Assembly: GCA_021816585.1 (NCBI GenBank)
Contig: JAKAXL010000001.1
Location: 124,001-188,000, forward strand
Origin: Pseudomonadota bacterium
GTDB lineage: Bacteria; Pseudomonadota; Gammaproteobacteria; Burkholderiales; Burkholderiaceae_C
Length of the DNA stretch: 64,000 nt
Direction of reading: 5' to 3'
The notes under the pieces are model-generated. The model saw nothing but the letters and a program-made list of their open reading frames with translations, did no database searches and was not told where the DNA came from. This document shows positions 1 through 64,000 of the stretch, one piece after another. A program made the translations under genes and the position numbers. How positions within the stretch are numbered: the first letter of the stretch is position 1; each line of letters starts with the position of its first letter.

Positions 1-232
1 CGGAGCCGATCACCCAGGCGGGGCCCACGGCGGCGGCCACCGCCCGCGCCTTCTCGCACGCCAGGCGCAGAGCGAGATCGCGCGGCGACTCGCCGTCGCG
101 CGCGGTCTCGTCGACCCGCGGCGCCTGCACCTGGAAGGGCAGCCGCAGGCGCTGCAGCAGCTCGCGTCGGTAGGCCGAGGTCGAGGCCAGCACCAGCGGC
201 GGGGTGGGGGACTTCGCGGACGGCTCGGGCAT
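1..232 (-). CDS. maf: Maf-like nucleotide pyrophosphatase, 5' part (3' end outside window)
   Basis: The minus strand from the ATG at 232 encodes 77 residues running off the left edge. The start MPEPSAKSP is followed by [17 protein letters not shown], the conserved N-terminal Maf motif (LASxSxRR) that lies by the nucleotide-binding pocket. R-V-D-E-T and a lysine in ACEKA follow at the places expected in the family. Maf/YceF proteins hydrolyse non-canonical or methylated nucleoside triphosphates to monophosphates in the cytosol. Maf next to yceD-rpmF-plsX is a common proteobacterial arrangement; here two YeeE genes sit between them. No strong Shine-Dalgarno is visible. The C-terminal half cannot be checked. 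Confidence 0.85.
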
Positions 233-265
233 GGCGCGAGGTGCGGGGTGGAAAGTCGGATGCGT

Positions 266-691
266 TCAGGCGAACTCGAAGAAACGTCCCTCGAGCCAGG
301 CGCCGACGAGGATCCCGCCGATCACCCACAGCAGCGGCCAGTTGCCGACCCCCAGTCCGGCCAGCGCGGGGCCCGGGCAGACCCCGCTGAGACCCCAGCC
401 CATGCCGAACACCGCGGCGCCGATCACGGTGCGGCGGTCCAGGTGCGAGGGGTGCTTGGCCCAGCCGAGGCCGAACAGCGGCTGGCGCATCAGGCGCGGC
501 AGCACGCGGTAGGCGATCAGCACGACGCCGGCGGCGCCGCCCATCACCAGCAGCAGGCCCATGTCGTGCAGCATCAGGAAGCGCAGGATCGACTCCGGCT
601 GCACCATCGTGGACCATGCCAGACCGAAGCCGAACAGGCCGCCGCTGAGCAGCGCGGAGGCGAACACCGAGCCGGGGCGAATGTGTTTCAT
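266..691 (-). CDS. YeeE/YedE-type membrane protein, C-terminal-type half (141 aa)
   Basis: A small hydrophobic protein with about four membrane segments. It contains GMGWGLSGVCPGPALAGLG, the conserved Gly/Cys signature of the YeeE/YedE family, whose full-length members include the thiosulfate importer TsuA. The ATG at 691 is chosen because AGGAG lies nine bases upstream; an in-frame ATG at 709 would add six residues without a better site. It begins 22 bases after its partner (714-1190), so the two look co-transcribed and translationally linked. Family members half the length of TsuA usually occur as such pairs and are thought to assemble into one channel. A role in sulfur-compound transport is inferred from the family; the substrate is unknown. 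Confidence 0.85.
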   Translation of the reverse strand: MKHIRPGSVFASALLSGGLFGFGLAWSTMVQPESILRFLMLHDMGLLLVMGGAAGVVLIAYRVLPRLMRQPLFGLGWAKHPSHLDRRTVIGAAVFGMGWGLSGVCPGPALAGLGVGNWPLLWVIGGILVGAWLEGRFFEFA

Positions 692-713
692 GACCGAATT
701 CTCCTGCATCGAT

Positions 714-1190
714 TCAGAATCCGCCGGCCGCGCGGACCACGTGCGCGGTGACGATCGCGGTGAACAGGAAGGTGCAGACCGCCACCAGCGACGGCAGTTG
801 CATCGAGCCCAGCCCGCAGATGCCGTGCCCGGAGGTGCAGCCGCCACCCATGCGCGCGCCGAATCCCGCCAGCACGCCGCCGGCGGCCAGTTGCCAGGCC
901 GGCACGGCGGTCACGAAGGGATGTCCGTGCAATCCCACCTCCAGGTAGACCACGGCGCCCAGGATCATCCCGAGGCCGTAGAACATGCGCCAGTTTCGAG
1001 TCGATACAAATTTCGGATGCTGGAAGTGGGGCCACTTGCTGAACCACGACCAGAACGCGCTGTAGGCGGTGCTGACCCCGCCGATGAACCCGGTGAGCGC
1101 GAACAGCAGGCTCACTCCGAGCCCGATGAACACGCCTCCGCCGAGGTAATGGACCCAGCCGTTCGGAAACCAGTGTGCGAGAGTCTGCAT
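714..1190 (-). CDS. YeeE/YedE-type membrane protein, N-terminal-type half (158 aa)
   Basis: First gene of the two-gene YeeE unit. The ATG at 1190 opens MQTLAHWFPNG. The protein is hydrophobic and carries GARMGGGCTSGHGICGLG near residue 120, the Cys-containing signature typical of YeeE/YedE (DUF6691-type) transport proteins. In TsuA-like proteins such cysteines line the thiosulfate path, so sulfur-compound transfer across the inner membrane is the likely role (inference). In many proteobacteria such pairs sit beside a persulfide-sensing ArsR/BigR repressor; none is visible here, but the upstream divergent region carries two inverted repeats that could be operators. Confidence 0.85.
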   Translation of the reverse strand: MQTLAHWFPNGWVHYLGGGVFIGLGVSLLFALTGFIGGVSTAYSAFWSWFSKWPHFQHPKFVSTRNWRMFYGLGMILGAVVYLEVGLHGHPFVTAVPAWQLAAGGVLAGFGARMGGGCTSGHGICGLGSMQLPSLVAVCTFLFTAIVTAHVVRAAGGF

Positions 1191-1261
1191 GGCGATATCT
1201 CGGAATGCGAGTCGAAGGGATGGCCTGCAGCAAGCCGCGGGTCGGGCGCGAGCCTGCGGAC

Positions 1262-1325
1262 CATGTCCGAATGGTACTCGTGCGAGTATCAATCTGCCGA
1301 GACATGTCGGTGCCGCGCCGACATG
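1262..1325. promoter_or_regulatory. Two inverted repeats in the YeeE/yceD divergent region (candidate operators)
   Basis: TACTCG-TG-CGAGTA lies at 1275-1288, and CATGTCGG-7 nt-CCGACATG at 1303-1325. Additional CATGTC (1262-1267) and GACATG (1301-1306) copies bracket the first palindrome. The segment lies between the minus-strand YeeE start (1190) and the plus-strand yceD start (1346). Position and symmetry suggest repressor binding, but no regulator gene is adjacent and no regulator is assigned. Confidence 0.45.
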
Positions 1326-1332
1326 CCGCCGC

Positions 1333-1338
1333 TACACT
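1333..1338 (+). promoter_or_regulatory. Putative -10 element of yceD (leaderless arrangement)
   Basis: TACACT ends seven bases before the ATG at 1346, so transcription would start at or next to the start codon. No convincing -35 is seen. The same layout occurs before mpl and aroC in this window. Confidence 0.4.
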
Positions 1339-1345
1339 GCCGGGC

Positions 1346-1909
1346 ATGCAGACCCCGCCCTCCGAGGACGCCGCGCCGCGGCGCCTGAATCTGAAGGAAT
1401 TCGCGCAGCGTCGCCGCAGCCTGCAGGGCAGCGTCGCGGTGGCCGAGTTGCCGCGCCTGGCGGCCGCACTGCATGCCGACGCGGGGCAACTGGGCCGGCT
1501 GCGCGTGCACTGGAGCCTGCGCGGCAGCCTGCGCCGCGACCCCGCGGGCGCCGAGCAGGCGCTGGTGAGCCTGCGCGTGCGCGGTGAATTGCCGATGACC
1601 TGCCAGCGTTGCCTGCAGCCGTCGCAGCAGGCCGTCGACGACGAGGTCACGCTGCTCCTCGTCGACGAGGAGCCCGAACTCAGCGCCGAGGAACTGGAGT
1701 CGGCGGAGGAGGCCTATTGCTCCAGCCATCCGGTCGACGTCCTCGAACTGGTCGAGGACCAGCTGATCCTGGCCTTGCCGCTGGTGCCCATGCACGACCG
1801 ATGCCCGCAGCCGTTGCCGGCCGGCGAGGCGCCGTCGGGATCCGCCGGGTCGCCCGGGACCTCGCCCTTCGCGGTGCTCGCCGGCTTGCGCAAGCCCGGT
1901 GCGCACTGA
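1346..1909 (+). CDS. yceD: YceD/DUF177 family protein
   Basis: A 187-residue cytosolic protein of the DUF177 family, encoded directly upstream of rpmF as in most proteobacteria. The diagnostic features are MTCQRCLQ near residue 92 (CxxC), a following acidic stretch, the LALPLVPMH segment and a third cysteine after it (HDRCPQ). In E. coli the homologue is linked to 23S rRNA accumulation and ribosome assembly; the molecular function is not settled. ATG 1346 is chosen because the conserved region starts soon after it ([11 protein letters not shown]); longer frames read through the divergent regulatory region. It probably opens the rpmF-plsX-fab transcription unit. Confidence 0.88.
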
Positions 1910-1931
1910 AGGGATGCTCCCCTGGCCGGTG

Positions 1932-1937
1932 TACAAT
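1932..1937 (+). promoter_or_regulatory. Putative -10 element upstream of rpmF
   Basis: TACAAT lies 28 bases before the rpmF ATG in the yceD-rpmF spacer. The -35 is not recognisable. It could be an internal promoter letting L32 and lipid genes be expressed apart from yceD. Confidence 0.35.
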
Positions 1938-1965
1938 CGCCGGATTTTTCCCCAGGGGTTTGGCC

Positions 1966-2148
1966 ATGGCCGTCCAGCAAAACAAGAAGTCGCCGTCGAA
2001 GCGCGGCATGCACCGCTCGCACCAGCATCTGGGCCAGCCGCCGGTGGCGCTCGAGCCGACCACCGGCGAGGTCCACCTGCGACACCACATCAGCCCGAGC
2101 GGTTTTTACCGCGGGCGCAAGGTCCTGAAGACCAAGAACGAAGAGTGA
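1966..2148 (+). CDS. rpmF: 50S ribosomal protein L32
   Basis: A 60-residue basic protein beginning [19 protein letters not shown], the standard bacterial L32 start, and ending KVLKTKNEE. It is the non-zinc type: the later part ([16 protein letters not shown]) has histidines and no CxxC pairs. It belongs to the large ribosomal subunit. It is followed after about 110 bases by plsX, the usual rpmF-plsX coupling of ribosome and phospholipid genes. ATG 1966 follows an AGGGG stretch. Confidence 0.97.
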
Positions 2149-2257
2149 GCCGCTGTTTGCGGGCGCGCGCGGTCGCTGCGCGCATGGCGGCTGAGGCTGG
2201 TCCGGTGCGCGGCGTGGCCGCTTGCGCCGCGCATGCCTGCTGCCAGCGGGGTGCTGC

Positions 2258-3343
2258 ATGAATGTCTGCCTGGCCGTCGACGTGATGGGCGGCGACCACG
2301 GTCCGTCGGAAACCCTGCCGGCGTGCCGTGCGTTGCTCGACCGCCACGCGCAGGTCCGCGTGATGCTGGTGGGCCAGCCCGATGCGATGCAGGCCGGCCT
2401 GCAGCGCCATGGACTGTTCGACCACCCGCGTGCCAGCGTCGTCGCGGCCAGCGAGGTGGTGAGCATGGACGACCCGGTCGAGGTCGCGTTGCGTCGCAAG
2501 AAGGACTCGTCGATGCGCCGCGCCATCGAACTGGTCAAGGACGGCAGCGCGCAGGCCTGCGTGTCTTCGGGCAATACCGGCGCCCTGATGGCGGTGGCGC
2601 GCTACGTGCTGAAGACCCTGCCCGGAATCGATCGGCCGGCCATCGCGACCTACCTGCCGAACGCGGCCGGAGGCTCCACGCTGGTGCTGGACCTCGGCGC
2701 CAACGTCGATTGCGAGGCCGAACACCTGCTGCAGTTCGCGGTCATGGGCACCGCCTTCGCGGCCGCCGGGGGGCACGCCAATCCGCGCGTGGGCCTGCTC
2801 AACGTCGGCGAGGAAGTCATCAAGGGCAGCGAGATGATCAAGCGCGCCGGCGAACTGCTGCGCCAGGCGCACTCCGAGGGCCGCCTGAACTTCGCCGGCA
2901 ACGTCGAGGGTGACGACATCTTCAAGGGCAGCGTCGACATCGTCGTGTGCGACGGCTTCGTCGGCAATGTCGCGCTCAAGGCCACCGAGGGCGTGGCGCG
3001 CATGCTGACCGGCATGATGCGCGAGGAATTCACGCGCAACCTGGGCACGCGCCTGCTGGCGCTGGCGGCGCTGCCGCTGCTGACGCGCTTTCGCCGCCGC
3101 GTGGATCCGCAGCGCTACAACGGCGCCGCGCTGCTCGGCCTGCGCGGCCTGGTGTTCAAGAGCCACGGCGTCGCCGACGCCTTCGGCTTCCAGCAGGCGA
3201 TGGAGCGTGCCTGCGAGGCTGCGCAGGGCGAGGTGGTGCACGAGATCGAGCGCATCCTGGCCACGCTGCACGCGGCCGCGCCGGCGCCGACCGCGGCTGC
3301 CGTGCAGGACGCGTGCTGCGACGGCCAGGGCCGCATGAACTGA
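2258..3343 (+). CDS. plsX: Phosphate acyltransferase PlsX
   Basis: A 361-residue protein that makes acyl-phosphate from acyl-ACP, the first step of the PlsX/PlsY route to lysophosphatidic acid. The N-terminus shows the family signature [12 protein letters not shown]. Further conserved segments are [10 protein letters not shown] (near residue 104), [13 protein letters not shown] and [13 protein letters not shown]. Length matches the family. The start at 2258 places the signature directly at the N-terminus; a longer in-frame start at 2222 adds an unconserved tail. It is peripheral to the inner membrane. It lies between rpmF and fabH, the standard order. Confidence 0.95.
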
Positions 3344-3418
3344 GGAAATGCCGCGACGGGTCGGCGCGTCGCGGCCCGCTCCCTGGCCTTCGTTTTCGCA
3401 AACCGGACCGCGTTTTCC

Positions 3419-4396
3419 ATGTCGATCTACTCCCGCATACTCGGCACCGGCAGCTACCTGCCTCCGGAGACGGTCAGCAACGACGAGCTGGCCGCGCGCC
3501 TGGCGCGCGACGGCATCGAGACCAGCGACGCCTGGATCGTCGAGCGCACCGGAATCCGCGAGCGCCACTTCGCGGCCGACGGAGTGGGCAGCGTCGACCT
3601 GGGGGAGCAGGCGGCTCGGCGCGCACTCGACGATGCCGGGCTGACGCCGCAGGACATCGACATGATCATCGTCGCGACGTCCACCCCGGACATGATCTTC
3701 CCGTCCAACGCGGCGTTGATCCAGGGTCGCCTGGGCTGCCCGGGCGGCGCCGTGTTCGACGTGCAGGCGGTGTGCGCGGGATTCATCTACGCGCTGAGCG
3801 TGGCCGACCAGTTCATCCGCGGCGGCATGACGCGGCGCGCGCTGGTCATCGGCACCGAGGTGTTCTCGCAGATCCTGGACTTCTCGGACCGCGGCACCTG
3901 CGTGCTGTTCGGCGACGGCGCCGGTGCGGTGGTGCTCGGCGGCAGCGACACCCCGGGGGTGCTGTCCACCGCGCTGCACGGCGACGGGCGCCAGGCGGCC
4001 ATCCTGCGCACGCCGGGACGCGTCTGCGGCGGCAAGGTCAGCGGACACCCGTTCCTGGAGATGGATGGCCAGGCGGTGTTCAAGCAGGCGGTGCACGTGC
4101 TCGAGAACGTGGCCCGCGAGGTGCTCGAGAAGGCCGGGCGCAGCAGTTCCGATGTCGACTGGATGGTGCCGCACCAGGCCAACATCCGCATCATGCTGCA
4201 TACCGCGAAAAAGCTGGGAATCGGGCCCGAGCGCGTGGTGCAGACGGTGGCCTGGCACGGCAATACCTCGGCCGCGTCGATCCCGCTGGCACTGGACACC
4301 GCGGTGCGCGCCGGACAGATCCGGCGCGGCCAGACCCTGCTGCTGGAGGCTGTCGGCGGCGGCCTGACCTGGGGCGCGGCGCTGATCGACTTCTGA
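3419..4396 (+). CDS. fabH: Beta-ketoacyl-ACP synthase III
   Basis: A 325-residue enzyme that condenses acetyl-CoA with malonyl-ACP to start fatty-acid synthesis. The Cys-His-Asn triad is intact: C119 in QAVCAGF, H252 in VPHQANIRI and N282 in WHGNTSAAS. The C-terminus ([16 protein letters not shown]) is typical of FabH. The spacer from plsX (3344-3418) contains a 7-bp inverted repeat, CCGCGAC at 3351-3357 with GTCGCGG at 3368-3374, which may modulate readthrough. Next comes fabD. Confidence 0.97.
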
Positions 4397-4458
4397 CCGC
4401 CCGTTGACGACGGCCGCGGTGCCGCGGCGTGCAACGCGCTTTGCGAGGGAACCTCAAG

Positions 4459-5397
4459 ATGAAACCATTTGCCTTCGTGTTTCCCGGCCAGGGTTCGCAG
4501 TCGGTCGGCATGCTGGACGCGGCGAGCGCGCACCCGGCGGTGCGCGAGACCTTGCGCGAGGCCGCGGACGTGCTCGGCCAGGACATCGCCGAACTCATCC
4601 GCCAGGGGCCGGCCGACGAGCTGAACCTGACCACCAACACCCAGCCGGCGATGCTCACCGCCGGAGTCGCGCTGTGGCGCCTGTGGCTGGCCGAGGGCGG
4701 GCCCATGCCCGCGCTGGTGGCGGGGCACAGCCTGGGCGAATACACGGCGCTGGTCGCCGCCGGCGCGATCGAGTTCGCCGACGCGCTGCCGCTGGTGCGT
4801 TTTCGCGCCGAGGCCATGCAGCAGGCGGTGCCGGTGGGCAGCGGCGGCATGGCCGCGGTGCTCGGACTCGACGACGACGCGGTGCGCGAGACCTGCGCGC
4901 AGGCCGGCGCCGCCTGCGGCGAGGTGGTCGAGGCGGTGAACTTCAACGCCCCCGGACAGGTCGTGATCGCAGGGACCAGGGCGGCGGTCGAGCAGGCATG
5001 CACGCTGCTCAAGGCGCGCGGCGCCAAGCGCGCCCTGCCGCTGCCGGTGTCGGCGCCCTTCCACAGCAGCCTGCTCGCGGGCGCGGCCGAGCGACTCGCC
5101 GCCTACCTGGAGACGGTGCCGGTGGCGCCGCCGCGCATTCCCGTCATCCACAATGTGGACGTGGCGCGCCATGCCGAGCCGGCGCGCATCCGCGCCGCGC
5201 TGGCGGCGCAGGCCGCCGGCGCGGTGCGCTGGGTCGAGTGCGTGCGTGCGCTGCGCGACGCGGGCTGCACGCAGATCGTCGAGTGCGGTCCGGGCAAGGT
5301 GCTGGCGGGGCTCGCGCGCCGCATCGATCCGGCGCTCGAAGGCCATGCGCTGGTCGACCTGGCCAGCGCGCAATCCATCAGGGAGACCTTGCAATGA
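4459..5397 (+). CDS. fabD: Malonyl-CoA:ACP transacylase
   Basis: A 312-residue cytosolic enzyme that loads malonate from CoA onto ACP. The N-terminal FPGQGSQ motif and the nucleophile elbow AGHSLGEY (S91) are present, and PVSAPFHSS near residue 195 supplies the partner histidine. ATG 4459 is supported by GAGGGAA about ten bases upstream; an upstream in-frame start at 4429 is unlikely. The stop overlaps the fabG start as ATGA, indicating translational coupling. Confidence 0.96.
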   Translation: MKPFAFVFPGQGSQSVGMLDAASAHPAVRETLREAADVLGQDIAELIRQGPADELNLTTNTQPAMLTAGVALWRLWLAEGGPMPALVAGHSLGEYTALVAAGAIEFADALPLVRFRAEAMQQAVPVGSGGMAAVLGLDDDAVRETCAQAGAACGEVVEAVNFNAPGQVVIAGTRAAVEQACTLLKARGAKRALPLPVSAPFHSSLLAGAAERLAAYLETVPVAPPRIPVIHNVDVARHAEPARIRAALAAQAAGAVRWVECVRALRDAGCTQIVECGPGKVLAGLARRIDPALEGHALVDLASAQSIRETLQ

Positions 5398-6143
5398 ACG
5401 CGAACGCAGGAATGCTGGCAGGCCAGGTGGCGCTGGTCACCGGGGCCACGCGCGGCATCGGGCATGCCATCGCCGCCGAGCTGCTGGCGCAGGGCGCCTA
5501 TGTGATCGGTACGGCCACCAGCGACTCCGGAGCCGCGCGCATCCAGGAATCCCTGGGAGACGCCGGCCAGGGCGTGGTGCTCGACGTCAACGACGCCGCG
5601 GCTGCGCAGGCGCTGGTCGAGCGCATCGCCAAGGAGCGCGGCGGTCTGCAGGTGCTGGTCAACAATGCCGGGATCACCCGCGACACGCTGGCGTTGCGCA
5701 TGCAGGACAGCGACTGGGGCGCAGTCATCGACACCAACCTGAACGCGGTGTTCCGCTTGTGCCGGGCGGCGATCCGGCCGATGATGAAGCAGCGAGCCGG
5801 GCGCATCGTCAACATCACCTCGGTGGTCGGCGCCAGCGGCAACCCGGGCCAGGCCAACTACGCGGCCGCGAAGGCCGGCGTGGCCGGCATGACGCGGGCG
5901 CTGGCGCAGGAGCTGGGCAGCCGCAACATCACCGTGAACTGCGTCGCGCCGGGCTTCATCGACACCGACATGACCCGCGGGCTCGGCGAAGAGGCCTCGC
6001 AGGCGCTGCTGGCACGCATTCCGCTGGGTCGCCTGGGCCAGCCGCAGGACATCGCACATGCGGTAGGCTTCCTGGTGAGTCCGCAGGCCGGCTACATCAC
6101 CGGCTGCGAATTGCACGTCAACGGCGGCATGTACATGTGCTGA
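5394..6143 (+). CDS. fabG: 3-oxoacyl-ACP reductase
   Basis: A 249-residue short-chain dehydrogenase that reduces 3-oxoacyl-ACP with NADPH. The Rossmann motif GATRGIG is at residues 17-23, NNAG at 90-93, and the catalytic residues are S143, Y156 and K160 (YAAAK). The C-terminal GMYM is typical of FabG. It starts within the fabD stop codon and has GGGAG just upstream. A 157-base spacer with the acpP promoter follows. Confidence 0.96.
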   Translation: MNANAGMLAGQVALVTGATRGIGHAIAAELLAQGAYVIGTATSDSGAARIQESLGDAGQGVVLDVNDAAAAQALVERIAKERGGLQVLVNNAGITRDTLALRMQDSDWGAVIDTNLNAVFRLCRAAIRPMMKQRAGRIVNITSVVGASGNPGQANYAAAKAGVAGMTRALAQELGSRNITVNCVAPGFIDTDMTRGLGEEASQALLARIPLGRLGQPQDIAHAVGFLVSPQAGYITGCELHVNGGMYMC

Positions 6144-6267
6144 TGCCGTCGCGGGGATGGTTCCGTGCACGCGCGCTCGTCCGCGGACGGGCGGCAGGCC
6201 GGGACGGGGCAGCGCGTCGCCACGGGGCGGATGCTGATTTCCCGGTGGCGGCCCGGCCCCGGGTGGA

Positions 6268-6273
6268 TAGAAT
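6268..6273 (+). promoter_or_regulatory. Putative -10 element of the acpP promoter
   Basis: TAGAAT lies 27 bases before the acpP start in a relatively AT-rich patch that also holds a T-run and the GGAG ribosome site. The -35 is poor. A dedicated acpP promoter is plausible because ACP is needed in great excess over the Fab enzymes. Confidence 0.45.
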
Positions 6274-6300
6274 TCGAAAGCCTTTTTTCTGGAGATTTAC

Positions 6301-6540
6301 ATGAGTGATATCGAACAACGCGTCAAGAAGATCATTGCCGAGCAGCTCGGCGTGGCCGAGGACCAGGTCACGAACGAGAAATCCTTCGTCAATGATCTCG
6401 GCGCCGACTCGCTGGACACCGTCGAGCTGGTGATGGCGCTGGAAGACGAGTTCGGCATCGAGATTCCCGACGAGGACGCGGAGAAGATCACCACCGTGCA
6501 ACTGGCGGTGGACTACGCCAAGCAGCATCACAAGGCCTGA
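6301..6540 (+). CDS. acpP: Acyl carrier protein
   Basis: A 79-residue acidic protein, [11 protein letters not shown] at the N-terminus, with the phosphopantetheine attachment motif GADSLDT (S37). It is activated by AcpS, also encoded in this window (18202-18618), and carries growing acyl chains for FabH, FabD, FabG and FabF. GGAG eight bases upstream supports the start. Inverted repeats directly after the stop may separate its abundant transcript from fabF. Confidence 0.98.
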
Positions 6541-6581
6541 GGTCCGCGCGCCGGCGCGCCGCCTTCGGAAGTGGGCGGACC
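6541..6581 (+). other. Stem-loop directly after acpP
   Basis: GGTCCGC (6541-6547) pairs with GCGGACC (6575-6581), starting on the base after the acpP stop codon, with a GC-rich interior that can pair further. No T-run follows, so it is more likely an mRNA 3'-stabilising or attenuating hairpin between acpP and fabF than a full terminator. Confidence 0.45.
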
Positions 6582-6689
6582 GCTGGTCGCGGCCGGCGGC
6601 CCGGGCCGCGACGTGACGCTGCGCGCGTCGCGGCTCCCGCGTTTTTCCTGGAGTTTTTCTGCTTTGTCAGCTTTGCCTGCCTGTTTCCT

Positions 6690-7928
6690 ATGACTCTGCG
6701 CCGTCGCATCGCCATCACCGGTCTGGGTATCGTTTCTCCCGTGGGCAACTCCGTGGAGACGGCCTGGAGCAATCTGGTCGCCGGCAGGTCCGGAATCGGG
6801 CCGATCACCAAATTCGATGCGTCGACGTTTTCCGCGCGCATCGCCGGAGAGGTGCGCGACTTCGACATCGGTGAATACATCCCGGTGAAGGAGGCGCGCC
6901 ACATGGACACCTTCATCCACTACGGGCTGGCGGCGTCGATGCAGGCGGTCCGCGACAGCGGACTCCACGGCGACTCCGGAGTCGATCCGGAGCGCGTCGG
7001 CGTGATGATCGGCTCGGGAATCGGCGGCCTGCCGATGATCGAGCAGACCTATCAGGAATTCATCGACCGCGGTGCGCGACGCATCTCGCCGTTCTTCGTG
7101 CCGTCGTCGATCATCAACATGATCTCGGGGCACCTGTCGATCCAGTATGGATTCAAGGGGCCGAACCTTTCGGTGGTGACCGCCTGCACCACGGGGCTGC
7201 ATGCGATCGGACTGGCCGCGCGCCTGATCGAGAGCGGAGACGCCGACGCGATGATCGCCGGCGGCGCCGAGGCCACCGTGTGCCCGCTGGGCATCGGCGG
7301 CTTCGCCTCGGCGCGCGCGCTTTCCACGCGCAACGACGACCCGGAAGCGGCGAGTCGTCCGTGGGACGCCGAGCGCGACGGCTTCGTGCTGGGCGAAGGC
7401 GCCGGCGTGATGATGCTGGAGGACTGGGAGCACGCGACGCGGCGCGGTGCGCGCATCTACGCCGAGCTGGTCGGCTTCGGCATGAGCGCCGATGCCTTCC
7501 ACGTCACCGCCCCGAACGTCGACGGCCCGCGCAAGTGCATGGCCGCCGCGCTGCGCAATGCCGAGGTGGCGGCCGACCAGGTGCAGTACCTGAATGCCCA
7601 CGGCACCTCGACGCCGCTGGGCGACAAGAACGAGAGCGACGCGATCAAGGCGGCCTTCGGCTCCCATGCATCGCGCCTGGTGGTGAGTTCGACCAAGTCG
7701 ATGACGGGGCACCTGCTCGGCGGTGCCGGCGGTGTCGAGGCCCTGTTCACGGTGCTGGCCCTGCATCGTCAGGTGGCGCCGCCGACCATCAATCTGCGCA
7801 ACCCGGATCCCGAGTGCGATCTGGACTATTGCGCCAACACCGCGCGCGACATGCCCATCGAGTACGCGCTGAAGAACAACTTCGGCTTCGGCGGGACCAA
7901 CGGGTCGCTGCTGTTCCGCCGCGTCTGA
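6690..7928 (+). CDS. fabF: Beta-ketoacyl-ACP synthase II
   Basis: A 412-residue elongating condensing enzyme. The thiolase-fold catalytic residues are C166 (VVTACTTG), H304 (NAHGTSTPLGD) and H341 (SMTGHLLGGAG). FGFGGTN near the C-terminus is the final family motif. Length is normal for FabF. The start MTLRRRIAITGLG at 6690 puts the conserved first strand at residue 6. It ends the fab cluster; ygfX begins 13 bases after the stop. Confidence 0.97.
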   Translation: MTLRRRIAITGLGIVSPVGNSVETAWSNLVAGRSGIGPITKFDASTFSARIAGEVRDFDIGEYIPVKEARHMDTFIHYGLAASMQAVRDSGLHGDSGVDPERVGVMIGSGIGGLPMIEQTYQEFIDRGARRISPFFVPSSIINMISGHLSIQYGFKGPNLSVVTACTTGLHAIGLAARLIESGDADAMIAGGAEATVCPLGIGGFASARALSTRNDDPEAASRPWDAERDGFVLGEGAGVMMLEDWEHATRRGARIYAELVGFGMSADAFHVTAPNVDGPRKCMAAALRNAEVAADQVQYLNAHGTSTPLGDKNESDAIKAAFGSHASRLVVSSTKSMTGHLLGGAGGVEALFTVLALHRQVAPPTINLRNPDPECDLDYCANTARDMPIEYALKNNFGFGGTNGSLLFRRV

Positions 7929-7941
7929 CGGAGCGACCGCG

Positions 7942-8364
7942 ATGCAGCCCGGGCCGCTGCAGGTGCGCGTCGAGCGATTCGGACGCTGGCACGCCTGGCT
8001 GGCGGCCTTCGACCTCGCCGTGGCTGCGGCCGGCGTATGGAACGCGTGGCAGTGGTGGGCCGGCGGCAGCCGGCAGGAATTCCACGTGATGGCCGGCTTG
8101 TCCCTGGGCGTGTTCCTGATGGTGCTGACGGCCCAGGTCCCGTACTGGAAGATCTCGCGTTTCACCTTGATCCACGACGCGCAGGGTTGGCTGCTGCAGT
8201 CCAGGGACCATCGGCGCCGACGCCTTGCGCAGGTGCGTGCGCTGAGCATGCCCGGACTGCTGCTGGTGCTGGGCATGAGCGAGCGCGGGCGCGAGGTTCT
8301 CCCGGTGCCTTCCGACATAGCACCGGCGATCTGGCGGGAATTGCGCACGCGTCTGGCTCTTTAA
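7942..8364 (+). CDS. YgfX-like small membrane protein
   Basis: A 140-residue protein with two probable membrane helices (about residues 22-42 and 50-67, including WNAWQWW and FLMVLTAQVPYW), then a soluble, arginine-rich C-terminus. Size, topology and position between fabF and rpoE match the YgfX-type proteins annotated there in Burkholderiales, but I identify it by context and profile rather than by a catalytic motif. GGAG ten bases before ATG 7942 supports the start. YgfX/CptA proteins have been linked to cell-division toxin-antitoxin pairs in E. coli; no antitoxin partner is seen here. Confidence 0.6.
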   Translation: MQPGPLQVRVERFGRWHAWLAAFDLAVAAAGVWNAWQWWAGGSRQEFHVMAGLSLGVFLMVLTAQVPYWKISRFTLIHDAQGWLLQSRDHRRRRLAQVRALSMPGLLLVLGMSERGREVLPVPSDIAPAIWRELRTRLAL

Positions 8365-8477
8365 CGCGGGCGGGGTTGTAATAGGTCTTTTCGCGTGCCG
8401 CACTCGGGCGAGCCCGCCCGCGTGCATGCGCGCGAGCCGCCAGACGCCGGCGTTTTCCCCGCAAGGACTCGGCCGCC

Positions 8478-9152
8478 ATGGCAGGCGGCGGCGCCTGCGG
8501 GGAATGCGCCGCAAGCTGCGCGACGGACCATCCCGCCCCAGCCGACGCCCACGTGCACGACAGATCCGACCAGTCCCTGGTCCAGCGAGTCCAGAAGGGC
8601 GACCAGCAGGCCTTCGCGCTGCTCGTGGCCAAGTACCAGCGGCGCATCTTTCGCCTGATCTCGCGCTTCGTCAGCGATCCGGCGACCGCCGAGGACATTG
8701 CCCAGGAGACCTTCCTGCGCGCCTATCGAGCGATCGGGCGCTTCCGCGGCGACAGTCAGTTCTACACATGGCTCTACCGAATCGCGGTCAATACCGCGAA
8801 GCGCAGCGCCCTCGACGATGCTCGCAGTCCCGTTTTGCAAGAAAATGCAACTTTTTCGCAGGACGAGGAAACTTTTCCGAAGCAGGAGCAACTAAGCAGC
8901 ATGGATACCCCTGACGCGGTCATGGCGAGTCGGGAAATTGCCGACACCGTGAACGCCGCGATGGATGCGCTGCCCGAGGAATTGCGCACCGCCATCGTGC
9001 TGCGCGAGATCGACGGCATGAGCTACGACGAGATCGCGCAGGTCATGGGTTGTCCGGTAGGCACGGTGCGCTCGCGCATCTTTCGTGCACGCGAGGCGAT
9101 CGCGCGGCAGTTGCGCCCGTTGCTCGGCACCCGCTCGGACGAGCGCTGGTAG
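8478..9152 (+). CDS. rpoE: ECF sigma factor RpoE (sigma-E/AlgU type)
   Basis: A 224-residue ECF sigma factor. Region 2 includes LVAKYQRRIFRLISRF and AEDIAQETFLRAYRAI, with the FYTWLYRIAVNTAK segment that contacts the -10. Region 4 follows (ELRTAIVLREIDGMSYDEIAQVMG and GTVRSRIFRARE). Homologues usually start close to QSLVQRVQKGD, so GTG 8553 is a realistic alternative to ATG 8478; the first 25 residues are cysteine- and alanine-rich and unlike the family. It would direct RNA polymerase to GAACTT-N16-TCTGA promoters, one of which lies at 28214-28240. It is followed by its anti-sigma gene. Confidence 0.93.
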   Translation: MAGGGACGECAASCATDHPAPADAHVHDRSDQSLVQRVQKGDQQAFALLVAKYQRRIFRLISRFVSDPATAEDIAQETFLRAYRAIGRFRGDSQFYTWLYRIAVNTAKRSALDDARSPVLQENATFSQDEETFPKQEQLSSMDTPDAVMASREIADTVNAAMDALPEELRTAIVLREIDGMSYDEIAQVMGCPVGTVRSRIFRAREAIARQLRPLLGTRSDERW

Positions 9153-9221
9153 ATCGCGCACGGATGGGGCAGTGCGTGCGGTCGCTCGCGCGCGCAGGGT
9201 TTCGGCTGCAAGAGGTCAGGT

Positions 9222-9905
9222 ATGCGAAGCAAGGTGGATGGCCGGCGGTTGCAGGACGCCGCGCCGGTGGGGACGGGCACGCGCTCGCAGGCCGCACGCG
9301 AGCGCGTGTCGGCGCTGATGGATGGCGAGTCGCCGCCCGGCGGCGCGGACGATGCGGCTTGGGAGGCGCTGGTGCGCGACCCGCAGGCCCGTGCCGCGTG
9401 GCTCGAATACCACCGCATCGGCGACTGGATGCGTTGCAGCGAGCACCCTGTCGCGTTCGACGAGCAGGCCTTCGCCGAGCGCCTGAGCGCGCGTCTTCGC
9501 GACGAGCCCGCGCCGTGTGCGAGCGCCGCGCAGCAGGGGCGCGGCGCGTCGAGGTGGGTGCGCCTGGCGCCGCGTGCCGGCGCGCTGGGCGCGTCGCTGG
9601 CTGCGGCGCTCGCGCTGCTGGTGATGGGCGATGCCGGCATGCATCGCGAATTCCCCCGGGCCCGCCTGGCGGCGGCCACCTCCGCCGCGATGGCTTCCCA
9701 CCGCCTGCCGGTGCTTGCGCCGCAAGAGGGCGGCCATGATGGCCCGCTGGCATGGGTGTCGCTGCGCATGCTCCCAGCCGGCCCGCGCTCGCAGGCGCTC
9801 GGCACCGCACCGGGACCGATGCAGTTGCACGCGCTGCTGTCCGGCCTGCGCTATGTGCAGCCGCTGCCGCGGTTCGAAATGCCGCGCGGCAACCCCTTGC
9901 ACTGA
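9222..9905 (+). CDS. rseA: Anti-sigma-E factor RseA
   Basis: A 227-residue single-pass membrane protein. The cytosolic N-terminal domain has the RseA signature RERVSALMDGE (residues 26-36) followed by WLEYHRIGDWMR. A hydrophobic segment near residues 117-130 (LGASLAAALALLVMG) forms the membrane anchor, leaving a periplasmic tail of about 95 residues. It would hold RpoE until envelope stress triggers its proteolysis. Relatives are normally followed by rseB; here a Do-type protease comes next, 126 bases downstream. Confidence 0.88.
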   Translation: MRSKVDGRRLQDAAPVGTGTRSQAARERVSALMDGESPPGGADDAAWEALVRDPQARAAWLEYHRIGDWMRCSEHPVAFDEQAFAERLSARLRDEPAPCASAAQQGRGASRWVRLAPRAGALGASLAAALALLVMGDAGMHREFPRARLAAATSAAMASHRLPVLAPQEGGHDGPLAWVSLRMLPAGPRSQALGTAPGPMQLHALLSGLRYVQPLPRFEMPRGNPLH

Positions 9906-10031
9906 GCGCGCGCCGCCGGGCGCGGTCCGCGGCGCGCTATGCTCGCGGCGGGCCGCAGCTGCGCACGCTGTTCGTCGTGGGCAAGGGCCGTGCGCGGCGA
10001 CGCGGATTCGAATTCCCTGGGAGGGACTGTC

Positions 10032-11552
10032 GTGGATCGAGGTGGGCAACAAACGCGCCGCGGCAGGGGTCCCGGGCGCTCGACGATGGCGGCGGTCGCG
10101 CTGCGACGCCAGTTGGCGCGACTCGCGCTGGGCCTGTGCATCGGCGTCGCGCCATGGTCCGTGCAGGCGGCGCCCGCCGCGACCGCCGCGCCGCAGCGCG
10201 CCGAGCCGCCGTTGCTGGTCGCGCTGCCGGATTTCACCCGGCTGGTGCAGCAGGTCGGTCCCTCGGTGGTGAACATCCGCACGTACACCCGCGCGCAAAG
10301 TCCCGAGGCCCAGCAGGACGAACAGACTCGCGAATTCCTGCGCCGCTTCTTCGGCATCCCGCTGCCACCCGGCGACGCCGGCCCGGAGCAGCCGCAAGCG
10401 AATGACGAGCGCCCGCTGGGTGTGGGCTCCGGCTTCGTGCTGGAGTCCGACGGCTACGTGCTGACCAACGCCCACGTGGTCGACGGCGCCGACCGCATCG
10501 TCGTCACGCTGGCCGATCACCGCGAGTTCAACGCGCGTCTGATCGGAGCCGACACGCGCACCGACGTCGCGCTGCTGAAGATTGCCGCCACCGGGCTGCC
10601 GGCGGTGCGCATCGGCGACTCCAGCCGCGTGCAGGTGGGCGAATGGGTGGTGGCCATCGGCTCGCCCTTCGGGCTCGACAACACGGTGACTGCCGGGATC
10701 GTCAGTGCCAAGGCGCGCGACACCGGCGACTACACGCCCCTGATCCAGACCGATGTCGCGGTGAACCCCGGCAACTCCGGCGGGCCGCTGATCGACATGC
10801 GGGGCCGCGTGGTCGGCATGAACTCGCAGATCTACAGCCGTACCGGCGGCTTCATGGGGATTTCCTTCGCGGTGCCGATCGACCAGGCCATCGCGGTGGC
10901 GCGGCAATTGCAGTCCACCGGGCATGTGGTGCGAGGCAAGATCGGTGTCGCGGTCGACGGCGTCAGCCGCGAGCTGGCGCAGTCGCTGGGACTCGAGGGC
11001 CCGCAGGGCGCGCTGGTCGCCGGCGTGGAGCCGGGCGGCGCCGCCGACACCGCCGGAGTGCGCGCCGGCGACATCATCCTGGCGATCGACGGCCACGAGG
11101 TGCAGCGCTCCAGCGACCTGCCGCGCCTGGTCGGATCGATCCGACCGGGCAGCCGGGTCCCGTTGAAGGTGTTCCGCCTGGGGCACGTGTTGCAGCTGCA
11201 GGTCACGGTGGCGTCGTGGAGCGACAAGTCGCAGCCTGCGCGGCAGGCTCCACGCTCGCCGGCCGCCCGCAGTCCGCTGGGAATCGGCGTCGTCGACCTC
11301 AATGCCCAGCAACGCAGCGAACTCGGACTGCGCTCCGGGGTGATGGTCGAGAGCACGGACGGCTATGGAGCGGCCGCCGGGCTGCGCGTGGGCGACGTCC
11401 TCGTGGCGATGAACAACATCGAGCTGCAAAGCGCCGCGCAGTTCGCATCGCTGACGGCCGCGCTGGCCGCGGACAAGCCCGCGGTGCTGCTGGTCAGGCG
11501 TGGTGCCGACGCCCGCTACGTGCTGCTACGACCACGCAAGCTTTCAGAGTAA
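10032..11552 (+). CDS. mucD: Periplasmic Do-family serine protease (MucD/DegP type)
   Basis: A 506-residue secreted protease-chaperone. The start is placed at GTG 10032 because GGGAGGGAC lies just upstream; ATG 10086 is the alternative and would give a shorter signal peptide. The signal segment is LALGLCIGVAPWSVQA, with cleavage likely after VQA. The trypsin-like triad is H148 (TNAHVVDG), D178 (RTDVALLKI) and S249 (NPGNSGGP). Two PDZ domains follow (about 290-380 and 410-500). It degrades or refolds damaged envelope proteins and in related species restrains RpoE activation. Confidence 0.93.
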   Translation: MDRGGQQTRRGRGPGRSTMAAVALRRQLARLALGLCIGVAPWSVQAAPAATAAPQRAEPPLLVALPDFTRLVQQVGPSVVNIRTYTRAQSPEAQQDEQTREFLRRFFGIPLPPGDAGPEQPQANDERPLGVGSGFVLESDGYVLTNAHVVDGADRIVVTLADHREFNARLIGADTRTDVALLKIAATGLPAVRIGDSSRVQVGEWVVAIGSPFGLDNTVTAGIVSAKARDTGDYTPLIQTDVAVNPGNSGGPLIDMRGRVVGMNSQIYSRTGGFMGISFAVPIDQAIAVARQLQSTGHVVRGKIGVAVDGVSRELAQSLGLEGPQGALVAGVEPGGAADTAGVRAGDIILAIDGHEVQRSSDLPRLVGSIRPGSRVPLKVFRLGHVLQLQVTVASWSDKSQPARQAPRSPAARSPLGIGVVDLNAQQRSELGLRSGVMVESTDGYGAAAGLRVGDVLVAMNNIELQSAAQFASLTAALAADKPAVLLVRRGADARYVLLRPRKLSE

Positions 11553-11612
11553 AATTTGTTTTATTTTCAAAAATACCTCATTTTAATTCGTCAAATATCG
11601 TAGATTGCCGCA
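11551..11612. other. AT-rich island after mucD
   Basis: Starting in the mucD stop codon, about 60 bases are strikingly AT-rich (runs such as TTTTATTTTCAAAAATA) inside DNA of about 70% GC. It contains TTGTTT followed at promoter distance by T/A-rich hexamers, so a promoter or UP-like element for the downstream leader/lepA region is plausible. I see no gene in it. Confidence 0.55.
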
Positions 11613-11710
11613 CATCATTGCGACGCGCGAACGGCTCCGGCAATGTTTGTTCCGGCGGCTCGGCGACGGCACTGCCGGGTGCGCTGGCCGGGTCCCCCGG
11701 CAGGCTTAAA

Positions 11711-11752
11711 ATGAAGGCCCAACAAGCAGTTGCCAAACGATTTTGTTGGTAG
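11711..11752 (+). CDS. Possible 13-residue leader peptide upstream of lepA
   Basis: ATG AAG GCC... encodes MKAQQAVAKRFCW and stops at TAG 11750-11752, the stop overlapping the first bases of a terminator hairpin. A CAGG lies a few bases upstream as a weak ribosome site. Most of the ORF lies inside a hairpin (CCAACAA 11719-11725 with TTGTTGG 11743-11749). A short peptide ending in Phe-Cys-Trp immediately before a terminator is the architecture of transcription attenuation, but the locus could equally be a non-coding small RNA that happens to contain a short frame. No homologue is recognised. Confidence 0.35.
   Translation: MKAQQAVAKRFCW
11719..11749 (+). other. Hairpin preceding the lepA-leader terminator
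   Basis: CCAACAA (11719-11725) and TTGTTGG (11743-11749) form a perfect 7-bp stem with a 17-base loop, ending two bases before the terminator stem. It could be a pause hairpin or the first hairpin of a small RNA. Confidence 0.5.
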
Positions 11753-11782
11753 GCGCGACGCGAATGGCCGCGCCTTTTTTTT
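11751..11782 (+). terminator. Rho-independent terminator upstream of lepA
   Basis: AGGCGCG (11751-11757) pairs with CGCGCCT (11769-11775) around an 11-base loop and runs into eight consecutive T (11775-11782). This is the only textbook intrinsic terminator I found in the window. It ends a transcript entering from mucD or starting in the AT-rich island, 55 bases before lepA. Confidence 0.85.
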
Positions 11783-11836
11783 GTCCAGCCCGCGTCCGGC
11801 GCACACGTCGCGGGGCGGGCCTCGTTTCTCCAGCGC

Positions 11837-13627
11837 ATGCAACGGATTCGCAACTTTTCCATCATCGCCCACATCGACCACGGCAAGTCCACGCTGGCCG
11901 ATCGCCTGATCCAGCGTTGCGGGGGGCTTTCGGATCGGGAGATGGAGGAGCAGGTGCTGGACTCGATGGATCTGGAGCGCGAGCGTGGCATCACCATCAA
12001 GGCGCAGACCGCCGCGTTGAGCTACCAGGCGCACGACGGACAGCTCTACCAGCTCAACCTGATCGACACTCCCGGGCACGTCGACTTCAGCTACGAGGTC
12101 AGCCGCTCGCTGTCGGCCTGCGAGGGGGCGCTGCTGGTGGTGGACGCCAGCCAGGGAGTCGAGGCGCAGACGGTTGCCAACTGTTACACCGCCATCGAGC
12201 TGGGAGTCGAAGTCGTCCCGGTGCTGAACAAGATGGACCTGCCGCAGGCGGATCCGGAAGGTGCGCGCAAGGAAATCGAGGACGTGATCGGGATCGATGC
12301 GTCGCACGCGCTGCTCGCCAGCGCGAAGACCGGCATGGGCATCGACGACATCCTGGAGGCGGTGATCGCACGGATCCCGCCGCCGAAGGGCGACCCGCAG
12401 GCGCCGCTGAAGGCGCTGGTCATCGACTCCTGGTATGACAGCTACGTCGGCGTGGTCATGCTGGTGCGCGTGTTCGATGGGGTGCTGCGGGTGCGCGAGC
12501 GCATCCAGCTGATGGCCACGGGCGCCCAGTATTCCTGCGAGCAACTCGGAGTCTTCACGCCCAAGTCGGTGGCGCGCCAGCAATTGTCGGCCGGCGAGGT
12601 GGGCTTCGTGATCGCCGGCATCAAGGAGCTCAAGGCGGCGCGCGTGGGCGACACGCTGACCCAGGCGGCGCGTCCGGCGCAGCAGGCGCTGCCGGGATTC
12701 AAGGAGGTGCAGCCGCAGGTGTTCGCGGGCCTGTACCCGGTCGAGTCGAACCAGTACGACGCGCTGCGCGATGCGCTGCAGAAGCTGCAGCTCAACGACG
12801 CGGCGCTGCGTTTCGAGCCGGAAGTCTCGTCGGCGCTGGGCTTCGGCTTCCGCTGCGGTTTCCTGGGTCTGCTGCACATGGACATCGTGCAGGAGCGCCT
12901 GGAGCGCGAGTACGACATGGACCTGATCACCACCGCGCCATCGGTGGTGTACCAGGTGCAACTGCGCGACGGCACCACGGTGACCGTGGACAATCCGACG
13001 AAGATGCCCGATGTCGGCCGCATCGAGTCCATCCTCGAGCCGATCGTCACCGTCAAGCTGTTCATGCCGCAGGAGTACGTCGGCGCCGTCATGACCCTGT
13101 GCAACGCCAAGCGCGGGGTGCAGACCAACATGGCGTACATGGGGCGCCAGGTGCAGCTGAGCTACGAGATGCCGCTGGCGGAAATCGTGCTGGACTTCTT
13201 CGACAAGCTCAAGTCGATCTCGCGCGGCTACGCATCGATGGACTACAGCTTCCTCGAATACCGGGCCGCCGACGTGGTGAAGGTCGACATCCTGATCAAC
13301 GGCGAGCGCGTCGATGCGCTGTCGCTGATCGTGCACCGATCCCAGAGCCAGTACCGCGGACGCGAGGTGGCGGCGAAGATGCGCGAACTGATTCCGCGCC
13401 AGATGTTCGACGTCGCGATCCAGGCCGCGATCGGGGCCAACATCATCGCCCGTGAGACAATCAAGGCCATGCGGAAGAACGTACTGGCCAAGTGCTACGG
13501 CGGCGACATCACGCGCAAGCGCAAGTTGCTGGAGAAGCAGAAGGCCGGCAAGAAGCGCATGAAACAGATCGGTACCGTCGAGGTGCCCCAGGAGGCCTTC
13601 CTGGCCATCCTGAAAGTCGAAGACTGA
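11837..13627 (+). CDS. lepA: Elongation factor 4 (LepA)
   Basis: A 596-residue translational GTPase of normal LepA length. G1 is AHIDHGKST near residue 11, the switch region is [10 protein letters not shown]3 is [11 protein letters not shown] and G4 is NKMDL. The LepA-specific C-terminal domain ends [21 protein letters not shown]. It acts on ribosomes under stress and in 30S assembly. The conserved N-terminus [12 protein letters not shown] fixes the start; the Shine-Dalgarno is weak. lepB follows after 28 bases, the usual coupling. Confidence 0.97.
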
Positions 13628-13655
13628 CCCCTTCCCGCCTACCACGCTGCGTTCC

Positions 13656-14576
13656 ATGGAACAACCGGCCGTCAATTTCACGCTGCTGCTTTTCGTGTTG
13701 CTGGTGGTCACCGGCCTGTTCTGGATCGCCGAACGCCTGCGCTTCGCGCGCCAGCGCGTGAGCGCCGCCGAGACCGCCGTGTCGGCGCTGCGGCGGCGGC
13801 GCGACGAATTGCAGCAGCAGGGCATCAGCCCCGATGCATCGCTCAGCGACGAGAGCATCTCGGCCACCCGCGAGCGCCTGCTGCGCCAGCCCTGGTGGCT
13901 GGAGTGGACGGCCGGGCTGTTTCCGGTGATCGCCTTCGTGTTCGTGCTGCGTTCCTTCGTCGCCGAGCCCTTCAAGATCCCGTCGGGCTCGATGGAGCCG
14001 ACGCTGGTGCCCGGCGACCTGATCCTGGTGAACAAGTTCCGCTACGGACTGCGCCTGCCGCTGGGTCACGAGCGCATCACTCCGGGCGAGGCGCCGCGGC
14101 GCGGCGACGTGATCGTGTTCCGGTTGCCGAAGGACCCGGCGATCGACTACATCAAGCGCATCGTCGGGCTGCCCGGTGACACCGTGTCCTACGAGAACAA
14201 GCACCTGGTGATCGACGGCAAGTCCATTTCCGAGACAGCCGCGGGCCAGTGGTTCGACCCGTCGTCGATGACCTACTACCAGCGCTATCGCGAGAACCTG
14301 GACGGGGCGCAGCACTACATCCTGATCAACCCCGAGGCCCCCCCGTACGTGATCGGGGGCCCGGACAACTTCCCACATCGCGACGCGTGTCATTATGATG
14401 CGCAGGGTTTCGTCTGCAAGGTGCCGGCCGGAATGTATTTCGTGATGGGTGACAACCGCGACAATTCCCTGGACTCGCGCTACTGGGGCTTCGTGCCGGC
14501 GCGCAACATCGTCGGCAGGGCATTTTTCGTCTGGATGAACTTCGGCGGCCTGAAGAACATCGGGCCCATTCATTGA
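13656..14576 (+). CDS. lepB: Signal peptidase I
   Basis: A 306-residue inner-membrane protease that removes signal peptides. Two N-terminal membrane segments (about 8-25 and 87-99) flank a basic cytosolic loop. The Ser-Lys dyad is S112 in PSGSMEPTL and K167 in YIKRIVGLPGD. The conserved box YFVMGDNRDNSLDSRYWG and VGRAFFVW follow. It matures exported proteins such as MucD. It is encoded between lepA and the DUF4845 gene. Confidence 0.96.
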   Translation: MEQPAVNFTLLLFVLLVVTGLFWIAERLRFARQRVSAAETAVSALRRRRDELQQQGISPDASLSDESISATRERLLRQPWWLEWTAGLFPVIAFVFVLRSFVAEPFKIPSGSMEPTLVPGDLILVNKFRYGLRLPLGHERITPGEAPRRGDVIVFRLPKDPAIDYIKRIVGLPGDTVSYENKHLVIDGKSISETAAGQWFDPSSMTYYQRYRENLDGAQHYILINPEAPPYVIGGPDNFPHRDACHYDAQGFVCKVPAGMYFVMGDNRDNSLDSRYWGFVPARNIVGRAFFVWMNFGGLKNIGPIH

Positions 14577-14635
14577 ACATCGATGCGGGCGCGGGTTCGC
14601 AAGGGTCGGACCAGGCGCGGGGAAGGGGGGCACCC

Positions 14636-14986
14636 ATGAGCCACGGGCAACGTCAACGCGGGATCACGCTGATCGGCCTGCTGTTCTGGGGCGCGGTGAT
14701 CGCGATCGGGGTCATCCTGGGCATGCAGATCGTGCCGGACTGGCAGGAGTCGCTGTCGATCCAGAACGCGGTCAACCAGGCTGCCAAGGCTGGCCCGACC
14801 GTCGGGGACATCCGCACCAAGTTCGACAAGATGGCCGAGGTGGACTACATCAGTTCCATCGCCGGCAGGGACCTGCAGATCACCAAGGTCAACGGCAATG
14901 TGGTCGTCTCCTACGCGTACCAGAAGGAGATCCACCTGGTCGGACCGGCGTACCTGCTGCTCAAGTTCTCCGGGAAATCGCATTGA
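14636..14986 (+). CDS. DUF4845 single-pass membrane protein
   Basis: A 116-residue protein with an N-terminal membrane helix (GITLIGLLFWGAVIAIGVILG, about residues 8-28) in a pilin-like layout, followed by a small soluble domain of mixed polarity. DUF4845 genes characteristically lie between lepB and rnc in betaproteobacteria. ATG 14636 is chosen for the GGGGAAGGGGGG upstream; an in-frame ATG at 14573, overlapping the lepB stop, would add 21 residues. Function is unknown; the helix suggests inner-membrane anchoring with a periplasmic domain. Confidence 0.82.
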   Translation: MSHGQRQRGITLIGLLFWGAVIAIGVILGMQIVPDWQESLSIQNAVNQAAKAGPTVGDIRTKFDKMAEVDYISSIAGRDLQITKVNGNVVVSYAYQKEIHLVGPAYLLLKFSGKSH

Positions 14987-15053
14987 CGCAGTCCCGATGC
15001 CGCGCGGTGCCTCGCGCGCCGACGCGGTCTCGCGCCGCGCGGCGGCCAGATGC

Positions 15054-15773
15054 ATGGTGAATCCGCTGGATGAATTGCAGTCGCGGCTGGGCTACCGCTT
15101 CCGCGACCCGGAGCTGCTGCGCCTGGCGCTGACCCACCGCAGCCACGGCGCGCACAACAACGAGCGCCTGGAATTCCTCGGCGACGCCGCGCTGAACCTG
15201 ATCGTCGCCGGGCTGCTGTTCGTCGACGGCGAGGCCGATGAAGGCCACCTGTCCTACTGGCGCGCCGCGCTGGTGCGAGAGGCCACGCTGGCCGAACTGG
15301 CGCGCGAGGCCGGGCTGGGGCGCCAGCTGCTGCTGGGCGAGGGCGAGCGGCGCAGCGGCGGCGAGCGCCGCGAGTCGATCCTGGCCGATGCGCTGGAAGC
15401 ACTGATCGGCGCCGTCTTCCTCGATGGCGGGCTCGACGCCGCCGGCGCCCTGGCGCGCCGCCTGTACGGGGATCGGCTGCGGCAACTCGACCTGCACGCC
15501 AGCGCCAAGGATCCCAAGACCACGCTGCAGGAACTGCTGCAGGGGCGCAAGCTGCAGCTTCCCGCCTACCGGGTGCTCGACACCAGCGGCCCGCCGCACG
15601 CGCAGCAGTTTGCCGTGCTGTGCGAGGTCGCCGAGCTCGGCCTGCACAGCCGCGGCCAGGGCGCGAGCCGCCGCGCAGCCGAACAGCAGGCCGCGCAGTC
15701 GATGATCGCGCTGCTGCGCGAGCAGGCGCCGCCTGCGGCCCGTCGCGCACGAGGGGGAAACCATGCATCCTGA
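15054..15773 (+). CDS. rnc: Ribonuclease III
   Basis: A 239-residue double-strand-specific endoribonuclease. The RNase III signature [14 protein letters not shown] is near residue 37, and the second metal-ligand segment is [21 protein letters not shown] dsRNA-binding domain occupies about 155-225 ([11 protein letters not shown] and [11 protein letters not shown]). It processes rRNA and cleaves structured mRNA. Start [16 protein letters not shown] is chosen by family alignment; longer upstream frames lack conservation. It overlaps era by 11 bases. Confidence 0.95.
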
Positions 15774-16674
15774 AGGCGCCACGCACGAACCGGCGCGACG
15801 CTTCGGCACGATAGCCATCGTCGGACGCCCGAACGTCGGCAAGTCGACCCTGCTCAACGAGCTGGTCGGGCAGAAGATCAGCATCACCTCCGACAAGGCG
15901 CAGACCACGCGCCACCGCCTGCTCGGAGTGCGCACCGACGGCGAGGTGCAATTCGCCTTCGTCGACACTCCCGGCTTCCAGCTGCGCCATGCGCGCGCCC
16001 TCAACCGGGCGATGAATCGCACCGTGCGCGCCGCGCTCGGCGAGGTCGACGTGGTGCTGTGGGTGGTCGAGGCGGGCAGCTGGACCGCCGACGACGAACT
16101 CGTGGCGCAGCTGCTGCCGCCGGGGCGCCCGGTGATCCTGGTGGCCAACAAGCTCGACCGCGTGCACGGGCGCGAACGCCTGCTGCCGTGGCTGGCCGAG
16201 CGCGGCAAGGATCCGCGGCTGACGGAGATCGTGCCGCTGTCGGCGCGCCGGCGCGCCGACGCGCAGCGCCTGCTGGGAATCATTGCTCCCCACCTTCCGC
16301 AAGGGCCCTGGGGTTTCGACCCGGATACGCTGACCGACCGCAGCGAGCGCTTCCTGGCCGCCGAGATCCTGCGCGAAAAGCTGTTCCGCCTCACCGGCGA
16401 CGAGCTTCCCTACAGCAGCACCGTGGTGATCGATCGTTTCGAGGTGGAGGGCCGGCTGCGCCGCATCGCCGCCAGCATCGTGGTCGAGCGCGACAGCCAC
16501 AAGGCCATGGTCATCGGCCACTCGGGCGCATCCATCCGGCGCATCGCCACCGAGGCGCGCCAGGACATGCACAAGCTGTTCGACGGCCCGGTATTCCTCG
16601 AGGTGTGGGTGAAGACCCGCTCGGGCTGGGCCGACGACCAGGCCGCGGTGCGCGCCTTCGGCTACGAGGACTGA
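15763..16674 (+). CDS. era: GTPase Era
   Basis: A 303-residue GTPase with a C-terminal KH domain that binds 16S rRNA and assists 30S maturation. G1 is GRPNVGKST (21-29), the switch is KAQTTRHR, G3 is DTPGF and G4 is NKLD. The KH part includes [20 protein letters not shown]. The Era-type [17 protein letters not shown] segment and final FGYED are present. It overlaps rnc, and recO starts 8 bases after its stop. Confidence 0.96.
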
Positions 16675-16682
16675 ATGCGGCG

Positions 16683-17435
16683 ATGGCGCGCAGCCGCACG
16701 CCCGCGCGCATCGAGCGCGCCCACGACGAGCCGGCCTTCGTGCTGCATTCGCATGCGTGGCGCGAGACCAGCCTGATCCTCGACGTGTTCAGCCGCCACC
16801 ATGGGCGGGTCGCGCTGGTGGCCAAGGGGGCCAAGCGCCCGCATTCGCAATTGCGCACCGTGCTGCTGGGCTTCTCGCCTTTCGCCGCGAGCTGGAGCGG
16901 GCATGGCGAGGTGCGCACGCTGACCCGCGCCGAATGGAGCGGCGGCGTGGCCCCGCTGGCCGGGCTTTCGCTGCTGTGCGGCTTCTATTTCAACGAGCTG
17001 CTGATGCGCCTGCTGCCGCGCGAGGATCCGCACGAGGCGCTGTTCGATGCCTACCGGGACGCCCTGTCCCGGCTGGGCGAGGGGGCCTACGCGACACGCC
17101 AGCAGGTCGAGCCGCTGCTGCGCGGCTTCGAGATGGACCTGCTGCGCGAACTCGGGCACCTGCCGCCGCTGGACCGGCTCAGCCACAGCGGCGAGCCGCT
17201 GCTCGACGACGCGCTGTACGTCGTCGACCCGCAGCGCGGCGTGCTCGAGTCCATGGACGAGAACCCGGCATCGGCGATTCCCGGCGCGCAGCTGCGCGCC
17301 ATCGCCCGCGCGAGCTGGCAGCAACCGGGGGCGTTGCGCGGGGCCAAGGCGCTGATGCGCGAACTGCTTGGCTATCATCTCGGTACGCAGCCGCTGCGCA
17401 CGCGCCAGTTGCTGATCGACCTGCACCAGCTATGA
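16683..17435 (+). CDS. recO: DNA repair protein RecO
   Basis: A 250-residue RecFOR-pathway mediator that loads RecA at gaps. The N-terminal OB-fold part begins [19 protein letters not shown] and contains [14 protein letters not shown]. The helical C-terminal part includes [21 protein letters not shown], a typical RecO block. The four-cysteine zinc motif of some RecO proteins is absent. ATG 16683 follows the era stop closely; its own stop overlaps the pdxJ ATG. Confidence 0.93.
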
Positions 17436-18205
17436 ATCCCCTCGTCGAACCGGCGCCACGCGGCCCCCTGCTGGGGGTGAACATCGACCACGTGGCCACG
17501 CTGCGCAACGCGCGCGGCGGCAGCTTCCCGGACCCCGTGCAGGCCGCGCTGCATGCCTTGCGCGGCGGCGCCGACATCATCACCTTCCACCTGCGCGAGG
17601 ATCGTCGGCACATCCGCGACGACGATGTGCGGCGCCTGCGCGAGCAACTGGGCGCGCCGCTGAACTTCGAGTCGGCCGTGACGCCGGAGATGCTCGACCT
17701 CATCGAGCAGGCGCGCCCGCCCATGGTGTGCCTGGTTCCCGAGCGCCGGCAGGAACTGACCACCGAGGGCGGCCTGGACGTGCGCGGCCAGTTCGAGCGC
17801 GTGCGCGATGCCTGCGCGCGCCTGGCCGCCTGCGGCTGCCGGGTCTCGCTGTTCATCGAGGCCGACCCGGCGCAGATCGAGGCGGCGGCGGCCAGCGCGG
17901 CGCCGTGCATCGAACTGCACACCGGAGCCTTCGCGAATGCCGTCGAGGCCGGCGACGAAGCCGCCTCGGCGCGCCATCTGGCGCGCATCCGCGACGGCAT
18001 CGCGCAGGCCGCCGCCGCCGGGCTGCAGACCAACGCCGGTCACGGGTTGACGCTGCAGAGCACGCCGACGCTTGCGGCCATGCCGCGGGTGCGCGAGCTG
18101 CACATCGGTCATGCGCTGATCGGGCATGCGCTGTTCGTCGGCATGGAGCAGGCGGTGCGCGACTTCAAGGCGCAGATCGAACGCGCGGCCGCGCAGGCGC
18201 GGTGA
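17432..18205 (+). CDS. pdxJ: Pyridoxine 5'-phosphate synthase
   Basis: A 257-residue TIM-barrel enzyme that condenses 1-deoxy-D-xylulose 5-phosphate with 3-amino-2-oxopropyl phosphate to pyridoxine 5'-phosphate. The N-terminal [16 protein letters not shown] motif is diagnostic; [27 protein letters not shown] and NAGHGLT follow. The ATG overlaps the recO stop, and its stop overlaps the GTG of acpS, the standard coupled recO-pdxJ-acpS order. Confidence 0.96.
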
Positions 18206-18618
18206 ACTCCGCATTGCACGGTATCGGCACCGACGTCTGCGACCTGCGGCGCATCGCGCAGGCGTGGGCGCGCCATGGCGAGCGCTTCGCGCAGCGCGTG
18301 CTCGGTGCGCGCGAACTCGAGGTGTTCCACGCGCGCCTGGCGCGCTGCGAGCACCGCGGCGTCGCCTACCTGGGAACCCGCTTTGCCGCCAAGGAGGCGC
18401 TGTCGAAGGCACTGGGCCTCGGCCTGCACATGCCGATGAGCTGGCAGGCCTGCGAAATCCTCAATGCCGCCGACGGGCGTCCGCAGGTGCATCTGCACGG
18501 CGCGCTGGCCCGGTGGTGCGAGCAGCGACGGCTGCTGCTGCACGTGAGCATCAGCGACGAGCACGACACCGCGGTGGCCTTCGCGGTCGCCGAACTGCGC
18601 TCATCGCCGACCCCCTGA
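18202..18618 (+). CDS. acpS: Holo-ACP synthase
   Basis: A 138-residue phosphopantetheinyl transferase that converts apo-ACP to holo-ACP. GTG 18202 overlaps the pdxJ stop (GTGA) and begins [14 protein letters not shown], the conserved start with the magnesium-binding aspartate. The second signature is [12 protein letters not shown]. Earlier in-frame starts lie inside pdxJ. The substrate gene acpP is in the same window. Confidence 0.94.
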
Positions 18619-18636
18619 TCCTTTCCAGGAGCCTCC

Positions 18637-19701
18637 ATGAGCCTGCCGCACGCCCCGCTATTCATCGACGTCGCCGGTCTGGAACTGACGGCGCGCGAGC
18701 GCAAGCGCCTGCGCGACCCGCTGGTCGGCGGAGTGATCCTGTTCGCCCGCAACTGGGAGTCGCGGCGGCAGCTGGTGGCGCTGACCGCGCAGATCAAGGC
18801 CGTGCGCGCCGACCTGGTGATCGCGGTCGACCACGAGGGCGGCCGCGTGCAGCGCTTCCGCAGCGACGGTTTCACCGTGCTGCCGGCGATGGCGTCGCTG
18901 GGGCGCCTGTGGATGCGCGACGCGATGCGCGCGGTGCAGGCGGCCGGCGCCGTGGGCCGGGTGCTGGGCGCCGAGCTTCGTGCCTGCGGCATCGACCTGA
19001 GCTTCACCCCGGTGGTGGACCTCGACTGGGGACGCTCGCAGGTCATCGGCGACCGCGCGCTGCACTCCGACCCGCGCGTGGTCGCGGTGCTCGCGCAGGC
19101 GCTGCTCGCCGGGCTGCAGGCGACCGGCCTGGCGCATTGCCTGAAGCACTTCCCCGGGCACGGCTGGGCGGAGGCCGATTCCCATGTCGCGCTGCCGGTC
19201 GATCGACGCGGGTTGCGCGCGATCGTGCGGGCCGACGCGGCCCCCTACGGCTGGTTGCGTCACGGCGCACGCGCGGTGATGCCGGCGCACGTGGTCTACC
19301 CGCGCATCGATCAGCTTCCCGCCGGCTTCAGTGCGCGCTGGCTGCAGCAGGTGCTGCGCGAGCAATTGGGATTCGACGGCGCGATCATCAGCGACGACCT
19401 CACGATGCAGGGCGCACGCGAAGTCGCGGGCGACGAGACCCGCGCGCTGCTGATGGCGCTGCACGCCGGCTGCGACCTCGCACTCGTGTGCAATCTGGCC
19501 CCGCTCGACCAGGGTGCGGCGCTGGATCGCATCCTGGCCGACTTGCGGCAGGCGCAGCAGCGCGGTGATTGGCAGCCCGACGCGCTGGGCGCCGCGCGCC
19601 GCGCCGCGCTGCTCGCCTGCACGGCGCCGCTGCCGTGGGACGCGCTGATGCTCGACGCGGGCTATGTGGGCGCGCTCGACGAAGTGGCGCGGCTGGGCTG
19701 A
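18637..19701 (+). CDS. nagZ: Beta-N-acetylhexosaminidase (NagZ)
   Basis: A 354-residue glycoside hydrolase family 3 enzyme, cytosolic, that removes N-acetylglucosamine from anhydromuropeptides in cell-wall recycling. The key segments are VDHEGGRVQRF, the GH3 signature KHFPGHGWAEADSH, and SDDLTMQGA carrying the nucleophile Asp. GGAG ten bases upstream supports ATG 18637. It ends the plus-strand housekeeping block and is convergent with the DUF3426 gene. mpl, also in cell-wall recycling, is at 25619. Confidence 0.96.
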   Translation: MSLPHAPLFIDVAGLELTARERKRLRDPLVGGVILFARNWESRRQLVALTAQIKAVRADLVIAVDHEGGRVQRFRSDGFTVLPAMASLGRLWMRDAMRAVQAAGAVGRVLGAELRACGIDLSFTPVVDLDWGRSQVIGDRALHSDPRVVAVLAQALLAGLQATGLAHCLKHFPGHGWAEADSHVALPVDRRGLRAIVRADAAPYGWLRHGARAVMPAHVVYPRIDQLPAGFSARWLQQVLREQLGFDGAIISDDLTMQGAREVAGDETRALLMALHAGCDLALVCNLAPLDQGAALDRILADLRQAQQRGDWQPDALGAARRAALLACTAPLPWDALMLDAGYVGALDEVARLG

Positions 19702-19709
19702 GCGGCCCG

Positions 19710-19763
19710 CCCCAAGGCAGGCCGGCGCCCCCTTGGGGGGCTGCGAACGTCGTGAGCGGGGGC
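19710..19763. repeat. GC-rich palindromic intergenic repeat between nagZ and the DUF3426 gene
   Basis: CCCCAAGG (19710-19717) is inverted as CCTTGGGG (19731-19738), overlapping a tight GCCCCC-TTG-GGGGGC hairpin (19727-19741). A GCGAACG-x-GTGAGCGGGGG segment follows. The layout resembles the element before ubiT and, inverted, the one at 30951. It may work as a bidirectional stop between convergent genes; no T-run is present on either side. Confidence 0.6.
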
Positions 19764-19776
19764 TCACCATCCCCTT

Positions 19777-21189
<1,413 letters not shown>

Positions 21190-21246
21190 CGCCGCAGTAT
21201 AAGAAGGCGGTCCGGCCCCGGCGGCATGCCCGCCGCCCGCGCGGTC

Positions 21247-22161
21247 TCAGCCCGGGGTCGAGCCCGGGGTCGACCCCGCCAGGCAGACCCAGCCGTCGAG
21301 CTCGCCCCAGACGCGCAGGCGTGCGTGGGGCGCGTAGGCCTCGATCAGTTCGTCGGCCTGGCGCTGCAGGATTCCCGACAGCACGAGCTGCCCGCCCGGC
21401 ACGGTGCGCGCGGCCAGCAGCGGTGCCAGCACGCGCAGCGGCGTGGCCAGGATATTGGCGATCACGATGTCGTAGCGTCGCGCAGGCAAGGCGTCGACGT
21501 GGCAGGCGTGGGCCAGGCGAACGTCGTTGGCGCGCGCATTCAGGCGCGTGGCCTCCACCGCCGCCTCGTCGATATCGACCGCCGCGACCTCCCCGGCCCC
21601 GAGCAGGCCGGCACCCAGCGCCAGGATTCCCGAGCCGCAGCCGTAGTCCAGCACGCTGCGTCCCGCCAGCGCCCCGGCGCCGAGCAGCCAGCGCAGGCAC
21701 AGCTGGGTGGTGGCATGGGTCCCGGTGCCGAAGGCCAGTCCCGGGTCCAGACGGATGACCATGGCGGCGCCCGCCGGGACCTCGTGCCAGCTGGGCACGA
21801 CCCACAGCCGCTCGTCGATGCGCACCGGCTGGAACTGGGACTGCGTCAGGCGCACCCAGTCCTGCTCGGCGACGTCCTGCTGGCGCACGCCCTGCAGATC
21901 GGCGAGCACGCCGGCACCCAGCAGGCCGAGCAGCGCGGAGTCGGCCGCCGCCTCGTCGGCGAACAGCGCACGCACCAGGTTGTCGCTCCACGCCGTCTCG
22001 GGCGTCGGCATGTCGGGCTCGCCGAACAGCGCGCGCTCGTGCTCGGAGCCGGCCAGCCGGTCCTCGACGTCCACGCTGAGGGCGCCGAGTTCGAGCAGCT
22101 CGTCGCTCAGCCGAAGCGCCATCTCGTGGCCGGCGGCGATCAGGATCTCGCGGTAGGGCAT
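21247..22161 (-). CDS. prmA: Ribosomal protein L11 methyltransferase
   Basis: A 304-residue SAM-dependent methyltransferase that trimethylates L11 lysines. The substrate-recognition N-terminus starts MPYREILIAAGHEM. The catalytic part has GLAFGTGTHATTQLCL, SAM motif I VLDYGCGSGILALGA and the NPPF-type IANILATPL. The C-terminus ends in a duplicated STPG (a 12-base direct repeat, GCCCGGGGTCGA twice, at 21249-21272), a small strain-specific extension. It follows accC by 19 bases on the same strand. Confidence 0.95.
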   Translation of the reverse strand: MPYREILIAAGHEMALRLSDELLELGALSVDVEDRLAGSEHERALFGEPDMPTPETAWSDNLVRALFADEAAADSALLGLLGAGVLADLQGVRQQDVAEQDWVRLTQSQFQPVRIDERLWVVPSWHEVPAGAAMVIRLDPGLAFGTGTHATTQLCLRWLLGAGALAGRSVLDYGCGSGILALGAGLLGAGEVAAVDIDEAAVEATRLNARANDVRLAHACHVDALPARRYDIVIANILATPLRVLAPLLAARTVPGGQLVLSGILQRQADELIEAYAPHARLRVWGELDGWVCLAGSTPGSTPG

Positions 22162-22180
22162 GGTCGGGCTGCGGCCTGCG

Positions 22181-23530
<1,350 letters not shown>

Positions 23531-23626
23531 GGCTGGGCGGGCTTCGGCAGGGGGCCTGGGCCAGGGGGAAAAGGGCCCGGCACGCGGACGCCGCGGCGCG
23601 GGGCTGCGCACGGCCACGGTGCGCGC

Positions 23627-24088
23627 TTATTCGAGCTCGAACAGGGCCTGCCCGTACTCGACGGGCTGGCCGTTCTCGACCAGGACCTGCTTGACCACGC
23701 CATCGACTTCGGACTCGATCTCGTTGAGGATCTTCATCGCCTCGACGATGCACACGGCCTGGCCCAGCTTGACGCTGTCGCCGATCTCGACGAAGGGCTT
23801 CGCGCCGGGCGCCGACGCGCGGTAGAAGGTGCCGACCATCGGCGACTTGATGATCTTCCCGGCCGGCGCACCGACCGCGGCCGGCGCCGCGGCAGCCGCC
23901 GTGGCCTCGACCACCGCGGCCGCCGGCGCGTTCATCGGCACCACGTACTGTTGCATCGCGGGGCCGGCGAACGGCGTCGGGGTCGCCTTGACGATACGCA
24001 CCTTGCCTTCGGCCTCGGTGATTTCCAACTCGGAGATGTTCGACTCCGAAACCAGGTCGACCAAGGTCTTGAGCTTGCGCAAATCCAT
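23627..24088 (-). CDS. accB: Biotin carboxyl carrier protein of acetyl-CoA carboxylase
   Basis: A 153-residue protein. The N-terminal region [16 protein letters not shown] is typical, an Ala/Pro-rich flexible linker spans about 51-78, and the biotinyl domain carries VEAMKI with the biotinylated K119. It forms the carboxylase complex with AccC, the next gene. The leader upstream contains a 9-bp hairpin and a probable promoter, and accB is transcribed in the same direction as aroQ. Confidence 0.98.
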
Positions 24089-24124
24089 GATGACGGGCCG
24101 CGTGCGCGGCGTTGGTGGGTGGAA

Positions 24125-24147
24125 CGGATGGTCACTGCGACCATCCG
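24125..24147 (-). promoter_or_regulatory. Hairpin in the accB leader
   Basis: CGGATGGTC (24125-24133) and GACCATCCG (24139-24147) form a perfect 9-bp stem with a five-base loop, 36 bases upstream of the accB ATG in the 212-base aroQ-accB spacer. It is either an mRNA structure affecting accBC translation or a symmetric protein-binding site. In E. coli accBC is subject to autoregulation through its long leader; the mechanism here is unknown. Confidence 0.5.
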
Positions 24148-24293
24148 CGTGCGCGAGGCGGGCGCTCGGCGCGCCCTGACGGCATCATGCTCGCGTGTGT
24201 CGCGGCCTCGCGTCGGTGCGGGTGATTTTGTGGCGGGACTCAGCAGGGCATGCGGAGTATGCGTTCTTCGAGATGTATCGGATCTAGCTCGAA

Positions 24294-24299
24294 ATTGTA
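24294..24299 (-). promoter_or_regulatory. Putative -10 element of accBC
   Basis: On the minus strand TACAAT lies immediately after the aroQ stop, with TTGATG (24319-24324) 19 bases upstream as a suboptimal -35 inside the aroQ end. It would give accB a leader of about 200 bases. Confidence 0.4.
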
Positions 24300-24300
24300 C

Positions 24301-24756
24301 TCAAGATTGCGCTTCTGTCATCAATTTGTCTGCAACAAAGCGAAGTGCCAGACTGTAGCCGAGGGCCCCGCAACCGCTGATCACGGCCTGCGCCAGGTCG
24401 GAGAAATAGGACTGGCGGCGAAAGGCTTCGCGTCGGTACACATTCGACAGGTGCACCTCGACGAACGGAAGCTGCACCGCGCTCAGCGCATCCCGCAGCG
24501 CCACGCTGGTGTGCGTGAAGGCCGCCGGATTGATGATCACGTAGCGCGTGCCGTCGCGCGCCATCGCCTGGACCCGATCCACCAGCACCCCTTCGTGGTT
24601 GCTTTGCAGGCAATCGACCTGCAGGTCCAGTTCGTCGCCCAGCCGATGCAGCTGCTGGTCGATCTGTTCCAGCGTGGTGGCGCCGTAGATCGCCGGCTCG
24701 CGGCTGCCGAGCAGGTTCAGGTTCGGCCCGTGCAGAACGGCAATACGGGGTTTCAT
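24301..24756 (-). CDS. aroQ: Type II 3-dehydroquinate dehydratase
   Basis: A 151-residue shikimate-pathway enzyme that dehydrates 3-dehydroquinate. The start [20 protein letters not shown] has the conserved GPNLNLLG motif. The catalytic regions are [18 protein letters not shown] and [11 protein letters not shown] 24756 is preferred over 24783/24765 because the family begins directly at this strand. It precedes accB as usual in this lineage. aroC and aroE, further shikimate genes, are also in the window. Confidence 0.96.
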
Positions 24757-24930
24757 CGGCAGCATTTCTCCGGCAGGCGGCACCCGCGACGCGAAGGGAA
24801 CCCGGCGGCACCCCGGGGCAGCCCCGTGCGGTAACGCGAAGATGTGCCCAAGAAGCGGACGGATGCAAGCATAGCGCAGCCGGGAGATCGTCCCGTGGCG
24901 TGGCGGGCCGGCCCGCGCGCGAATCCGGTC

Positions 24931-25566
24931 TCAGCCCTGCTGCGGCGCCGGCTCCGGGCCGGCCTCGACCAGCGCGCGCAGGGCCTGCAGGCTGCCGCGC
25001 TCGGGCTGCGCCCCGCGCGTGCCGTGAACGAGCACGCCGCGCTCGTCCTTCATCGGATACAGGCTCAGCGTGGCCTCCACCTGACGTGCCGGCTGGCCGG
25101 CGTCGCCGGGCAGGGGCCACAGCAGTTCCAGGCGCTCGACGCTGCGGCGCCCCGCGTAATGCGGGGCCTGCGAGGTGCCGTAGCGGATGCCCCGGTCGAT
25201 GCAGTGGATCTCCACCTCCTTCGAGTCGTCGCAGAACAGCAGCAGGTGCAGCGCGGAGTGCTCGGTGGCGGTTCCGTTCCACACGGCCCCTGCCAGATAA
25301 GGGCGAAATTGCACGAATTCGTGCATCAGCGCAAGCGCCGCGCGTCGCAGGCGCCACAGCAGCCGCGGATGGGTGTCGCCGTGAAACAGCGCGAGGTACT
25401 GCTCCACCTGGGCCCGCACGTCGGCATTGTCCGGTTGCAGGTCGCTGCGCGCGCCCGCGCCCAGCACCTGGTGCAGCGCCTTGCGCTTGGCGCTGGCGTA
25501 GTCCAGCCCGTCCTCGACCACCAGCCTCGCGGCTGCCGCGGCCAGCTCGTCGCGCAACGCATTCAT
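24931..25566 (-). CDS. Conserved hypothetical protein divergent from mpl
   Basis: A 211-residue soluble protein not assigned to an enzyme family. Visible features are an Ala-rich helix at the N-terminus (ELAAAAARLVVEDGLDYASAKRKAL), a central block FVQFRPYLAGAVWNGTATEHSALHLLLF followed by DDSKEVEIHCIDRGI, and a Gln/Pro-rich tail. The central block reminds me of nucleotidyltransferase-like hypothetical proteins encoded beside mpl in Burkholderiales, which also read G-A-V-x-N-G-T-A-x-x-H-S. No signal peptide or membrane helix. ATG 25566 is chosen because the upstream extension (8 residues) is short and unconserved. A function should not be inferred. Confidence 0.75.
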   Translation of the reverse strand: MNALRDELAAAAARLVVEDGLDYASAKRKALHQVLGAGARSDLQPDNADVRAQVEQYLALFHGDTHPRLLWRLRRAALALMHEFVQFRPYLAGAVWNGTATEHSALHLLLFCDDSKEVEIHCIDRGIRYGTSQAPHYAGRRSVERLELLWPLPGDAGQPARQVEATLSLYPMKDERGVLVHGTRGAQPERGSLQALRALVEAGPEPAPQQG

Positions 25567-25606
25567 GCGGGCAGTGTAGTCGCGCGGCACCTCGGCCGGG
25601 GCTTTC

Positions 25607-25612
25607 TACAAT
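25607..25612 (+). promoter_or_regulatory. Putative -10 element of mpl (leaderless arrangement)
   Basis: TACAAT ends six bases before the mpl ATG at 25619, so the transcript would begin at about the A of ATG. A clear -35 is absent, and no Shine-Dalgarno precedes the ATG, consistent with leaderless initiation. Confidence 0.5.
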
Positions 25613-25618
25613 GGCCGC

Positions 25619-26986
25619 ATGCACATCCACATCCTGGGAATCTGCGGCACTTTCATGGGCGGAGTCGCGGCGCTGGCGCAGGCCGCCGGGCACCGGGTCA
25701 CCGGTTGCGACGCCCAGGTCTATCCGCCGATGAGCGAGCAGTTGCAGGCGCTGGGCATCGGCCTGATCGAGGGCTACGACGCCGCGCAGCTGGAGCTGGC
25801 ACCGGACATGTGGGTGGTGGGCAACGCGGTGAGCCGGGGCAACCCGCTGCTGGAGGCCATCCTGGATTCCCGCCAGCCCTACACCAGCGGACCCCAGTGG
25901 CTGGCCGAGCATGTGCTGGCCGGGCGCTGGACCCTGGCGGTGGCGGGCACCCACGGCAAGACCACCACTTCGTCGATGCTGGCGTGGATCCTCGAGCAGG
26001 CCGGGCGCCGCCCCGGCTTCCTCATCGGGGGCGTGGCGCAGGACTTCGGCGTCTCGGCGCGCCTGGGCGACGGGGATCTGTTTGTCGTCGAAGCCGACGA
26101 ATACGACACTGCCTTTTGCGACAAGCGCTCCAAGTTCGTCCATTACCGACCACGAACGGCGATTCTCAACAACCTGGAATACGACCACGCCGACATCTTC
26201 CCCGACCTCGGCGCGATCGAGACCCAGTTCCACCACCTCGTGCGCACGGTGCCTCGCAACGGCCGCCTGATCGTGCCGCAGCGCAGCGATTCGCTGGAGC
26301 GCGTGCTGGCGCGGGGCTGCTGGAGCGAACTCGAGCGCTTCGGCGGTGACTCCGGCTGGAGCGCGCGCGGCGACGAGCAGGCGTTCGACGTGCTGCTGCG
26401 CCAGCGCCCGGTGGGGCGCGTGCGCTGGGAACTGATGGGCGAGCACAACCGCGGCAATGCGCTGGCGGCGATCGCCGCCGCGGCGCATGCCGGCGTGGAT
26501 CCGGCGCTGGCCTGCGAGGCCCTCGGGCGCTTCCAGGGCGTGCTCCGGCGCATGCAACTGCGCGGCACCGCGGACGGGGTCGAGGTCTTTGATGACTTCG
26601 CCCACCACCCGACGGCGATCGCCACGACCATCGCCGGGCTGCGCCACGCGCGCGCCCAGGGGCGGATCCTGGCGGTGTTCGAGCCGCGCTCGAACACCAT
26701 GAAGCTGGGCTCGATGAAGCAGCAGCTGCCGCGGGCGCTGCAGCAGGCCGACCTCAGTTTCGGCTACGCCGGCGGCATCGACTGGGACCTGGCGCAGGCG
26801 CTCGCGCCGCTGGGCAAGCGGGCCCGTTGCCAGCGCGACCTGCAGGCGCTGGTCGACGACGTGGTCGCCCACGCCCGTGCCGGCGACCATGTGCTGGTGA
26901 TGAGCAACGGAGGCTTCGGAGGCATCCACGAGCGCCTGCTGCGCGCGTTGCGCGAGCGCGCCGGGTCCGCCGCGCCGGCGTCCTGA
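25619..26986 (+). CDS. mpl: UDP-N-acetylmuramate:L-Ala-gamma-D-Glu-meso-DAP ligase
   Basis: A 455-residue Mur-ligase-type enzyme that reattaches recycled tripeptide to UDP-MurNAc. The start [17 protein letters not shown] is diagnostic of Mpl rather than MurC. The ATP-binding loop is [12 protein letters not shown] (near 108), the metal/lysine region [16 protein letters not shown], the Mur motif [14 protein letters not shown], and [10 protein letters not shown] follows. It works in peptidoglycan recycling with NagZ. It is divergent from the hypothetical gene at 24931-25566. Confidence 0.96.
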
Positions 26987-27016
26987 GTACACCGCGGCTT
27001 CGGCAGGCGCGCTGCC

Positions 27017-27022
27017 TACAAT
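27017..27022 (+). promoter_or_regulatory. Putative -10 element of aroC (leaderless arrangement)
   Basis: TACAAT ends seven bases before ATG 27030, in the 43-base mpl-aroC spacer. The arrangement matches mpl almost base for base (CCTACAATGGC against TCTACAATGGC). It indicates aroC has its own promoter. Confidence 0.5.
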
Positions 27023-27029
27023 GGCGCGC

Positions 27030-28142
27030 ATGTCCGGAAATACACTTGGTCTGCTGTTCGCCGTCACCACCTTCGGCGAGTCCCACGGCCCCGCGATCGG
27101 CTGCGTGATCGACGGCTGCCCGCCGGGCATGGAACTGTCCGAGGCCGATATCCAGCCCGAACTGGACCGCCGCCGTCCCGGAACCTCGCGCCATGTCACG
27201 CAGCGGCGCGAGCCGGACGAGGTGGAGATCCTCTCCGGGGTCTACCAGGGCCGCACCACCGGAGCCCCCATCGCGCTGCTGATCCGCAACCAGGACCAGC
27301 GCAGCAAGGACTACGCGTCGATCGCCGAGACCTTCCGCCCCGGGCATGCCGACTACACCTACTGGCGCAAGTACGGCGTGCGCGATCCGCGCGGCGGCGG
27401 GCGCTCGTCGGCGCGCCTGACGGCGCCGCTGGTCGGCGCCGGGGCGGTGGCGCGCAAGTGGCTGCGCGAGCAGCACGGCATCGTCGTGCGCGGCTGCATG
27501 CGGCAGGTGGGCGAGATCGCCATTCCCTTCCAGTCCTGGGAGCATGTCGGCGGCAACGCCTTCTTCTCCCCCAACCAGGACATCGTGCCCAGCCTGGAGG
27601 ACTACATGGACGCGCTGCGCCGCGCCGGCGATTCCTGCGGCGCGCGCGTGTACGTGGAGGCCCGCAACGTTCCCGCCGGCTGGGGCGAGCCGCTGTACGA
27701 CCGGCTCGACGCCGACATCGCGCACGCGATGATGGGTCTCAACGCGGTGAAGGGCGTGGAGGTCGGCGACGGCTTCGCCAGCGTCGCGCAGCGCGGCAGC
27801 GAGCATGGCGACGAGCTGACTCCGCAGGGCTTCGCCAGCAACCACGCCGGCGGTGTGCTCGGAGGCATCAGCAGCGGCCAGCCGGTCACGGTGTCGATCG
27901 CCCTCAAGCCCACGTCCAGCATCCGCGTGCCGCGCCGCTCCGTCGACCGCGACGGACAGCCGGTGGTGGTGGAGACCCTCGGGCGCCATGACCCCTGCGT
28001 GGGCATTCGCGCGACGCCGATCGCCGAGGCGCTGCTCGCGGTCGTGCTGATGGATCACGCGCTGCGCCACCGCGCGCAATGCGCCGACGTGCGCCACGAA
28101 CTTCCGGCGCTGCCGGGCTGGATCGGCGAGGCGGGCGCGTAG
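27030..28142 (+). CDS. aroC: Chorismate synthase
   Basis: A 370-residue FMN-dependent enzyme that converts EPSP to chorismate. [20 protein letters not shown] is the conserved start, so ATG 27030 is chosen over the in-frame ATG 27021 that lies within the -10 hexamer. Further signatures are [16 protein letters not shown], the RGGGRSSAR block, [11 protein letters not shown] and the C-terminal [10 protein letters not shown]. It ends the shikimate pathway. It is followed by a 186-base spacer holding the sigma-E-type promoter of the next block. Confidence 0.97.
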
Positions 28143-28213
28143 CGCGCGCACCCGGCGCGCCCGCGCGCCGCAGCGGCGGATCCGCGGCCGCGCGACAAAC
28201 AGCCGCGCGGCGG

Positions 28214-28240
28214 GAACTTGCGCCTGCGATCGGTATCTGA
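28214..28240 (+). promoter_or_regulatory. Sigma-E (RpoE)-type promoter for the CBS/ferritin-like block
   Basis: GAACTT (28214-28219, preceded by GG), a 16-base spacer and TCTGA (28236-28240) match the sigma-E consensus GAACTT-N16/17-TCTGA at every defined base. It lies 88 bases before the CBS gene start, outside coding sequence and in the correct orientation. The RpoE gene itself is at 8478-9152. No other such site was noticed in the window's intergenic regions. Confidence 0.75.
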
Positions 28241-28328
28241 CGATTCATTGCCTCGATTCCGGGCCGGGCGCATGCGCGCAGCCATCGGGCCAGCGTGCCC
28301 GGGATCGATCCACCGCAAGGAGATCGTC

Positions 28329-28790
28329 ATGCAAAAGGTATCCGAGATCATGACCCGCGACGTGCGTTCCATCGCGCCGCGCGAAAACCTGCGCCGCGCC
28401 GCGCAGATGATGAACGAGCTGGAGGTCGGCGTATTGCCGGTGTGCGACGGCAGGCGCCTGGTCGGCATGCTCACCGACCGCGACATCGTCGTGCGGGCCA
28501 CCGCCGCCGGGCGTGCGCCCGAGGACGCCTGCGTGGCGGAGGTGATGAGCGAGCAGCCCCGCTGTTGCTTCGAGGACCAGCCGATCGACGAGGTGATGCA
28601 GCAGATGGCCGACTGCCAGGTGCGCCGCATTCCGGTGGTGTCGCACGACGACACGCGCGAACTGCTCGGCATCGTCGCGCTGGGCGACGTCGCCACGCGT
28701 GGCGACGCCGCCGCCGGTGATGCCGGGGCCGGCGCGGGCGAGGTGCTGAAGGAGGTCTCCGAGCCCGCACCGCCCCAGCGTTCCTCCTGA
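28329..28790 (+). CDS. CBS-pair domain protein
   Basis: A 153-residue stand-alone protein with two CBS motifs: residues about 7-60 (IMTRDVRSIAPRENLRRAAQMM and VGMLTDRDIVVRA) and 70-130 (VMSEQPRCCFEDQPIDEVMQQM and VALGDVATR). CBS pairs bind adenosyl ligands and act as energy or ionic-strength sensors or as partners of other proteins. ATG 28329 has AAGGAG eight bases upstream. The tail is Ala/Gly-rich. It is the first gene after the sigma-E-type promoter and probably co-transcribed with the two ferritin-like genes, so a stress-related role is inferred. Confidence 0.88.
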   Translation: MQKVSEIMTRDVRSIAPRENLRRAAQMMNELEVGVLPVCDGRRLVGMLTDRDIVVRATAAGRAPEDACVAEVMSEQPRCCFEDQPIDEVMQQMADCQVRRIPVVSHDDTRELLGIVALGDVATRGDAAAGDAGAGAGEVLKEVSEPAPPQRSS

Positions 28791-28886
28791 TTGCGCGGCC
28801 TGCGTGCAAGCGCCGCGCGCGAATCGCCGGCGGCTTGCCTCGGCGCATGCCATGCATGCGTGCCACCCGTTGAACCCAGGAGAACG

Positions 28887-30062
28887 ATGATGGCTTTGGA
28901 TCTCTATGCGGCGCGCGGAACGCCGCCGCAACTGCAGTACCTGCACTGGCGCGACATGGCGCAGACACCGATCAGCAAGCTCGACGACGACGCCTTCACG
29001 CGCGTGCGCATCCTGCTGATGGCCGCGCTGGAAAGCGAGGCGCAGCGCTTCTCGCACGCTGCCGCGCGCTGCAGCGCCGAGCTGCGCGCCCCGCTCGCCG
29101 GACTGCGGCGCATCGAGCTGCACCAGGAGCTCGCGGTGCGTTCGCTGCTCGGCGTCGACCATTCGCCGCTGGAACTCGTGGTCGGCCACAAGCAGTGCGC
29201 GATCGAGGTCGGCGCGGCGCTGGCACGGCGCGAGTCCGATCCCGGCGTGGCGGCCGCGCTGCGCTTTTGCCTGCTCGAGGACTTCGACCACCTGTACCGC
29301 GTCGCCGCGCTGCTCGACCGCGTCGAGGGCCGCGACGCGAACAACATCCTGCAAAGCTACACCGACATCCTTCCCGGTCGACCGACCATCCTGCAGCACC
29401 GCGCAGCGCACGACGAGCTGCGTTTCGCCGGCGACTCGGCCACGCAGCCGGCGGCGAGCCGCATGCAGCTGCTGGGAATGATCGCCTGCGGCGCGCAGTC
29501 GCGCGACCTGTTCGTGCAGGCCTGCGCCAGTCAGGCCGATCCGGTGGTACGCCAGTTGCTCGCCGAGATCGCGTCGGTCGACGAGCAGCATCTGACCCAC
29601 TTCGAGTCCCTGCTGGACCCGCGGGAATCATGGCTCGAGCAGTGGCTGCTCCACGAGGCCCACGAGGCGCTGTGCTACCACGCCTGCGTGCAGCACGAGA
29701 CCGAGCCGCGCGTGAAGGCGCTGTGGGAGCGCATGCTCGACTACGAGATCGGGCAGTTCCACTTCGTCGCGGAACTGATGCGTCTGCAGCAGGGGCAGGA
29801 TCCGCAGCGCATCGTGCCGCGTGAGCTGCCGGAGCCGCTTGCCTTCGGCAGCCAGCGCGACTTCGTGCGCGAGCTGCTGCACGAGGAACTCGAGCTCAGC
29901 GCGGTGGCGCAGGGCTACGTGCCGCGCAGCCAGGAGACCCAGGCCACCCGGGACTACCGCGCGCGCGTCAACGCCGAGGGGTCGCCGAGCGAGTCGGTGG
30001 CGGCCGGCTACACCTGGAGTCCCGGCACCGAGCTCGCGCGCCTGCACCCGGCCGGCGCCTGA
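28887..30062 (+). CDS. Ferritin-like helical protein, 391 aa (putative)
   Basis: A soluble, mostly helical protein without signal peptide. Repeated Glu/His helices suggest two ferritin-like four-helix units: LLMAALESEAQRFSHAA and FCLLEDFDHLYRVAALLD in the first half, then EIASVDEQHLTHFESLLD and MLDYEIGQFHFVAEL in the second. Strict E-x-x-H pairs are not all evident, so di-iron binding is uncertain. ATG 28887 has CAGGAGAA just upstream; the longer frame runs through the intergenic spacer. It sits between the CBS gene and a clearer ferritin-like gene. The stop codon overlaps a 12-base tandem repeat. Identification rests on helix pattern and context. Confidence 0.65.
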   Translation: MMALDLYAARGTPPQLQYLHWRDMAQTPISKLDDDAFTRVRILLMAALESEAQRFSHAAARCSAELRAPLAGLRRIELHQELAVRSLLGVDHSPLELVVGHKQCAIEVGAALARRESDPGVAAALRFCLLEDFDHLYRVAALLDRVEGRDANNILQSYTDILPGRPTILQHRAAHDELRFAGDSATQPAASRMQLLGMIACGAQSRDLFVQACASQADPVVRQLLAEIASVDEQHLTHFESLLDPRESWLEQWLLHEAHEALCYHACVQHETEPRVKALWERMLDYEIGQFHFVAELMRLQQGQDPQRIVPRELPEPLAFGSQRDFVRELLHEELELSAVAQGYVPRSQETQATRDYRARVNAEGSPSESVAAGYTWSPGTELARLHPAGA

Positions 30063-30120
30063 GCGTCCGCCGGAGCGTCCGCCGGAGCGTCCGCCCGAGC
30101 GTCCGCCCGAGCGTCCAGCC
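30061..30120 (+). repeat. 12-bp tandem repeat between the two ferritin-like genes
   Basis: Five units of GAGCGTCCGCCS (30061-30120), the first overlapping the TGA of the upstream gene, with a degenerate sixth unit after it. The units are nearly identical (last one GAGCGTCCAGCC). In an alternative frame they read P-P-E-R repeats. The repeat separates the two genes by 124 bases; copy-number change would alter the spacing but not the proteins. Confidence 0.9.
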
Positions 30121-30186
30121 GAACGCCTGCCGCACGCCGCCTTGCCTGAACCCGCCTCAACCCGATCCATCGAAGGAGACAGCGTC

Positions 30187-30945
30187 ATGAAAGCTCAGGA
30201 ATCCCGCATGGGAAGCAACCGTACCGGCGTGCAGATGTCGCCGCTGGATGCCAAGCGCATGAACGAACAGCGCGTCGACCTCGCACCGCCGGTGCTGCAG
30301 TCCCCGTCGGCCGCGGCGATGGCCGACATGCGCGCGCGTTACATCGCCGATGCGCCCCGCATCGGCTCGGTGCCGCCGCCGGGCAACGTCAAGGGCGTCG
30401 TGCAGACCGGCATGGCGATGCTCACCGGCAACCGCCCGCAACTGCTGCTCGACAAGCTGGGGGAGCGCCTGGCTTTCGAGCGCAGTTCCACGCGCCTGTA
30501 CGACGCGCTGATCACCAAGGTGCGCGCCACCCGGAGCGACGGCGAGGACACGCTGCTGCCGCTGGACCTGCTGCTGCAGCACCGCGACGAGGAGGCCGAG
30601 CATTTCGCGCTGCTCGCGCAGGCCATCGAGCAACTCGGCGGTGACTGCACCGCGCAGACGCCCTGCGCGGATCTGGCCGGGCTGGAGAGTGCCGGACTGC
30701 TGCAGGCCGTCGTGGACCCGCGCACCACGGTCGTGCAGTCCCTGCACGCGCTGCTGATTGCCGAAATGGCCGACTGCAGCGGCTGGGACATGCTGATCGC
30801 GCTGACCCAGGCGCAAGGGCACGACTCGATGGCGCATGACTTCGTGCGTGCCGCAAGCGAGGAGCGTGCGCATCTGCAGCAGGTCAAGGTCTGGTTCGAG
30901 AGCCATACCCTCGGCGCACCGCTTTCCGGCGCCGGCTACGCTTGA
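30187..30945 (+). CDS. Ferritin-like domain protein, 252 aa
   Basis: A protein with the E / ExxH / E / ExxH pattern expected of a ferritin-like di-iron site: AFERSSTRLYDAL, HRDEEAEHFALL, LIAEMADCSGWDML and ASEERAHLQQVKVW, spaced as a four-helix bundle from about residue 98 to 245. The first 95 residues are a flexible Pro/Ala-rich leader. No signal peptide. GAAGGAGAC upstream of ATG 30187 is a good ribosome site. Iron or peroxide handling is inferred from the fold, and stress expression from the sigma-E-type promoter two genes upstream. Confidence 0.8.
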   Translation: MKAQESRMGSNRTGVQMSPLDAKRMNEQRVDLAPPVLQSPSAAAMADMRARYIADAPRIGSVPPPGNVKGVVQTGMAMLTGNRPQLLLDKLGERLAFERSSTRLYDALITKVRATRSDGEDTLLPLDLLLQHRDEEAEHFALLAQAIEQLGGDCTAQTPCADLAGLESAGLLQAVVDPRTTVVQSLHALLIAEMADCSGWDMLIALTQAQGHDSMAHDFVRAASEERAHLQQVKVWFESHTLGAPLSGAGYA

Positions 30946-30950
30946 AGCAT

Positions 30951-30983
30951 GGAGGGGAGTCGGCCTCCGCTCGCTGCGTTCGC
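30951..30983. repeat. GC-rich palindromic repeat after the second ferritin-like gene
   Basis: GGAGG (30951-30955) pairs with CCTCC (30964-30968), followed by GCTCGCTGCGTTCGC (30969-30983). That core is the inverse-complement type of the G-C-G-A-A-C-G...G-A-G-C element at 19741 and of the segment before ubiT, so it is probably another member of one dispersed family. Confidence 0.5.
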
Positions 30984-31082
30984 GGTCTCGCGCAGTCGAC
31001 TTGACCCCGCGCAAGGCTGCTGCCGGCCATGCGCGCGAGCATGCACGCGTCGCGGGGGCGCTCGCGGTGCGAGGAGGTGGGC

Positions 31083-32360
31083 ATGGTGCAGGTGTCGCGG
31101 GCGGCGGCGAGGGTGGCCGCGCTGGTGGTTGCGCTGGTGGTTGCGATGGTGGTCGCGTTCATGTTCTCGAGCATGGGCTGCGCCCGCGCCCAGGTCGTCG
31201 CGTCGGGGGTGCCCGAGCTGGGTGGCGAGCAGTTGCAGCGCCTGCTGGCGCCGGTTGCGTTGTTCGACGACCGGCTGCTGCTCGACACCCTCGACGCGAG
31301 CCGCGAGCCGCTGCAGGTGCTGCAGGCCCGCACCGCGGTGGTCTCGGGCGGATTCGACCAGCAGTCGGCGGCGCAGTGGGCGCCGAGCGTGCTGGCGCTG
31401 ACGCGCACCCCGCGCGTGCTCGACATGCTGGCCGACCACCCCGCGTGGGCCGAGCGCCTCGGCCAGGCATTCGCCGCCCAGGGGCCCGCGGTGATGCAGG
31501 CCGTGCAGGCCCTACGCCGACGGGCCGTCGAGTCCGGCGCGCTGGTCGGGACCGCGCAGCGCCAGCTCGAGGTGCAGGAGGGATTCATCACGATCCGCGC
31601 CGACTCGTCCAGCGAGGTGCCGCTGTACGACCCCTGGTGCGTGTACGGCGCATGGCCCGCGGCCCCGCTGCAGGCCTTCGACTACTCACCGCCGCCGCCG
31701 TCGTGCTCGCCGGCGCAGCAGCGCGACATCGTGCTGGTGGGCTCGGCGCCGCTGCCCGCGCCCTGGGTCTGGGGTTTCCTCGACTGGCGCGCGCACTGCG
31801 TACGGGTCGACGCAGGCGCATGGGGGCGCCTGCAGCAACGGCACGGACTGCTGCCGTGGTGGCGCAGGGGGCCGCCTCGGGCGGACGCGGCGCGTCCCGG
31901 CGTCCCGGCCCCCACGCCGGCGTTGCCGCTGGTCGTGTCGCCGCCGTTGCCGTCACCGCCGCAGCCGTTGCCCGTGCCGCTGCCGTCGCCGCAGTTCGTG
32001 CCGCATGCGTGGCCGCCGGCACCCGGGGCCGTGCCGCCGCCGCGCTCGCAGCCCGGATCCGGCTATCCGCCGGCCTATCCGTCGCCGCCGAGGCCGCCGG
32101 CGGCGGGCGAGGGCTCGGGTTTCGGCTATCCGCCTGCATACCCCTGGTGGAATCCCCCCGCTGCGGCGCCCGGCGCCGCGCCGCCCGGCGCCGCGCCGCC
32201 CGGACCCGTCGCGCCTCGCGCACCGCAGGCCCCGCGCGCCCCGCAGACTCCGGTCGCACCGGGCGCGCCGCGGTTGCCGCAGCCCGGCGATGCCGCGCAG
32301 CCGCGACACCGTGGGCCGGAACTGCGCATGCCGGCCCCGGCGACGCCACCGGCGCCGTGA
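31083..32360 (+). CDS. DUF3300 family exported protein with proline-rich tail
   Basis: A 425-residue protein with an N-terminal hydrophobic segment (AALVVALVVAMVVAFMF) serving as signal peptide or anchor. A DUF3300 domain at about 45-170 carries LLAPVALFDDRLLLDTLDAS and QWAPSVLALTRTPRVLDML. The rest is low-complexity Pro/Ala, including three 15-base repeats near 32163-32207. DUF3300 proteins are cell-envelope proteins of unknown role. ATG 31083 has GAGGAGG upstream. It may be transcribed with the CBS/ferritin-like genes, 137 bases upstream, although a palindromic repeat lies between. Confidence 0.82.
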   Translation: MVQVSRAAARVAALVVALVVAMVVAFMFSSMGCARAQVVASGVPELGGEQLQRLLAPVALFDDRLLLDTLDASREPLQVLQARTAVVSGGFDQQSAAQWAPSVLALTRTPRVLDMLADHPAWAERLGQAFAAQGPAVMQAVQALRRRAVESGALVGTAQRQLEVQEGFITIRADSSSEVPLYDPWCVYGAWPAAPLQAFDYSPPPPSCSPAQQRDIVLVGSAPLPAPWVWGFLDWRAHCVRVDAGAWGRLQQRHGLLPWWRRGPPRADAARPGVPAPTPALPLVVSPPLPSPPQPLPVPLPSPQFVPHAWPPAPGAVPPPRSQPGSGYPPAYPSPPRPPAAGEGSGFGYPPAYPWWNPPAAAPGAAPPGAAPPGPVAPRAPQAPRAPQTPVAPGAPRLPQPGDAAQPRHRGPELRMPAPATPPAP

Positions 32361-32403
32361 AACGGCGCGACACCGCCGCGCGGCGGGCGTACGGCGCGCC
32401 GAC

Positions 32404-33294
32404 TCAGCCCAGCGGCTTCAACCCGGCATCCTCGCTGACCCCGAGTGCCGCCGCGGTCCAGTCGAGTTCCCCGCGGTCGCGAGCGAGCGCCGACAGCAGG
32501 CGTCCCTGCAGCAACTGGGTCAGCGGCATGGGCACCGCGACCTTGCGAGCCGCGGCCAGCACGAGGTCCATGTCCTTCAGCCCCAGCGCCAGCTTGAACC
32601 GGGCCGGCTGGTAGGCGTGCGCGGCGATCTGGCGCCCGTAATTGACGAACAGCGGTGCCGGGAAGATCGACTGCGTGAGCACCTCGACGGTACGATCGCG
32701 CGCCACGCCGTAGCGCTCGCCGAGGGTCATCGCCTCCGCCATCGCCTCGATCGCGCCGAGGATCATGAAGTTGCCCGACAGTTTCACCACATTGGCCGCG
32801 ACGGGATCGTCGCCGAGGTCGAACACGCGCTGGCCCATCGCCTCCAGCAGCGGCTGGACCCGCTGGCGTGCGGACTGCGGCCCCGCGCACAGCACGAACA
32901 GCATGCGCGCCGCCGCCGCGTCCGGGCGGCCGAACACCGGCGCCGCGACGTAGTCGGTGCCGCGCGCGGCATGCGCCGCGGCGAGTTCCTGCGCGGTCTG
33001 CGGCGCGATCGTGCTCATCGACAGATGGATCGCTCCACGGCCCAGGCGTTCGCCGATGCCGTGTTCGCCGTGCACCACCTGGCGCAGCGCGGCGTCGTCC
33101 GACACCATCGTGATCACGATGCCCGCCGGGTCCGCGGCGTCGGCGGGGTGCTGCACCCGCGTGGCTCCCAGCGCGACCAGTTCGTCGGCCTTGGCGGCCG
33201 AACGGTTCCACACCCGCAGCTTGAATCCCGCCTTCAGCAGATTGGCGGCCATCGCCTGGCCCATGCTGCCCAAGCCGATGAATCCGATGTCCAT
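32404..33294 (-). CDS. NAD(P)-dependent 3-hydroxyisobutyrate dehydrogenase-family oxidoreductase
   Basis: A 296-residue beta-hydroxyacid dehydrogenase. The Rossmann motif GFIGLGSMGQAMAANLLKAG is at the N-terminus, the substrate segment is HLSMSTIAP, and the catalytic lysine is in NVVKLSGNFM near residue 174. The substrate (hydroxyisobutyrate, tartronate semialdehyde or glyoxylate/succinate semialdehyde) cannot be fixed from sequence. GGGAGAA upstream supports ATG 33294. It is followed on the same strand by nothing and preceded by the Old Yellow Enzyme gene, 92 bases away. Confidence 0.9.
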   Translation of the reverse strand: MDIGFIGLGSMGQAMAANLLKAGFKLRVWNRSAAKADELVALGATRVQHPADAADPAGIVITMVSDDAALRQVVHGEHGIGERLGRGAIHLSMSTIAPQTAQELAAAHAARGTDYVAAPVFGRPDAAAARMLFVLCAGPQSARQRVQPLLEAMGQRVFDLGDDPVAANVVKLSGNFMILGAIEAMAEAMTLGERYGVARDRTVEVLTQSIFPAPLFVNYGRQIAAHAYQPARFKLALGLKDMDLVLAAARKVAVPMPLTQLLQGRLLSALARDRGELDWTAAALGVSEDAGLKPLG

Positions 33295-33386
33295 GTTTCG
33301 TTCTCCCGTCGGGTTGCAAGAATGGCCGGGCGCGCGTCGCGCGCTTGCGCGGCGCGCGCCCGGATGACGTCGGCGCGGCGGCCGCG

Positions 33387-34529
33387 TCAGGCCTGCTCGG
33401 TCTGTTGCTCCAGGCTCGGGTAGTCGGTGTAGCCCACCGGTCCCGGGGTGTAGAAGCTCTTCGGGTCGGGCGTGTTCAGCGGTGCGTTGCGGCGCAGGCG
33501 CTGCACCAGGTCCGGGTTGGCGATGAAGGCGCGACCGAAGGCCACGGCGTCGGCGCGCCCGGACTCCACCGCGTCGATGGCCAGCGCGCGGTCATAGCCG
33601 TTGTTGGCGATGTAGGCCCCGCGGAAGGACTTGCGCGCCTTCGCGTAGTCGAAGCCCGGCACGTCGCGCGAGCCGCCGGTGGCCCCTTCGATGAAGTGCA
33701 CGAAGGCGATGGAGCGACGGTCGAGTTGCTCGACCAGATGGTCGAAGGTGTGCTGCGGGTTGCTGTCGGCGAGGTCGTTGAACGGAGTCAGCGGGGACAG
33801 GCGGATGCCCACATGTCCGGCGCCGATCTCGGCGACCACGGCGTCGACGATTTCCAGCGCGAAGCGGCAGCGCGCGGCCACCGAGCCGCCGTAGGTGTCG
33901 TCGCGCCGGTTCGCGCCGTCGCGCAGGAACTGGTCGATCAGGTAGCCGTTGGCGCCGTGGATTTCCACGCCATCGAAGCCCGCGCGCATCGCGTTGGACG
34001 CCGCGCGGCGGAACTGCCCGACGACCTCGGCGATCCGCTCCACGCTCATCGCCTGCGGCACCGGGATCTCGACCTTGCCGTTGCGGGTGTAGGCGACGAC
34101 GCCGCGCGGCGCGATCGCCGACGGGCCGATGGGCTGGGCACCGCCGGTCAGGTCGGGGTGGGTGATGCGCCCGACGTGCCAGATCTGCGCCAGCATCTTC
34201 GAGCCGGCCGAGTGCACCGCCGCGGTGATGCGCTTCCAGCCCTCGACCTGCGCATCCGAATAGATGCCCGGAGTGGCCATGTAGCCCTTGCCGACCGGCG
34301 AGACCTGCGTGCCTTCGCTGATGATCAGCCCGGCGCCGCTGCGCTGGCGGTAGTACTCGACGTTCATGTCGCTGCCCGGCACGTCGCCGGCGGGCTCGTC
34401 GGCGCGGCTGCGGGTCAGCGGTGCCATCACGACGCGGTTGGCGATGTCGATGGAGCCGATGCGGGTGGGCTGGAACAGCTTGGGTTCCGTGCTGTGCGGG
34501 GCGGTGCCCTGGGGCAGCGGGGAATTCAT
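33387..34529 (-). CDS. Old Yellow Enzyme-family alkene reductase
   Basis: A 380-residue FMN-dependent ene-reductase of the NemA/xenobiotic-reductase group. The N-terminal strand NRVVMAPLTRSRA, the flavin and substrate residues in IWHVGRITHP, and the signature IHGANGYLIDQFLRDGAN followed by DDTYGGS are all present. It reduces activated C=C bonds or nitro compounds with NAD(P)H in the cytosol. AAAGGA lies about ten bases before ATG 34529. It forms a minus-strand group with the methyltransferase upstream and the dehydrogenase downstream; electrophile detoxification is a reasonable inference. Confidence 0.95.
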   Translation of the reverse strand: MNSPLPQGTAPHSTEPKLFQPTRIGSIDIANRVVMAPLTRSRADEPAGDVPGSDMNVEYYRQRSGAGLIISEGTQVSPVGKGYMATPGIYSDAQVEGWKRITAAVHSAGSKMLAQIWHVGRITHPDLTGGAQPIGPSAIAPRGVVAYTRNGKVEIPVPQAMSVERIAEVVGQFRRAASNAMRAGFDGVEIHGANGYLIDQFLRDGANRRDDTYGGSVAARCRFALEIVDAVVAEIGAGHVGIRLSPLTPFNDLADSNPQHTFDHLVEQLDRRSIAFVHFIEGATGGSRDVPGFDYAKARKSFRGAYIANNGYDRALAIDAVESGRADAVAFGRAFIANPDLVQRLRRNAPLNTPDPKSFYTPGPVGYTDYPSLEQQTEQA

Positions 34530-34668
34530 GCGCAAGTCCTTTCGTTCTGGTGGGCTCGGAAGTTGCGCCGGCGACGCGCGGCGGGGCGCGCGTCGCCGGG
34601 ATCGGGATAACCCTAAGATTATTGCGGCTTCCGGGACTTCCTGCAGGCCGCGCATCGGCACGGGCGGC

Positions 34669-35439
34669 TCAGCCCGCGCAGCGCGCCCACCACAGCACGG
34701 TGCTCGGCGTGAAGCTGCCGTCGGGCTCGATGGCCAGCCCGGCGCTCACCTCGGCGGGCGCTCCCTGCTGCAGCAGCCGGATCGCGCGCACCATCGGCTC
34801 CGGGGTCTGCATGCGCTGCACCCAGGTGTCGAACTGCAGGCGCGTCGGCCAGCGCTGTTCGTGCTCGACCTGCGCGCCGATCGCGCGCAGCAGCGCCAGC
34901 CACTCCTCGCGCGAGCGGTTGCGCACATGGGAAGGGTCGCGCAGCAGCTCCATGGCCTGCAGGTGGGTGTCGACCAGCGTGTCCGAGGGCGCCTCGAGGT
35001 CGATGAACAGCAGGCGCCCGCCGCTGCGCAGCACCCGCCTCGCCTCGGCCATGGCGCGCGGCAGATCGCGCCAGTGGTGGGCGCTGTAACGCGTGGCCAC
35101 GAGGTCGAAGCTGGAGTCGGCGAACGGCAGCTGGTGCACGTCGCCGACCTGGCAGTCGAGGTTGCCGAGCCCGCGTTGCGCGGCGCTGTCGCGTACCACG
35201 TCGAGCATGGCCGGCGAGGCATCGAAGGCGACGACCTGGCCGACCTGCGGCGCGAGCACGTAGGCCAGGTGTCCGGCGCCGCAACCCAGGTCCAGCGCAC
35301 GCTCGATGCGCTGGACCGGCGCGGCGAGCAGTTCACGCGCCGCCTGCAGGTCGGCTCCGGCCGCATGCACCGCGCTGCTCAGGTAGGCCTGGGCGCGGGG
35401 GTCGAAGCTGGACTGGACGGCATCGAGGTGTTGTTTCAT
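34669..35439 (-). CDS. Class I SAM-dependent methyltransferase
   Basis: A 256-residue UbiE/Methyltransf_11-like protein. SAM motif I is ALDLGCGAGHLAYVLAP (near residue 48), followed by VVAFDASPAMLD, GDVHQLPFADSSFDLV and the post-motif LRSGGRLLFIDLEAP. Substrate unknown. ATG 35439 has GGAG eight bases upstream. It is divergent from an MmyB-type regulator with overlapping promoters, so it is likely that regulator's target, as such regulators often control adjacent reductase and methyltransferase genes. Confidence 0.92.
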   Translation of the reverse strand: MKQHLDAVQSSFDPRAQAYLSSAVHAAGADLQAARELLAAPVQRIERALDLGCGAGHLAYVLAPQVGQVVAFDASPAMLDVVRDSAAQRGLGNLDCQVGDVHQLPFADSSFDLVATRYSAHHWRDLPRAMAEARRVLRSGGRLLFIDLEAPSDTLVDTHLQAMELLRDPSHVRNRSREEWLALLRAIGAQVEHEQRWPTRLQFDTWVQRMQTPEPMVRAIRLLQQGAPAEVSAGLAIEPDGSFTPSTVLWWARCAG

Positions 35440-35494
35440 GGCGAGCTCCGTGGACGGGGGGCGCGATGGCGATGGGCCGCTGCGCCTGAGACGT

Positions 35495-35548
35495 ACCATA
35501 GGCGGGCCTTTGTCATGGAACAAGACTGTTGCTTATCCTGGTACAAGA
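35495..35548. promoter_or_regulatory. Overlapping divergent promoters and direct-repeat operator
   Basis: Plus strand: TTGTCA (35510-35515), 17 bases, TTATCC (35533-35538). Minus strand: TTGTTC (35523-35518), 17 bases, TATGGT (35500-35495). The two -35 regions overlap. TGGAACAAGA (35516-35525) recurs as TGGTACAAGA (35539-35548), 23 bases apart, the first copy over both -35 regions and the second near the plus-strand start point. This fits an autoregulated operator for the adjacent regulator. Confidence 0.65.
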
Positions 35549-35565
35549 ACTAACGGAGTCGCTCC

Positions 35566-36390
35566 TTGGAAGCCCCGCCCTCCCTTCCCGACGCGGCCGC
35601 CGGCGAGCCGGCGCAGCAGCTGGGCGCCTTCCTGCGCGCCGCGCGCGAGCGCCTGCAGCCGCAGGCGCTCGGGCTGCCCGCCGGCCGGCGCCGGCGTACC
35701 CAAGGCCTGCGGCGCGAGGAGGTCGCGGCGCTGTGTTCGATCAGCCCGACCTGGTACACGTGGATCGAGCAGGGCCGCACGCAGGCGGTGTCGGTGGCGA
35801 CGCTGGATGCGCTGGCGCAGGGATTGCGGCTGAGCGCCGCGGAGCGTGCCTACCTGTTCGAGCTGGCGCGCCGTGCCGATCCGCGTGCGCTGCCGGCGCC
35901 GGGCGACGCGCACGACGACCAGGCCTACGCGGGGCTGGTGCACGCGATGCGCCACCCGGCCTACGCGCTGGACCGCCGCTGGGACGTGCTGGCCTTCAAC
36001 GCCGCGGCGGCGCGCCTGTTCGCTCCCTGGCTGGGAGCGCCGCACCCACGCGAGCCGAACCTGCTTCGCTGGGTCTACCTCGACCCGGCGGCGCGCAACT
36101 GGATCGTCGACTGGCCTGCGCGGGCGCGCCGGCTGGCGGCGGAATTCCGCGCCGATACCGCGCAGCTGCGCGACGACGCCCGCCACCGCGAGTTCGTCCG
36201 CACGCTGTGCGCGCAAAGCCCCGATTTCGAGCAGGCCTGGTTGTCGCAGCTGGTGCTGGAGCGCGAAGGCGGACTGCGCGGCTTCGTGACCCCCGACGGA
36301 CCGGGCAGCTACCACCAGTTCACGCTGCGAGCGGCCGCGCACGCCGACGTGCGGCTGATCGTGCTGCGGCCGCTGAAGAGCGTGGATTGA
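35566..36390 (+). CDS. MmyB-type helix-turn-helix transcriptional regulator
   Basis: A 274-residue regulator. The N-terminal XRE helix-turn-helix is near residues 20-85 (RTQGLRREEVAALCSISPTWYTWIEQGR), the pattern of the MmyB family. The C-terminal ligand-binding PAS-like MmyB domain includes HPAYALDRRWDVLAFNAAA and NLLRWVYLDP. The start is TTG 35566, supported by GGAG eight bases upstream; no in-frame ATG fits. MmyB regulators bind fatty acid-type ligands in known structures and usually repress neighbouring genes. Likely target: the divergent methyltransferase/ene-reductase group. Confidence 0.92.
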   Translation: MEAPPSLPDAAAGEPAQQLGAFLRAARERLQPQALGLPAGRRRRTQGLRREEVAALCSISPTWYTWIEQGRTQAVSVATLDALAQGLRLSAAERAYLFELARRADPRALPAPGDAHDDQAYAGLVHAMRHPAYALDRRWDVLAFNAAAARLFAPWLGAPHPREPNLLRWVYLDPAARNWIVDWPARARRLAAEFRADTAQLRDDARHREFVRTLCAQSPDFEQAWLSQLVLEREGGLRGFVTPDGPGSYHQFTLRAAAHADVRLIVLRPLKSVD

Positions 36391-36417
36391 CGCGAAGGTC
36401 GGCGGCGCGCGCCGCAC

Positions 36418-36492
36418 TGGTCCCGCCGGCAGGAATCGAACCTGCATCTAACCCTTAGGAGGGGCTTGTTCTATCCATTGAACTACGGCGAG
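36418..36492 (-). tRNA. tRNA-Arg (anticodon CCT)
   Basis: The minus strand folds into a full cloverleaf: acceptor CTCGCCG/CGGCGGG with one G-T pair, D arm GTTC/GAAC, anticodon stem AGCCC/GGGTT with loop CTCCTAA (anticodon CCT), T arm GCAGG/CCTGC with loop TTCGATT, discriminator A and an encoded CCA (36418-36420). It reads AGG codons, rare in this GC-rich DNA. No integrase or attachment-site duplication was seen next to it. Confidence 0.93.
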
Positions 36493-36503
36493 GGCAGCCG
36501 AGC

Positions 36504-36509
36504 AGTGTA
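36504..36509 (-). promoter_or_regulatory. Putative -10 element of the tRNA-Arg gene
   Basis: On the minus strand TACACT lies 11 bases upstream of the mature tRNA 5' end. No good -35 is visible. Confidence 0.3.
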
Positions 36510-36579
36510 CACGCGCGTTTCAGCGCGGGAGCGCGGCTGACGGCCGCATGTCGGCCGCCTCCACCCTCGCGGAGGCGAC

Positions 36580-36593
36580 TTGACCGATGTCAG
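36580..36593 (+). promoter_or_regulatory. FNR-like box upstream of ubiU
   Basis: TTGACCGATGTCAG contains the perfect inverted repeat TGAC-CGAT-GTCA and matches the FNR consensus TTGAT-N4-ATCAA at TTGA and TCA. A TACATT (36634-36639) is a possible -10; the box centre would then lie about 60 bases before the start of transcription, a class I position. It is 107 bases before the ubiU ATG. Confidence 0.55.
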
Positions 36594-36700
36594 GCTTTGT
36601 CCGCGTGCGCGCCGGACCTGCGCGGCCGCGCACTACATTGCGCGTGCTGCGACGAGGGCGCCATTCCGGCCGCCTCGCGCAGCAGGGGATGGAGATCCTG

Positions 36701-37723
36701 ATGCAGCAGGCAGACAGTCGCCGCAAGCCCGAGCTGGTGTGTCCGGCCGGATCCCTGCGCGCGCTCCAGATCGCGGTCGATGCCGGCGCCGACGCCGTCT
36801 ACGTCGGCCTGCGCGACCGCACCAACGCACGCGCCTTCGCCGGCATGAACTTCGACCACGAGCAACTCGCGCAGGGCGTGCGCTACGCCCACGCGCGAGG
36901 CGCGAAGGTCCTGATGGCGCTGAACACCTTCGCCGCCGCCGATGACGCGCAGCCCTGGTTCGATGCCGTCGAGCGTGCGGCCGGGCTCGGCGCGGACGCG
37001 CTGATCGTCGCCGACACCGCGGTGCTCGACTACGCCCACACCCGGCATCCGCAACTGCGCCTGCATCTGTCCGTGCAGGCCTCGGCGACCTCCTACGAGG
37101 CCATCGAGTACTACCGGCTGCGCTACGGCATCCAGCGCGCGGTGCTGCCGCGGGTGCTCACGCTGTCGCAGGTGGCGCATGTGGCGCGCAACACCCGCGC
37201 CGAGGTCGAGGTGTTCGGCTTCGGCAGCCTGTGCGTGATGGTCGAGGGGCGCTGCGCGCTGTCGTCCTATGCCACCGGCTGTTCGCCCAACAACGCGGGC
37301 GTGTGCTCGCCGGCCGCCGCGGTGCGCTGGAGCGAGCATGGCGACGGCCGAGTCGACGCGCGGCTGGGCGGCGTGCTGATCGACAGCTACGCACCGGGCG
37401 AGGCACGCGCCTATCCGACGCTGTGCAAGGGGCGCTTCGTGGTCGACGGGCAGCGCGGCTACGCGCTGGAGGAGCCGACCAGCCTGAACACGCTGGAGCT
37501 GCTGCCGCAGTTGATCGAGCATGGCGTGGCCGCGGTGAAGATCGAAGGCCGCCAGCGCAGCGCGCAGTACGTGTCGGAGGTCACGCGGGTGTGGCGCGAG
37601 GCCATCGACTCGGCAGCCGGGGACGGCGACTACGCGGTGCGCGATGCGTGGAGCGCCTGCCTGGCGCGCTGGGCCGAGGGGCAGCAGCACACCCTCGGCG
37701 CCTATGACCGGCCGTGGCGATGA
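36701..37723 (+). CDS. ubiU: UbiU, O2-independent ubiquinone hydroxylation protein (U32 family)
   Basis: A 340-residue U32-peptidase-family protein. Cysteines C178, C185, C202 and C242 have nearly the spacing of the four 4Fe-4S ligands of E. coli UbiU (7, 17 and 40 apart); CVMVEGRC is the central motif. With UbiV and UbiT it replaces the O2-dependent hydroxylases so ubiquinone can be made without oxygen. ATG 36701 is preferred for GGAG six bases upstream; ATG 36689 is an in-frame alternative. An FNR-like box lies upstream. The stop overlaps the ubiV start (ATGA). Confidence 0.93.
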   Translation: MQQADSRRKPELVCPAGSLRALQIAVDAGADAVYVGLRDRTNARAFAGMNFDHEQLAQGVRYAHARGAKVLMALNTFAAADDAQPWFDAVERAAGLGADALIVADTAVLDYAHTRHPQLRLHLSVQASATSYEAIEYYRLRYGIQRAVLPRVLTLSQVAHVARNTRAEVEVFGFGSLCVMVEGRCALSSYATGCSPNNAGVCSPAAAVRWSEHGDGRVDARLGGVLIDSYAPGEARAYPTLCKGRFVVDGQRGYALEEPTSLNTLELLPQLIEHGVAAVKIEGRQRSAQYVSEVTRVWREAIDSAAGDGDYAVRDAWSACLARWAEGQQHTLGAYDRPWR

Positions 37724-38664
37724 AGACACAGACCATGCAGCCGCCGAGCCTGCGCCTGAGCGTGGGGCCGTTGCAGTACTGGTGGCCGCGCGAACGCGTG
37801 CTCGACTTCTACGCCGAGCTCGCCGACGCGCCGATCGACACCGTGGTGCTCGGCGAGGTCGTGTGCTCGCGCCGACGCGATTTCCGGCTGGCCGACTGGA
37901 TGGCGCTGGGCAGGCAGCTGCGCGCGGCCGGCAAGCAGGTGCTGCTGGCGACGCCGACCCTGGTCGCCGGCGAGGCCGAACTGCGCAGCGTGCGCGACAT
38001 CGTGCAGCAGCGGGAATTCGGCGTCGAGGCCGCCGACGCCTCGGCGCTGGGAGTGCTGCTGCAGTCCGGCGCGACGGGCTTCGCGCTCGGGCCGCACCTG
38101 AACATCTACAACCCGCAGGCGTTGCGCGAACATGCCTCGCTGGGGGCCACGCGCTGGTGCGCGCCGGCCGAGCTGCCGCTGGCCTCGGTGGCCGACATCC
38201 ATGCCGCGGGAGTCGCGCCGCAACTGCTCACCGAGGTCTGGGCCTTCGGGCGCTTGCCGCTGGCCTTCTCGGCGCGTTGCTTCACCGCGCGGCACCACGG
38301 CCTGAACAAGGACCACTGCGATTTCCGCTGTCGGGACGATGCCGACGGCATGCTGGTGCGCAGTGGCGAAGGGCGCGACTTCCTCAGCCTCAACGGCACC
38401 CAGGTGCATTCGGCCGGGGTGCATGCGCTGCTCGAGGCGCCGGCGCGGCTGCGGGAGGCCGGCATCGGCAGCCTGCGCCTGTCGGCCTGCGCCGAAGCTT
38501 TCCCGCAGGTGCTGCGCGTGTTCGATGCCTGGCGTCGCGGCGACATGCCACCGCCGCAGGCGCGCGACGCGCTGCGCGAACTGCCGCTGCCCGGAGCGTT
38601 GATCGACGGCTTCGCGCATGCGCGGGCCGGCATGCAGGGCTCGGACGTGGAGCTTCGGACATGA
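37720..38664 (+). CDS. ubiV: UbiV, partner of UbiU in O2-independent ubiquinone synthesis
   Basis: A 314-residue U32-family protein that forms a heterodimer with UbiU. The iron-sulfur ligands C49, C187, C200 and C204 match the E. coli UbiV spacing in the C-terminal trio (13 and 4), within ARCFTARHHG and DHCDFRC. ATG 37720 overlaps the ubiU stop, indicating coupled translation. C-terminal SLRLSACAEAF is typical. The next gene, ubiT, starts after a 73-base spacer filled by two hairpins. Confidence 0.93.
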   Translation: MKTQTMQPPSLRLSVGPLQYWWPRERVLDFYAELADAPIDTVVLGEVVCSRRRDFRLADWMALGRQLRAAGKQVLLATPTLVAGEAELRSVRDIVQQREFGVEAADASALGVLLQSGATGFALGPHLNIYNPQALREHASLGATRWCAPAELPLASVADIHAAGVAPQLLTEVWAFGRLPLAFSARCFTARHHGLNKDHCDFRCRDDADGMLVRSGEGRDFLSLNGTQVHSAGVHALLEAPARLREAGIGSLRLSACAEAFPQVLRVFDAWRRGDMPPPQARDALRELPLPGALIDGFAHARAGMQGSDVELRT

Positions 38665-38676
38665 GCGCCGCGCACG

Positions 38677-38730
38677 GCCGCTCCGAAGCGGCGCTCCACT
38701 CCCTCGGGGAGTCGAGCGTAGCGAGGAGGG
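38677..38730. repeat. Double-hairpin GC-rich repeat between ubiV and ubiT
   Basis: GCCGCT-CCGA-AGCGGC (38677-38692) is followed by ACTCCC-TCG-GGGAGT (38698-38712), then CGAGCGTAGCGAGGAGGG, whose last bases supply the ubiT Shine-Dalgarno. The second hairpin plus the GAGCG segment parallels the element at 19727-19763. It probably reduces ubiT relative to ubiUV or stabilises the upstream mRNA. Confidence 0.55.
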
Positions 38731-38737
38731 TCGTCCC

Positions 38738-39148
38738 ATGAACGCCATCGACACCGCGCTGCAACTGGCCGCGCCGTGGCGCGGCGTGCTGCGCCGCCTG
38801 CCGACGCGGCCGCCGTCCTGGCTGGCCGCCTTGGCGCTGGATGCGCTGCTGCTTCCGCGCATGGACCCGGCGACCTTGCAGGCCTGCCGCGGCCGCATGG
38901 TCGAACTCGAGCTGAGCGATCTGGGCCTGCGCATGGGGTTGCGCTTCGACGGCACGCGCTTTCGCGCCGCGCGCGGCGTGCCCGAGTTGCGGGTGCGTGC
39001 ACCGGCGCGCGCGCTGCTTCGGCTGCTGCGCGGACAGGACGACGCGGACCGCCTGTTCTTCGACGGCAACCTGGTGATGCAAGGCGACACCGAGTTCGGG
39101 CTGCTGCTGAAGAACCAGCTCGACGCCATCGGGCCCTTGTGGTCGTGA
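38738..39148 (+). CDS. ubiT: UbiT, SCP2-domain lipid-binding protein for anaerobic ubiquinone synthesis
   Basis: A 136-residue protein with an SCP2 sterol-carrier fold: MVELELSDLGLRMGLRFDG, a central ELRVRAPARALLRLLRGQDDADRLFFDGNL (split here as two strands) and VMQGDTEFGLLLKNQLD at the C-terminus. UbiT binds prenyl lipids and works with UbiU and UbiV; the GD-TEFGL segment is typical. GAGGAGGG upstream fixes ATG 38738. The order ubiU-ubiV-ubiT differs from E. coli, where ubiT is divergent from ubiUV. Confidence 0.88.
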   Translation: MNAIDTALQLAAPWRGVLRRLPTRPPSWLAALALDALLLPRMDPATLQACRGRMVELELSDLGLRMGLRFDGTRFRAARGVPELRVRAPARALLRLLRGQDDADRLFFDGNLVMQGDTEFGLLLKNQLDAIGPLWS

Positions 39149-39174
39149 GCCCCGGGCCGGCACGTCGAGAAGCC

Positions 39175-39217
39175 TTGTGCTGGGTCAACACGGGGGGTAT
39201 CGCGCCGAACCTATAGT
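39175..39217 (+). promoter_or_regulatory. FNR-like box and -10 element of the FNR-family gene
   Basis: TTGTGCTGGGTCAA (39175-39188) matches the FNR pattern TTG-N8-CAA with a good right half (GTCAA). TATAGT (39212-39217) is a clear -10, predicting a start near 39223. The box centre is then 41-42 bases upstream, the class II activation position. It suggests autoregulation of the downstream regulator. Confidence 0.55.
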
Positions 39218-39241
39218 GGCCGCTTTGTCGGGCTCGGGATC

Positions 39242-39934
39242 ATGGCAGCGACATCCGCGACGGCTGGGGCGACTCGGGAACAGTGCGACGACGCATCGCA
39301 GGGTGCGCTGCGCGAATTCGCGCGCCGCCTGCGCCAGCGCACGCTGCCCGCCGGACGCGTGCTGTTCCACCAGGGCCAGCGCCTGGGGCGCGTGTACCTG
39401 CTGACCAGCGGCGCCGTGCAGGTGTCGCGCCGGGATCCGCAGGGGCACGCGCGCATCGTCGATCTCGTGCTGCCCGGCGACGTGCTGGGATTTTGCGACT
39501 TCGCGGCCGGCGTGTACGCGGACGATGCGCTGGTGCTGCGCGAGTCCCGCGTGTGCTCCATCGACCCGCGACGCTGGCCGCCGTCGGGCGGGCGCGACGC
39601 CTCGTTGCCGCCGCTGCCGCCGCTGTCCAGCCTGGGCGCCGCGCAGGTGCAGCGCGCCATGCGCCAGTCCCTGCGGCTGCGCCTGCGCGCGCCGGCGCGC
39701 ATCGCCGATTGCCTGCTGCAGTTGTCGCAGAGGATGGGCGGCCCCGACATCGAACTGCCGCTGAGCTGGCGCGATCTCGCCGAGTACCTCGACCTGCGCC
39801 CGGAGACGCTGAGCCGCACGCTGCGCGAACTCGAACGCCGTCAGTGCCTGCGCCGCGCCGGCGGCACGCGCCTGCAGCTCGATCTCGAGCGCCTGCGCCA
39901 GACGCGCGCCGCGCCGCGGGCGCGGCAGGTCTAG
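39242..39934 (+). CDS. CRP/FNR-family regulator lacking the N-terminal Fe-S cysteines
   Basis: A 230-residue regulator. The cyclic-nucleotide-like sensor domain covers about 25-115 (AGRVLFHQGQRLGRVYLLTSGAV and LPGDVLGFCDF), then a dimer helix and a winged HTH with RPETLSRTLREL; E188, S191 and R192 reproduce the E-x-x-S-R contacts of FNR. FNR needs four cysteines, three at the N-terminus; here only C15 precedes the sensor domain, while C105 (VCSI) aligns with the FNR central cysteine. So it should bind FNR boxes but probably senses something other than O2 through a 4Fe-4S cluster (heme/NO as in DNR, or a partner). It sits 93 bases after ubiT. Confidence 0.9.
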   Translation: MAATSATAGATREQCDDASQGALREFARRLRQRTLPAGRVLFHQGQRLGRVYLLTSGAVQVSRRDPQGHARIVDLVLPGDVLGFCDFAAGVYADDALVLRESRVCSIDPRRWPPSGGRDASLPPLPPLSSLGAAQVQRAMRQSLRLRLRAPARIADCLLQLSQRMGGPDIELPLSWRDLAEYLDLRPETLSRTLRELERRQCLRRAGGTRLQLDLERLRQTRAAPRARQV

Positions 39935-39955
39935 TCGCCGCGGCCCGGAGCCGGC

Positions 39956-40699
39956 TCAGCCGGCGCTGGTCGTCGCGTGCAGCGCGTCGCGCAGCGCGTC
40001 GTGCACGGCGGCGGCCAGGCTGCGGCGCTCGTCGCCTCGCAGCACCGGAAGGTACTGCACGATCACGCGCAGCGGCGCCGCCGCGCTGAGCACGCGCAGC
40101 GTGTCCAGCAGCGAGTCGTCGCCGACATAGGCCGCGGCGCGGCTGGGGGCGCCGGTGGCGGCATCGACGTAGCGCAGCAGCACCGGCTGCACCGGAACGC
40201 CCGCGCTGAGCGCCGCCTGGAACAGGTTGGCGTGCAGCGCCAGCACATGCGTGCCGTCGGAGGTGGTGCCCTCGGGGAACACGCTGACCACCTCGCCGTT
40301 GCGCAGGCATTGCGCCATGTCGTGCATGACCCGCATCGCATCGCGCGGCCGTGCGCGCTCCACGAACAGGGTCCCGGCGGCGGCGACGAGCGAACCCAGC
40401 AGCGGCCAGTCGCGCACGTCCGATTTCGAGACGAAGCGCGTCGGCTGCGCCGCGTTCAGCGCCATGATGTCCAGCCAGGAGACATGGTTGGCGGCGAGCA
40501 GGCAGGCGCCCTGGTGCGGTGTGCCGCGCACCTCCAGCCGCACCCGGCTGGCACGCAGCATGCGTCGCGACCACGCGCGCACCGCGGCGTGGCGCTGCGC
40601 CGCCGTCATGCGGTCGAAGCCGCGGATGCGCCACATGCCGCCCAGCAATTGCAGGCCCAGGCGCGCCAGCATGGCAGCCAGGCGCAGGCGCCGCATCAT
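39956..40699 (-). CDS. plsC: 1-acyl-sn-glycerol-3-phosphate acyltransferase
   Basis: A 247-residue PlsC-type inner-membrane acyltransferase. The HX4D motif is NHVSWLD (H72-D77), and the glycerophosphate-binding motif is FPEGTTSDG. A hydrophobic N-terminal segment (about 6-24) likely anchors it. It makes phosphatidic acid downstream of PlsX/PlsY. Its ATG overlaps the stop of pyrX, so the two are translationally coupled despite unrelated pathways, an arrangement also known in Burkholderia. Confidence 0.93.
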   Translation of the reverse strand: MMRRLRLAAMLARLGLQLLGGMWRIRGFDRMTAAQRHAAVRAWSRRMLRASRVRLEVRGTPHQGACLLAANHVSWLDIMALNAAQPTRFVSKSDVRDWPLLGSLVAAAGTLFVERARPRDAMRVMHDMAQCLRNGEVVSVFPEGTTSDGTHVLALHANLFQAALSAGVPVQPVLLRYVDAATGAPSRAAAYVGDDSLLDTLRVLSAAAPLRVIVQYLPVLRGDERRSLAAAVHDALRDALHATTSAG

Positions 40700-41994
40700 G
40701 CCGGCGCGGCCTCCGACTCGTGGATCACGCGCCCGTCGATCACGGTGGCGCGCACCCGCCCCTGCAGCTCGACGTCGCCCAGCGGCGTGTGCTTGGCGCG
40801 GCTGCGCAGCATCTGCGCGGTGGGCTTCCAGCGCTGCTGCGGATCGACGACGATCAGCTCGGCGGCCGCGCCCGCCTGCAGCCGGGGCAGTTCGACGCGT
40901 GCGGCGGCCGCCGCACGCGTGGTCACGCTGGCCAGCGCCTGCGGCAGCGCGAGCCCGGCGCGGCGCGCGAACTCGAGCACCGCCGGCAGCAGCAGCTCCA
41001 GTCCGGTGGCGCCGGGCGCCGCCTCGCCGAAGGGCAGGATCTTGTCGTCGCTGTCCACCGGGGTGTGGTCCGACACCAGCGCGTCGATGGTGCCGTCGGC
41101 CAGCGCGCCTTGCAGCGCGTCGCGGTCGGCCTGCCGGCGCAGCGGCGGCTCCAGGCGCATGCGCGAATCGAACCAGCCGATGTCCACGTCGGTGAGCAGG
41201 AGGTTGTGCATCGACACGTCGGCGGTCACCGGCAGCGACTCGGCCTTCGCGCGGCGCAGCAGCTCGACCCCGGCGGCGCTGGACAGGCGCCCGATGTGCA
41301 CCGCGCAGCCGGTGGCGCGCACCAGTTCGAAGATGGTCTGCAGCGCCACCGTCTCGGCCAGCACCGGCACGCCGGGCAGGCCCAGGCGCTGCGCGTAGGG
41401 TCCGCTGCCGGCGACCCCGCCGGACAGGTGGGCATCGACGGCCGGCAGCCAGACCTTGTAGCCGAAGGTGCTGGCGTACTGCATCGCCCGCAGCAGCAGC
41501 ATGGTGTCGGCCACCGGCACGCCCGCCTGCGACAGCCCGATGCAGCTGGACTTGACCAGCGAGGCCATCTCGGCGAGGCGCTCGCCCTGCAGCCCGGTGG
41601 TCAGCGCGCCCAGCGCGTACACGCGCGAGCGCTTGATGCGCCGCGCGCGCCAGCGCAGCATCTCGACCAGGCTGGGCTCGTCGAGCACCGGGTCGGTGTC
41701 CGGCGGGCACACGACGCGCGTGACGCCGCCGACGCCGGCGGCCGCCAGCTCGGAGTCGAGCAGTCCGGCAGCCTCGCCGCCGGGCTCGCCGAGGCGCGCG
41801 CACAGGTCGATCAGTCCGGGCATGACCAGGCAGCCGGAGGCGTCGATCACGCGTTCGGCGACGAATCCGGAGGCTTCGGCGCCGACGGCGTGGATGCGCT
41901 CGCCGGCGATCGCCAGGTCGCCGCGGGCCTGCGTGCCGCTGGCGGGGTCGACCAGCAGGCCCCCGCGCACGAGTAGGGTCTTGGGCTCGTTCAT
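40696..41994 (-). CDS. pyrX: Dihydroorotase-like protein, catalytically inactive (PyrX)
   Basis: A 432-residue amidohydrolase-fold protein. The first metal motif, PGxxDxHxHxREPG in active enzymes, reads PGLIDLCARLGEPG, so both zinc-binding histidines are lost (Cys and Arg/Leu instead). The DHTPVD segment near residue 315 is retained. Such inactive homologues assemble with aspartate transcarbamoylase in pseudomonads and betaproteobacteria and are needed for its stability. It begins 4 bases after the pyrB stop. A true dihydroorotase must be encoded elsewhere. Confidence 0.93.
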   Translation of the reverse strand: MNEPKTLLVRGGLLVDPASGTQARGDLAIAGERIHAVGAEASGFVAERVIDASGCLVMPGLIDLCARLGEPGGEAAGLLDSELAAAGVGGVTRVVCPPDTDPVLDEPSLVEMLRWRARRIKRSRVYALGALTTGLQGERLAEMASLVKSSCIGLSQAGVPVADTMLLLRAMQYASTFGYKVWLPAVDAHLSGGVAGSGPYAQRLGLPGVPVLAETVALQTIFELVRATGCAVHIGRLSSAAGVELLRRAKAESLPVTADVSMHNLLLTDVDIGWFDSRMRLEPPLRRQADRDALQGALADGTIDALVSDHTPVDSDDKILPFGEAAPGATGLELLLPAVLEFARRAGLALPQALASVTTRAAAAARVELPRLQAGAAAELIVVDPQQRWKPTAQMLRSRAKHTPLGDVELQGRVRATVIDGRVIHESEAAPA

Positions 41995-41998
41995 GCTT

Positions 41999-42955
41999 TC
42001 AGGCGGAGGTATTGGCGACGATGGACAGCACCGCCATGCGCACCGCGATGCCGAAGCGCACCTGCGGCAGGATCACGCTCTGCGGGCCGTCGGCCACCGA
42101 GGAGTCGAGCTCGACGCCGCGGTTGATGGGGCCGGGGTGCATGACGATCGCGTCGGGCCGCGCCAGCTGCAGGCGTTGCGGGGTGAGTCCGTACATCATG
42201 TGGAATTCGGCGGCCGACGGCAGCAGGCCGCCCGCCATGCGCTCGTTCTGCAGGCGCAGCGCGATCACCACGTCGGCGTCGCGCAGGCCCTCGTGGATGT
42301 CATGGCACACGCGCACGCCCATGTCGCGCAGATCCGCCGGGACCAGGGTCTTCGGGCCCACCGCGCGCACTTCGGGGACCCCCAGCGTGGTCAGCGCATG
42401 GATGTCCGAACGCGCCACCCGCGAATGCACGATGTCGCCGACGATGGCCACCGTCAGCGCGCTGAAGTCGCGCTTGTAGTGGCGGATGGTCATCATGTCG
42501 AGCAGTCCCTGCGTCGGATGCGCGTGGCGGCCGTCGCCGGCGTTGACCACGTGCACGTGCTCGGGGGTGTGCGAGGCGATCAGGAACGGCGCGCCGCTCT
42601 GGCTGTGGCGCACGACGAAGATGTCGGCGTCCATCGCCTCCAGGTTGGCGATGGTGTCGAGCAGCGATTCGCCCTTGGAGGTGCTGGAGCGCTGGATGTC
42701 CAGGTTGAACACGTCGGCCGACAGGCGCTGCGCGGCGATCTCGAAGGTCGTGCGGGTTCGCGTCGAGTTCTCGAAGAACAGGTTGAACACGCTCTTGCCG
42801 CGCAGCAGCGGCACCTTCTTGACCTCGCGCTCGCCGAAGCTCATGAAGCCCTGCGCGGTGTCCATGATGTGGGTCAGCACGTCGCGCGGCAGGCCCTCGA
42901 TGGACAGCAGGTGGCGCAGTTCGCCGTGGCGGTTGAGTTGCGGATGGGCGGACAT
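41999..42955 (-). CDS. pyrB: Aspartate carbamoyltransferase catalytic subunit
   Basis: A 318-residue enzyme that makes carbamoyl aspartate, the committed pyrimidine step. The carbamoyl phosphate sites are [12 protein letters not shown] and SKGES, then HPTQGLLD and MHPGPINRG. Length is that of the class forming complexes with PyrX. It overlaps the pyrR stop by one base and is followed directly by pyrX. Confidence 0.97.
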
Positions 42956-43482
42956 CAGGACTCGGACTCCAGGTACACCAGTCGCATGGACTGCGGCCCG
43001 GCCGCGGGGTCGCGCTCCAGCGCCAGCATGGTGCGCGGCGGCAGCTCGATGCTGGCGCCGACCAGGCTGGCGCAGATCGGCAGCTCGCGCCCGCCGCGGT
43101 CGACCAGCACCGCGAGGTCGATGCGCGCCGGACGGCCGAAGTCGTACAGCTCGTTGATCGCGGCGCGGATCGTGCGTCCGGTGTAGAGCACGTCGTCGAC
43201 CAGCAGGATCGAGCGCGCGTTGACCTCGAAGGGCAGTTCGGTGCGGTTGCCGCTGGGGTGCAGGCCGCGCGTGCCGAAATCGTCCCGGTGCAGCGTGGAC
43301 GAGACGACCCCCAGCGGGGTCGGCAGCCGCAGGTCGGCGTGCAGTCGCTCGGCCAGCCAGGCGCCGCCGGAATACACGCCGACCAGGGTCGGGACTTGCG
43401 CCTGCGCGGCCAGCCAGTCGCGCACGAGCTCGCGCAGGCGCGCGTACAGCGCTTCGGCGTCGGGAGGGGTCGGGAGGTTCAT
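42955..43482 (-). CDS. pyrR: PyrR bifunctional pyrimidine regulator/uracil phosphoribosyltransferase
   Basis: A 175-residue PRT-family protein. The PRPP loop is [31 protein letters not shown] and the HRDDFGTRG flexible-loop region are conserved. In betaproteobacteria PyrR precedes pyrB; whether it binds RNA or acts only as a phosphoribosyltransferase is not clear, and I see no PyrR-type RNA hairpin upstream because the gene overlaps ruvX. ATG 43482 overlaps the ruvX stop. Confidence 0.92.
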
Positions 43483-43898
43483 GCGGTGGGAGATTGCAGG
43501 TATTGTTCCAGAATCAGGCGTGCGGACTCGGCATCCACGTCGGCGGCGCCCGAATCCTCCGCAGCGCGCGAGGTATAGCGCTCGTCGACCAGTTCCACCG
43601 GCAGGCCGAAGCGCCCGTGCAGCTGGTTGGCGAAGCGCCGCGCCTGCGCGCTGCGCGGCTGCTCGGCCCCTTCGTCGCGCGACAACGGCAGGCCGACCAC
43701 CAGACGGCCCGGGGTCCATTGCGCGATCAGGCGCGCGATGGCGTCGAAACGCTCCTGGCGCCGTTCGGCGCGCACGCTGCACAGCGCGGTGGCGCTGCGC
43801 GTGACCGTGTTGCCGACCGCGACACCGATCAGGTGGGTGCCGAAGTCAAAACCCATGAGAAGAGCGGGGTCGCGGCGCGCCACCGCGGAGTCAGGCAT
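43479..43898 (-). CDS. ruvX: Holliday junction resolvase-like protein YqgF/RuvX
   Basis: A 139-residue RNase H-fold protein. [16 protein letters not shown] carries the first acidic residue, [11 protein letters not shown] the second region, and [14 protein letters not shown] plus the C-terminal [13 protein letters not shown] complete the YqgF pattern. It is implicated in pre-16S rRNA end processing. Overlaps yqgE by 8 bases and pyrR by 4, forming the conserved yqgE-ruvX-pyrR-pyrB order. Confidence 0.94.
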
Positions 43899-44466
43899 GG
43901 CCGGCGGTGTTGGACAGGCTCATCGCACTGATGCCCATCAAGGCCATCGCGGCGTCCAGCCGGCGGTCCGCGGCGACGTCGAACACGATGCTCGAATCGG
44001 CTTCCACGGTGAGCCAGCCGTTGCGGGAAATCTCGTCCTCGAGCTGCCCGGCGCTCCAACCTGAATATCCCAGCGCAACAAAGAAGCGCCTGGGACCTTC
44101 GGCGGCGGCGATGTGCTCCAGCACGTCCTTCGACGTGGTCATCTGCAGCCCTCCCGCCACCTGCAGGGTCGATGCGTAGCTGCGCCCGGTGGGGTCGTGC
44201 AGCACGAAGCCGCGCTCGGTCTGCACCGGGCCGCCGTAGTAGACGGTCTGCGAGGCCAGGTCGGGCTGCTGCAGCGGCAGTTCGATGCGGTCGAACAGAT
44301 CCTTCAGCACGATGTCGGTGGGGCGGTTGATCACCAGCCCCAGGGCTCCGCGCGACGAATGCTCGCAGACATAGACCACGCTGCCGGCGAAGGACGAGTC
44401 GACCATTCCCGGCATCGCGATCAGGAACTGGTTGCTCAGGTTCGAGGCGTCGCTGCGAGGGTTCAT
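43891..44466 (-). CDS. yqgE: YqgE/AlgH family protein (DUF179)
   Basis: A 191-residue cytosolic protein. FLIAMPGMVDSSFAGSVVYVCEH at the N-terminus, GLVINRP, YYGGPVQTERGFVLH and ALGYSGWSAGQLEDEI are the DUF179 signature blocks, in order. Function is uncertain (AlgH in Pseudomonas has been linked to alginate). First gene of the minus-strand yqgE-ruvX-pyrR-pyrB-pyrX-plsC run; divergent from the photolyase with a 56-base spacer. Confidence 0.95.
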   Translation of the reverse strand: MNPRSDASNLSNQFLIAMPGMVDSSFAGSVVYVCEHSSRGALGLVINRPTDIVLKDLFDRIELPLQQPDLASQTVYYGGPVQTERGFVLHDPTGRSYASTLQVAGGLQMTTSKDVLEHIAAAEGPRRFFVALGYSGWSAGQLEDEISRNGWLTVEADSSIVFDVAADRRLDAAMALMGISAMSLSNTAGHA

Positions 44467-44522
44467 GACGGCACATATTATCGCGGCGCGGCCCCGTCCG
44501 GGGCGCCGTCCGGCCGACCATC

Positions 44523-46079
44523 GTGAACCCGCAATCCTCCGCCACGCCCGCCGAGCCGCAGCTGGACCTCGGACTGGTCTGGCTGCGTCGCGACCTGCGC
44601 CTGCACGATCACGCGGCGCTGCACCATGCGCTGCGCCGCTGCCGGCGCGTGCAGCTGGTGTTCGTGTTCGACACCGACATCCTTCAGCCGCTGCTGGACC
44701 AGGGGATCCGTGCCGACCGGCGGCTGCTGTTCATCCGCCAAAGCCTGCTCGAGCTCGATGCCGGGCTGCGCCGCTACGGGGCTTCGCTGCGGGTGCTGCA
44801 CGGGCGCGCCACGCACGAGCTGCCGGAGCTGGCGCGGCGCATGGGCGCCGGCGCGGTGTTCGTGAATCGCGACTACGAACCGCAGGCCGTGCGCCGCGAC
44901 GCGGCGGTGGCGGGCGAGCTCGCGGGCGCCGGGATCGAACTGCACGCGTTCCATGACCAGGTCATGCTGGCCCCGGATGCGCTGCGCACCGGGCAGGGGC
45001 GGCCCTACGCGGTGTTCACGCCCTATCGCAATGCGTGGCTGGCGCGCATGCGTGCCGACGGCGGCGCCGGGCTCGCCGCCCTCGACTGTCCGCTCGATGC
45101 GTCACGACTCGTCGTGGAGCCGTCCGCGGCGCCGGCCGTTGCCGAGCTCGTGCAGCTGGGCTTCGATCAGCCCGCGCAGCTGCCGGCCGGGGTGGAGCCC
45201 GGCAGCCGCGGGGCGCAACGCGCCTGGGAGGCCTTCCAGCCGCGCCTGGACGCCTACGCGGCGGTGCGCGACTTCCCGGCGCTCGACGCCACCAGCGGGC
45301 TGTCCGTGCACCTGCGCTTCGGCACCATCGGCGTGCGCGAGTTGGCGCGCCACGCCTGGCGGGCGGCGCAGGCGGGCAGCGCGGGGGCGGCCAGCTGGTT
45401 GTCGGAGCTGATCTGGCGCGACTTCTACGCCCAGGTGCTGCACCACCATCCGCAACTCGCGCAGGGGCGTTCGTTCCGCGCCGAATACGACAGCATTCGC
45501 TGGGACGACGCGCCGCAGCTGCTGCAGGCCTGGCGCGAAGGCCGCACCGGCTATCCGCTGGTGGACGCGGCGATGCGCGAGTTGCTGCGCAGCGGGCGCA
45601 TGCACAACCGGCTGCGCATGGTGGTGGCGAGCTTCCTGTGCAAGGACCTGGGCCTGGACTGGCGCCTGGGCGAAGAGCATTTCGCGCGCTGGCTGCTCGA
45701 CTTCGACCTCGCCTCGAACAACGGCGGCTGGCAGTGGGCCTCGTCCAGCGGCTGCGATGCGCAGCCGTGGTTCCGCATCTTCAACCCGGTCGAGCAAAGC
45801 CGCAGGTTCGACCCGCGGGGAGATTACATCCGGCGCCACGTCGCCGAGCTGGCGGGGCTGGACGCGGCATCGATCCACGCGCCTTGGCTGGCCGCGCCCG
45901 AGGCGCTGCGCGCCGCCGGCGTGCATCTGGGTCGGGACTATCCGTTGCCGGTGGTCGACCATGCCCAGGCGCGCCAGCGCACCCTGCAGCGTTACGCGGT
46001 GGTGCGCGGCGACGCCGCGCGCGCCGCGGCGGCCGCGCCGCCGAAGCAGGAGCCGCCGCGCCAGGGCGGCCTGTTCTAG
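44523..46079 (+). CDS. phrB: Deoxyribodipyrimidine photolyase (class I CPD type)
   Basis: A 518-residue FAD photolyase. The N-terminal antenna domain starts LGLVWLRRDLRLHDHAAL. The FAD domain contains TSGLSVHLRFGTIGVRE, WLSELIWRDFY, MHNRLRMVVASFLCKDL and the tryptophan-rich DFDLASNNGGWQWASSSGCD, all typical of CPD photolyases. The start is GTG 44523. A C-terminal Ala-rich tail of about 40 residues is extra. It ends in CTAG, which also provides the stop of the convergent chpA. Confidence 0.95.
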   Translation: MNPQSSATPAEPQLDLGLVWLRRDLRLHDHAALHHALRRCRRVQLVFVFDTDILQPLLDQGIRADRRLLFIRQSLLELDAGLRRYGASLRVLHGRATHELPELARRMGAGAVFVNRDYEPQAVRRDAAVAGELAGAGIELHAFHDQVMLAPDALRTGQGRPYAVFTPYRNAWLARMRADGGAGLAALDCPLDASRLVVEPSAAPAVAELVQLGFDQPAQLPAGVEPGSRGAQRAWEAFQPRLDAYAAVRDFPALDATSGLSVHLRFGTIGVRELARHAWRAAQAGSAGAASWLSELIWRDFYAQVLHHHPQLAQGRSFRAEYDSIRWDDAPQLLQAWREGRTGYPLVDAAMRELLRSGRMHNRLRMVVASFLCKDLGLDWRLGEEHFARWLLDFDLASNNGGWQWASSSGCDAQPWFRIFNPVEQSRRFDPRGDYIRRHVAELAGLDAASIHAPWLAAPEALRAAGVHLGRDYPLPVVDHAQARQRTLQRYAVVRGDAARAAAAAPPKQEPPRQGGLF

Positions 46080-49000
46080 TCGCTGCTCGTCGTCTCCAGC
46101 ACGTACTCGCGCAGCAGCGCGAGCAGCTCGTCCTCCGAGTAGGGCTTGCCCAGGTAGTGGTTGACCCCGAGCTCCTGCGCGTAGTTGCGGTGCTTGTCGG
46201 CGATGCGCGAGGTGATCATGATCACCGGCAGGTGGCGCGTGCGCTCGTCGGCGCGGATGTTGCGCGTGAGGTCGAAGCCGTCCATGCGCGGCATCTCGAT
46301 GTCGGTGAGCACCACGTCGGGCAGCGCCTGCTGCAACTGCTCCAGCGCGTCCAGGCCGTCCTTGGCCAGCATCACCGAATAGCCGTTGCGTGCGAGGAAG
46401 CGCTGGGTCACGCGGCGCACCGTGATCGAATCGTCGACCACCAGCACCGTGTTGGCGCTGGACGCCGGGGTCTGCGGCGCCGGCATGGCCGCCTGCGCGC
46501 GCACCATGCCGGGCTGCGCCCGCATGAGCGCGGAGGCCTTGTCGCCGTACACGGCGGACAGCGCCACCGGGTTGTAGATCAGCACCACCGCGCCGTCCGG
46601 CAGCACCGAGATGCCGGCCAGACCGGGCACCCGCGACAGTTGCGGGCCGAGGTTCTTCACCACCACTTCCTGGTTGCCCAGCACCTCGTCGACGTGCAGC
46701 GCCAGGCGCTGCGCCGCGCTGCGCACGAGCACCACCGGCACCGTGCGACCCGGGGTCTCGCCGCTGGCGCCCGACTCGTCGGTCAGCGCGCCCAGCCAGT
46801 ACAGCGCAAGCTGCTGCCCGGCATGCTCGAGCTGCTGCTCGCGCAGCGCCGTCTCCAGCTCGGCCGGGCGCATGCGCAGCACCAGGTCGACCAGGCTCGA
46901 CGGCACCGCGTGGATTCGTTCTCCGGTGCGCAACAGCACCACCTGCGTGACCGCCGTGGTCAGCGGCAGCACCAGCGTGAACGTGGTGCCGCGTCCCGCG
47001 ACCGAGTCCAGCTCGATGCGCCCGCCGAGCGCGCGCGTGTCGCTGCGCACGACGTCGAGGCCGACGCCGCGGCCGGCCATCTCGGTGGTCTCGGTCGCAC
47101 TGGAGAATCCGGCGCGGAAGATCAGCTCGCGCAATTGCGTCTGTCCCGGTTGCTCGCCGTCCTCGAGCAGGCCCTGCGCGCGTGCCTTCGCGAGGATGTC
47201 CGCATAGCGCAGTCCGCCGCCGTCGTCGGCCACCGTCACGACGACTTCGCTGCCTTCGTGGCGCAGCCCCAGCGTGATCGTGCCGATCGCCGGCTTGCCG
47301 GCGATCTCGCGCTCGGCGGGAGACTCGATGCCGTGCGCGACGGCATTGCGCAGCAGATGCTCGAAGGCCGGCGCCATGCGGTCGAGCACCCCGCGGTCGA
47401 GCTCGATGTTGCCGCCGCGGATGTCCAGGCGCACCGGCTTGCCGGCGTCCTTGCTGGCCTGGCGCACCGTGCGGTACAGGCGCTCGGAGATGCTGTCGAA
47501 CTCGACCATGCGCGTGCGCAGCAGGTCGCGTTGCAACTCGCGGGTCAGGCGCGACTGCCGCGCCAGGCTGTCCTCGGCGGTCTGCAGCGCGCGGCCCAGC
47601 GAGCCCTGCACCAGGGCCAGGTCGTTGACCGACTCGGCCATCATGCGCGTGAGCTCCTGGAAGCGCGTGAAGCGGTCGAACTCGAGCGGGTCGAAGTCGC
47701 GTCCGTCGTCGCGCGCGGCCTGCGTGCGCGCGGCCATCTGCGCGTCGGCCTGCAGCTCGATGTCGCGCACCTGCGCGCGCAGCCGCGACAGGTTGTCGCC
47801 GAGGTCGCGCACGCCGCCGCGGATCAGCTCGAACTCATTGTCCAGCCGGGCGCGCGCGATGGTGACCTCGCCGACCTGGTTGACCAGCCGGTCGAGCAGC
47901 GCGGCCTGCACGCGCACCGGCTGCGCGCGTCCCCACGTCGCGACCGGTTCGGCCGCGCCCGTCGCGGTCCGCGGCGCCTGCCGTGCTGCCGCCTCGTCGC
48001 TGCCCGCCGGCGGCTGTTCGCTCTGCTCTTCCAGCAGCGCGCGCTCCGGGTGGATCTCGCCGAGCTCGGTCTGGCCGCGGCTCGCGGCCTCGCGCAGGCG
48101 CTCGAAGCGCGTGTTCAGCGCGTCGAAGCGGGCGATCAGGTCCAGCAGCGCCTGTTCGTCCGGGCGCTGCCCGTCGTCGCGGCCGAGCAGCGCCTCGATG
48201 TCCGATTCCAGGGCGTGGGCCATGTCGCCCAGCGCCATCGTGCCGGCCATGCGCGCGCTGCCCTTGAAGGTGTGCAGCAGGCGCATGGCCTGGCGCGGCG
48301 CGGCGGTGTCGCCCGGTCTGGATTCCCATTGGCGCAGCGCGCCGCCCAGTTGCGGCAGCAACTCGGCCGCCTCGAACTCGAAGATCGGGAACAGCTCGGC
48401 ATCGATGATGTCGCGCGCGTTCGGATCGGGGGCCGTCGCGCCGCTCAGCGCGGCCGGCTGCAAGGCCGGCTCCGGCCACGCCGCCGGCTCGCGCTGCTGC
48501 GGCTGCGCCGGTTCAGGCTGCGACTGCGCCTCGGCCTCGAGGCGCGGCTGCGCCAGGTCCTCGGCGAACTCCTCGTGCAGTTCGACGTCGTCGGAGCCTT
48601 GCGCCACGGAGTGGGTCGGCAGCGCGGGCGGCACCTGGGCGGCCGCGGCTGCGCCGGCCGGCGCCCACGGCCACGGTGCATGCCCCGGCTCGGGCCCGGC
48701 CCCGACATCGACCGGCGCCGCGGCCGCGGCAGCCTCGTCGAACTCCCGCGCGGGTTCCAGGCCCTCGTCGCCCTCGAGCGCCGGCTCCGGCATGTCGAGG
48801 CCGGCCTCCTCGAACGGAGCTTCGTCCAGTTGCGGCGCGGTCTGCGCCACCGCCAGCGCGGCGGCGGCCTGCAATTCGTCGAGGCGGCGCACCAGCGCCT
48901 TCAGGGACTCGAGCAAGGGCGGGTGCGCCTCGCGCACGAAGCCGGCGGCGAACTGGTGCAGCACGCGCCGCATCTCCTCCACCGCCTGCGGCAGCAGCGC

Positions 49001-52000
49001 GCGTTCGCCTTCGTCCAGCTCGAGCGGCTGCGCGCCCTGGCCCTGGATCGCCTCCTCCAGCAGTCCGGCGAGCTGCTGCACGCTGTGCAGTCCGACGGTG
49101 GCGGAGCTGCCGCGCAGCTGGTGCGCCAGCGCCATCGTCTCGTCTCCGATCGGCAACCGGGGCAGCAGGGACCACGCCGCAAGTCCCTGCTCGAGGCGTC
49201 GCAGCAGTTCGTCGGCTTCGTTCAGGAAAATGGCATGCAGCGCCGGGGGAATGTGCAGCTCGTCGACGCTTCGCGCGTCGCTCGCCTCGTCCGCGGCGTG
49301 CTCCTGCTCGTCGGCGCCCGCCGCGGCCAGCGGCGGCCGTGCCGCTTCGATCGGCACCTGCTCGTCGGCGGCCGGCGTCGCCCCGGCCTCGTCCGTCGCG
49401 AATTCGGCGATCTCGATCTCGCCCGGGAATTCGGGCTCGAGTTGCGGCAGCGGCGGCGTGGAGTCGAGCAGGCTTGCCGCGCCGGGCAGCGAGGCGGCAC
49501 CGTCGGCCGGCGCTGCGGCGGCTTGCGGTTCCGATGCGCTGCCCAGGTCGAGCAGCGACGCGTCGGGCCACGTCGACGCGCCCGTCGGCAGCGCAGGCAC
49601 GGGCTCGTGCTGCGCGGCGGGCGGCGACTCCTCCACGGACTCGCCCGCCAGGCTGGCTTCGTCGACCGGCATCGCCTCGTCGAAAGCCCCGGGCTCGGCG
49701 GCCCATTGCGGCACCCCGGACTCGGCGGCCTCGGCAGATGCCGGGACCCGCAGGTCCTGCTCGACAGCCGCGAGGTCCGGCAGCTCGGGCAGCTCGGCAA
49801 GCGCGGGCAACTCGGGCAGCTCGGGCAGCTCGGGCAGCTCGGGCATCGCCCGCATCTGCGACATCTCCGGCATCTCCGGCATTTCCGGAAGTTCCGGAAC
49901 TTCCGGAAGTTCCGGAAGTTCCGGCGGCTCCGGCATCTCCGGAAGTTCCGGCATCTCCGGTTGCGCGAGCAGCGCCTCGACCGGGCCTTGCGCCGTCGCC
50001 GGCGGCGGCGCTTCCGGTTGCGAGGGCGTGGCCATCGGGGTCGCAGCCTGCGGCCATGCGGCCGGCGCGCCGGACAGGGAAGGGGGCTCGCCGCGCAGCG
50101 CCTGCGCTTCGCGCACCAGCTCGGCGCTGCCGTAGCCTTCGGCGTCGCCGGCGCGCAGCGCGTGCGCCCAGGCTTCCAGTTCGTCGAGCGCGCGCAGCGC
50201 CAGGTGCAGAAGCTCCGCAGGCGCGTCGTGCCCCTCGGCGAGCACCTGGTTGAAGGATTGCTCCAAGGCCCACGCCGCTTCGCCGAAATCGCGCATGCCG
50301 ACCATGCGCGAGCTTCCCTTGAGTGTGTGGAAGCAGCGCCGCAGCGCGGTCAGCGAGTCCTCGGCGGGTTCGGGCGAGCGCAGGTCGGCGACGCGCTCTC
50401 GCCCCTGCGCGACCACCTCGTCGGTCTCGTCGAGGAAGATCTCCAGCAGCTCGGGATCCACGGGCTCCTCGGCCGCGGGCGCAGCCTCGGGCAGCGCCGG
50501 CGCTGCGAGCTCCGGCTCCGCGGCGGCGACAGCCGGTGCGGGCTCGGGCGCCGGAACCAGGGTGTCCGCCTCCTCCAGCGAGAAGCCCGTGGGTTCTTCG
50601 AAGTCCATCTCGACGGACGCGCCGGCAGGCTCGGCGGAAGGCGGCGGCGCCTCGGCGGGCGCCGGCATGCCGGCCTCGGGTTGCGCCGCTGCCTCGTCGG
50701 CCGAGGCCCGGCGGGGTCCGGGCGCGCCTTGACGCGCATGCGGAACCACCGGTCGCAGTTCCCCGCTGTGCGGGTCGAAGTGGAACGACGCCTTGGCCAG
50801 CTCGGGTTGGTAGCCCAGCAGGTCGACCATGAAGCCCAGCGCGCCGATGTTCGCGGCCAGCCGGTCGAAGGCTCCGCCGGGCTGGCGCGCCGCGGCCTCG
50901 TCGGGCGGCGCGGCCATCAGGTTTTCCACGCTGTGCCGGATATGTCCGAGGGCCTGCGCTCCGACGTCCATGCCCAGCACCGACAGCACGCCGCGCATCT
51001 GGCCCAGCAGGCGTGGGACCGGCTCGAGCTCGGGCAGCGTGCGCGGATCGCGGAAATAGGCGTCGAGCAGGCGTTCGACGCCAGCCATGTCGTGGCGCAG
51101 CTCCTGCACCACCGTGCCCAGGGTCTGGGTCTCCGAGACCTTGCGGTACAGCTCCTCCATCCACGGCTCGAAGGCCTCGCTGGCGTAGCCCTGCGCGCTG
51201 CGCTGCAGGCGTTGCGCCAGTTCGCGTGCGCGCGGCAGGAACTCCGCGTCGTCGGCGCGCAAGTGCACCAGCGAAGCCTCCAGGAACAGCAGCGCGGTGG
51301 CGACCTCGAGCACGCGCTCCGGCGTGAGCAGCGTGCGCTGGGCGCCGATGACCTGCACCATGCGCTCGACCGCTGCCGGAAGCACCTCGGCTCCGGCGCA
51401 CAGCTGGCGCATCAGAAGACCGAGCTGCTGCAGGTTGTCCTGCAGGCGGGCGAGCCGGCTGAAGTCGCCGTTGCCGATGTGCGCCCAGCCGTCCTTGACC
51501 TGCACCATGCGCTTGCGCGCCTGCTGCACCAGCGCCGGATCCAGCAGCCCGAAATGCGGTTGCTGCCAGTCCACCACCGCGTGCGCGCGCAAGCCCAGCG
51601 CGTCGGCCACCGCGCGCAGCGCGGGCGGCGCCTGTCGCGAGCGCTCGTGCGCACTGGACAAGGCCTGGTCGCAGAAGAACAGCAACTCGTGCGCGAGACG
51701 ACGCGACGCGTGTGCCTGCCCGGCGAGCATCTGGCGCAATTGCAGGTTCAGCCGGTTGCACAGGCGCTTGACGTAGATGTCGGGCTCGACCAGCTCGTCG
51801 CCGAGCGCCGCGAAGAAACCCTCGGCGATCCACCACAGCGCGCGCTCGTCGCCGCGGCTGGCCGCCTGCGCCTGGCGCGCCACCGACTGCATGGCGGCGC
51901 TGGCGCCTCGCATGTCGCCGGCGCGCAACACGTCGAGCAGCGCGCGCTCGTAGTCGCTGCGCGCTTGCACTCCCAGCGCGCGCACCGCCGCGCCGTCGTC

Positions 52001-52495
52001 GGCAAGCTGCGGCCATTCCCACGCGAAATCCCACAGCTCGGCGGGATGCGCCGGCTCCGCACCGCTCAGGTCGCACAGTCCGCGGTACTGGCGGAACAGC
52101 TTGATCGCCGGCTCGTCGCGCCCGCTGGCGCGCGCTTCCAGGTAGTCCAGCGCCGCGTGCAGCCCGGACTCCAGCGCCTCCACCACCGTCGCATCCAGGC
52201 GCTGCGGCTGCTCCAGCACGCGCAGCAGCACGCGCTCGGCGGCCTGCAGCAGGCGCACCGCTCCGGACTGTCCCAGCAGGTCCAGCGCGCCGGCAGCCTG
52301 GTGCACATGGGTGCGCGCCTGCAACAGCGCGCCCGCGGGCTGCGCGTCGGCGCCTTCGATGGCGCCGAGCTGCGCCTGGCGGCGCACCGCGGCGAGCGCG
52401 CCCAGCAGGTTGTCGCGAACCTGCTCCAGGACCCAGGACAGCGCGCCGGGGTCGGACGGCGCGGAGCTCAGCGGTGTCGAGACGACGTCGTTCAT
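46076..52495 (-). CDS. chpA: Type IV pilus hybrid histidine kinase (ChpA/PilL-like)
   Basis: A 2139-residue CheA-type kinase. An N-terminal FimL-like region (1-560) has a degenerate Hpt (THVHQAAG, H63/H65). Three good Hpt domains follow: H723 (FHTLKGSSRMVG), H1125 (AHQLRGSSATVG) and H1408 (LHTFKGSARMAG). The kinase core has LLDRLVNQVGEVTIAR near 1533 and the N-box HLLRNAVAHGIESP near 1711, then a CheW domain (about 1845-1980) and a C-terminal receiver with D2065 (VLTDIEMP). A Leu-Pro-Glu repeat lies at about 845-907. It controls PilG/PilH and hence twitching motility. Pseudomonas ChpA has more Hpt domains, so this is a reduced version. Confidence 0.93.
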   Translation of the reverse strand: MNDVVSTPLSSAPSDPGALSWVLEQVRDNLLGALAAVRRQAQLGAIEGADAQPAGALLQARTHVHQAAGALDLLGQSGAVRLLQAAERVLLRVLEQPQRLDATVVEALESGLHAALDYLEARASGRDEPAIKLFRQYRGLCDLSGAEPAHPAELWDFAWEWPQLADDGAAVRALGVQARSDYERALLDVLRAGDMRGASAAMQSVARQAQAASRGDERALWWIAEGFFAALGDELVEPDIYVKRLCNRLNLQLRQMLAGQAHASRRLAHELLFFCDQALSSAHERSRQAPPALRAVADALGLRAHAVVDWQQPHFGLLDPALVQQARKRMVQVKDGWAHIGNGDFSRLARLQDNLQQLGLLMRQLCAGAEVLPAAVERMVQVIGAQRTLLTPERVLEVATALLFLEASLVHLRADDAEFLPRARELAQRLQRSAQGYASEAFEPWMEELYRKVSETQTLGTVVQELRHDMAGVERLLDAYFRDPRTLPELEPVPRLLGQMRGVLSVLGMDVGAQALGHIRHSVENLMAAPPDEAAARQPGGAFDRLAANIGALGFMVDLLGYQPELAKASFHFDPHSGELRPVVPHARQGAPGPRRASADEAAAQPEAGMPAPAEAPPPSAEPAGASVEMDFEEPTGFSLEEADTLVPAPEPAPAVAAAEPELAAPALPEAAPAAEEPVDPELLEIFLDETDEVVAQGRERVADLRSPEPAEDSLTALRRCFHTLKGSSRMVGMRDFGEAAWALEQSFNQVLAEGHDAPAELLHLALRALDELEAWAHALRAGDAEGYGSAELVREAQALRGEPPSLSGAPAAWPQAATPMATPSQPEAPPPATAQGPVEALLAQPEMPELPEMPEPPELPELPEVPELPEMPEMPEMSQMRAMPELPELPELPELPALAELPELPDLAAVEQDLRVPASAEAAESGVPQWAAEPGAFDEAMPVDEASLAGESVEESPPAAQHEPVPALPTGASTWPDASLLDLGSASEPQAAAAPADGAASLPGAASLLDSTPPLPQLEPEFPGEIEIAEFATDEAGATPAADEQVPIEAARPPLAAAGADEQEHAADEASDARSVDELHIPPALHAIFLNEADELLRRLEQGLAAWSLLPRLPIGDETMALAHQLRGSSATVGLHSVQQLAGLLEEAIQGQGAQPLELDEGERALLPQAVEEMRRVLHQFAAGFVREAHPPLLESLKALVRRLDELQAAAALAVAQTAPQLDEAPFEEAGLDMPEPALEGDEGLEPAREFDEAAAAAAPVDVGAGPEPGHAPWPWAPAGAAAAAQVPPALPTHSVAQGSDDVELHEEFAEDLAQPRLEAEAQSQPEPAQPQQREPAAWPEPALQPAALSGATAPDPNARDIIDAELFPIFEFEAAELLPQLGGALRQWESRPGDTAAPRQAMRLLHTFKGSARMAGTMALGDMAHALESDIEALLGRDDGQRPDEQALLDLIARFDALNTRFERLREAASRGQTELGEIHPERALLEEQSEQPPAGSDEAAARQAPRTATGAAEPVATWGRAQPVRVQAALLDRLVNQVGEVTIARARLDNEFELIRGGVRDLGDNLSRLRAQVRDIELQADAQMAARTQAARDDGRDFDPLEFDRFTRFQELTRMMAESVNDLALVQGSLGRALQTAEDSLARQSRLTRELQRDLLRTRMVEFDSISERLYRTVRQASKDAGKPVRLDIRGGNIELDRGVLDRMAPAFEHLLRNAVAHGIESPAEREIAGKPAIGTITLGLRHEGSEVVVTVADDGGGLRYADILAKARAQGLLEDGEQPGQTQLRELIFRAGFSSATETTEMAGRGVGLDVVRSDTRALGGRIELDSVAGRGTTFTLVLPLTTAVTQVVLLRTGERIHAVPSSLVDLVLRMRPAELETALREQQLEHAGQQLALYWLGALTDESGASGETPGRTVPVVLVRSAAQRLALHVDEVLGNQEVVVKNLGPQLSRVPGLAGISVLPDGAVVLIYNPVALSAVYGDKASALMRAQPGMVRAQAAMPAPQTPASSANTVLVVDDSITVRRVTQRFLARNGYSVMLAKDGLDALEQLQQALPDVVLTDIEMPRMDGFDLTRNIRADERTRHLPVIMITSRIADKHRNYAQELGVNHYLGKPYSEDELLALLREYVLETTSSD
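49775..49963. repeat. Degenerate 9-bp tandem repeat in chpA encoding Leu/Met-Pro-Glu
   Basis: Repeats of the form TCGGGCAGC and TCCGGAAGT/TCCGGCATC on the plus strand encode runs of E-L-P and E-M-P in the linker between the second and third Hpt domains of ChpA. Unit length is a multiple of three. The two sub-types (GC-rich and CCGGAA-type) form separate blocks, suggesting two expansion events. Confidence 0.9.
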
Positions 52496-52550
52496 GCCGG
52501 GTGGGGGACGTGGTTGCGCGAGGAAACGGGGGCCGGGACGGGGCGGTGGT

Positions 52551-54737
52551 TCAGCCGATCTTGAAGCGCGACACCGACTCGCGCAGGACTTCGGCGACGC
52601 GCGCGAGCTCGGTGACCAGCTCGGCGGTGGTCCGGGTGCCGTCGCCGGTCTGCTCGGTGACCGCGAAAATGTGCTGGATGCTGGTCGCCACCTGGCTGGC
52701 CGATTGCGCCTCGGTCAGCGCCTGGTGCGAGATGCGCTCGATCAGTTCGGCCAGGTGGCGCGACACGCGGTCGATCTCCGACAGCGCGGCGCCCGCGCTG
52801 TCCGACAGCCGGGCTCCCTCGACCACGCCCTGCGTGCTCTTTTCCATCGCCGCGACGGCGTCCTGCGTGTCGGTCTGGATCGCGCGCACCAGCGCCGCGA
52901 TCTGCTTGGCCGCCTCCCCCGAACGTTCGGCCAGGCGCTGCACTTCCTCGGCCACCACCGAGAAGCCGCGCCCGGCGTCGCCGGCCGACGCCGCCTGGAT
53001 GGCCGCGTTCAGCGCCAGCACGTTGGTCTGCTCGGTGATGTCGGAGATCAGTTCGGTGATCTCGCCGATCTCCTGCGACGACTCGCCCAGGCGCTTGATG
53101 CGCTTGGAGGTGTCCTGGATCTGGCTGCGGATCGCGTTCATGCCCTCGATCGAGTTGCGCACCGCCAGCAGGCCCTGCTCGGCGGCTTCCAGCGACTGGC
53201 GGGCCACCATCGACGACTGCTGCGCCTGCGCCGACACGGTGTTGATGCGCTCGGCCATGTCGAGCACCGAGCGTCCGGTCTCGCGGATCTCGATCAGCTG
53301 CTGCTCGGACGAGCGCAGCAGGTCGCCCGAGGTGGTCTGCGCCTGGGTCGAGGACCGGCGCACCTGCTCGGCGGTCTTCTGCACCTGCGCCACCAGGCTG
53401 CGCAGCTCCTCGACGGTGTAGTTGACCGAGTCCGCGATGGCGCCGGTGATGTCCTCGGTCACGGTGGCCTGCTGCGTCAGGTCGCCCTCGGCGACGTTCT
53501 GCAGTTCGTTCATCAGGCGCAGGATCGCCGCCTGGTTGGCCTCGTTGCTGCGTCGCGCCTCCTGTTCCTGGCGCTCGGCGAGCCGGCGCTCGCGCTCGGA
53601 CTGCAGCGCGCGTTCGCGCGTGTCCTGCACGTACACCTGTCCCAGGCCGAGCAGCGCAAGCACCCCGAGCAGGCTGCCGGCGGCCAGCGCCCACAGCTCG
53701 AAGCTGCCGACCCCGGCCTGCGACGAGTAGTGCTGCTGCAGGGACTGCAGCCCGTGCAGCAGCGGTTCCGAATCATGCAGCACCGCAGCCTGCGCCAGTC
53801 GCGCGCTGCTGAGGTTCTGCAGGTTGCCGAGGATGCCCTGCGACAGCTTCGACACGCCGGCGAACGCGCTGCGCATGCCCTGCAGCTGCGCGCGCGCCTC
53901 GCCGTGCACGGGGCTCAGCTGCAGCTCGGAGTCGCCGTCCAGCAATCCGCTGCTGAGCTGGTCGAAGGTGTGCAGGTCGCGGCCCAGCGCGAACACCGCC
54001 TCCGGGCTGATGCCGCTGTAGGACAGGAACTCGTTGGCCGACTTGCCGATGCGCTGGGTCAGCATCTCCAGCTGCGCCGCCGCCGACACGTCGGGCGCCG
54101 CGGCGCCTTGCTGCAGCAGCAGCGAGGTCAGGGTCTGCGCCGCCTGCAGCAGCGAATCGGAGTCGCGGCTGATGGTGCCCAGGGCCTGGCTGGTCTGCGT
54201 CAGCACCGGCTGCAGGCGCACCACCACGCGCGCGTTCTTCACCGTTGCGTCGACCATCGGGCTGACCGCGCTCAGGCGGGACCCGCCGACCCCGAGCACG
54301 TTGCCGGCGTGCAGGCGCTGCAGGTCGGACTGCAACGCGTCCGCGCTGGCGGCCAGTTCGCCGAAGCCCTCGCGCGAGCCCAGCAAGGCCGCGCTGACCG
54401 ACTTGGCCAGGCGCTGCGACTGCATCAGCGCGTCGCCGGAGGTGTTGAGCAGGGCGGCCGACGCGGAGGTCACGCGCAGCGTGGCCACCAGCGAGACCGC
54501 GACGACCAGCGCGGACGCCACCAGCAGCCCGATCAGCAGCCGCTGCTGGCGCGCCACCGGCAGCCGCCCGATCAGCGCGAGCCGGCGGATGTTGTCGTCG
54601 GTGCGGCTGTTCTCGACATCGCGCTGGTCCTGCATCGCCGCCGACAGCGTGGGGCCGCCGACCGTGGCGTCACTGGCCGCGAAGGCGGTCACGTCGGCGG
54701 AGGGGCGCTTGGAGGAGAACAGGGGGAACAAGGCCAT
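52551..54737 (-). CDS. pilJ: Type IV pilus methyl-accepting chemotaxis protein (PilJ)
   Basis: A 728-residue transducer. Membrane helix 1 is at about 67-88 ([21 protein letters not shown]) and helix 2 at about 344-366, flanking a periplasmic PilJ-type sensor domain with [15 protein letters not shown]. After a HAMP-like region comes the signalling domain with the hairpin tip [19 protein letters not shown] and [14 protein letters not shown]. No methylation-receptor pentapeptide at the C-terminus (ends RFKIG). GGAG supports ATG 54737. It sits between pilI and chpA as in the pil-chp cluster. Confidence 0.95.
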
Positions 54738-54810
54738 GGCTGCTCCGACGGGGATCGACGGCTGGAAGGGGGAAGGTGGCGGGGTCGGGAACGGTGCGCG
54801 ATCGGGGCGT

Positions 54811-55335
54811 TCAGACGATCTGCAGGAAACGCTCGTCCTGCGACAGCAACGCCAGGTCGAGTTCGCGCCAGGACTGCCCGGAGGTGTCGCGCAGCGGCGG
54901 GCCCAGCCACGGCGGCGCGGCCGGCGGGGCGCCCCCCTCGACGCTGAGCTGCGCCGGCGTGCGCAGTCCGGCCAGCTGATCGACGAGCAGCGCGCAATTG
55001 ATCTCCAGGCGCGGCGAGAACTGCACCAGCCGGCTGCCCGAGCCGGCGCGCGCCTGCGGGTCGCGCGGCTCGGCATCGCCGAGGAAGCCGGCCAGGTCGA
55101 CGATGCCGCACAGCACGCCGCGCAGGTTCAGCAGCCCGGCGAACCAGCTGCGCGCGTGCGGCAGCGGGGTCGGCGGCTCCCACGGCGAGATCTCGCCCGA
55201 CTGCGCCAGCGGCAACAGCAGGTGGTGCGACCCGGCGCTGACCGCCAGCCAGCGCGACTCGCTGCGGTTCTGCTGCGCGCCTTGCAGGCGGGCGGCCAGG
55301 CGACCCTGGAATTCGATCAGCGAGCTTCGTGCCAT
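54811..55335 (-). CDS. pilI: CheW-like coupling protein (PilI)
   Basis: A 174-residue CheW-domain protein. [23 protein letters not shown] and [19 protein letters not shown] are the CheW core, with [13 protein letters not shown] following. It would link PilJ to ChpA. The protein lacks catalytic motifs, as expected. Encoded between pilH and pilJ, with 28 bases to pilH. Confidence 0.92.
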
Positions 55336-55363
55336 GGGCTGGTCGTCGTGCGGGCGCGGCGCG

Positions 55364-55729
55364 TCAGTTCAGCGCCATGATCTTGCTCAGCAGGTCGTGC
55401 GGATCGACCGGCTTCGTGACGTAGTCGCGAGCGCCCTGGCGCATCGCCCACAGCTTGTCGGTTTCCTGGTTCTTGCTCGTGCACACGATGATCGGCAGCT
55501 CGCGGTAGGCAGGATTGCGCGTGATCTGGCGCGTCAGCTGGAAACCGTTGAGGCCGGGCATCACGATGTCCATCAGCACGAGGTCGGGCCGGTCCTGCTC
55601 GATCGCGGCCAGCGCCTGCTCGCCGTTCTCGGCGGTGCGCACGACATAGCCGTTCTTGTTCAGCAGATCGGACAGGAAATACAACTCGGTGCGCGAGTCG
55701 TCGACGATCAGGATCTTGCGGATGCTCAT
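55364..55729 (-). CDS. pilH: Response regulator PilH
   Basis: A 121-residue single receiver domain. Acidic pocket IVDDSRTE, phosphorylation site D54 region LVLMDIVMPGLNGFQ, T in VCTSKNQETDKLW and K in VTKPVDPHDL. The KNQETDKLWAMRQGA block is the PilH signature. It is thought to act in retraction control opposite PilG. Its ATG overlaps the pilG stop (ATGA). Confidence 0.95.
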   Translation of the reverse strand: MSIRKILIVDDSRTELYFLSDLLNKNGYVVRTAENGEQALAAIEQDRPDLVLMDIVMPGLNGFQLTRQITRNPAYRELPIIVCTSKNQETDKLWAMRQGARDYVTKPVDPHDLLSKIMALN

Positions 55730-56157
55730 GATTGGGCGGGTTTGACGCTCGGCGCGCCTTCGGCGGGCGCATGCGCGGCCTGGCGGTGCGCGTTGACCGC
55801 CTGCAGCAACTGGTCCTTCGTGAACGGCTTGGTCAGGTAGGCCTCGGCGCCGACCATGCGCCCGCGCGCCTTGTCGAACACCCCGTCCTTCGACGACAGC
55901 ATGACCACCGGGATCGACGCGTGCCGCGGGCTGCGCTTGATGATCGCCACCGTCTGGTAGCCGTCCAGGCGGGGCATCAGCACGTCGCAGAAGATCAGGT
56001 CCGGCATCGTGTCGTTGACCTTGGACAACGCGTCGAATCCATCCTCCGACAACAATACCTCGAAGCCGGCCTGCCTGAGAAAGATCTCCGCGCTGCGCCG
56101 GATGGTGTTGCTGTCGTCGATCACCAGGACCTTGAACGAAGCGGGGGCCGAACTCAA
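55726..56157 (-). CDS. pilG: Response regulator PilG
   Basis: A 143-residue receiver. KVLVIDDSNTIRRSAEIFL, the phosphorylation site in LIFCDVLMPRLDGYQ, MLSSKDGVFDKARGRMVGA and LTKPFTKDQLL are PilG-typical. The start is set at TTG 56157, which has GGAG seven bases upstream; TTG 56163 is too close to it. A short Ala/Pro tail follows the receiver. First gene of the pilG-pilH-pilI-pilJ-chpA operon, 64 bases after rubredoxin. Confidence 0.92.
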   Translation of the reverse strand: MSSAPASFKVLVIDDSNTIRRSAEIFLRQAGFEVLLSEDGFDALSKVNDTMPDLIFCDVLMPRLDGYQTVAIIKRSPRHASIPVVMLSSKDGVFDKARGRMVGAEAYLTKPFTKDQLLQAVNAHRQAAHAPAEGAPSVKPAQS

Positions 56158-56221
56158 GCGCAATCTCCGTGAGCCATAAGGGTCGGGTGCAGCGCCGCGG
56201 CCGCGGCCACAGGGCGGCGGC

Positions 56222-56401
56222 TCAGATCTGCACCATCTCGAAATCGTCCTTGCGTGCGCCGCATTCCGGACAGGTCCAGTTCATCGGAACGTCGGCCCAG
56301 CGCGTACCGGGGGCGAGGCCGCTTTCCGGATGGCCCAGCTCCTCCTGGTACACGAACCCGCAGATCAGGCACATCCAGGTCTTGAAGTCAGGTTGCGTCA
56401 C
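56222..56401 (-). CDS. Rubredoxin
   Basis: A 59-residue iron protein with both CxxC knuckles: WMCLICGFVY and WTCPECGARKDDF, separated by the conserved GLAPGTRWADVP segment. It transfers single electrons in the cytosol. GTG 56401 is chosen because GAGGA lies upstream and a TAGAAT (56433-56438) suggests transcription starts after the alternative ATG 56434, which would give 70 residues. Rubredoxin before pilG is the usual betaproteobacterial order. Confidence 0.9.
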   Translation of the reverse strand: MTQPDFKTWMCLICGFVYQEELGHPESGLAPGTRWADVPMNWTCPECGARKDDFEMVQI

Positions 56402-56540
56402 AGCGTATCGTCCTCTGGCATAAGATTCAATCATTCTACGAACCAGTGCCGTAGCTTCTGTGGCATCTGGCCGACCGGACGACCGAGGGCTTGGCCGTCC
56501 GCCGCCGCTCCCGCAGTCCACTCTCGCGAAACGCGTCATC

Positions 56541-57407
56541 ATGCCTCCATCCAGCGAAGCCCCCGAAAATCCACCCGCAGTGATGTTCCTCAACGCCGCC
56601 GACCCCAGCGGCGCGGCGGGGCTGAGCGCCGACCAGGCGGTGTGCGCGGCGGTGGGCTGCCACGCGCTGCCCGTGACCACCTCCATCTGGGTGTGCGACA
56701 CCGCCGAGGTGTTCGACATTGTCGAGATCGATGCCGACGCGGTGGTCGAGCAGGCGCGCGCCGTGCTGCAGGACGTCGAGCTGGCGGCCTGGAAGGTCGG
56801 CTTCCTCGGCAGCGTCGACGTGGTCAGCGCGGTCGCCGAACTGCTGGCCGACTATTCGCAATTGCCCCTGGTCACCTACGTGGGCAATCTGCAGGCGCTG
56901 GAGGAGTCGCAGGTCGAGGAATACATCAAGGCGATGCAGGAGCTGGTGCTTCCGCAGACCCGCGTGCTGTGCGGCAACGCCACCGCGCTGAGCCAGTTCC
57001 TGTTCCCCGACGTCGAGCGCGAGCAGCCCCCGACCCCCGACGCGCTGATGCAGCAGGCGCAGTCGATGGGCGTGCAGTACCTGCTGGTCAGCGGCGTGCT
57101 GGTGCCCGAGAACCATGTCGAGAACGTGCTGCTGAGCCCGCGCCGGCAGCTGGTACGCGAGCGGTTCGAGATGGTCGACGCAGGCTTCTCCGGAGCCGGC
57201 GACACCTTGTCGGCCGCGGTGGCCTCGCTGCTCGGCGCCGGCGCCAAGCTCGACCAGGCGGTGCACGAGGCGCTCGAATTCCTCGACCAGAGCCTGGATT
57301 TCGCCTACCGTCCGGGAATGGGCAATTTCGTGCCCGACCGCTTCTTCTGGGCGCAGACCGGCCCCGAGGGCGAGGGCGAGTCGATCTCGCCGGTCGGCCT
57401 GCAGTAG
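56541..57407 (+). CDS. thiD: Hydroxymethylpyrimidine kinase-like protein (ThiD family)
   Basis: A 288-residue ribokinase-fold protein. FLNAADPSGAAGLSADQAV is the N-terminal substrate region, TTSIWVCDT follows, and GFSGAGDTLSAAVAS near residue 217 is the anion-hole motif with the catalytic Asp. It should phosphorylate HMP or HMP-phosphate for thiamin synthesis; the GAGD form differs slightly from the GTGC of many ThiD. Start ATG 56541 is chosen by homology to the conserved start. Divergent from rubredoxin, upstream of hemL. Confidence 0.88.
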   Translation: MPPSSEAPENPPAVMFLNAADPSGAAGLSADQAVCAAVGCHALPVTTSIWVCDTAEVFDIVEIDADAVVEQARAVLQDVELAAWKVGFLGSVDVVSAVAELLADYSQLPLVTYVGNLQALEESQVEEYIKAMQELVLPQTRVLCGNATALSQFLFPDVEREQPPTPDALMQQAQSMGVQYLLVSGVLVPENHVENVLLSPRRQLVRERFEMVDAGFSGAGDTLSAAVASLLGAGAKLDQAVHEALEFLDQSLDFAYRPGMGNFVPDRFFWAQTGPEGEGESISPVGLQ

Positions 57408-57512
57408 CACCCCGGGGTGCGCCCGCGGCGGGCTCGCGCGCTGGGCGCTCCGCGTTTGTTGCAACGCAGCGCGGCGCCGCGGCGCCGACGCCGCTTCGTG
57501 TCGGAACCATCC

Positions 57513-58808
57513 ATGTCCAGCCAGCAGACCAACCAGTCCCTGTTCGAGCGCGCGCAGCGCAGCATTCCCGGCGGCGTCAACTCGCCGGTGCGGGCCTTCC
57601 GCCAGGTCGGAGGGGTGCCGCGCTTCATCGATCACGCGCAGGGCCCGTACATGGTCGATGCCGAGGGCACGCGCTACATCGACTACATCGGCTCCTGGGG
57701 CCCGATGATCGCCGGGCATGCGCATCCCGAGGTCATCGAGGCGGTGCAGCGCGCGGCCACGCGCTCGCTGTCCTTCGGCGCGCCGACCGCCGACGAGATC
57801 GACATGGCCGAGGCGATCCGCGACGTGATGCCGGCGGCCGAGATGCTGCGCCTGGTCTCCAGCGGAACCGAGGCCGCGATGAGTGCGCTGCGCCTGGCGC
57901 GCGGCTTCACCGGGCGCGACGCCATCGTCAAGTTCGAGGGCTGCTACCACGGCCACGCCGACAGCCTGCTGGTGAAGGCCGGCTCCGGGCTGCTGACCTT
58001 CGGCAACCCGAGTTCGGCCGGCGTGCCGGCCGACGTCGCCGCGCACACCCTGGTGCTGGAATACAACAACATCGCGCAACTCGACGAGCTGTTCGCGGCG
58101 CGCGGTTCGCAGATCGCCTGCGTGCTGGTCGAGCCGATCGCCGGCAACATGAACTTCGTGCGCGGCAGCGCCGAATGGCATCGCCGCCTGCGCGAGCTGT
58201 GCACGCAGCACGGCACGCTGCTGGTGTGGGACGAGGTGATGACCGGGCTGCGCGTGGCGCTGGGCGGGGCGCAGCAGGTCTACGGCATCCGTCCCGACCT
58301 GGTGGTGCTGGGCAAGGTGATCGGCGGCGGCATGCCGCTGGCCGCCTTCGGCGGGCGCGCCGACGTGATGCGCCAGCTGTCGCCGCTGGGTGCGGTCTAC
58401 CAGGCCGGAACCCTGTCGGGCAACCCTGTCGCGGTGGCCGCGGGCATGGCGCAATTGCGCATCGTGCGCCGTCCCGGTTTCTACGAGTCGCTGGGCGCCG
58501 CGACGCGGCGCCTGATGCAGGGGCTGGAGCAGGCCGCGGCGCGCCACGGCGTGCCGCTGCGCACCGACTGCGAGGGCGGCATGTTCGGCGTGTACTTCGC
58601 GTCGAGCCTGCCGAGCAGCTACGCCGAGGTTGCGCGCGCCGATCTCGAGGCCTTCAAGGCCTTTTTCCACGCCATGCTGGCGCGCGGCGTGTACCTGGCG
58701 CCCAGCATGTTCGAGGCCGGTTTCGTGTCCAGCGCGCACGACGACGAGGTGCTGGAGGCGACGCTGCGCGCCGCCGACGCGGCCTTCGCCGAGCTGGCCG
58801 CACGCTGA
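57513..58808 (+). CDS. hemL: Glutamate-1-semialdehyde 2,1-aminomutase
   Basis: A 431-residue PLP enzyme that makes 5-aminolevulinate in the C5 haem route. [12 protein letters not shown] is the diagnostic N-terminal motif. The PLP site is [16 protein letters not shown] with K268, and the WDEVMTGLR and [13 protein letters not shown] blocks are intact. Length is normal. 105 bases separate it from thiD. Convergent with mtgA. Confidence 0.97.
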
Positions 58809-58829
58809 CGCCGGCGCTGCGCCGCGCGT

Positions 58830-59549
58830 TCAGCGGGGGATCTGTGCGTCCCCGGCGCGCGCCGCGATGACGGAACTGCGGCGGTCGATGTAGGGCCCGT
58901 ACAGGTGGTGCTGGAAGTAGCGTGGCGCCGGCAGCATCACCGCCAGGCGCGCACCCTGCAGGCGCGACAGCCGCGACGCCGGCTCGTGGAAATAGGCCTG
59001 CGCGGCGGCCTGCGCACCGTACACGCCGTTGCCCCACTCGACGCTGTTCAGGTACATCTCGAGAATGCGCCGTTTGTCCAGCAGCAGTTCCAGCATGCCG
59101 GTGATCACCAGTTCCTGCGCCTTGCGCAGGTAGCTGCGCTCGGGGGACAGGAACAGGTTCTTCGCCAGTTGCTGGGTGATGGTCGAGCCGCCGACCAGCA
59201 GGTGCCGGCGCTCGGCGTAGCGGCTGTGGTCGCGGATCCACGCATCGCGCAGCGCCTGCCAGTCGACTCCCGGGTTGACCAGGAAGGTGGAATCCTCGGA
59301 GGCCACCACCGAGCGCTTGAGCCAGGGGCTGATCTCGGCGTAGGGCGTCCAGTCGTGGCGCCAGAGCACGGGCTGGCGTTCGTGCAGCATGCGGATCTGC
59401 GCGGCGCGCATGAACGCGGTGTCGTGCACCGCGAACACCGACCACAGCGCGATGCGCAGCGCGAAGTAGCCCTGCAGCACGAGCAGGGCGCAGCATGCCA
59501 GCAACAGCAGCCGGCGCAGCGCGTGGGGGCGCGAAGGGCGCTTGGGCAT
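58830..59549 (-). CDS. mtgA: Monofunctional peptidoglycan glycosyltransferase
   Basis: A 239-residue GT51 enzyme that polymerises lipid II. One membrane helix at about 12-35. The catalytic Glu is E85 in VVASEDSTFLVNPGVDW; the second GT51 motif is GGSTITQQLAKNLFL, then KAQELVITGMLELLL and NSVEWGNGVYG. No transpeptidase domain, so it is MtgA rather than a class A PBP. Twelve bases after the aroE stop. Confidence 0.96.
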   Translation of the reverse strand: MPKRPSRPHALRRLLLLACCALLVLQGYFALRIALWSVFAVHDTAFMRAAQIRMLHERQPVLWRHDWTPYAEISPWLKRSVVASEDSTFLVNPGVDWQALRDAWIRDHSRYAERRHLLVGGSTITQQLAKNLFLSPERSYLRKAQELVITGMLELLLDKRRILEMYLNSVEWGNGVYGAQAAAQAYFHEPASRLSRLQGARLAVMLPAPRYFQHHLYGPYIDRRSSVIAARAGDAQIPR

Positions 59550-59560
59550 CGCTTGCGGCC

Positions 59561-60427
59561 TCAGCTCGCCGCGGCCTCGGCGTCGAGTTCGGCGCGCAGC
59601 TGGCGCAGCACCGGCTCGGTGCGCACGCGGGTTGCGCGCCACAGCGCGAAGCTCTCGGCCGCCTGCTCCACCAGCATGCCCAGGCCGTCGTGCGCGCGCG
59701 CGCCGGCGGCGCGCGCCAGCAGCACGAAGGGCGTCGGCCGCGCCGCATACATCATGTCGTAGGCCAGCGCGCCGGCGTGCAGCACCCCGGGCGGCAGCTG
59801 CGGCAGTTCGCCGCCCAGCGAGCCGGCGGTGGCGTGGATCACCAGATCGTGCCCGCGCGCCGGCGCGCGGCTGGCGCCCAGCGCGGCGCCGTGCCGAGCC
59901 GCGAGTTGCGCGTGCCGCCGCACCAGCCCTTCGGCGCGCTCGTGGCTGCGGTTCCACACCTCCAGTTGCGCTGCGCCGGCCTCGATCAACGATCCCAGCA
60001 CCCCGGAGGCGGCGCCGCCGGCGCCCAGCAGCAGCACGCGCATGCCGCGCAGCGCCTGTGCCTCGCCGTCGCGTCCGAGCAGGCGCGCCAGATCGCGCAC
60101 CAGCCCGATGCCGTCGGTGTTGTCGCCCCACAGCAGCCCCTGCTCGTCCCAGCCCAGGGTGTTGGCCGCCTGCGCCAGCTCGGCACGCGGCGACAGGCGC
60201 GACGCCGCGCGCGCGGCGTCGAACTTGCAGGGCACGGTGACGTTGCAGCCGCGTCCGCCGTCGGCGCGCAGCGCCGCCAGCGCGGCGTCGAAGCCGCCCG
60301 GCGCAACCAGCCTGCGCTCGTAGCGCAGCGCCTGCCCGCATTGCTGCGCGAACAACTGGTGGATGCGCGGCGAGCGGCTGTGCTGCACCGGGTTGCCGAG
60401 CACGGCGTAGAGGTCGGGGAGGCTCAT
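59561..60427 (-). CDS. aroE: Shikimate dehydrogenase
   Basis: A 288-residue enzyme that reduces dehydroshikimate with NADPH. YAVLGNPVQHSRSPRIH (substrate serines), NVTVPCKFDAA with the catalytic lysine, NTDGIGLVRDL and the cofactor loop LLLGAGGAASGVL are present. Its ATG overlaps the stop of the TonB-like gene (ATGA). Third shikimate-pathway gene in the window. Confidence 0.96.
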   Translation of the reverse strand: MSLPDLYAVLGNPVQHSRSPRIHQLFAQQCGQALRYERRLVAPGGFDAALAALRADGGRGCNVTVPCKFDAARAASRLSPRAELAQAANTLGWDEQGLLWGDNTDGIGLVRDLARLLGRDGEAQALRGMRVLLLGAGGAASGVLGSLIEAGAAQLEVWNRSHERAEGLVRRHAQLAARHGAALGASRAPARGHDLVIHATAGSLGGELPQLPPGVLHAGALAYDMMYAARPTPFVLLARAAGARAHDGLGMLVEQAAESFALWRATRVRTEPVLRQLRAELDAEAAAS

Positions 60428-61323
60428 CGGGTGGCGGGGGCCTGCGGCGGCGGGTCGGGTGCGCGCAGCTCGGTGCTCAGGCCGCGGTCGCGGGTGAAAT
60501 CGAATCCGGCGACGACCACGATCTGGTCGGCGTCGCGCAGCATCGCGGGCGTGAAGCCGCCGAAGGGCTGCGCGGCTTCGACGATGGCGCGTGCCATGTG
60601 GTCGAGCAGCGCGTCGCCCGAGCCGCGCACGACCTCGGCGCGCAGCACGCGCCCGCCGGAGTCGACGGTGATGGCCATGATCAGGCGCCCGTACAGCTTG
60701 TGGCCGTCGCGCTGCGGGAAGTCGGCGGTGCCCAGGCGTTCGATCTTCTCGCGCATGTGGTCGTAGTACAGCGCGTACGGAACGCTGCGCGTGCTGGGGC
60801 CGACGAAACGCCGGCGCGGACGAGCGTTGTCCAGCTCGATGCGGCGCTGGATGGCGCCGATCAGCTGCAGCAGTTCGCGTCGGCGCTGCTGCAGCTCGGT
60901 CGGGTCGTCGGGCGATGCCGTCTCGCCATGCTGCGCGTCCTGCAGCGTGACGATCTGGCTGCGCTGCGCGCTCAGCACCTGCTGGCGCCGCGGCGACTGG
61001 CGCTGCTCGCGCGGGTGCGCGGGCTGCGCGGAGTCGCCCGATTGCGTGCGCTGCGCCGCCGGCAGCGGCGTCGCGGCCAGGCCCGCGCGCGCGGTGCCTC
61101 CGCCTTGCAGGTTGGCCTGCGCCAGCGCCTGCGGGCGCTGCGGGGCGTCCGGGCTGGCGCGGTTGACCAGCACCACCGACAGCGGGGGGTTCTCGAAGGC
61201 GCGGTCGAAGGCGTGCGGGGCGCCGAAGTGCAGCGCCAGCACCACCACGTGCAGTGCCACCGATACGCCGATGGCCCATTGCAGCGGGCTCAGGCGCAGG
61301 TTCGGGCGGCGCACGGCGTGCAT
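60424..61323 (-). CDS. TonB-like energy-transducing protein
   Basis: A 299-residue protein with an N-terminal membrane anchor (WAIGVSVALHVVVLALHFG, about 15-33), a Gln/Arg/Pro-rich periplasmic stretch and a C-terminal TonB-type domain (about 200-285; YGRLIMAITVDSGGRVLRAEVVRGSG and the GFTPAML end). ExbB/ExbD are not in the window. The gene order rnb-tonB-aroE-mtgA is shared with Burkholderia. Whether it energises outer-membrane receptors or only braces the envelope cannot be told from sequence. Confidence 0.88.
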   Translation of the reverse strand: MHAVRRPNLRLSPLQWAIGVSVALHVVVLALHFGAPHAFDRAFENPPLSVVLVNRASPDAPQRPQALAQANLQGGGTARAGLAATPLPAAQRTQSGDSAQPAHPREQRQSPRRQQVLSAQRSQIVTLQDAQHGETASPDDPTELQQRRRELLQLIGAIQRRIELDNARPRRRFVGPSTRSVPYALYYDHMREKIERLGTADFPQRDGHKLYGRLIMAITVDSGGRVLRAEVVRGSGDALLDHMARAIVEAAQPFGGFTPAMLRDADQIVVVAGFDFTRDRGLSTELRAPDPPPQAPATR

Positions 61324-61334
61324 GCTGGCGCGGT

Positions 61335-63437
61335 TCAGTTGCCGGGGGCCGCGGCGGCGCCGTCGTGCAGGTGGCTGCCGGTGTGCTGCGCCGGCTGCGT
61401 CGCCGGCTGCGCGGTGGCCGGGTCCTCGGGCGCCTCCTGCTGCGCATCCACCGCCAGCTGCAGCCCGCCGGCCAGCGCTTCCTCGTCCTCGCCCTCGGGC
61501 GACTCCGGGGCCTCGGAGGCGGCGGCCGTGTCGTGCAGCACCTGCACGACATGGCAGGGCTGTTCGAGGGTGATGAGGTCGGGAGTGCCGAAGCGCACGC
61601 GCACGCGGGTGGCGCGCGGCAGCTCCTGCGCGCCCAGCGCGGCCAGCACCAGCGGCAACCCGTCCACGCGCACCAGGCCTTCGCGCAGCACCGCGCCGTC
61701 GGCCTGCTCGATGCCCTGCTGCTGCAGGTAGCGCAGGGTCCAGTAGCGCTCCATGCCGCGCTGGAAGTCGGCATAGGCCTTGTAGGCCTCCTCGAAGGCG
61801 CCGACCACGGCGAACAGCTGCGCGTCCTTCGGGCGGTAGGGCGCCGCCAGCGCCGCCGTACGCCCATGGCGCGCGGCAGCGATGATCTGGCCCTGGTTGA
61901 CGAGGTCGGCGTAGCGGCGCAGCGGCGACGTGCACCAGGCGTACTGCGCCACGCCGAGTCCCTGGTGGGGCGCGGCGCGCGTGCCCATGCGGGTGCGCAG
62001 GTTGGCGCCCACTCCGCTCTGGCTGCGGTAGATCGCGGGCAGTCCGAGCTCGGCCAGCCAGCCGCCCCAGGTCGAGTTGGCCAGGATCATCATCTCGGCC
62101 ACGATCAGGTCCAGCGGCGCACCGCGGCGCCGCGGCACGATGTCCACGCGCGCCGCGCCCTCGCCGAGGTCGAGGCCGTGCACGCGGAACGTGTAGTCCA
62201 CCCCGGCGTTGCGCTCGGGGCGTCCGCGCACCTGCTCGCGCCCGGCCTTGAGCTGCTGCGCGACGCGCCACAGCTGCGCCAGCTCGGCCGCGCAAGGGTA
62301 GTCCCGGCTGGCCGGGTCGGCGCCCAGCGCTTCCTCGGTGACGGACTCGTCGAGCAGGTCGTGGCGCAGGTTGGCGCAGATCGGCACGCGTTCGACGCGG
62401 GTCTCGAAGCCGAGCATGCGGCATTGCGCGTCGAAGTCCACGTACAGGCTCACCGCGGGCACGCTGGCGCCCTCGGCGAGGGTGAAGGCCTGCACCAGCT
62501 CATCGGGGAGCATGGTGATCTTGTCGCCGGGCATGTAGACGGTGGACATGCGCTGGCGCGCCGCCAGGTCCCAGGCGCTGTCGCGCTCCAGCGCCAGCGC
62601 CGGCGCGGCGATGTGGATGCCCACGCGCAGCGAGCCGTCGTCGCCGGCGCGCACCGACAGCGCGTCGTCGATCTCGGTGGTGGCCGAATCGTCGATGCTG
62701 AAGGCGCGCACGTCGGCCAGCGGCAGCTCGTCCGGCGCCAGGCGCGGCAGCGCGGCGTCGGCGAAACCGGTTCCGCGCGGAAAGTACTCCAGCAGGAAGC
62801 GCTGCATGTGGAAGCGCCACGGCGACGCGATCGCGCCGGCCTCGCGCAGCAGCTGCAGCGCGCCCTTGCCGCTGCGCCGCATGGCCAGCGCCAGCGCCTT
62901 GTACTCGGGACCGTTCTTGTCGGGCTTGAACAGCAGCGTGTACAGGCGCTCGGCGATTGCCGGCGGGCAGCGCCCCTGCTCGAGCTCCTGCGCATCGGCG
63001 TCGATGCGCCGCTCCAGTTCCTGGCGCCGCGCGATGCCGGCCAGCGCGGCCTGCAGCACGTCCGGCGCGGCCTTGCGAAAGCGCCCCTTGCCGCGACGCG
63101 AGAAATAGTGCGGGGCTGCGTGCAGGCGCAGCAGCACCGCGGCCTGCTGGCGCGCGTCGGCGGCGGCGCCGTAGTACTCGGCGGCCAGTTGCTCGAAGCC
63201 GAACTCGTCCTCCGGAGCGAACTCCCACAGCAGGTCCAGCTCGATGTCCTCCTGCTGCGCCTGCGCCCACTGCATCAGCGCATCGGGATCCGGGGATTCG
63301 AAGCGCAGCAGCGCCTGCTGCGACTTGATCTTCTGGCGCTTGCCGCTGGGCAGTTCCAGCTGCATCGATGCATCGGCCTGGCTCATCACGCGCGCAGTCG
63401 CGAGCTTGCCGGCCTCCTCGAATACGACGTAACTCAC
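61335..63437 (-). CDS. RNB-family exoribonuclease (RNase II/R type)
   Basis: A 700-residue 3'-5' exoribonuclease. The catalytic core carries AFSIDDSATTEIDDALSV (the aspartate cluster), followed by MPGDKITMLPDEL and SPLRRYADLVNQGQI. An N-terminal OB-like part is recognisable, but the canonical C-terminal S1 domain is short and replaced by an acidic Gln/Ala tail. The start is GTG 63437 because the family begins x-Y-V-V-F-E-E-A-G; TTG 63449 would add four residues. It degrades mRNA in the cytosol. Confidence 0.92.
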   Translation of the reverse strand: MSYVVFEEAGKLATARVMSQADASMQLELPSGKRQKIKSQQALLRFESPDPDALMQWAQAQQEDIELDLLWEFAPEDEFGFEQLAAEYYGAAADARQQAAVLLRLHAAPHYFSRRGKGRFRKAAPDVLQAALAGIARRQELERRIDADAQELEQGRCPPAIAERLYTLLFKPDKNGPEYKALALAMRRSGKGALQLLREAGAIASPWRFHMQRFLLEYFPRGTGFADAALPRLAPDELPLADVRAFSIDDSATTEIDDALSVRAGDDGSLRVGIHIAAPALALERDSAWDLAARQRMSTVYMPGDKITMLPDELVQAFTLAEGASVPAVSLYVDFDAQCRMLGFETRVERVPICANLRHDLLDESVTEEALGADPASRDYPCAAELAQLWRVAQQLKAGREQVRGRPERNAGVDYTFRVHGLDLGEGAARVDIVPRRRGAPLDLIVAEMMILANSTWGGWLAELGLPAIYRSQSGVGANLRTRMGTRAAPHQGLGVAQYAWCTSPLRRYADLVNQGQIIAAARHGRTAALAAPYRPKDAQLFAVVGAFEEAYKAYADFQRGMERYWTLRYLQQQGIEQADGAVLREGLVRVDGLPLVLAALGAQELPRATRVRVRFGTPDLITLEQPCHVVQVLHDTAAASEAPESPEGEDEEALAGGLQLAVDAQQEAPEDPATAQPATQPAQHTGSHLHDGAAAAPGN

Positions 63438-63449
63438 GAAGGATTCCAA

Positions 63450-64000
63450 TCAGTCGGCGCGTACGCCGAGAAAGGCCAGCACCGCGTCGCAGTGCCTGGC
63501 CGCGTAGTCTTCCAGCGCATGCCCCCCGCTGTCGGCGATGCGCAGGGTCGCGCCGGCGTAGCGCGCCAGCATTTCCCGCGCATCCAGGACCTCGTCGTCG
63601 CGTGCCACGACGACCAGGTAGCGCTCGGGGTGCGCGACCGGGGCCCGCAGCGGCCCGAGTTCGTAGTCGCGCAGTTGCCGTACATGCTCGGTCGTGAACT
63701 CGAAGCGCAGCGCCGGATCGTGCCAGCTGCCGAGCTCGCCGATGCTGGCGCGCAGGTCGCGCGCGGGGTCGACCGCCGGGTTGAGCAGCGCGGCGCGGCA
63801 GTCCAGCCGCTCGGCCAGCCAGGTGGCGTAGAAGCCGCCCAGCGAACTGCCCACCAGCACCAGGCGCTGCGGCGCGGCCTCGCGCACCAGGCGCAGCGCC
63901 AGCTCGATGGCGTCGCGCGGCGACGGCGGCAGCTGCGGGCACATCCATTGCACCGGAGCCTCGCCGGCACGCTGCAGCTGCTGCAGGCGCTGCAGGGTCT
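63450..64000 (-). CDS. YqiA-type esterase, C-terminal part (start outside window)
   Basis: The frame is open to the right edge, so the N-terminus is missing. The visible 183 residues are an alpha/beta hydrolase of the YqiA/UPF0227 family: WMCPQLPPSP, the nucleophile elbow LVGSSLGGFYATWLAE, LLNPAVDPARDL and a histidine in DSGGHALEDYA. A frame start at 63953 exists but would delete the expected first strand and oxyanion region. Function as a carboxylesterase is by family. It ends just before the RNB gene. Confidence 0.88.
   Translation of the reverse strand, partial: TLQRLQQLQRAGEAPVQWMCPQLPPSPRDAIELALRLVREAAPQRLVLVGSSLGGFYATWLAERLDCRAALLNPAVDPARDLRASIGELGSWHDPALRFEFTTEHVRQLRDYELGPLRAPVAHPERYLVVVARDDEVLDAREMLARYAGATLRIADSGGHALEDYAARHCDAVLAFLGVRAD

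Follow-up and report, generated by a model that had tools for sequence, protein, structure and literature searches.

A conserved sigma-E-type promoter element precedes a unit that holds a ferritin-like gene pair, and comparison of related genomes supports its assignment to that unit. The window, a 64,000-nucleotide stretch of DNA from a member of the Burkholderiaceae_C, holds the RpoE/AlgU-class element GGAACTT-N16-TCTGA at 28213..28240 on the + strand, where all features described below also lie. The -35 box is at 28213-28219, of which GAACTT occupies 28214-28219, and after 16 bases the -10 box TCTGA follows at 28236-28240. This fits the AlgU consensus GAACTT-N16/17-TCtgA, as it appears in an excerpt of PMC10651043. 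The initial annotation had described GAACTT-N16-TCTGA as a sigma-E match lying 88 bases before a CBS-pair gene, and both points are borne out. The element is the only one in the 64 kb (both strands, spacing of 14-18), where 0.01 are expected per window from shuffles. It ends at 28240 and the ATG of the CBS gene is at 28329, which leaves 88 bases between them. The sequence and the leader alignment place a probable ribosome-binding site of this gene, AAGGAG, at 28317..28322.

The element was followed in 28 congeneric genomes, with the locus anchored by the upstream neighbor aroC (chorismate synthase; 27021..28142). All 15 congeners that carry P1, the first gene of the pair, have the element 3' of aroC with at most one mismatch. 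Twelve are exact to GGAACTT-N16-TCWGA, and three have one mismatch, one of them with a 17-base spacer. In the 13 congeners without P1, every region 3' of aroC has at least three mismatches, similar to the reversed control. Conservation of the site in relatives that keep the genes, a point raised by the initial annotation, holds within the genus (15/15 with the genes versus 0/13 without them). Across the genus, the exact pattern GGAACTT-N16-TCWGA has 37 matches versus one for the reversed pattern, and exact sites are absent from 10 of the 13 P1-less congeners. A chance match was rejected because of the 0.01 expected per window, the genus-wide excess over the reversed pattern, and the lack of the site 3' of aroC in all P1-less congeners. 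When the 15 leaders are aligned, the only invariant columns upstream of the ribosome-binding region are GGGAACT, one G in the spacer, and TC-GA.

Beyond the genus, a looser pattern, GAAC(T/C)N-N15-17-TCN(G/A)A, which was written after the sequences had been seen, lies 5' of P1 in 8 of 11 loci from Oxalobacteraceae-type relatives versus 0.06 expected. It was found in 0 of 78 other relative loci, a few of which are the same genome twice. Promoter control of the pair thus appears to be lineage-specific, and the idea that the site accompanies the P1-P2 pair in general was rejected. With the strict TCTGA pattern, no locus scanned had fewer than two mismatches in the 350-base leaders before P1 or P2, and the reversed control also reached two. 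Since that scan covered the leaders of P1 and P2, a site standing before the CBS gene would fall outside it.

The genes behind the element lie in the order CBS, P1, P2. The CBS-pair protein (P0003, 153 aa; 28329..28790) matches PF00571 in two stretches (E 1.7e-24). It is followed by P1 (P0001, 390 aa; 28890..30062) and P2 (P0002, 252 aa; 30187..30945). Between 28329 and 30945 there is a single terminator-like site, within the P1 coding sequence, and the three genes are putatively co-transcribed. P2 stands beside P1 in 79 of 80 relative loci. The initial annotation had made a CBS sensor coupled to ferritin-like proteins the core of the unit, a wording that the comparison does not support. Twelve other congeners have a close ortholog of the CBS gene, and two keep the site and the pair but have no CBS gene. 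Among 80 distant loci, a good part of them truncated at contig ends, the gene was seen close to the pair in 2. The CBS gene was therefore rejected as a defining element. As judged from gene content, the unit is the promoter and the ferritin-like pair, with CBS an optional addition seen in this genus. The CBS protein resembles stand-alone CBS-pair proteins of the Rv2626c type in that a pair of CBS domains makes up a protein of about 150 aa (PDB 9z6r, 2.9e-35; Rv2626c, 4.3e-19). Unlike these, its gene sits between a sigma-E-type promoter and a ferritin-like pair. Outside the genus, 3 of the 12 loci listed for relatives of the CBS gene have an AhpC-like, HdeD-like, or PRC-barrel-like gene next to it, with labels assigned by eye.

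P2 is the better-defined member of the pair. Its alignment profile matches symerythrin in the PDB (7e-7), and Pfam Ferritin (PF00210) is matched at E<=0.01 by 33 of 46 aligned P2 members. The window P2 alone falls below every profile cut-off, and its single-sequence search of the PDB gave no useful match. A predicted four-helix di-iron ligand set, E, ExxH, E, ExxH, is present in 46/46 aligned sequences. In the window protein, it consists of E98, E136-x-x-H139, E193, and E226-x-x-H229, and it points to metal binding. Both the profile match and this layout are shared with the symerythrin/rubrerythrin type. Unlike those proteins, P2 has about 80 residues with conserved positions before the first ligand helix, has the partner gene P1, and lacks its ligands in three congeners. 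These three (G524, G529, and G532), among 13 fully readable genus copies, have lost E136 and E226, and their genes still stand behind the promoter.

P1 represents an unnamed, internally duplicated family. At least 555 of 584 matched stretches listed in one genome collection encode a P1 relative. Its match to Pfam Ferritin is sub-threshold only. Among 44 family members, the matches at E<=0.01 are Ferritin in one, Ribonuc_red_sm in four, FA_desaturase_2 in two, and COQ7 in one. P1 had no match in the PDB, either as a single sequence or as a profile (profile E<=5), and hhalign gave no alignment of its halves with P2 (probability 0.2% and 1.6%). P1 is probably ferritin-like, because it is internally duplicated and carries spaced carboxylate and His residues. 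Its conservation extends well past the possible ligand positions, and Glu201 is replaced in all 15 genus copies. Of the two ferritin-like proteins in the initial annotation, P2 stands on its symerythrin and PF00210 matches, whereas P1 is a probable, not a proven, one. The di-iron reading likewise holds for the P2 pattern, but with ligands lost in three congeners and one P1 glutamate lost genus-wide. The P2 losses (3/13) together with the P1 replacement (15/15) indicate that some species can do without di-iron chemistry.

These losses also bear on a different reading of the pair, unlikely but deserving weight, as a structural or protein-binding module and no metal enzyme. The proteins would form a helical bundle that binds DNA, a membrane, or a partner, in which the fold is kept and the metal is lost in some species. 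The loss of E136 and E226 in three congeners and of Glu201 from P1 genus-wide, with the genes still standing behind the promoter, and the conservation of P1 far past its possible ligands all fit such a module. Against it, none of the seven P2 positions tested varies among the 46 aligned sequences, including those from Myxococcota and Nitrospira loci.

The reading that we favor, and hold to be reasonably probable, is an RpoE/AlgU-class stress operon in which CBS, P1, and P2 are expressed from one promoter, the ferritin-like pair deals with peroxide, oxygen, or iron, and the CBS protein is accessory. Envelope stress would free RpoE from an RseA-like anti-sigma factor. RNA polymerase would then start at GGAACTT-N16-TCTGA and transcribe the three genes together. 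P2 would fall among the small, four-helix ferritin-like proteins of the symerythrin/rubrerythrin type, and P1 would be its tandem, probably ferritin-like partner. Under stress, the two would most likely clear the cytoplasm of peroxide or oxygen, or hold loose iron there. The CBS pair would be an accessory adenylate-type sensor that tunes the pair and can be lost. This would assign to an unnamed, widespread gene pair a concrete and testable regulator within one lineage. More doubtful is a reading in which P1 is the first member of a new family of tandem ferritin-like proteins acting only in complex with P2, a complex switched on by RpoE in this genus and with CBS as an adenylate-responsive regulatory subunit. 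If that were true, envelope stress and the energy state of the cell would jointly set a di-iron peroxide/iron defense.

The presumed sigma factor for the site is encoded in the same window, as the initial annotation had stated. The rpoE product (8478..9152) matches TIGR02939 at 277.4 bits (cut-off 236.15), and the gene is followed by those for an RseA-like anti-sigma factor (9222..9905; PF03872, RseA_N) and a DegP/HtrA-type protease (9939..11552; TIGR02037). Among the matches listed for seven scanned ECF-like proteins of this genome, TIGR02939 is matched by the window RpoE only. The element also precedes rpoH, a classic sigma-E target, in this genome, with one mismatch. RpoE itself likely reads the site, given the rpoH element and the finding of only one RpoE-class factor among the proteins scanned. 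Of 24 readable congeners, 13 have a loosely matched element in the rpoH leader and 11 lack it. Its -10 lies within a CIRCE-like repeat and is not independent. No good site was found 5' of rpoE itself, where the best match has four mismatches; sigma-E autoregulation is common but not required.

It is rather improbable, in our judgment, that the element is a true ECF promoter read by a sigma factor other than RpoE, which would place the operon in a different stress response. Such a factor could come from the 14 Sigma70_r4_2 matches in this genome (9 over cut-off, several ECF-like), or from beyond them, since the draft is 93.6% complete and further ECF factors may exist. The lack of a site before rpoE and of exact sites in 10/13 P1-less congeners would also be in keeping with it. 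RpoE is favored in that TIGR02939 at E<=1e-15 is found in none of the six other scanned ECF-like proteins, among the matches listed, that the loose pattern precedes rpoH also in seven P1-less congeners, and that the element is the AlgU consensus of the PMC10651043 excerpt. Very improbable is chance or inherited similarity, in which the element would be only what is left of a conserved stretch 3' of aroC and would not act as a promoter. This reading can draw on the kinship of the congeners and the similarity of some adjoining bases, but nothing better than three mismatches follows aroC in 13/13 P1-less congeners, both boxes are kept while flanks and spacer diverge, the element lies at offsets of +52 to +162 from where the aroC match ends with its spacing constant at 16 or 17, and the motif also precedes unlinked genes.

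One further gene preceded by the motif is vgrG. Among the literature matches listed, P1-P2, CBS, and vgrG were not found as sigma-E/AlgU targets. DUF892 proteins, which we take to be YciE/YciF-type ferritin-like proteins, overlap weakly with P2 (19/46 members at E<=0.01), and their genes lie near the P1-P2 pair in both loci scanned for them (L012 and L047). P1 and P2 are separate families, and the window operon has no DUF892 gene. The neighbors clustered around P1-P2 loci are mostly lineage-local. A parallel to the window operon is found in B. pseudomallei, in which, according to PMC4175613, a rubrerythrin and a type VI secretion system depend on sigma-E during oxidative stress. The envelope stress response, ferritin-like proteins, and a type VI spike gene may be linked.

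As a minor observation, the P2 ligands are broken in both congeners without CBS versus 1 of 11 CBS-bearing ones with all positions readable (Fisher 0.04, post hoc, uncorrected for kinship or choice, and not relied on here). G520, in which P2 was not seen, and G527, in which it is split in two, were excluded from this count. A CBS protein serving the metal-active form would predict such a pattern. The congeners with and without CBS, and with and without the P2 ligands, provide a natural experiment.

A sigma-E/AlgU-type promoter element, GGAACTT-N16-TCTGA, is located at 28213-28240 of the window. The initial annotation had placed an exact match to the sigma-E consensus 88 bases ahead of a CBS-pair gene, and this site is present as the single match to GAACTT-N14-18-TCTGA in the window, against 0.01 expected from shuffles. 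In the source genome, a 3.4 Mb draft that is 93.6% complete, GAACTT-N15-17-TCTGA occurs exactly three times, and the reversed control does not occur. The CBS gene, which encodes a 153-aa protein, has its start at 28329 on the plus strand, 88 bases past the element, and is followed on the same strand by P1 (28890-30062), encoding a 390-aa, probably ferritin-like protein, and P2 (30187-30945), encoding a 252-aa ferritin-like protein. The three genes may be co-transcribed. From the start of CBS to the end of P2 there is a single terminator-like site, which falls within P1. Neither the CBS-P1 nor the P1-P2 gap repeats the element, the best match there having 4 mismatches. The start of the P1-P2 gap (30063-30130) is a run of near-identical 12-base repeats resembling GAGCGTCCGCCG.

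Within the genus, 28 congeneric genomes were searched. The upstream neighbor aroC (27021-28142 in the window) was found in all 28, split across two contigs in one, and P1 was found in 15. The element was scored in the 400 bases 3' of the aroC match in each genome. In all 15 P1-bearing congeners it differs from GGAACTT-N16-TCWGA at no more than one position, and in G529 its spacer is 17 bases long, whereas the 13 P1-less congeners show 3 to 5 mismatches, as does the reversed control. The site is therefore kept in the relatives that keep the genes, as a promoter reading would predict (15/15 vs 0/13; Fisher's test 2.7e-8, kinship ignored). In congener G535, the element and CBS share one contig and P1 lies on another. 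An alignment of the 15 leaders is invariant at GGGAACT, one spacer G, and TC-GA, and at no other column upstream of the ribosome-binding region. Besides the source genome, 12 genomes have a close CBS ortholog (64-88%), and the element lies upstream of CBS in all 13.

Of 80 relatives drawn from the genome collection, 79 have P2 next to P1, before or after it; in the remaining one, the contig ends 40 bases past the P1 match. By genome titles, these loci belong to Pseudomonadota, Myxococcota, Nitrospira, and Bdellovibrio-type bacteria. P1 occurs in 5 of 150 genomes of the family sample and 8 of 369 of the class sample, the source genome included in both, and its spread is thus patchy. P1 and P2 also lie on a Pandoraea plasmid typed as conjugative, together with a third ferritin-like gene and with transposase genes downstream. 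A gene resembling the window CBS gene is near the pair in 2 of 80 loci, viewed to at most 6 kb on each side. An alignment of P2 from the window and 45 of 79 relatives matches symerythrin in the PDB (7e-7), and E98, E136, H139, E193, D196, E226, and H229 are invariant in all 46 sequences and include the predicted di-iron ligand pattern. The P1 alignment (the window and 43 of 80 relatives) has almost no Pfam match and no PDB match at E<=5. By hhalign, the two halves of P1 match one another (probability 86%, E 4.8e-6), but neither aligns with P2 (probabilities 0.2% and 1.6%). In P1, E76, E106, E130, D133, H134, E226, H234, E259, and E286 are invariant in 44 of 44 aligned sequences. P2 belongs to a known superfamily and the promoter class is already well known; P1, the stable P1-P2 pair, and its regulation are, to our knowledge, new. 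Among the matches listed in the open literature, there was no description of a CBS-P1-P2 operon or a P1-P2 pair under RpoE or AlgU.

At P1 residue 201, 42 of 44 aligned sequences have Glu; the window copy, with Gly, is one of the remaining two. All 15 genus copies have Ala, Gly, or Ser at this position and Gln at residue 289. Among 13 fully readable genus copies of P2, E136 and E226 are lost in G524, G529, and G532; P2 of G527 was read in two pieces. G524 and G529 are also the two P1-bearing congeners that lack a close CBS ortholog. Because they sit in separate clades of the P1 tree, each next to CBS-bearing species, the phylogeny suggests that CBS was lost twice while the promoter was kept. 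In the closest congener, G520, the P1 match stops at residue 360 within an open frame of 1225 aa, and the following 1.5 kb shows no P2; this locus is a rearrangement or an assembly error.

Beyond the genus, the pattern GAAC(T/C)N-N15-17-TCN(G/A)A, composed post hoc from sequences already inspected, lies within 180 bases of the pair in 8 of 11 loci of the Oxalobacteraceae type (Massilia, Noviherbaspirillum, and their relatives) vs 0.06 expected; several of the Massilia leaders are plainly homologous. It is absent near the pair in 78 other loci, a few genomes counted twice, where 0.4 is expected. Thus, promoters of this class appear to serve the pair in two or more burkholderial groups, but not generally.

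The window also encodes RpoE, as initially annotated (TIGR02939 above cut-off), in the order rpoE, RseA_N protein, and DegP-type protease (8478-11552). At 9222-9939, the degP-type frame directly follows rpoE-rseA, leaving no space for rseB/mucB. Sigma70_r4_2 gives 14 matches in the source genome, of which 9 pass the cut-off; ten were read out, of which one is FliA-like and two are response-regulator-like. The sigma-factor scan covered the window RpoE and six other ECF-like proteins, the four weakest matches being left out, and none of the six matched TIGR02939 at E<=1e-15 among the matches listed, which for one of the six were 25 of 27. The window RpoE is the sole RpoE-class factor among those scanned, which makes its control of the element likely, though rpoE itself has no good match upstream (best 4 mismatches). 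The AlgU consensus is given as GAACTT-N16/17-TCtgA (PMC10651043). Most likely, envelope stress would release RpoE, which would switch on the P1-P2 pair; the pair would handle peroxide, oxygen, or iron, and the CBS protein would act as an accessory sensor.

Genus-wide, exact GGAACTT-N16-TCWGA has 37 matches vs 1 for the reversed pattern. By coordinates, 12 stand before the CBS-P1-P2 operon; 11 have no gene class, lying at contig ends or with leaders outside those read or assigned. Apart from Pfam-scanned genes, assignments come from reading N-termini. The element precedes a vgrG start in the source genome (contig C47, ORF at 7680; Pfam Phage_GPD and T6SS_Vgr) and in congeners G516, G527, G533, and G537, which suggests that the type VI secretion spike may be part of the same stress regulon. 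In a study of a B. pseudomallei sigma-E mutant, a rubrerythrin and a type VI system were reported among the sigma-E-dependent oxidative-stress genes (PMC4175613).

In the source genome, GGAACTT-N16-TCTAA lies 40 bases ahead of the ATG of rpoH, whose product is above the TIGR02392 cut-off. Of 24 congeners whose leaders could be read, 13 have a loosened element near the same position and 11 lack it. The rpoH-leader element overlaps a CIRCE-like repeat, TTAGCACTC-N9-GAGTGCTAA, which covers the -10. Only the -35 counts as independent evidence, because the TC of the -10 falls in this repeat. About half of the leaders that could be read combine a sigma-E-type -35 with such a repeat, an arrangement that would link sigma-32 to both envelope-stress and HrcA-type control.

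Small secreted-type proteins lie behind the element, one kind at five sites and a second at two; one protein of each kind had no Pfam match. A secreted-type protein of 165-171 aa starts 47-49 bases 3' of the element in G527, G528, G531, G535, and G537. An Rrf2/IscR-type regulator gene follows at two sites, one confirmed as Rrf2 by Pfam; in these two P1-less congeners, the exact element lies 263 and 171 bases ahead of the regulator start.
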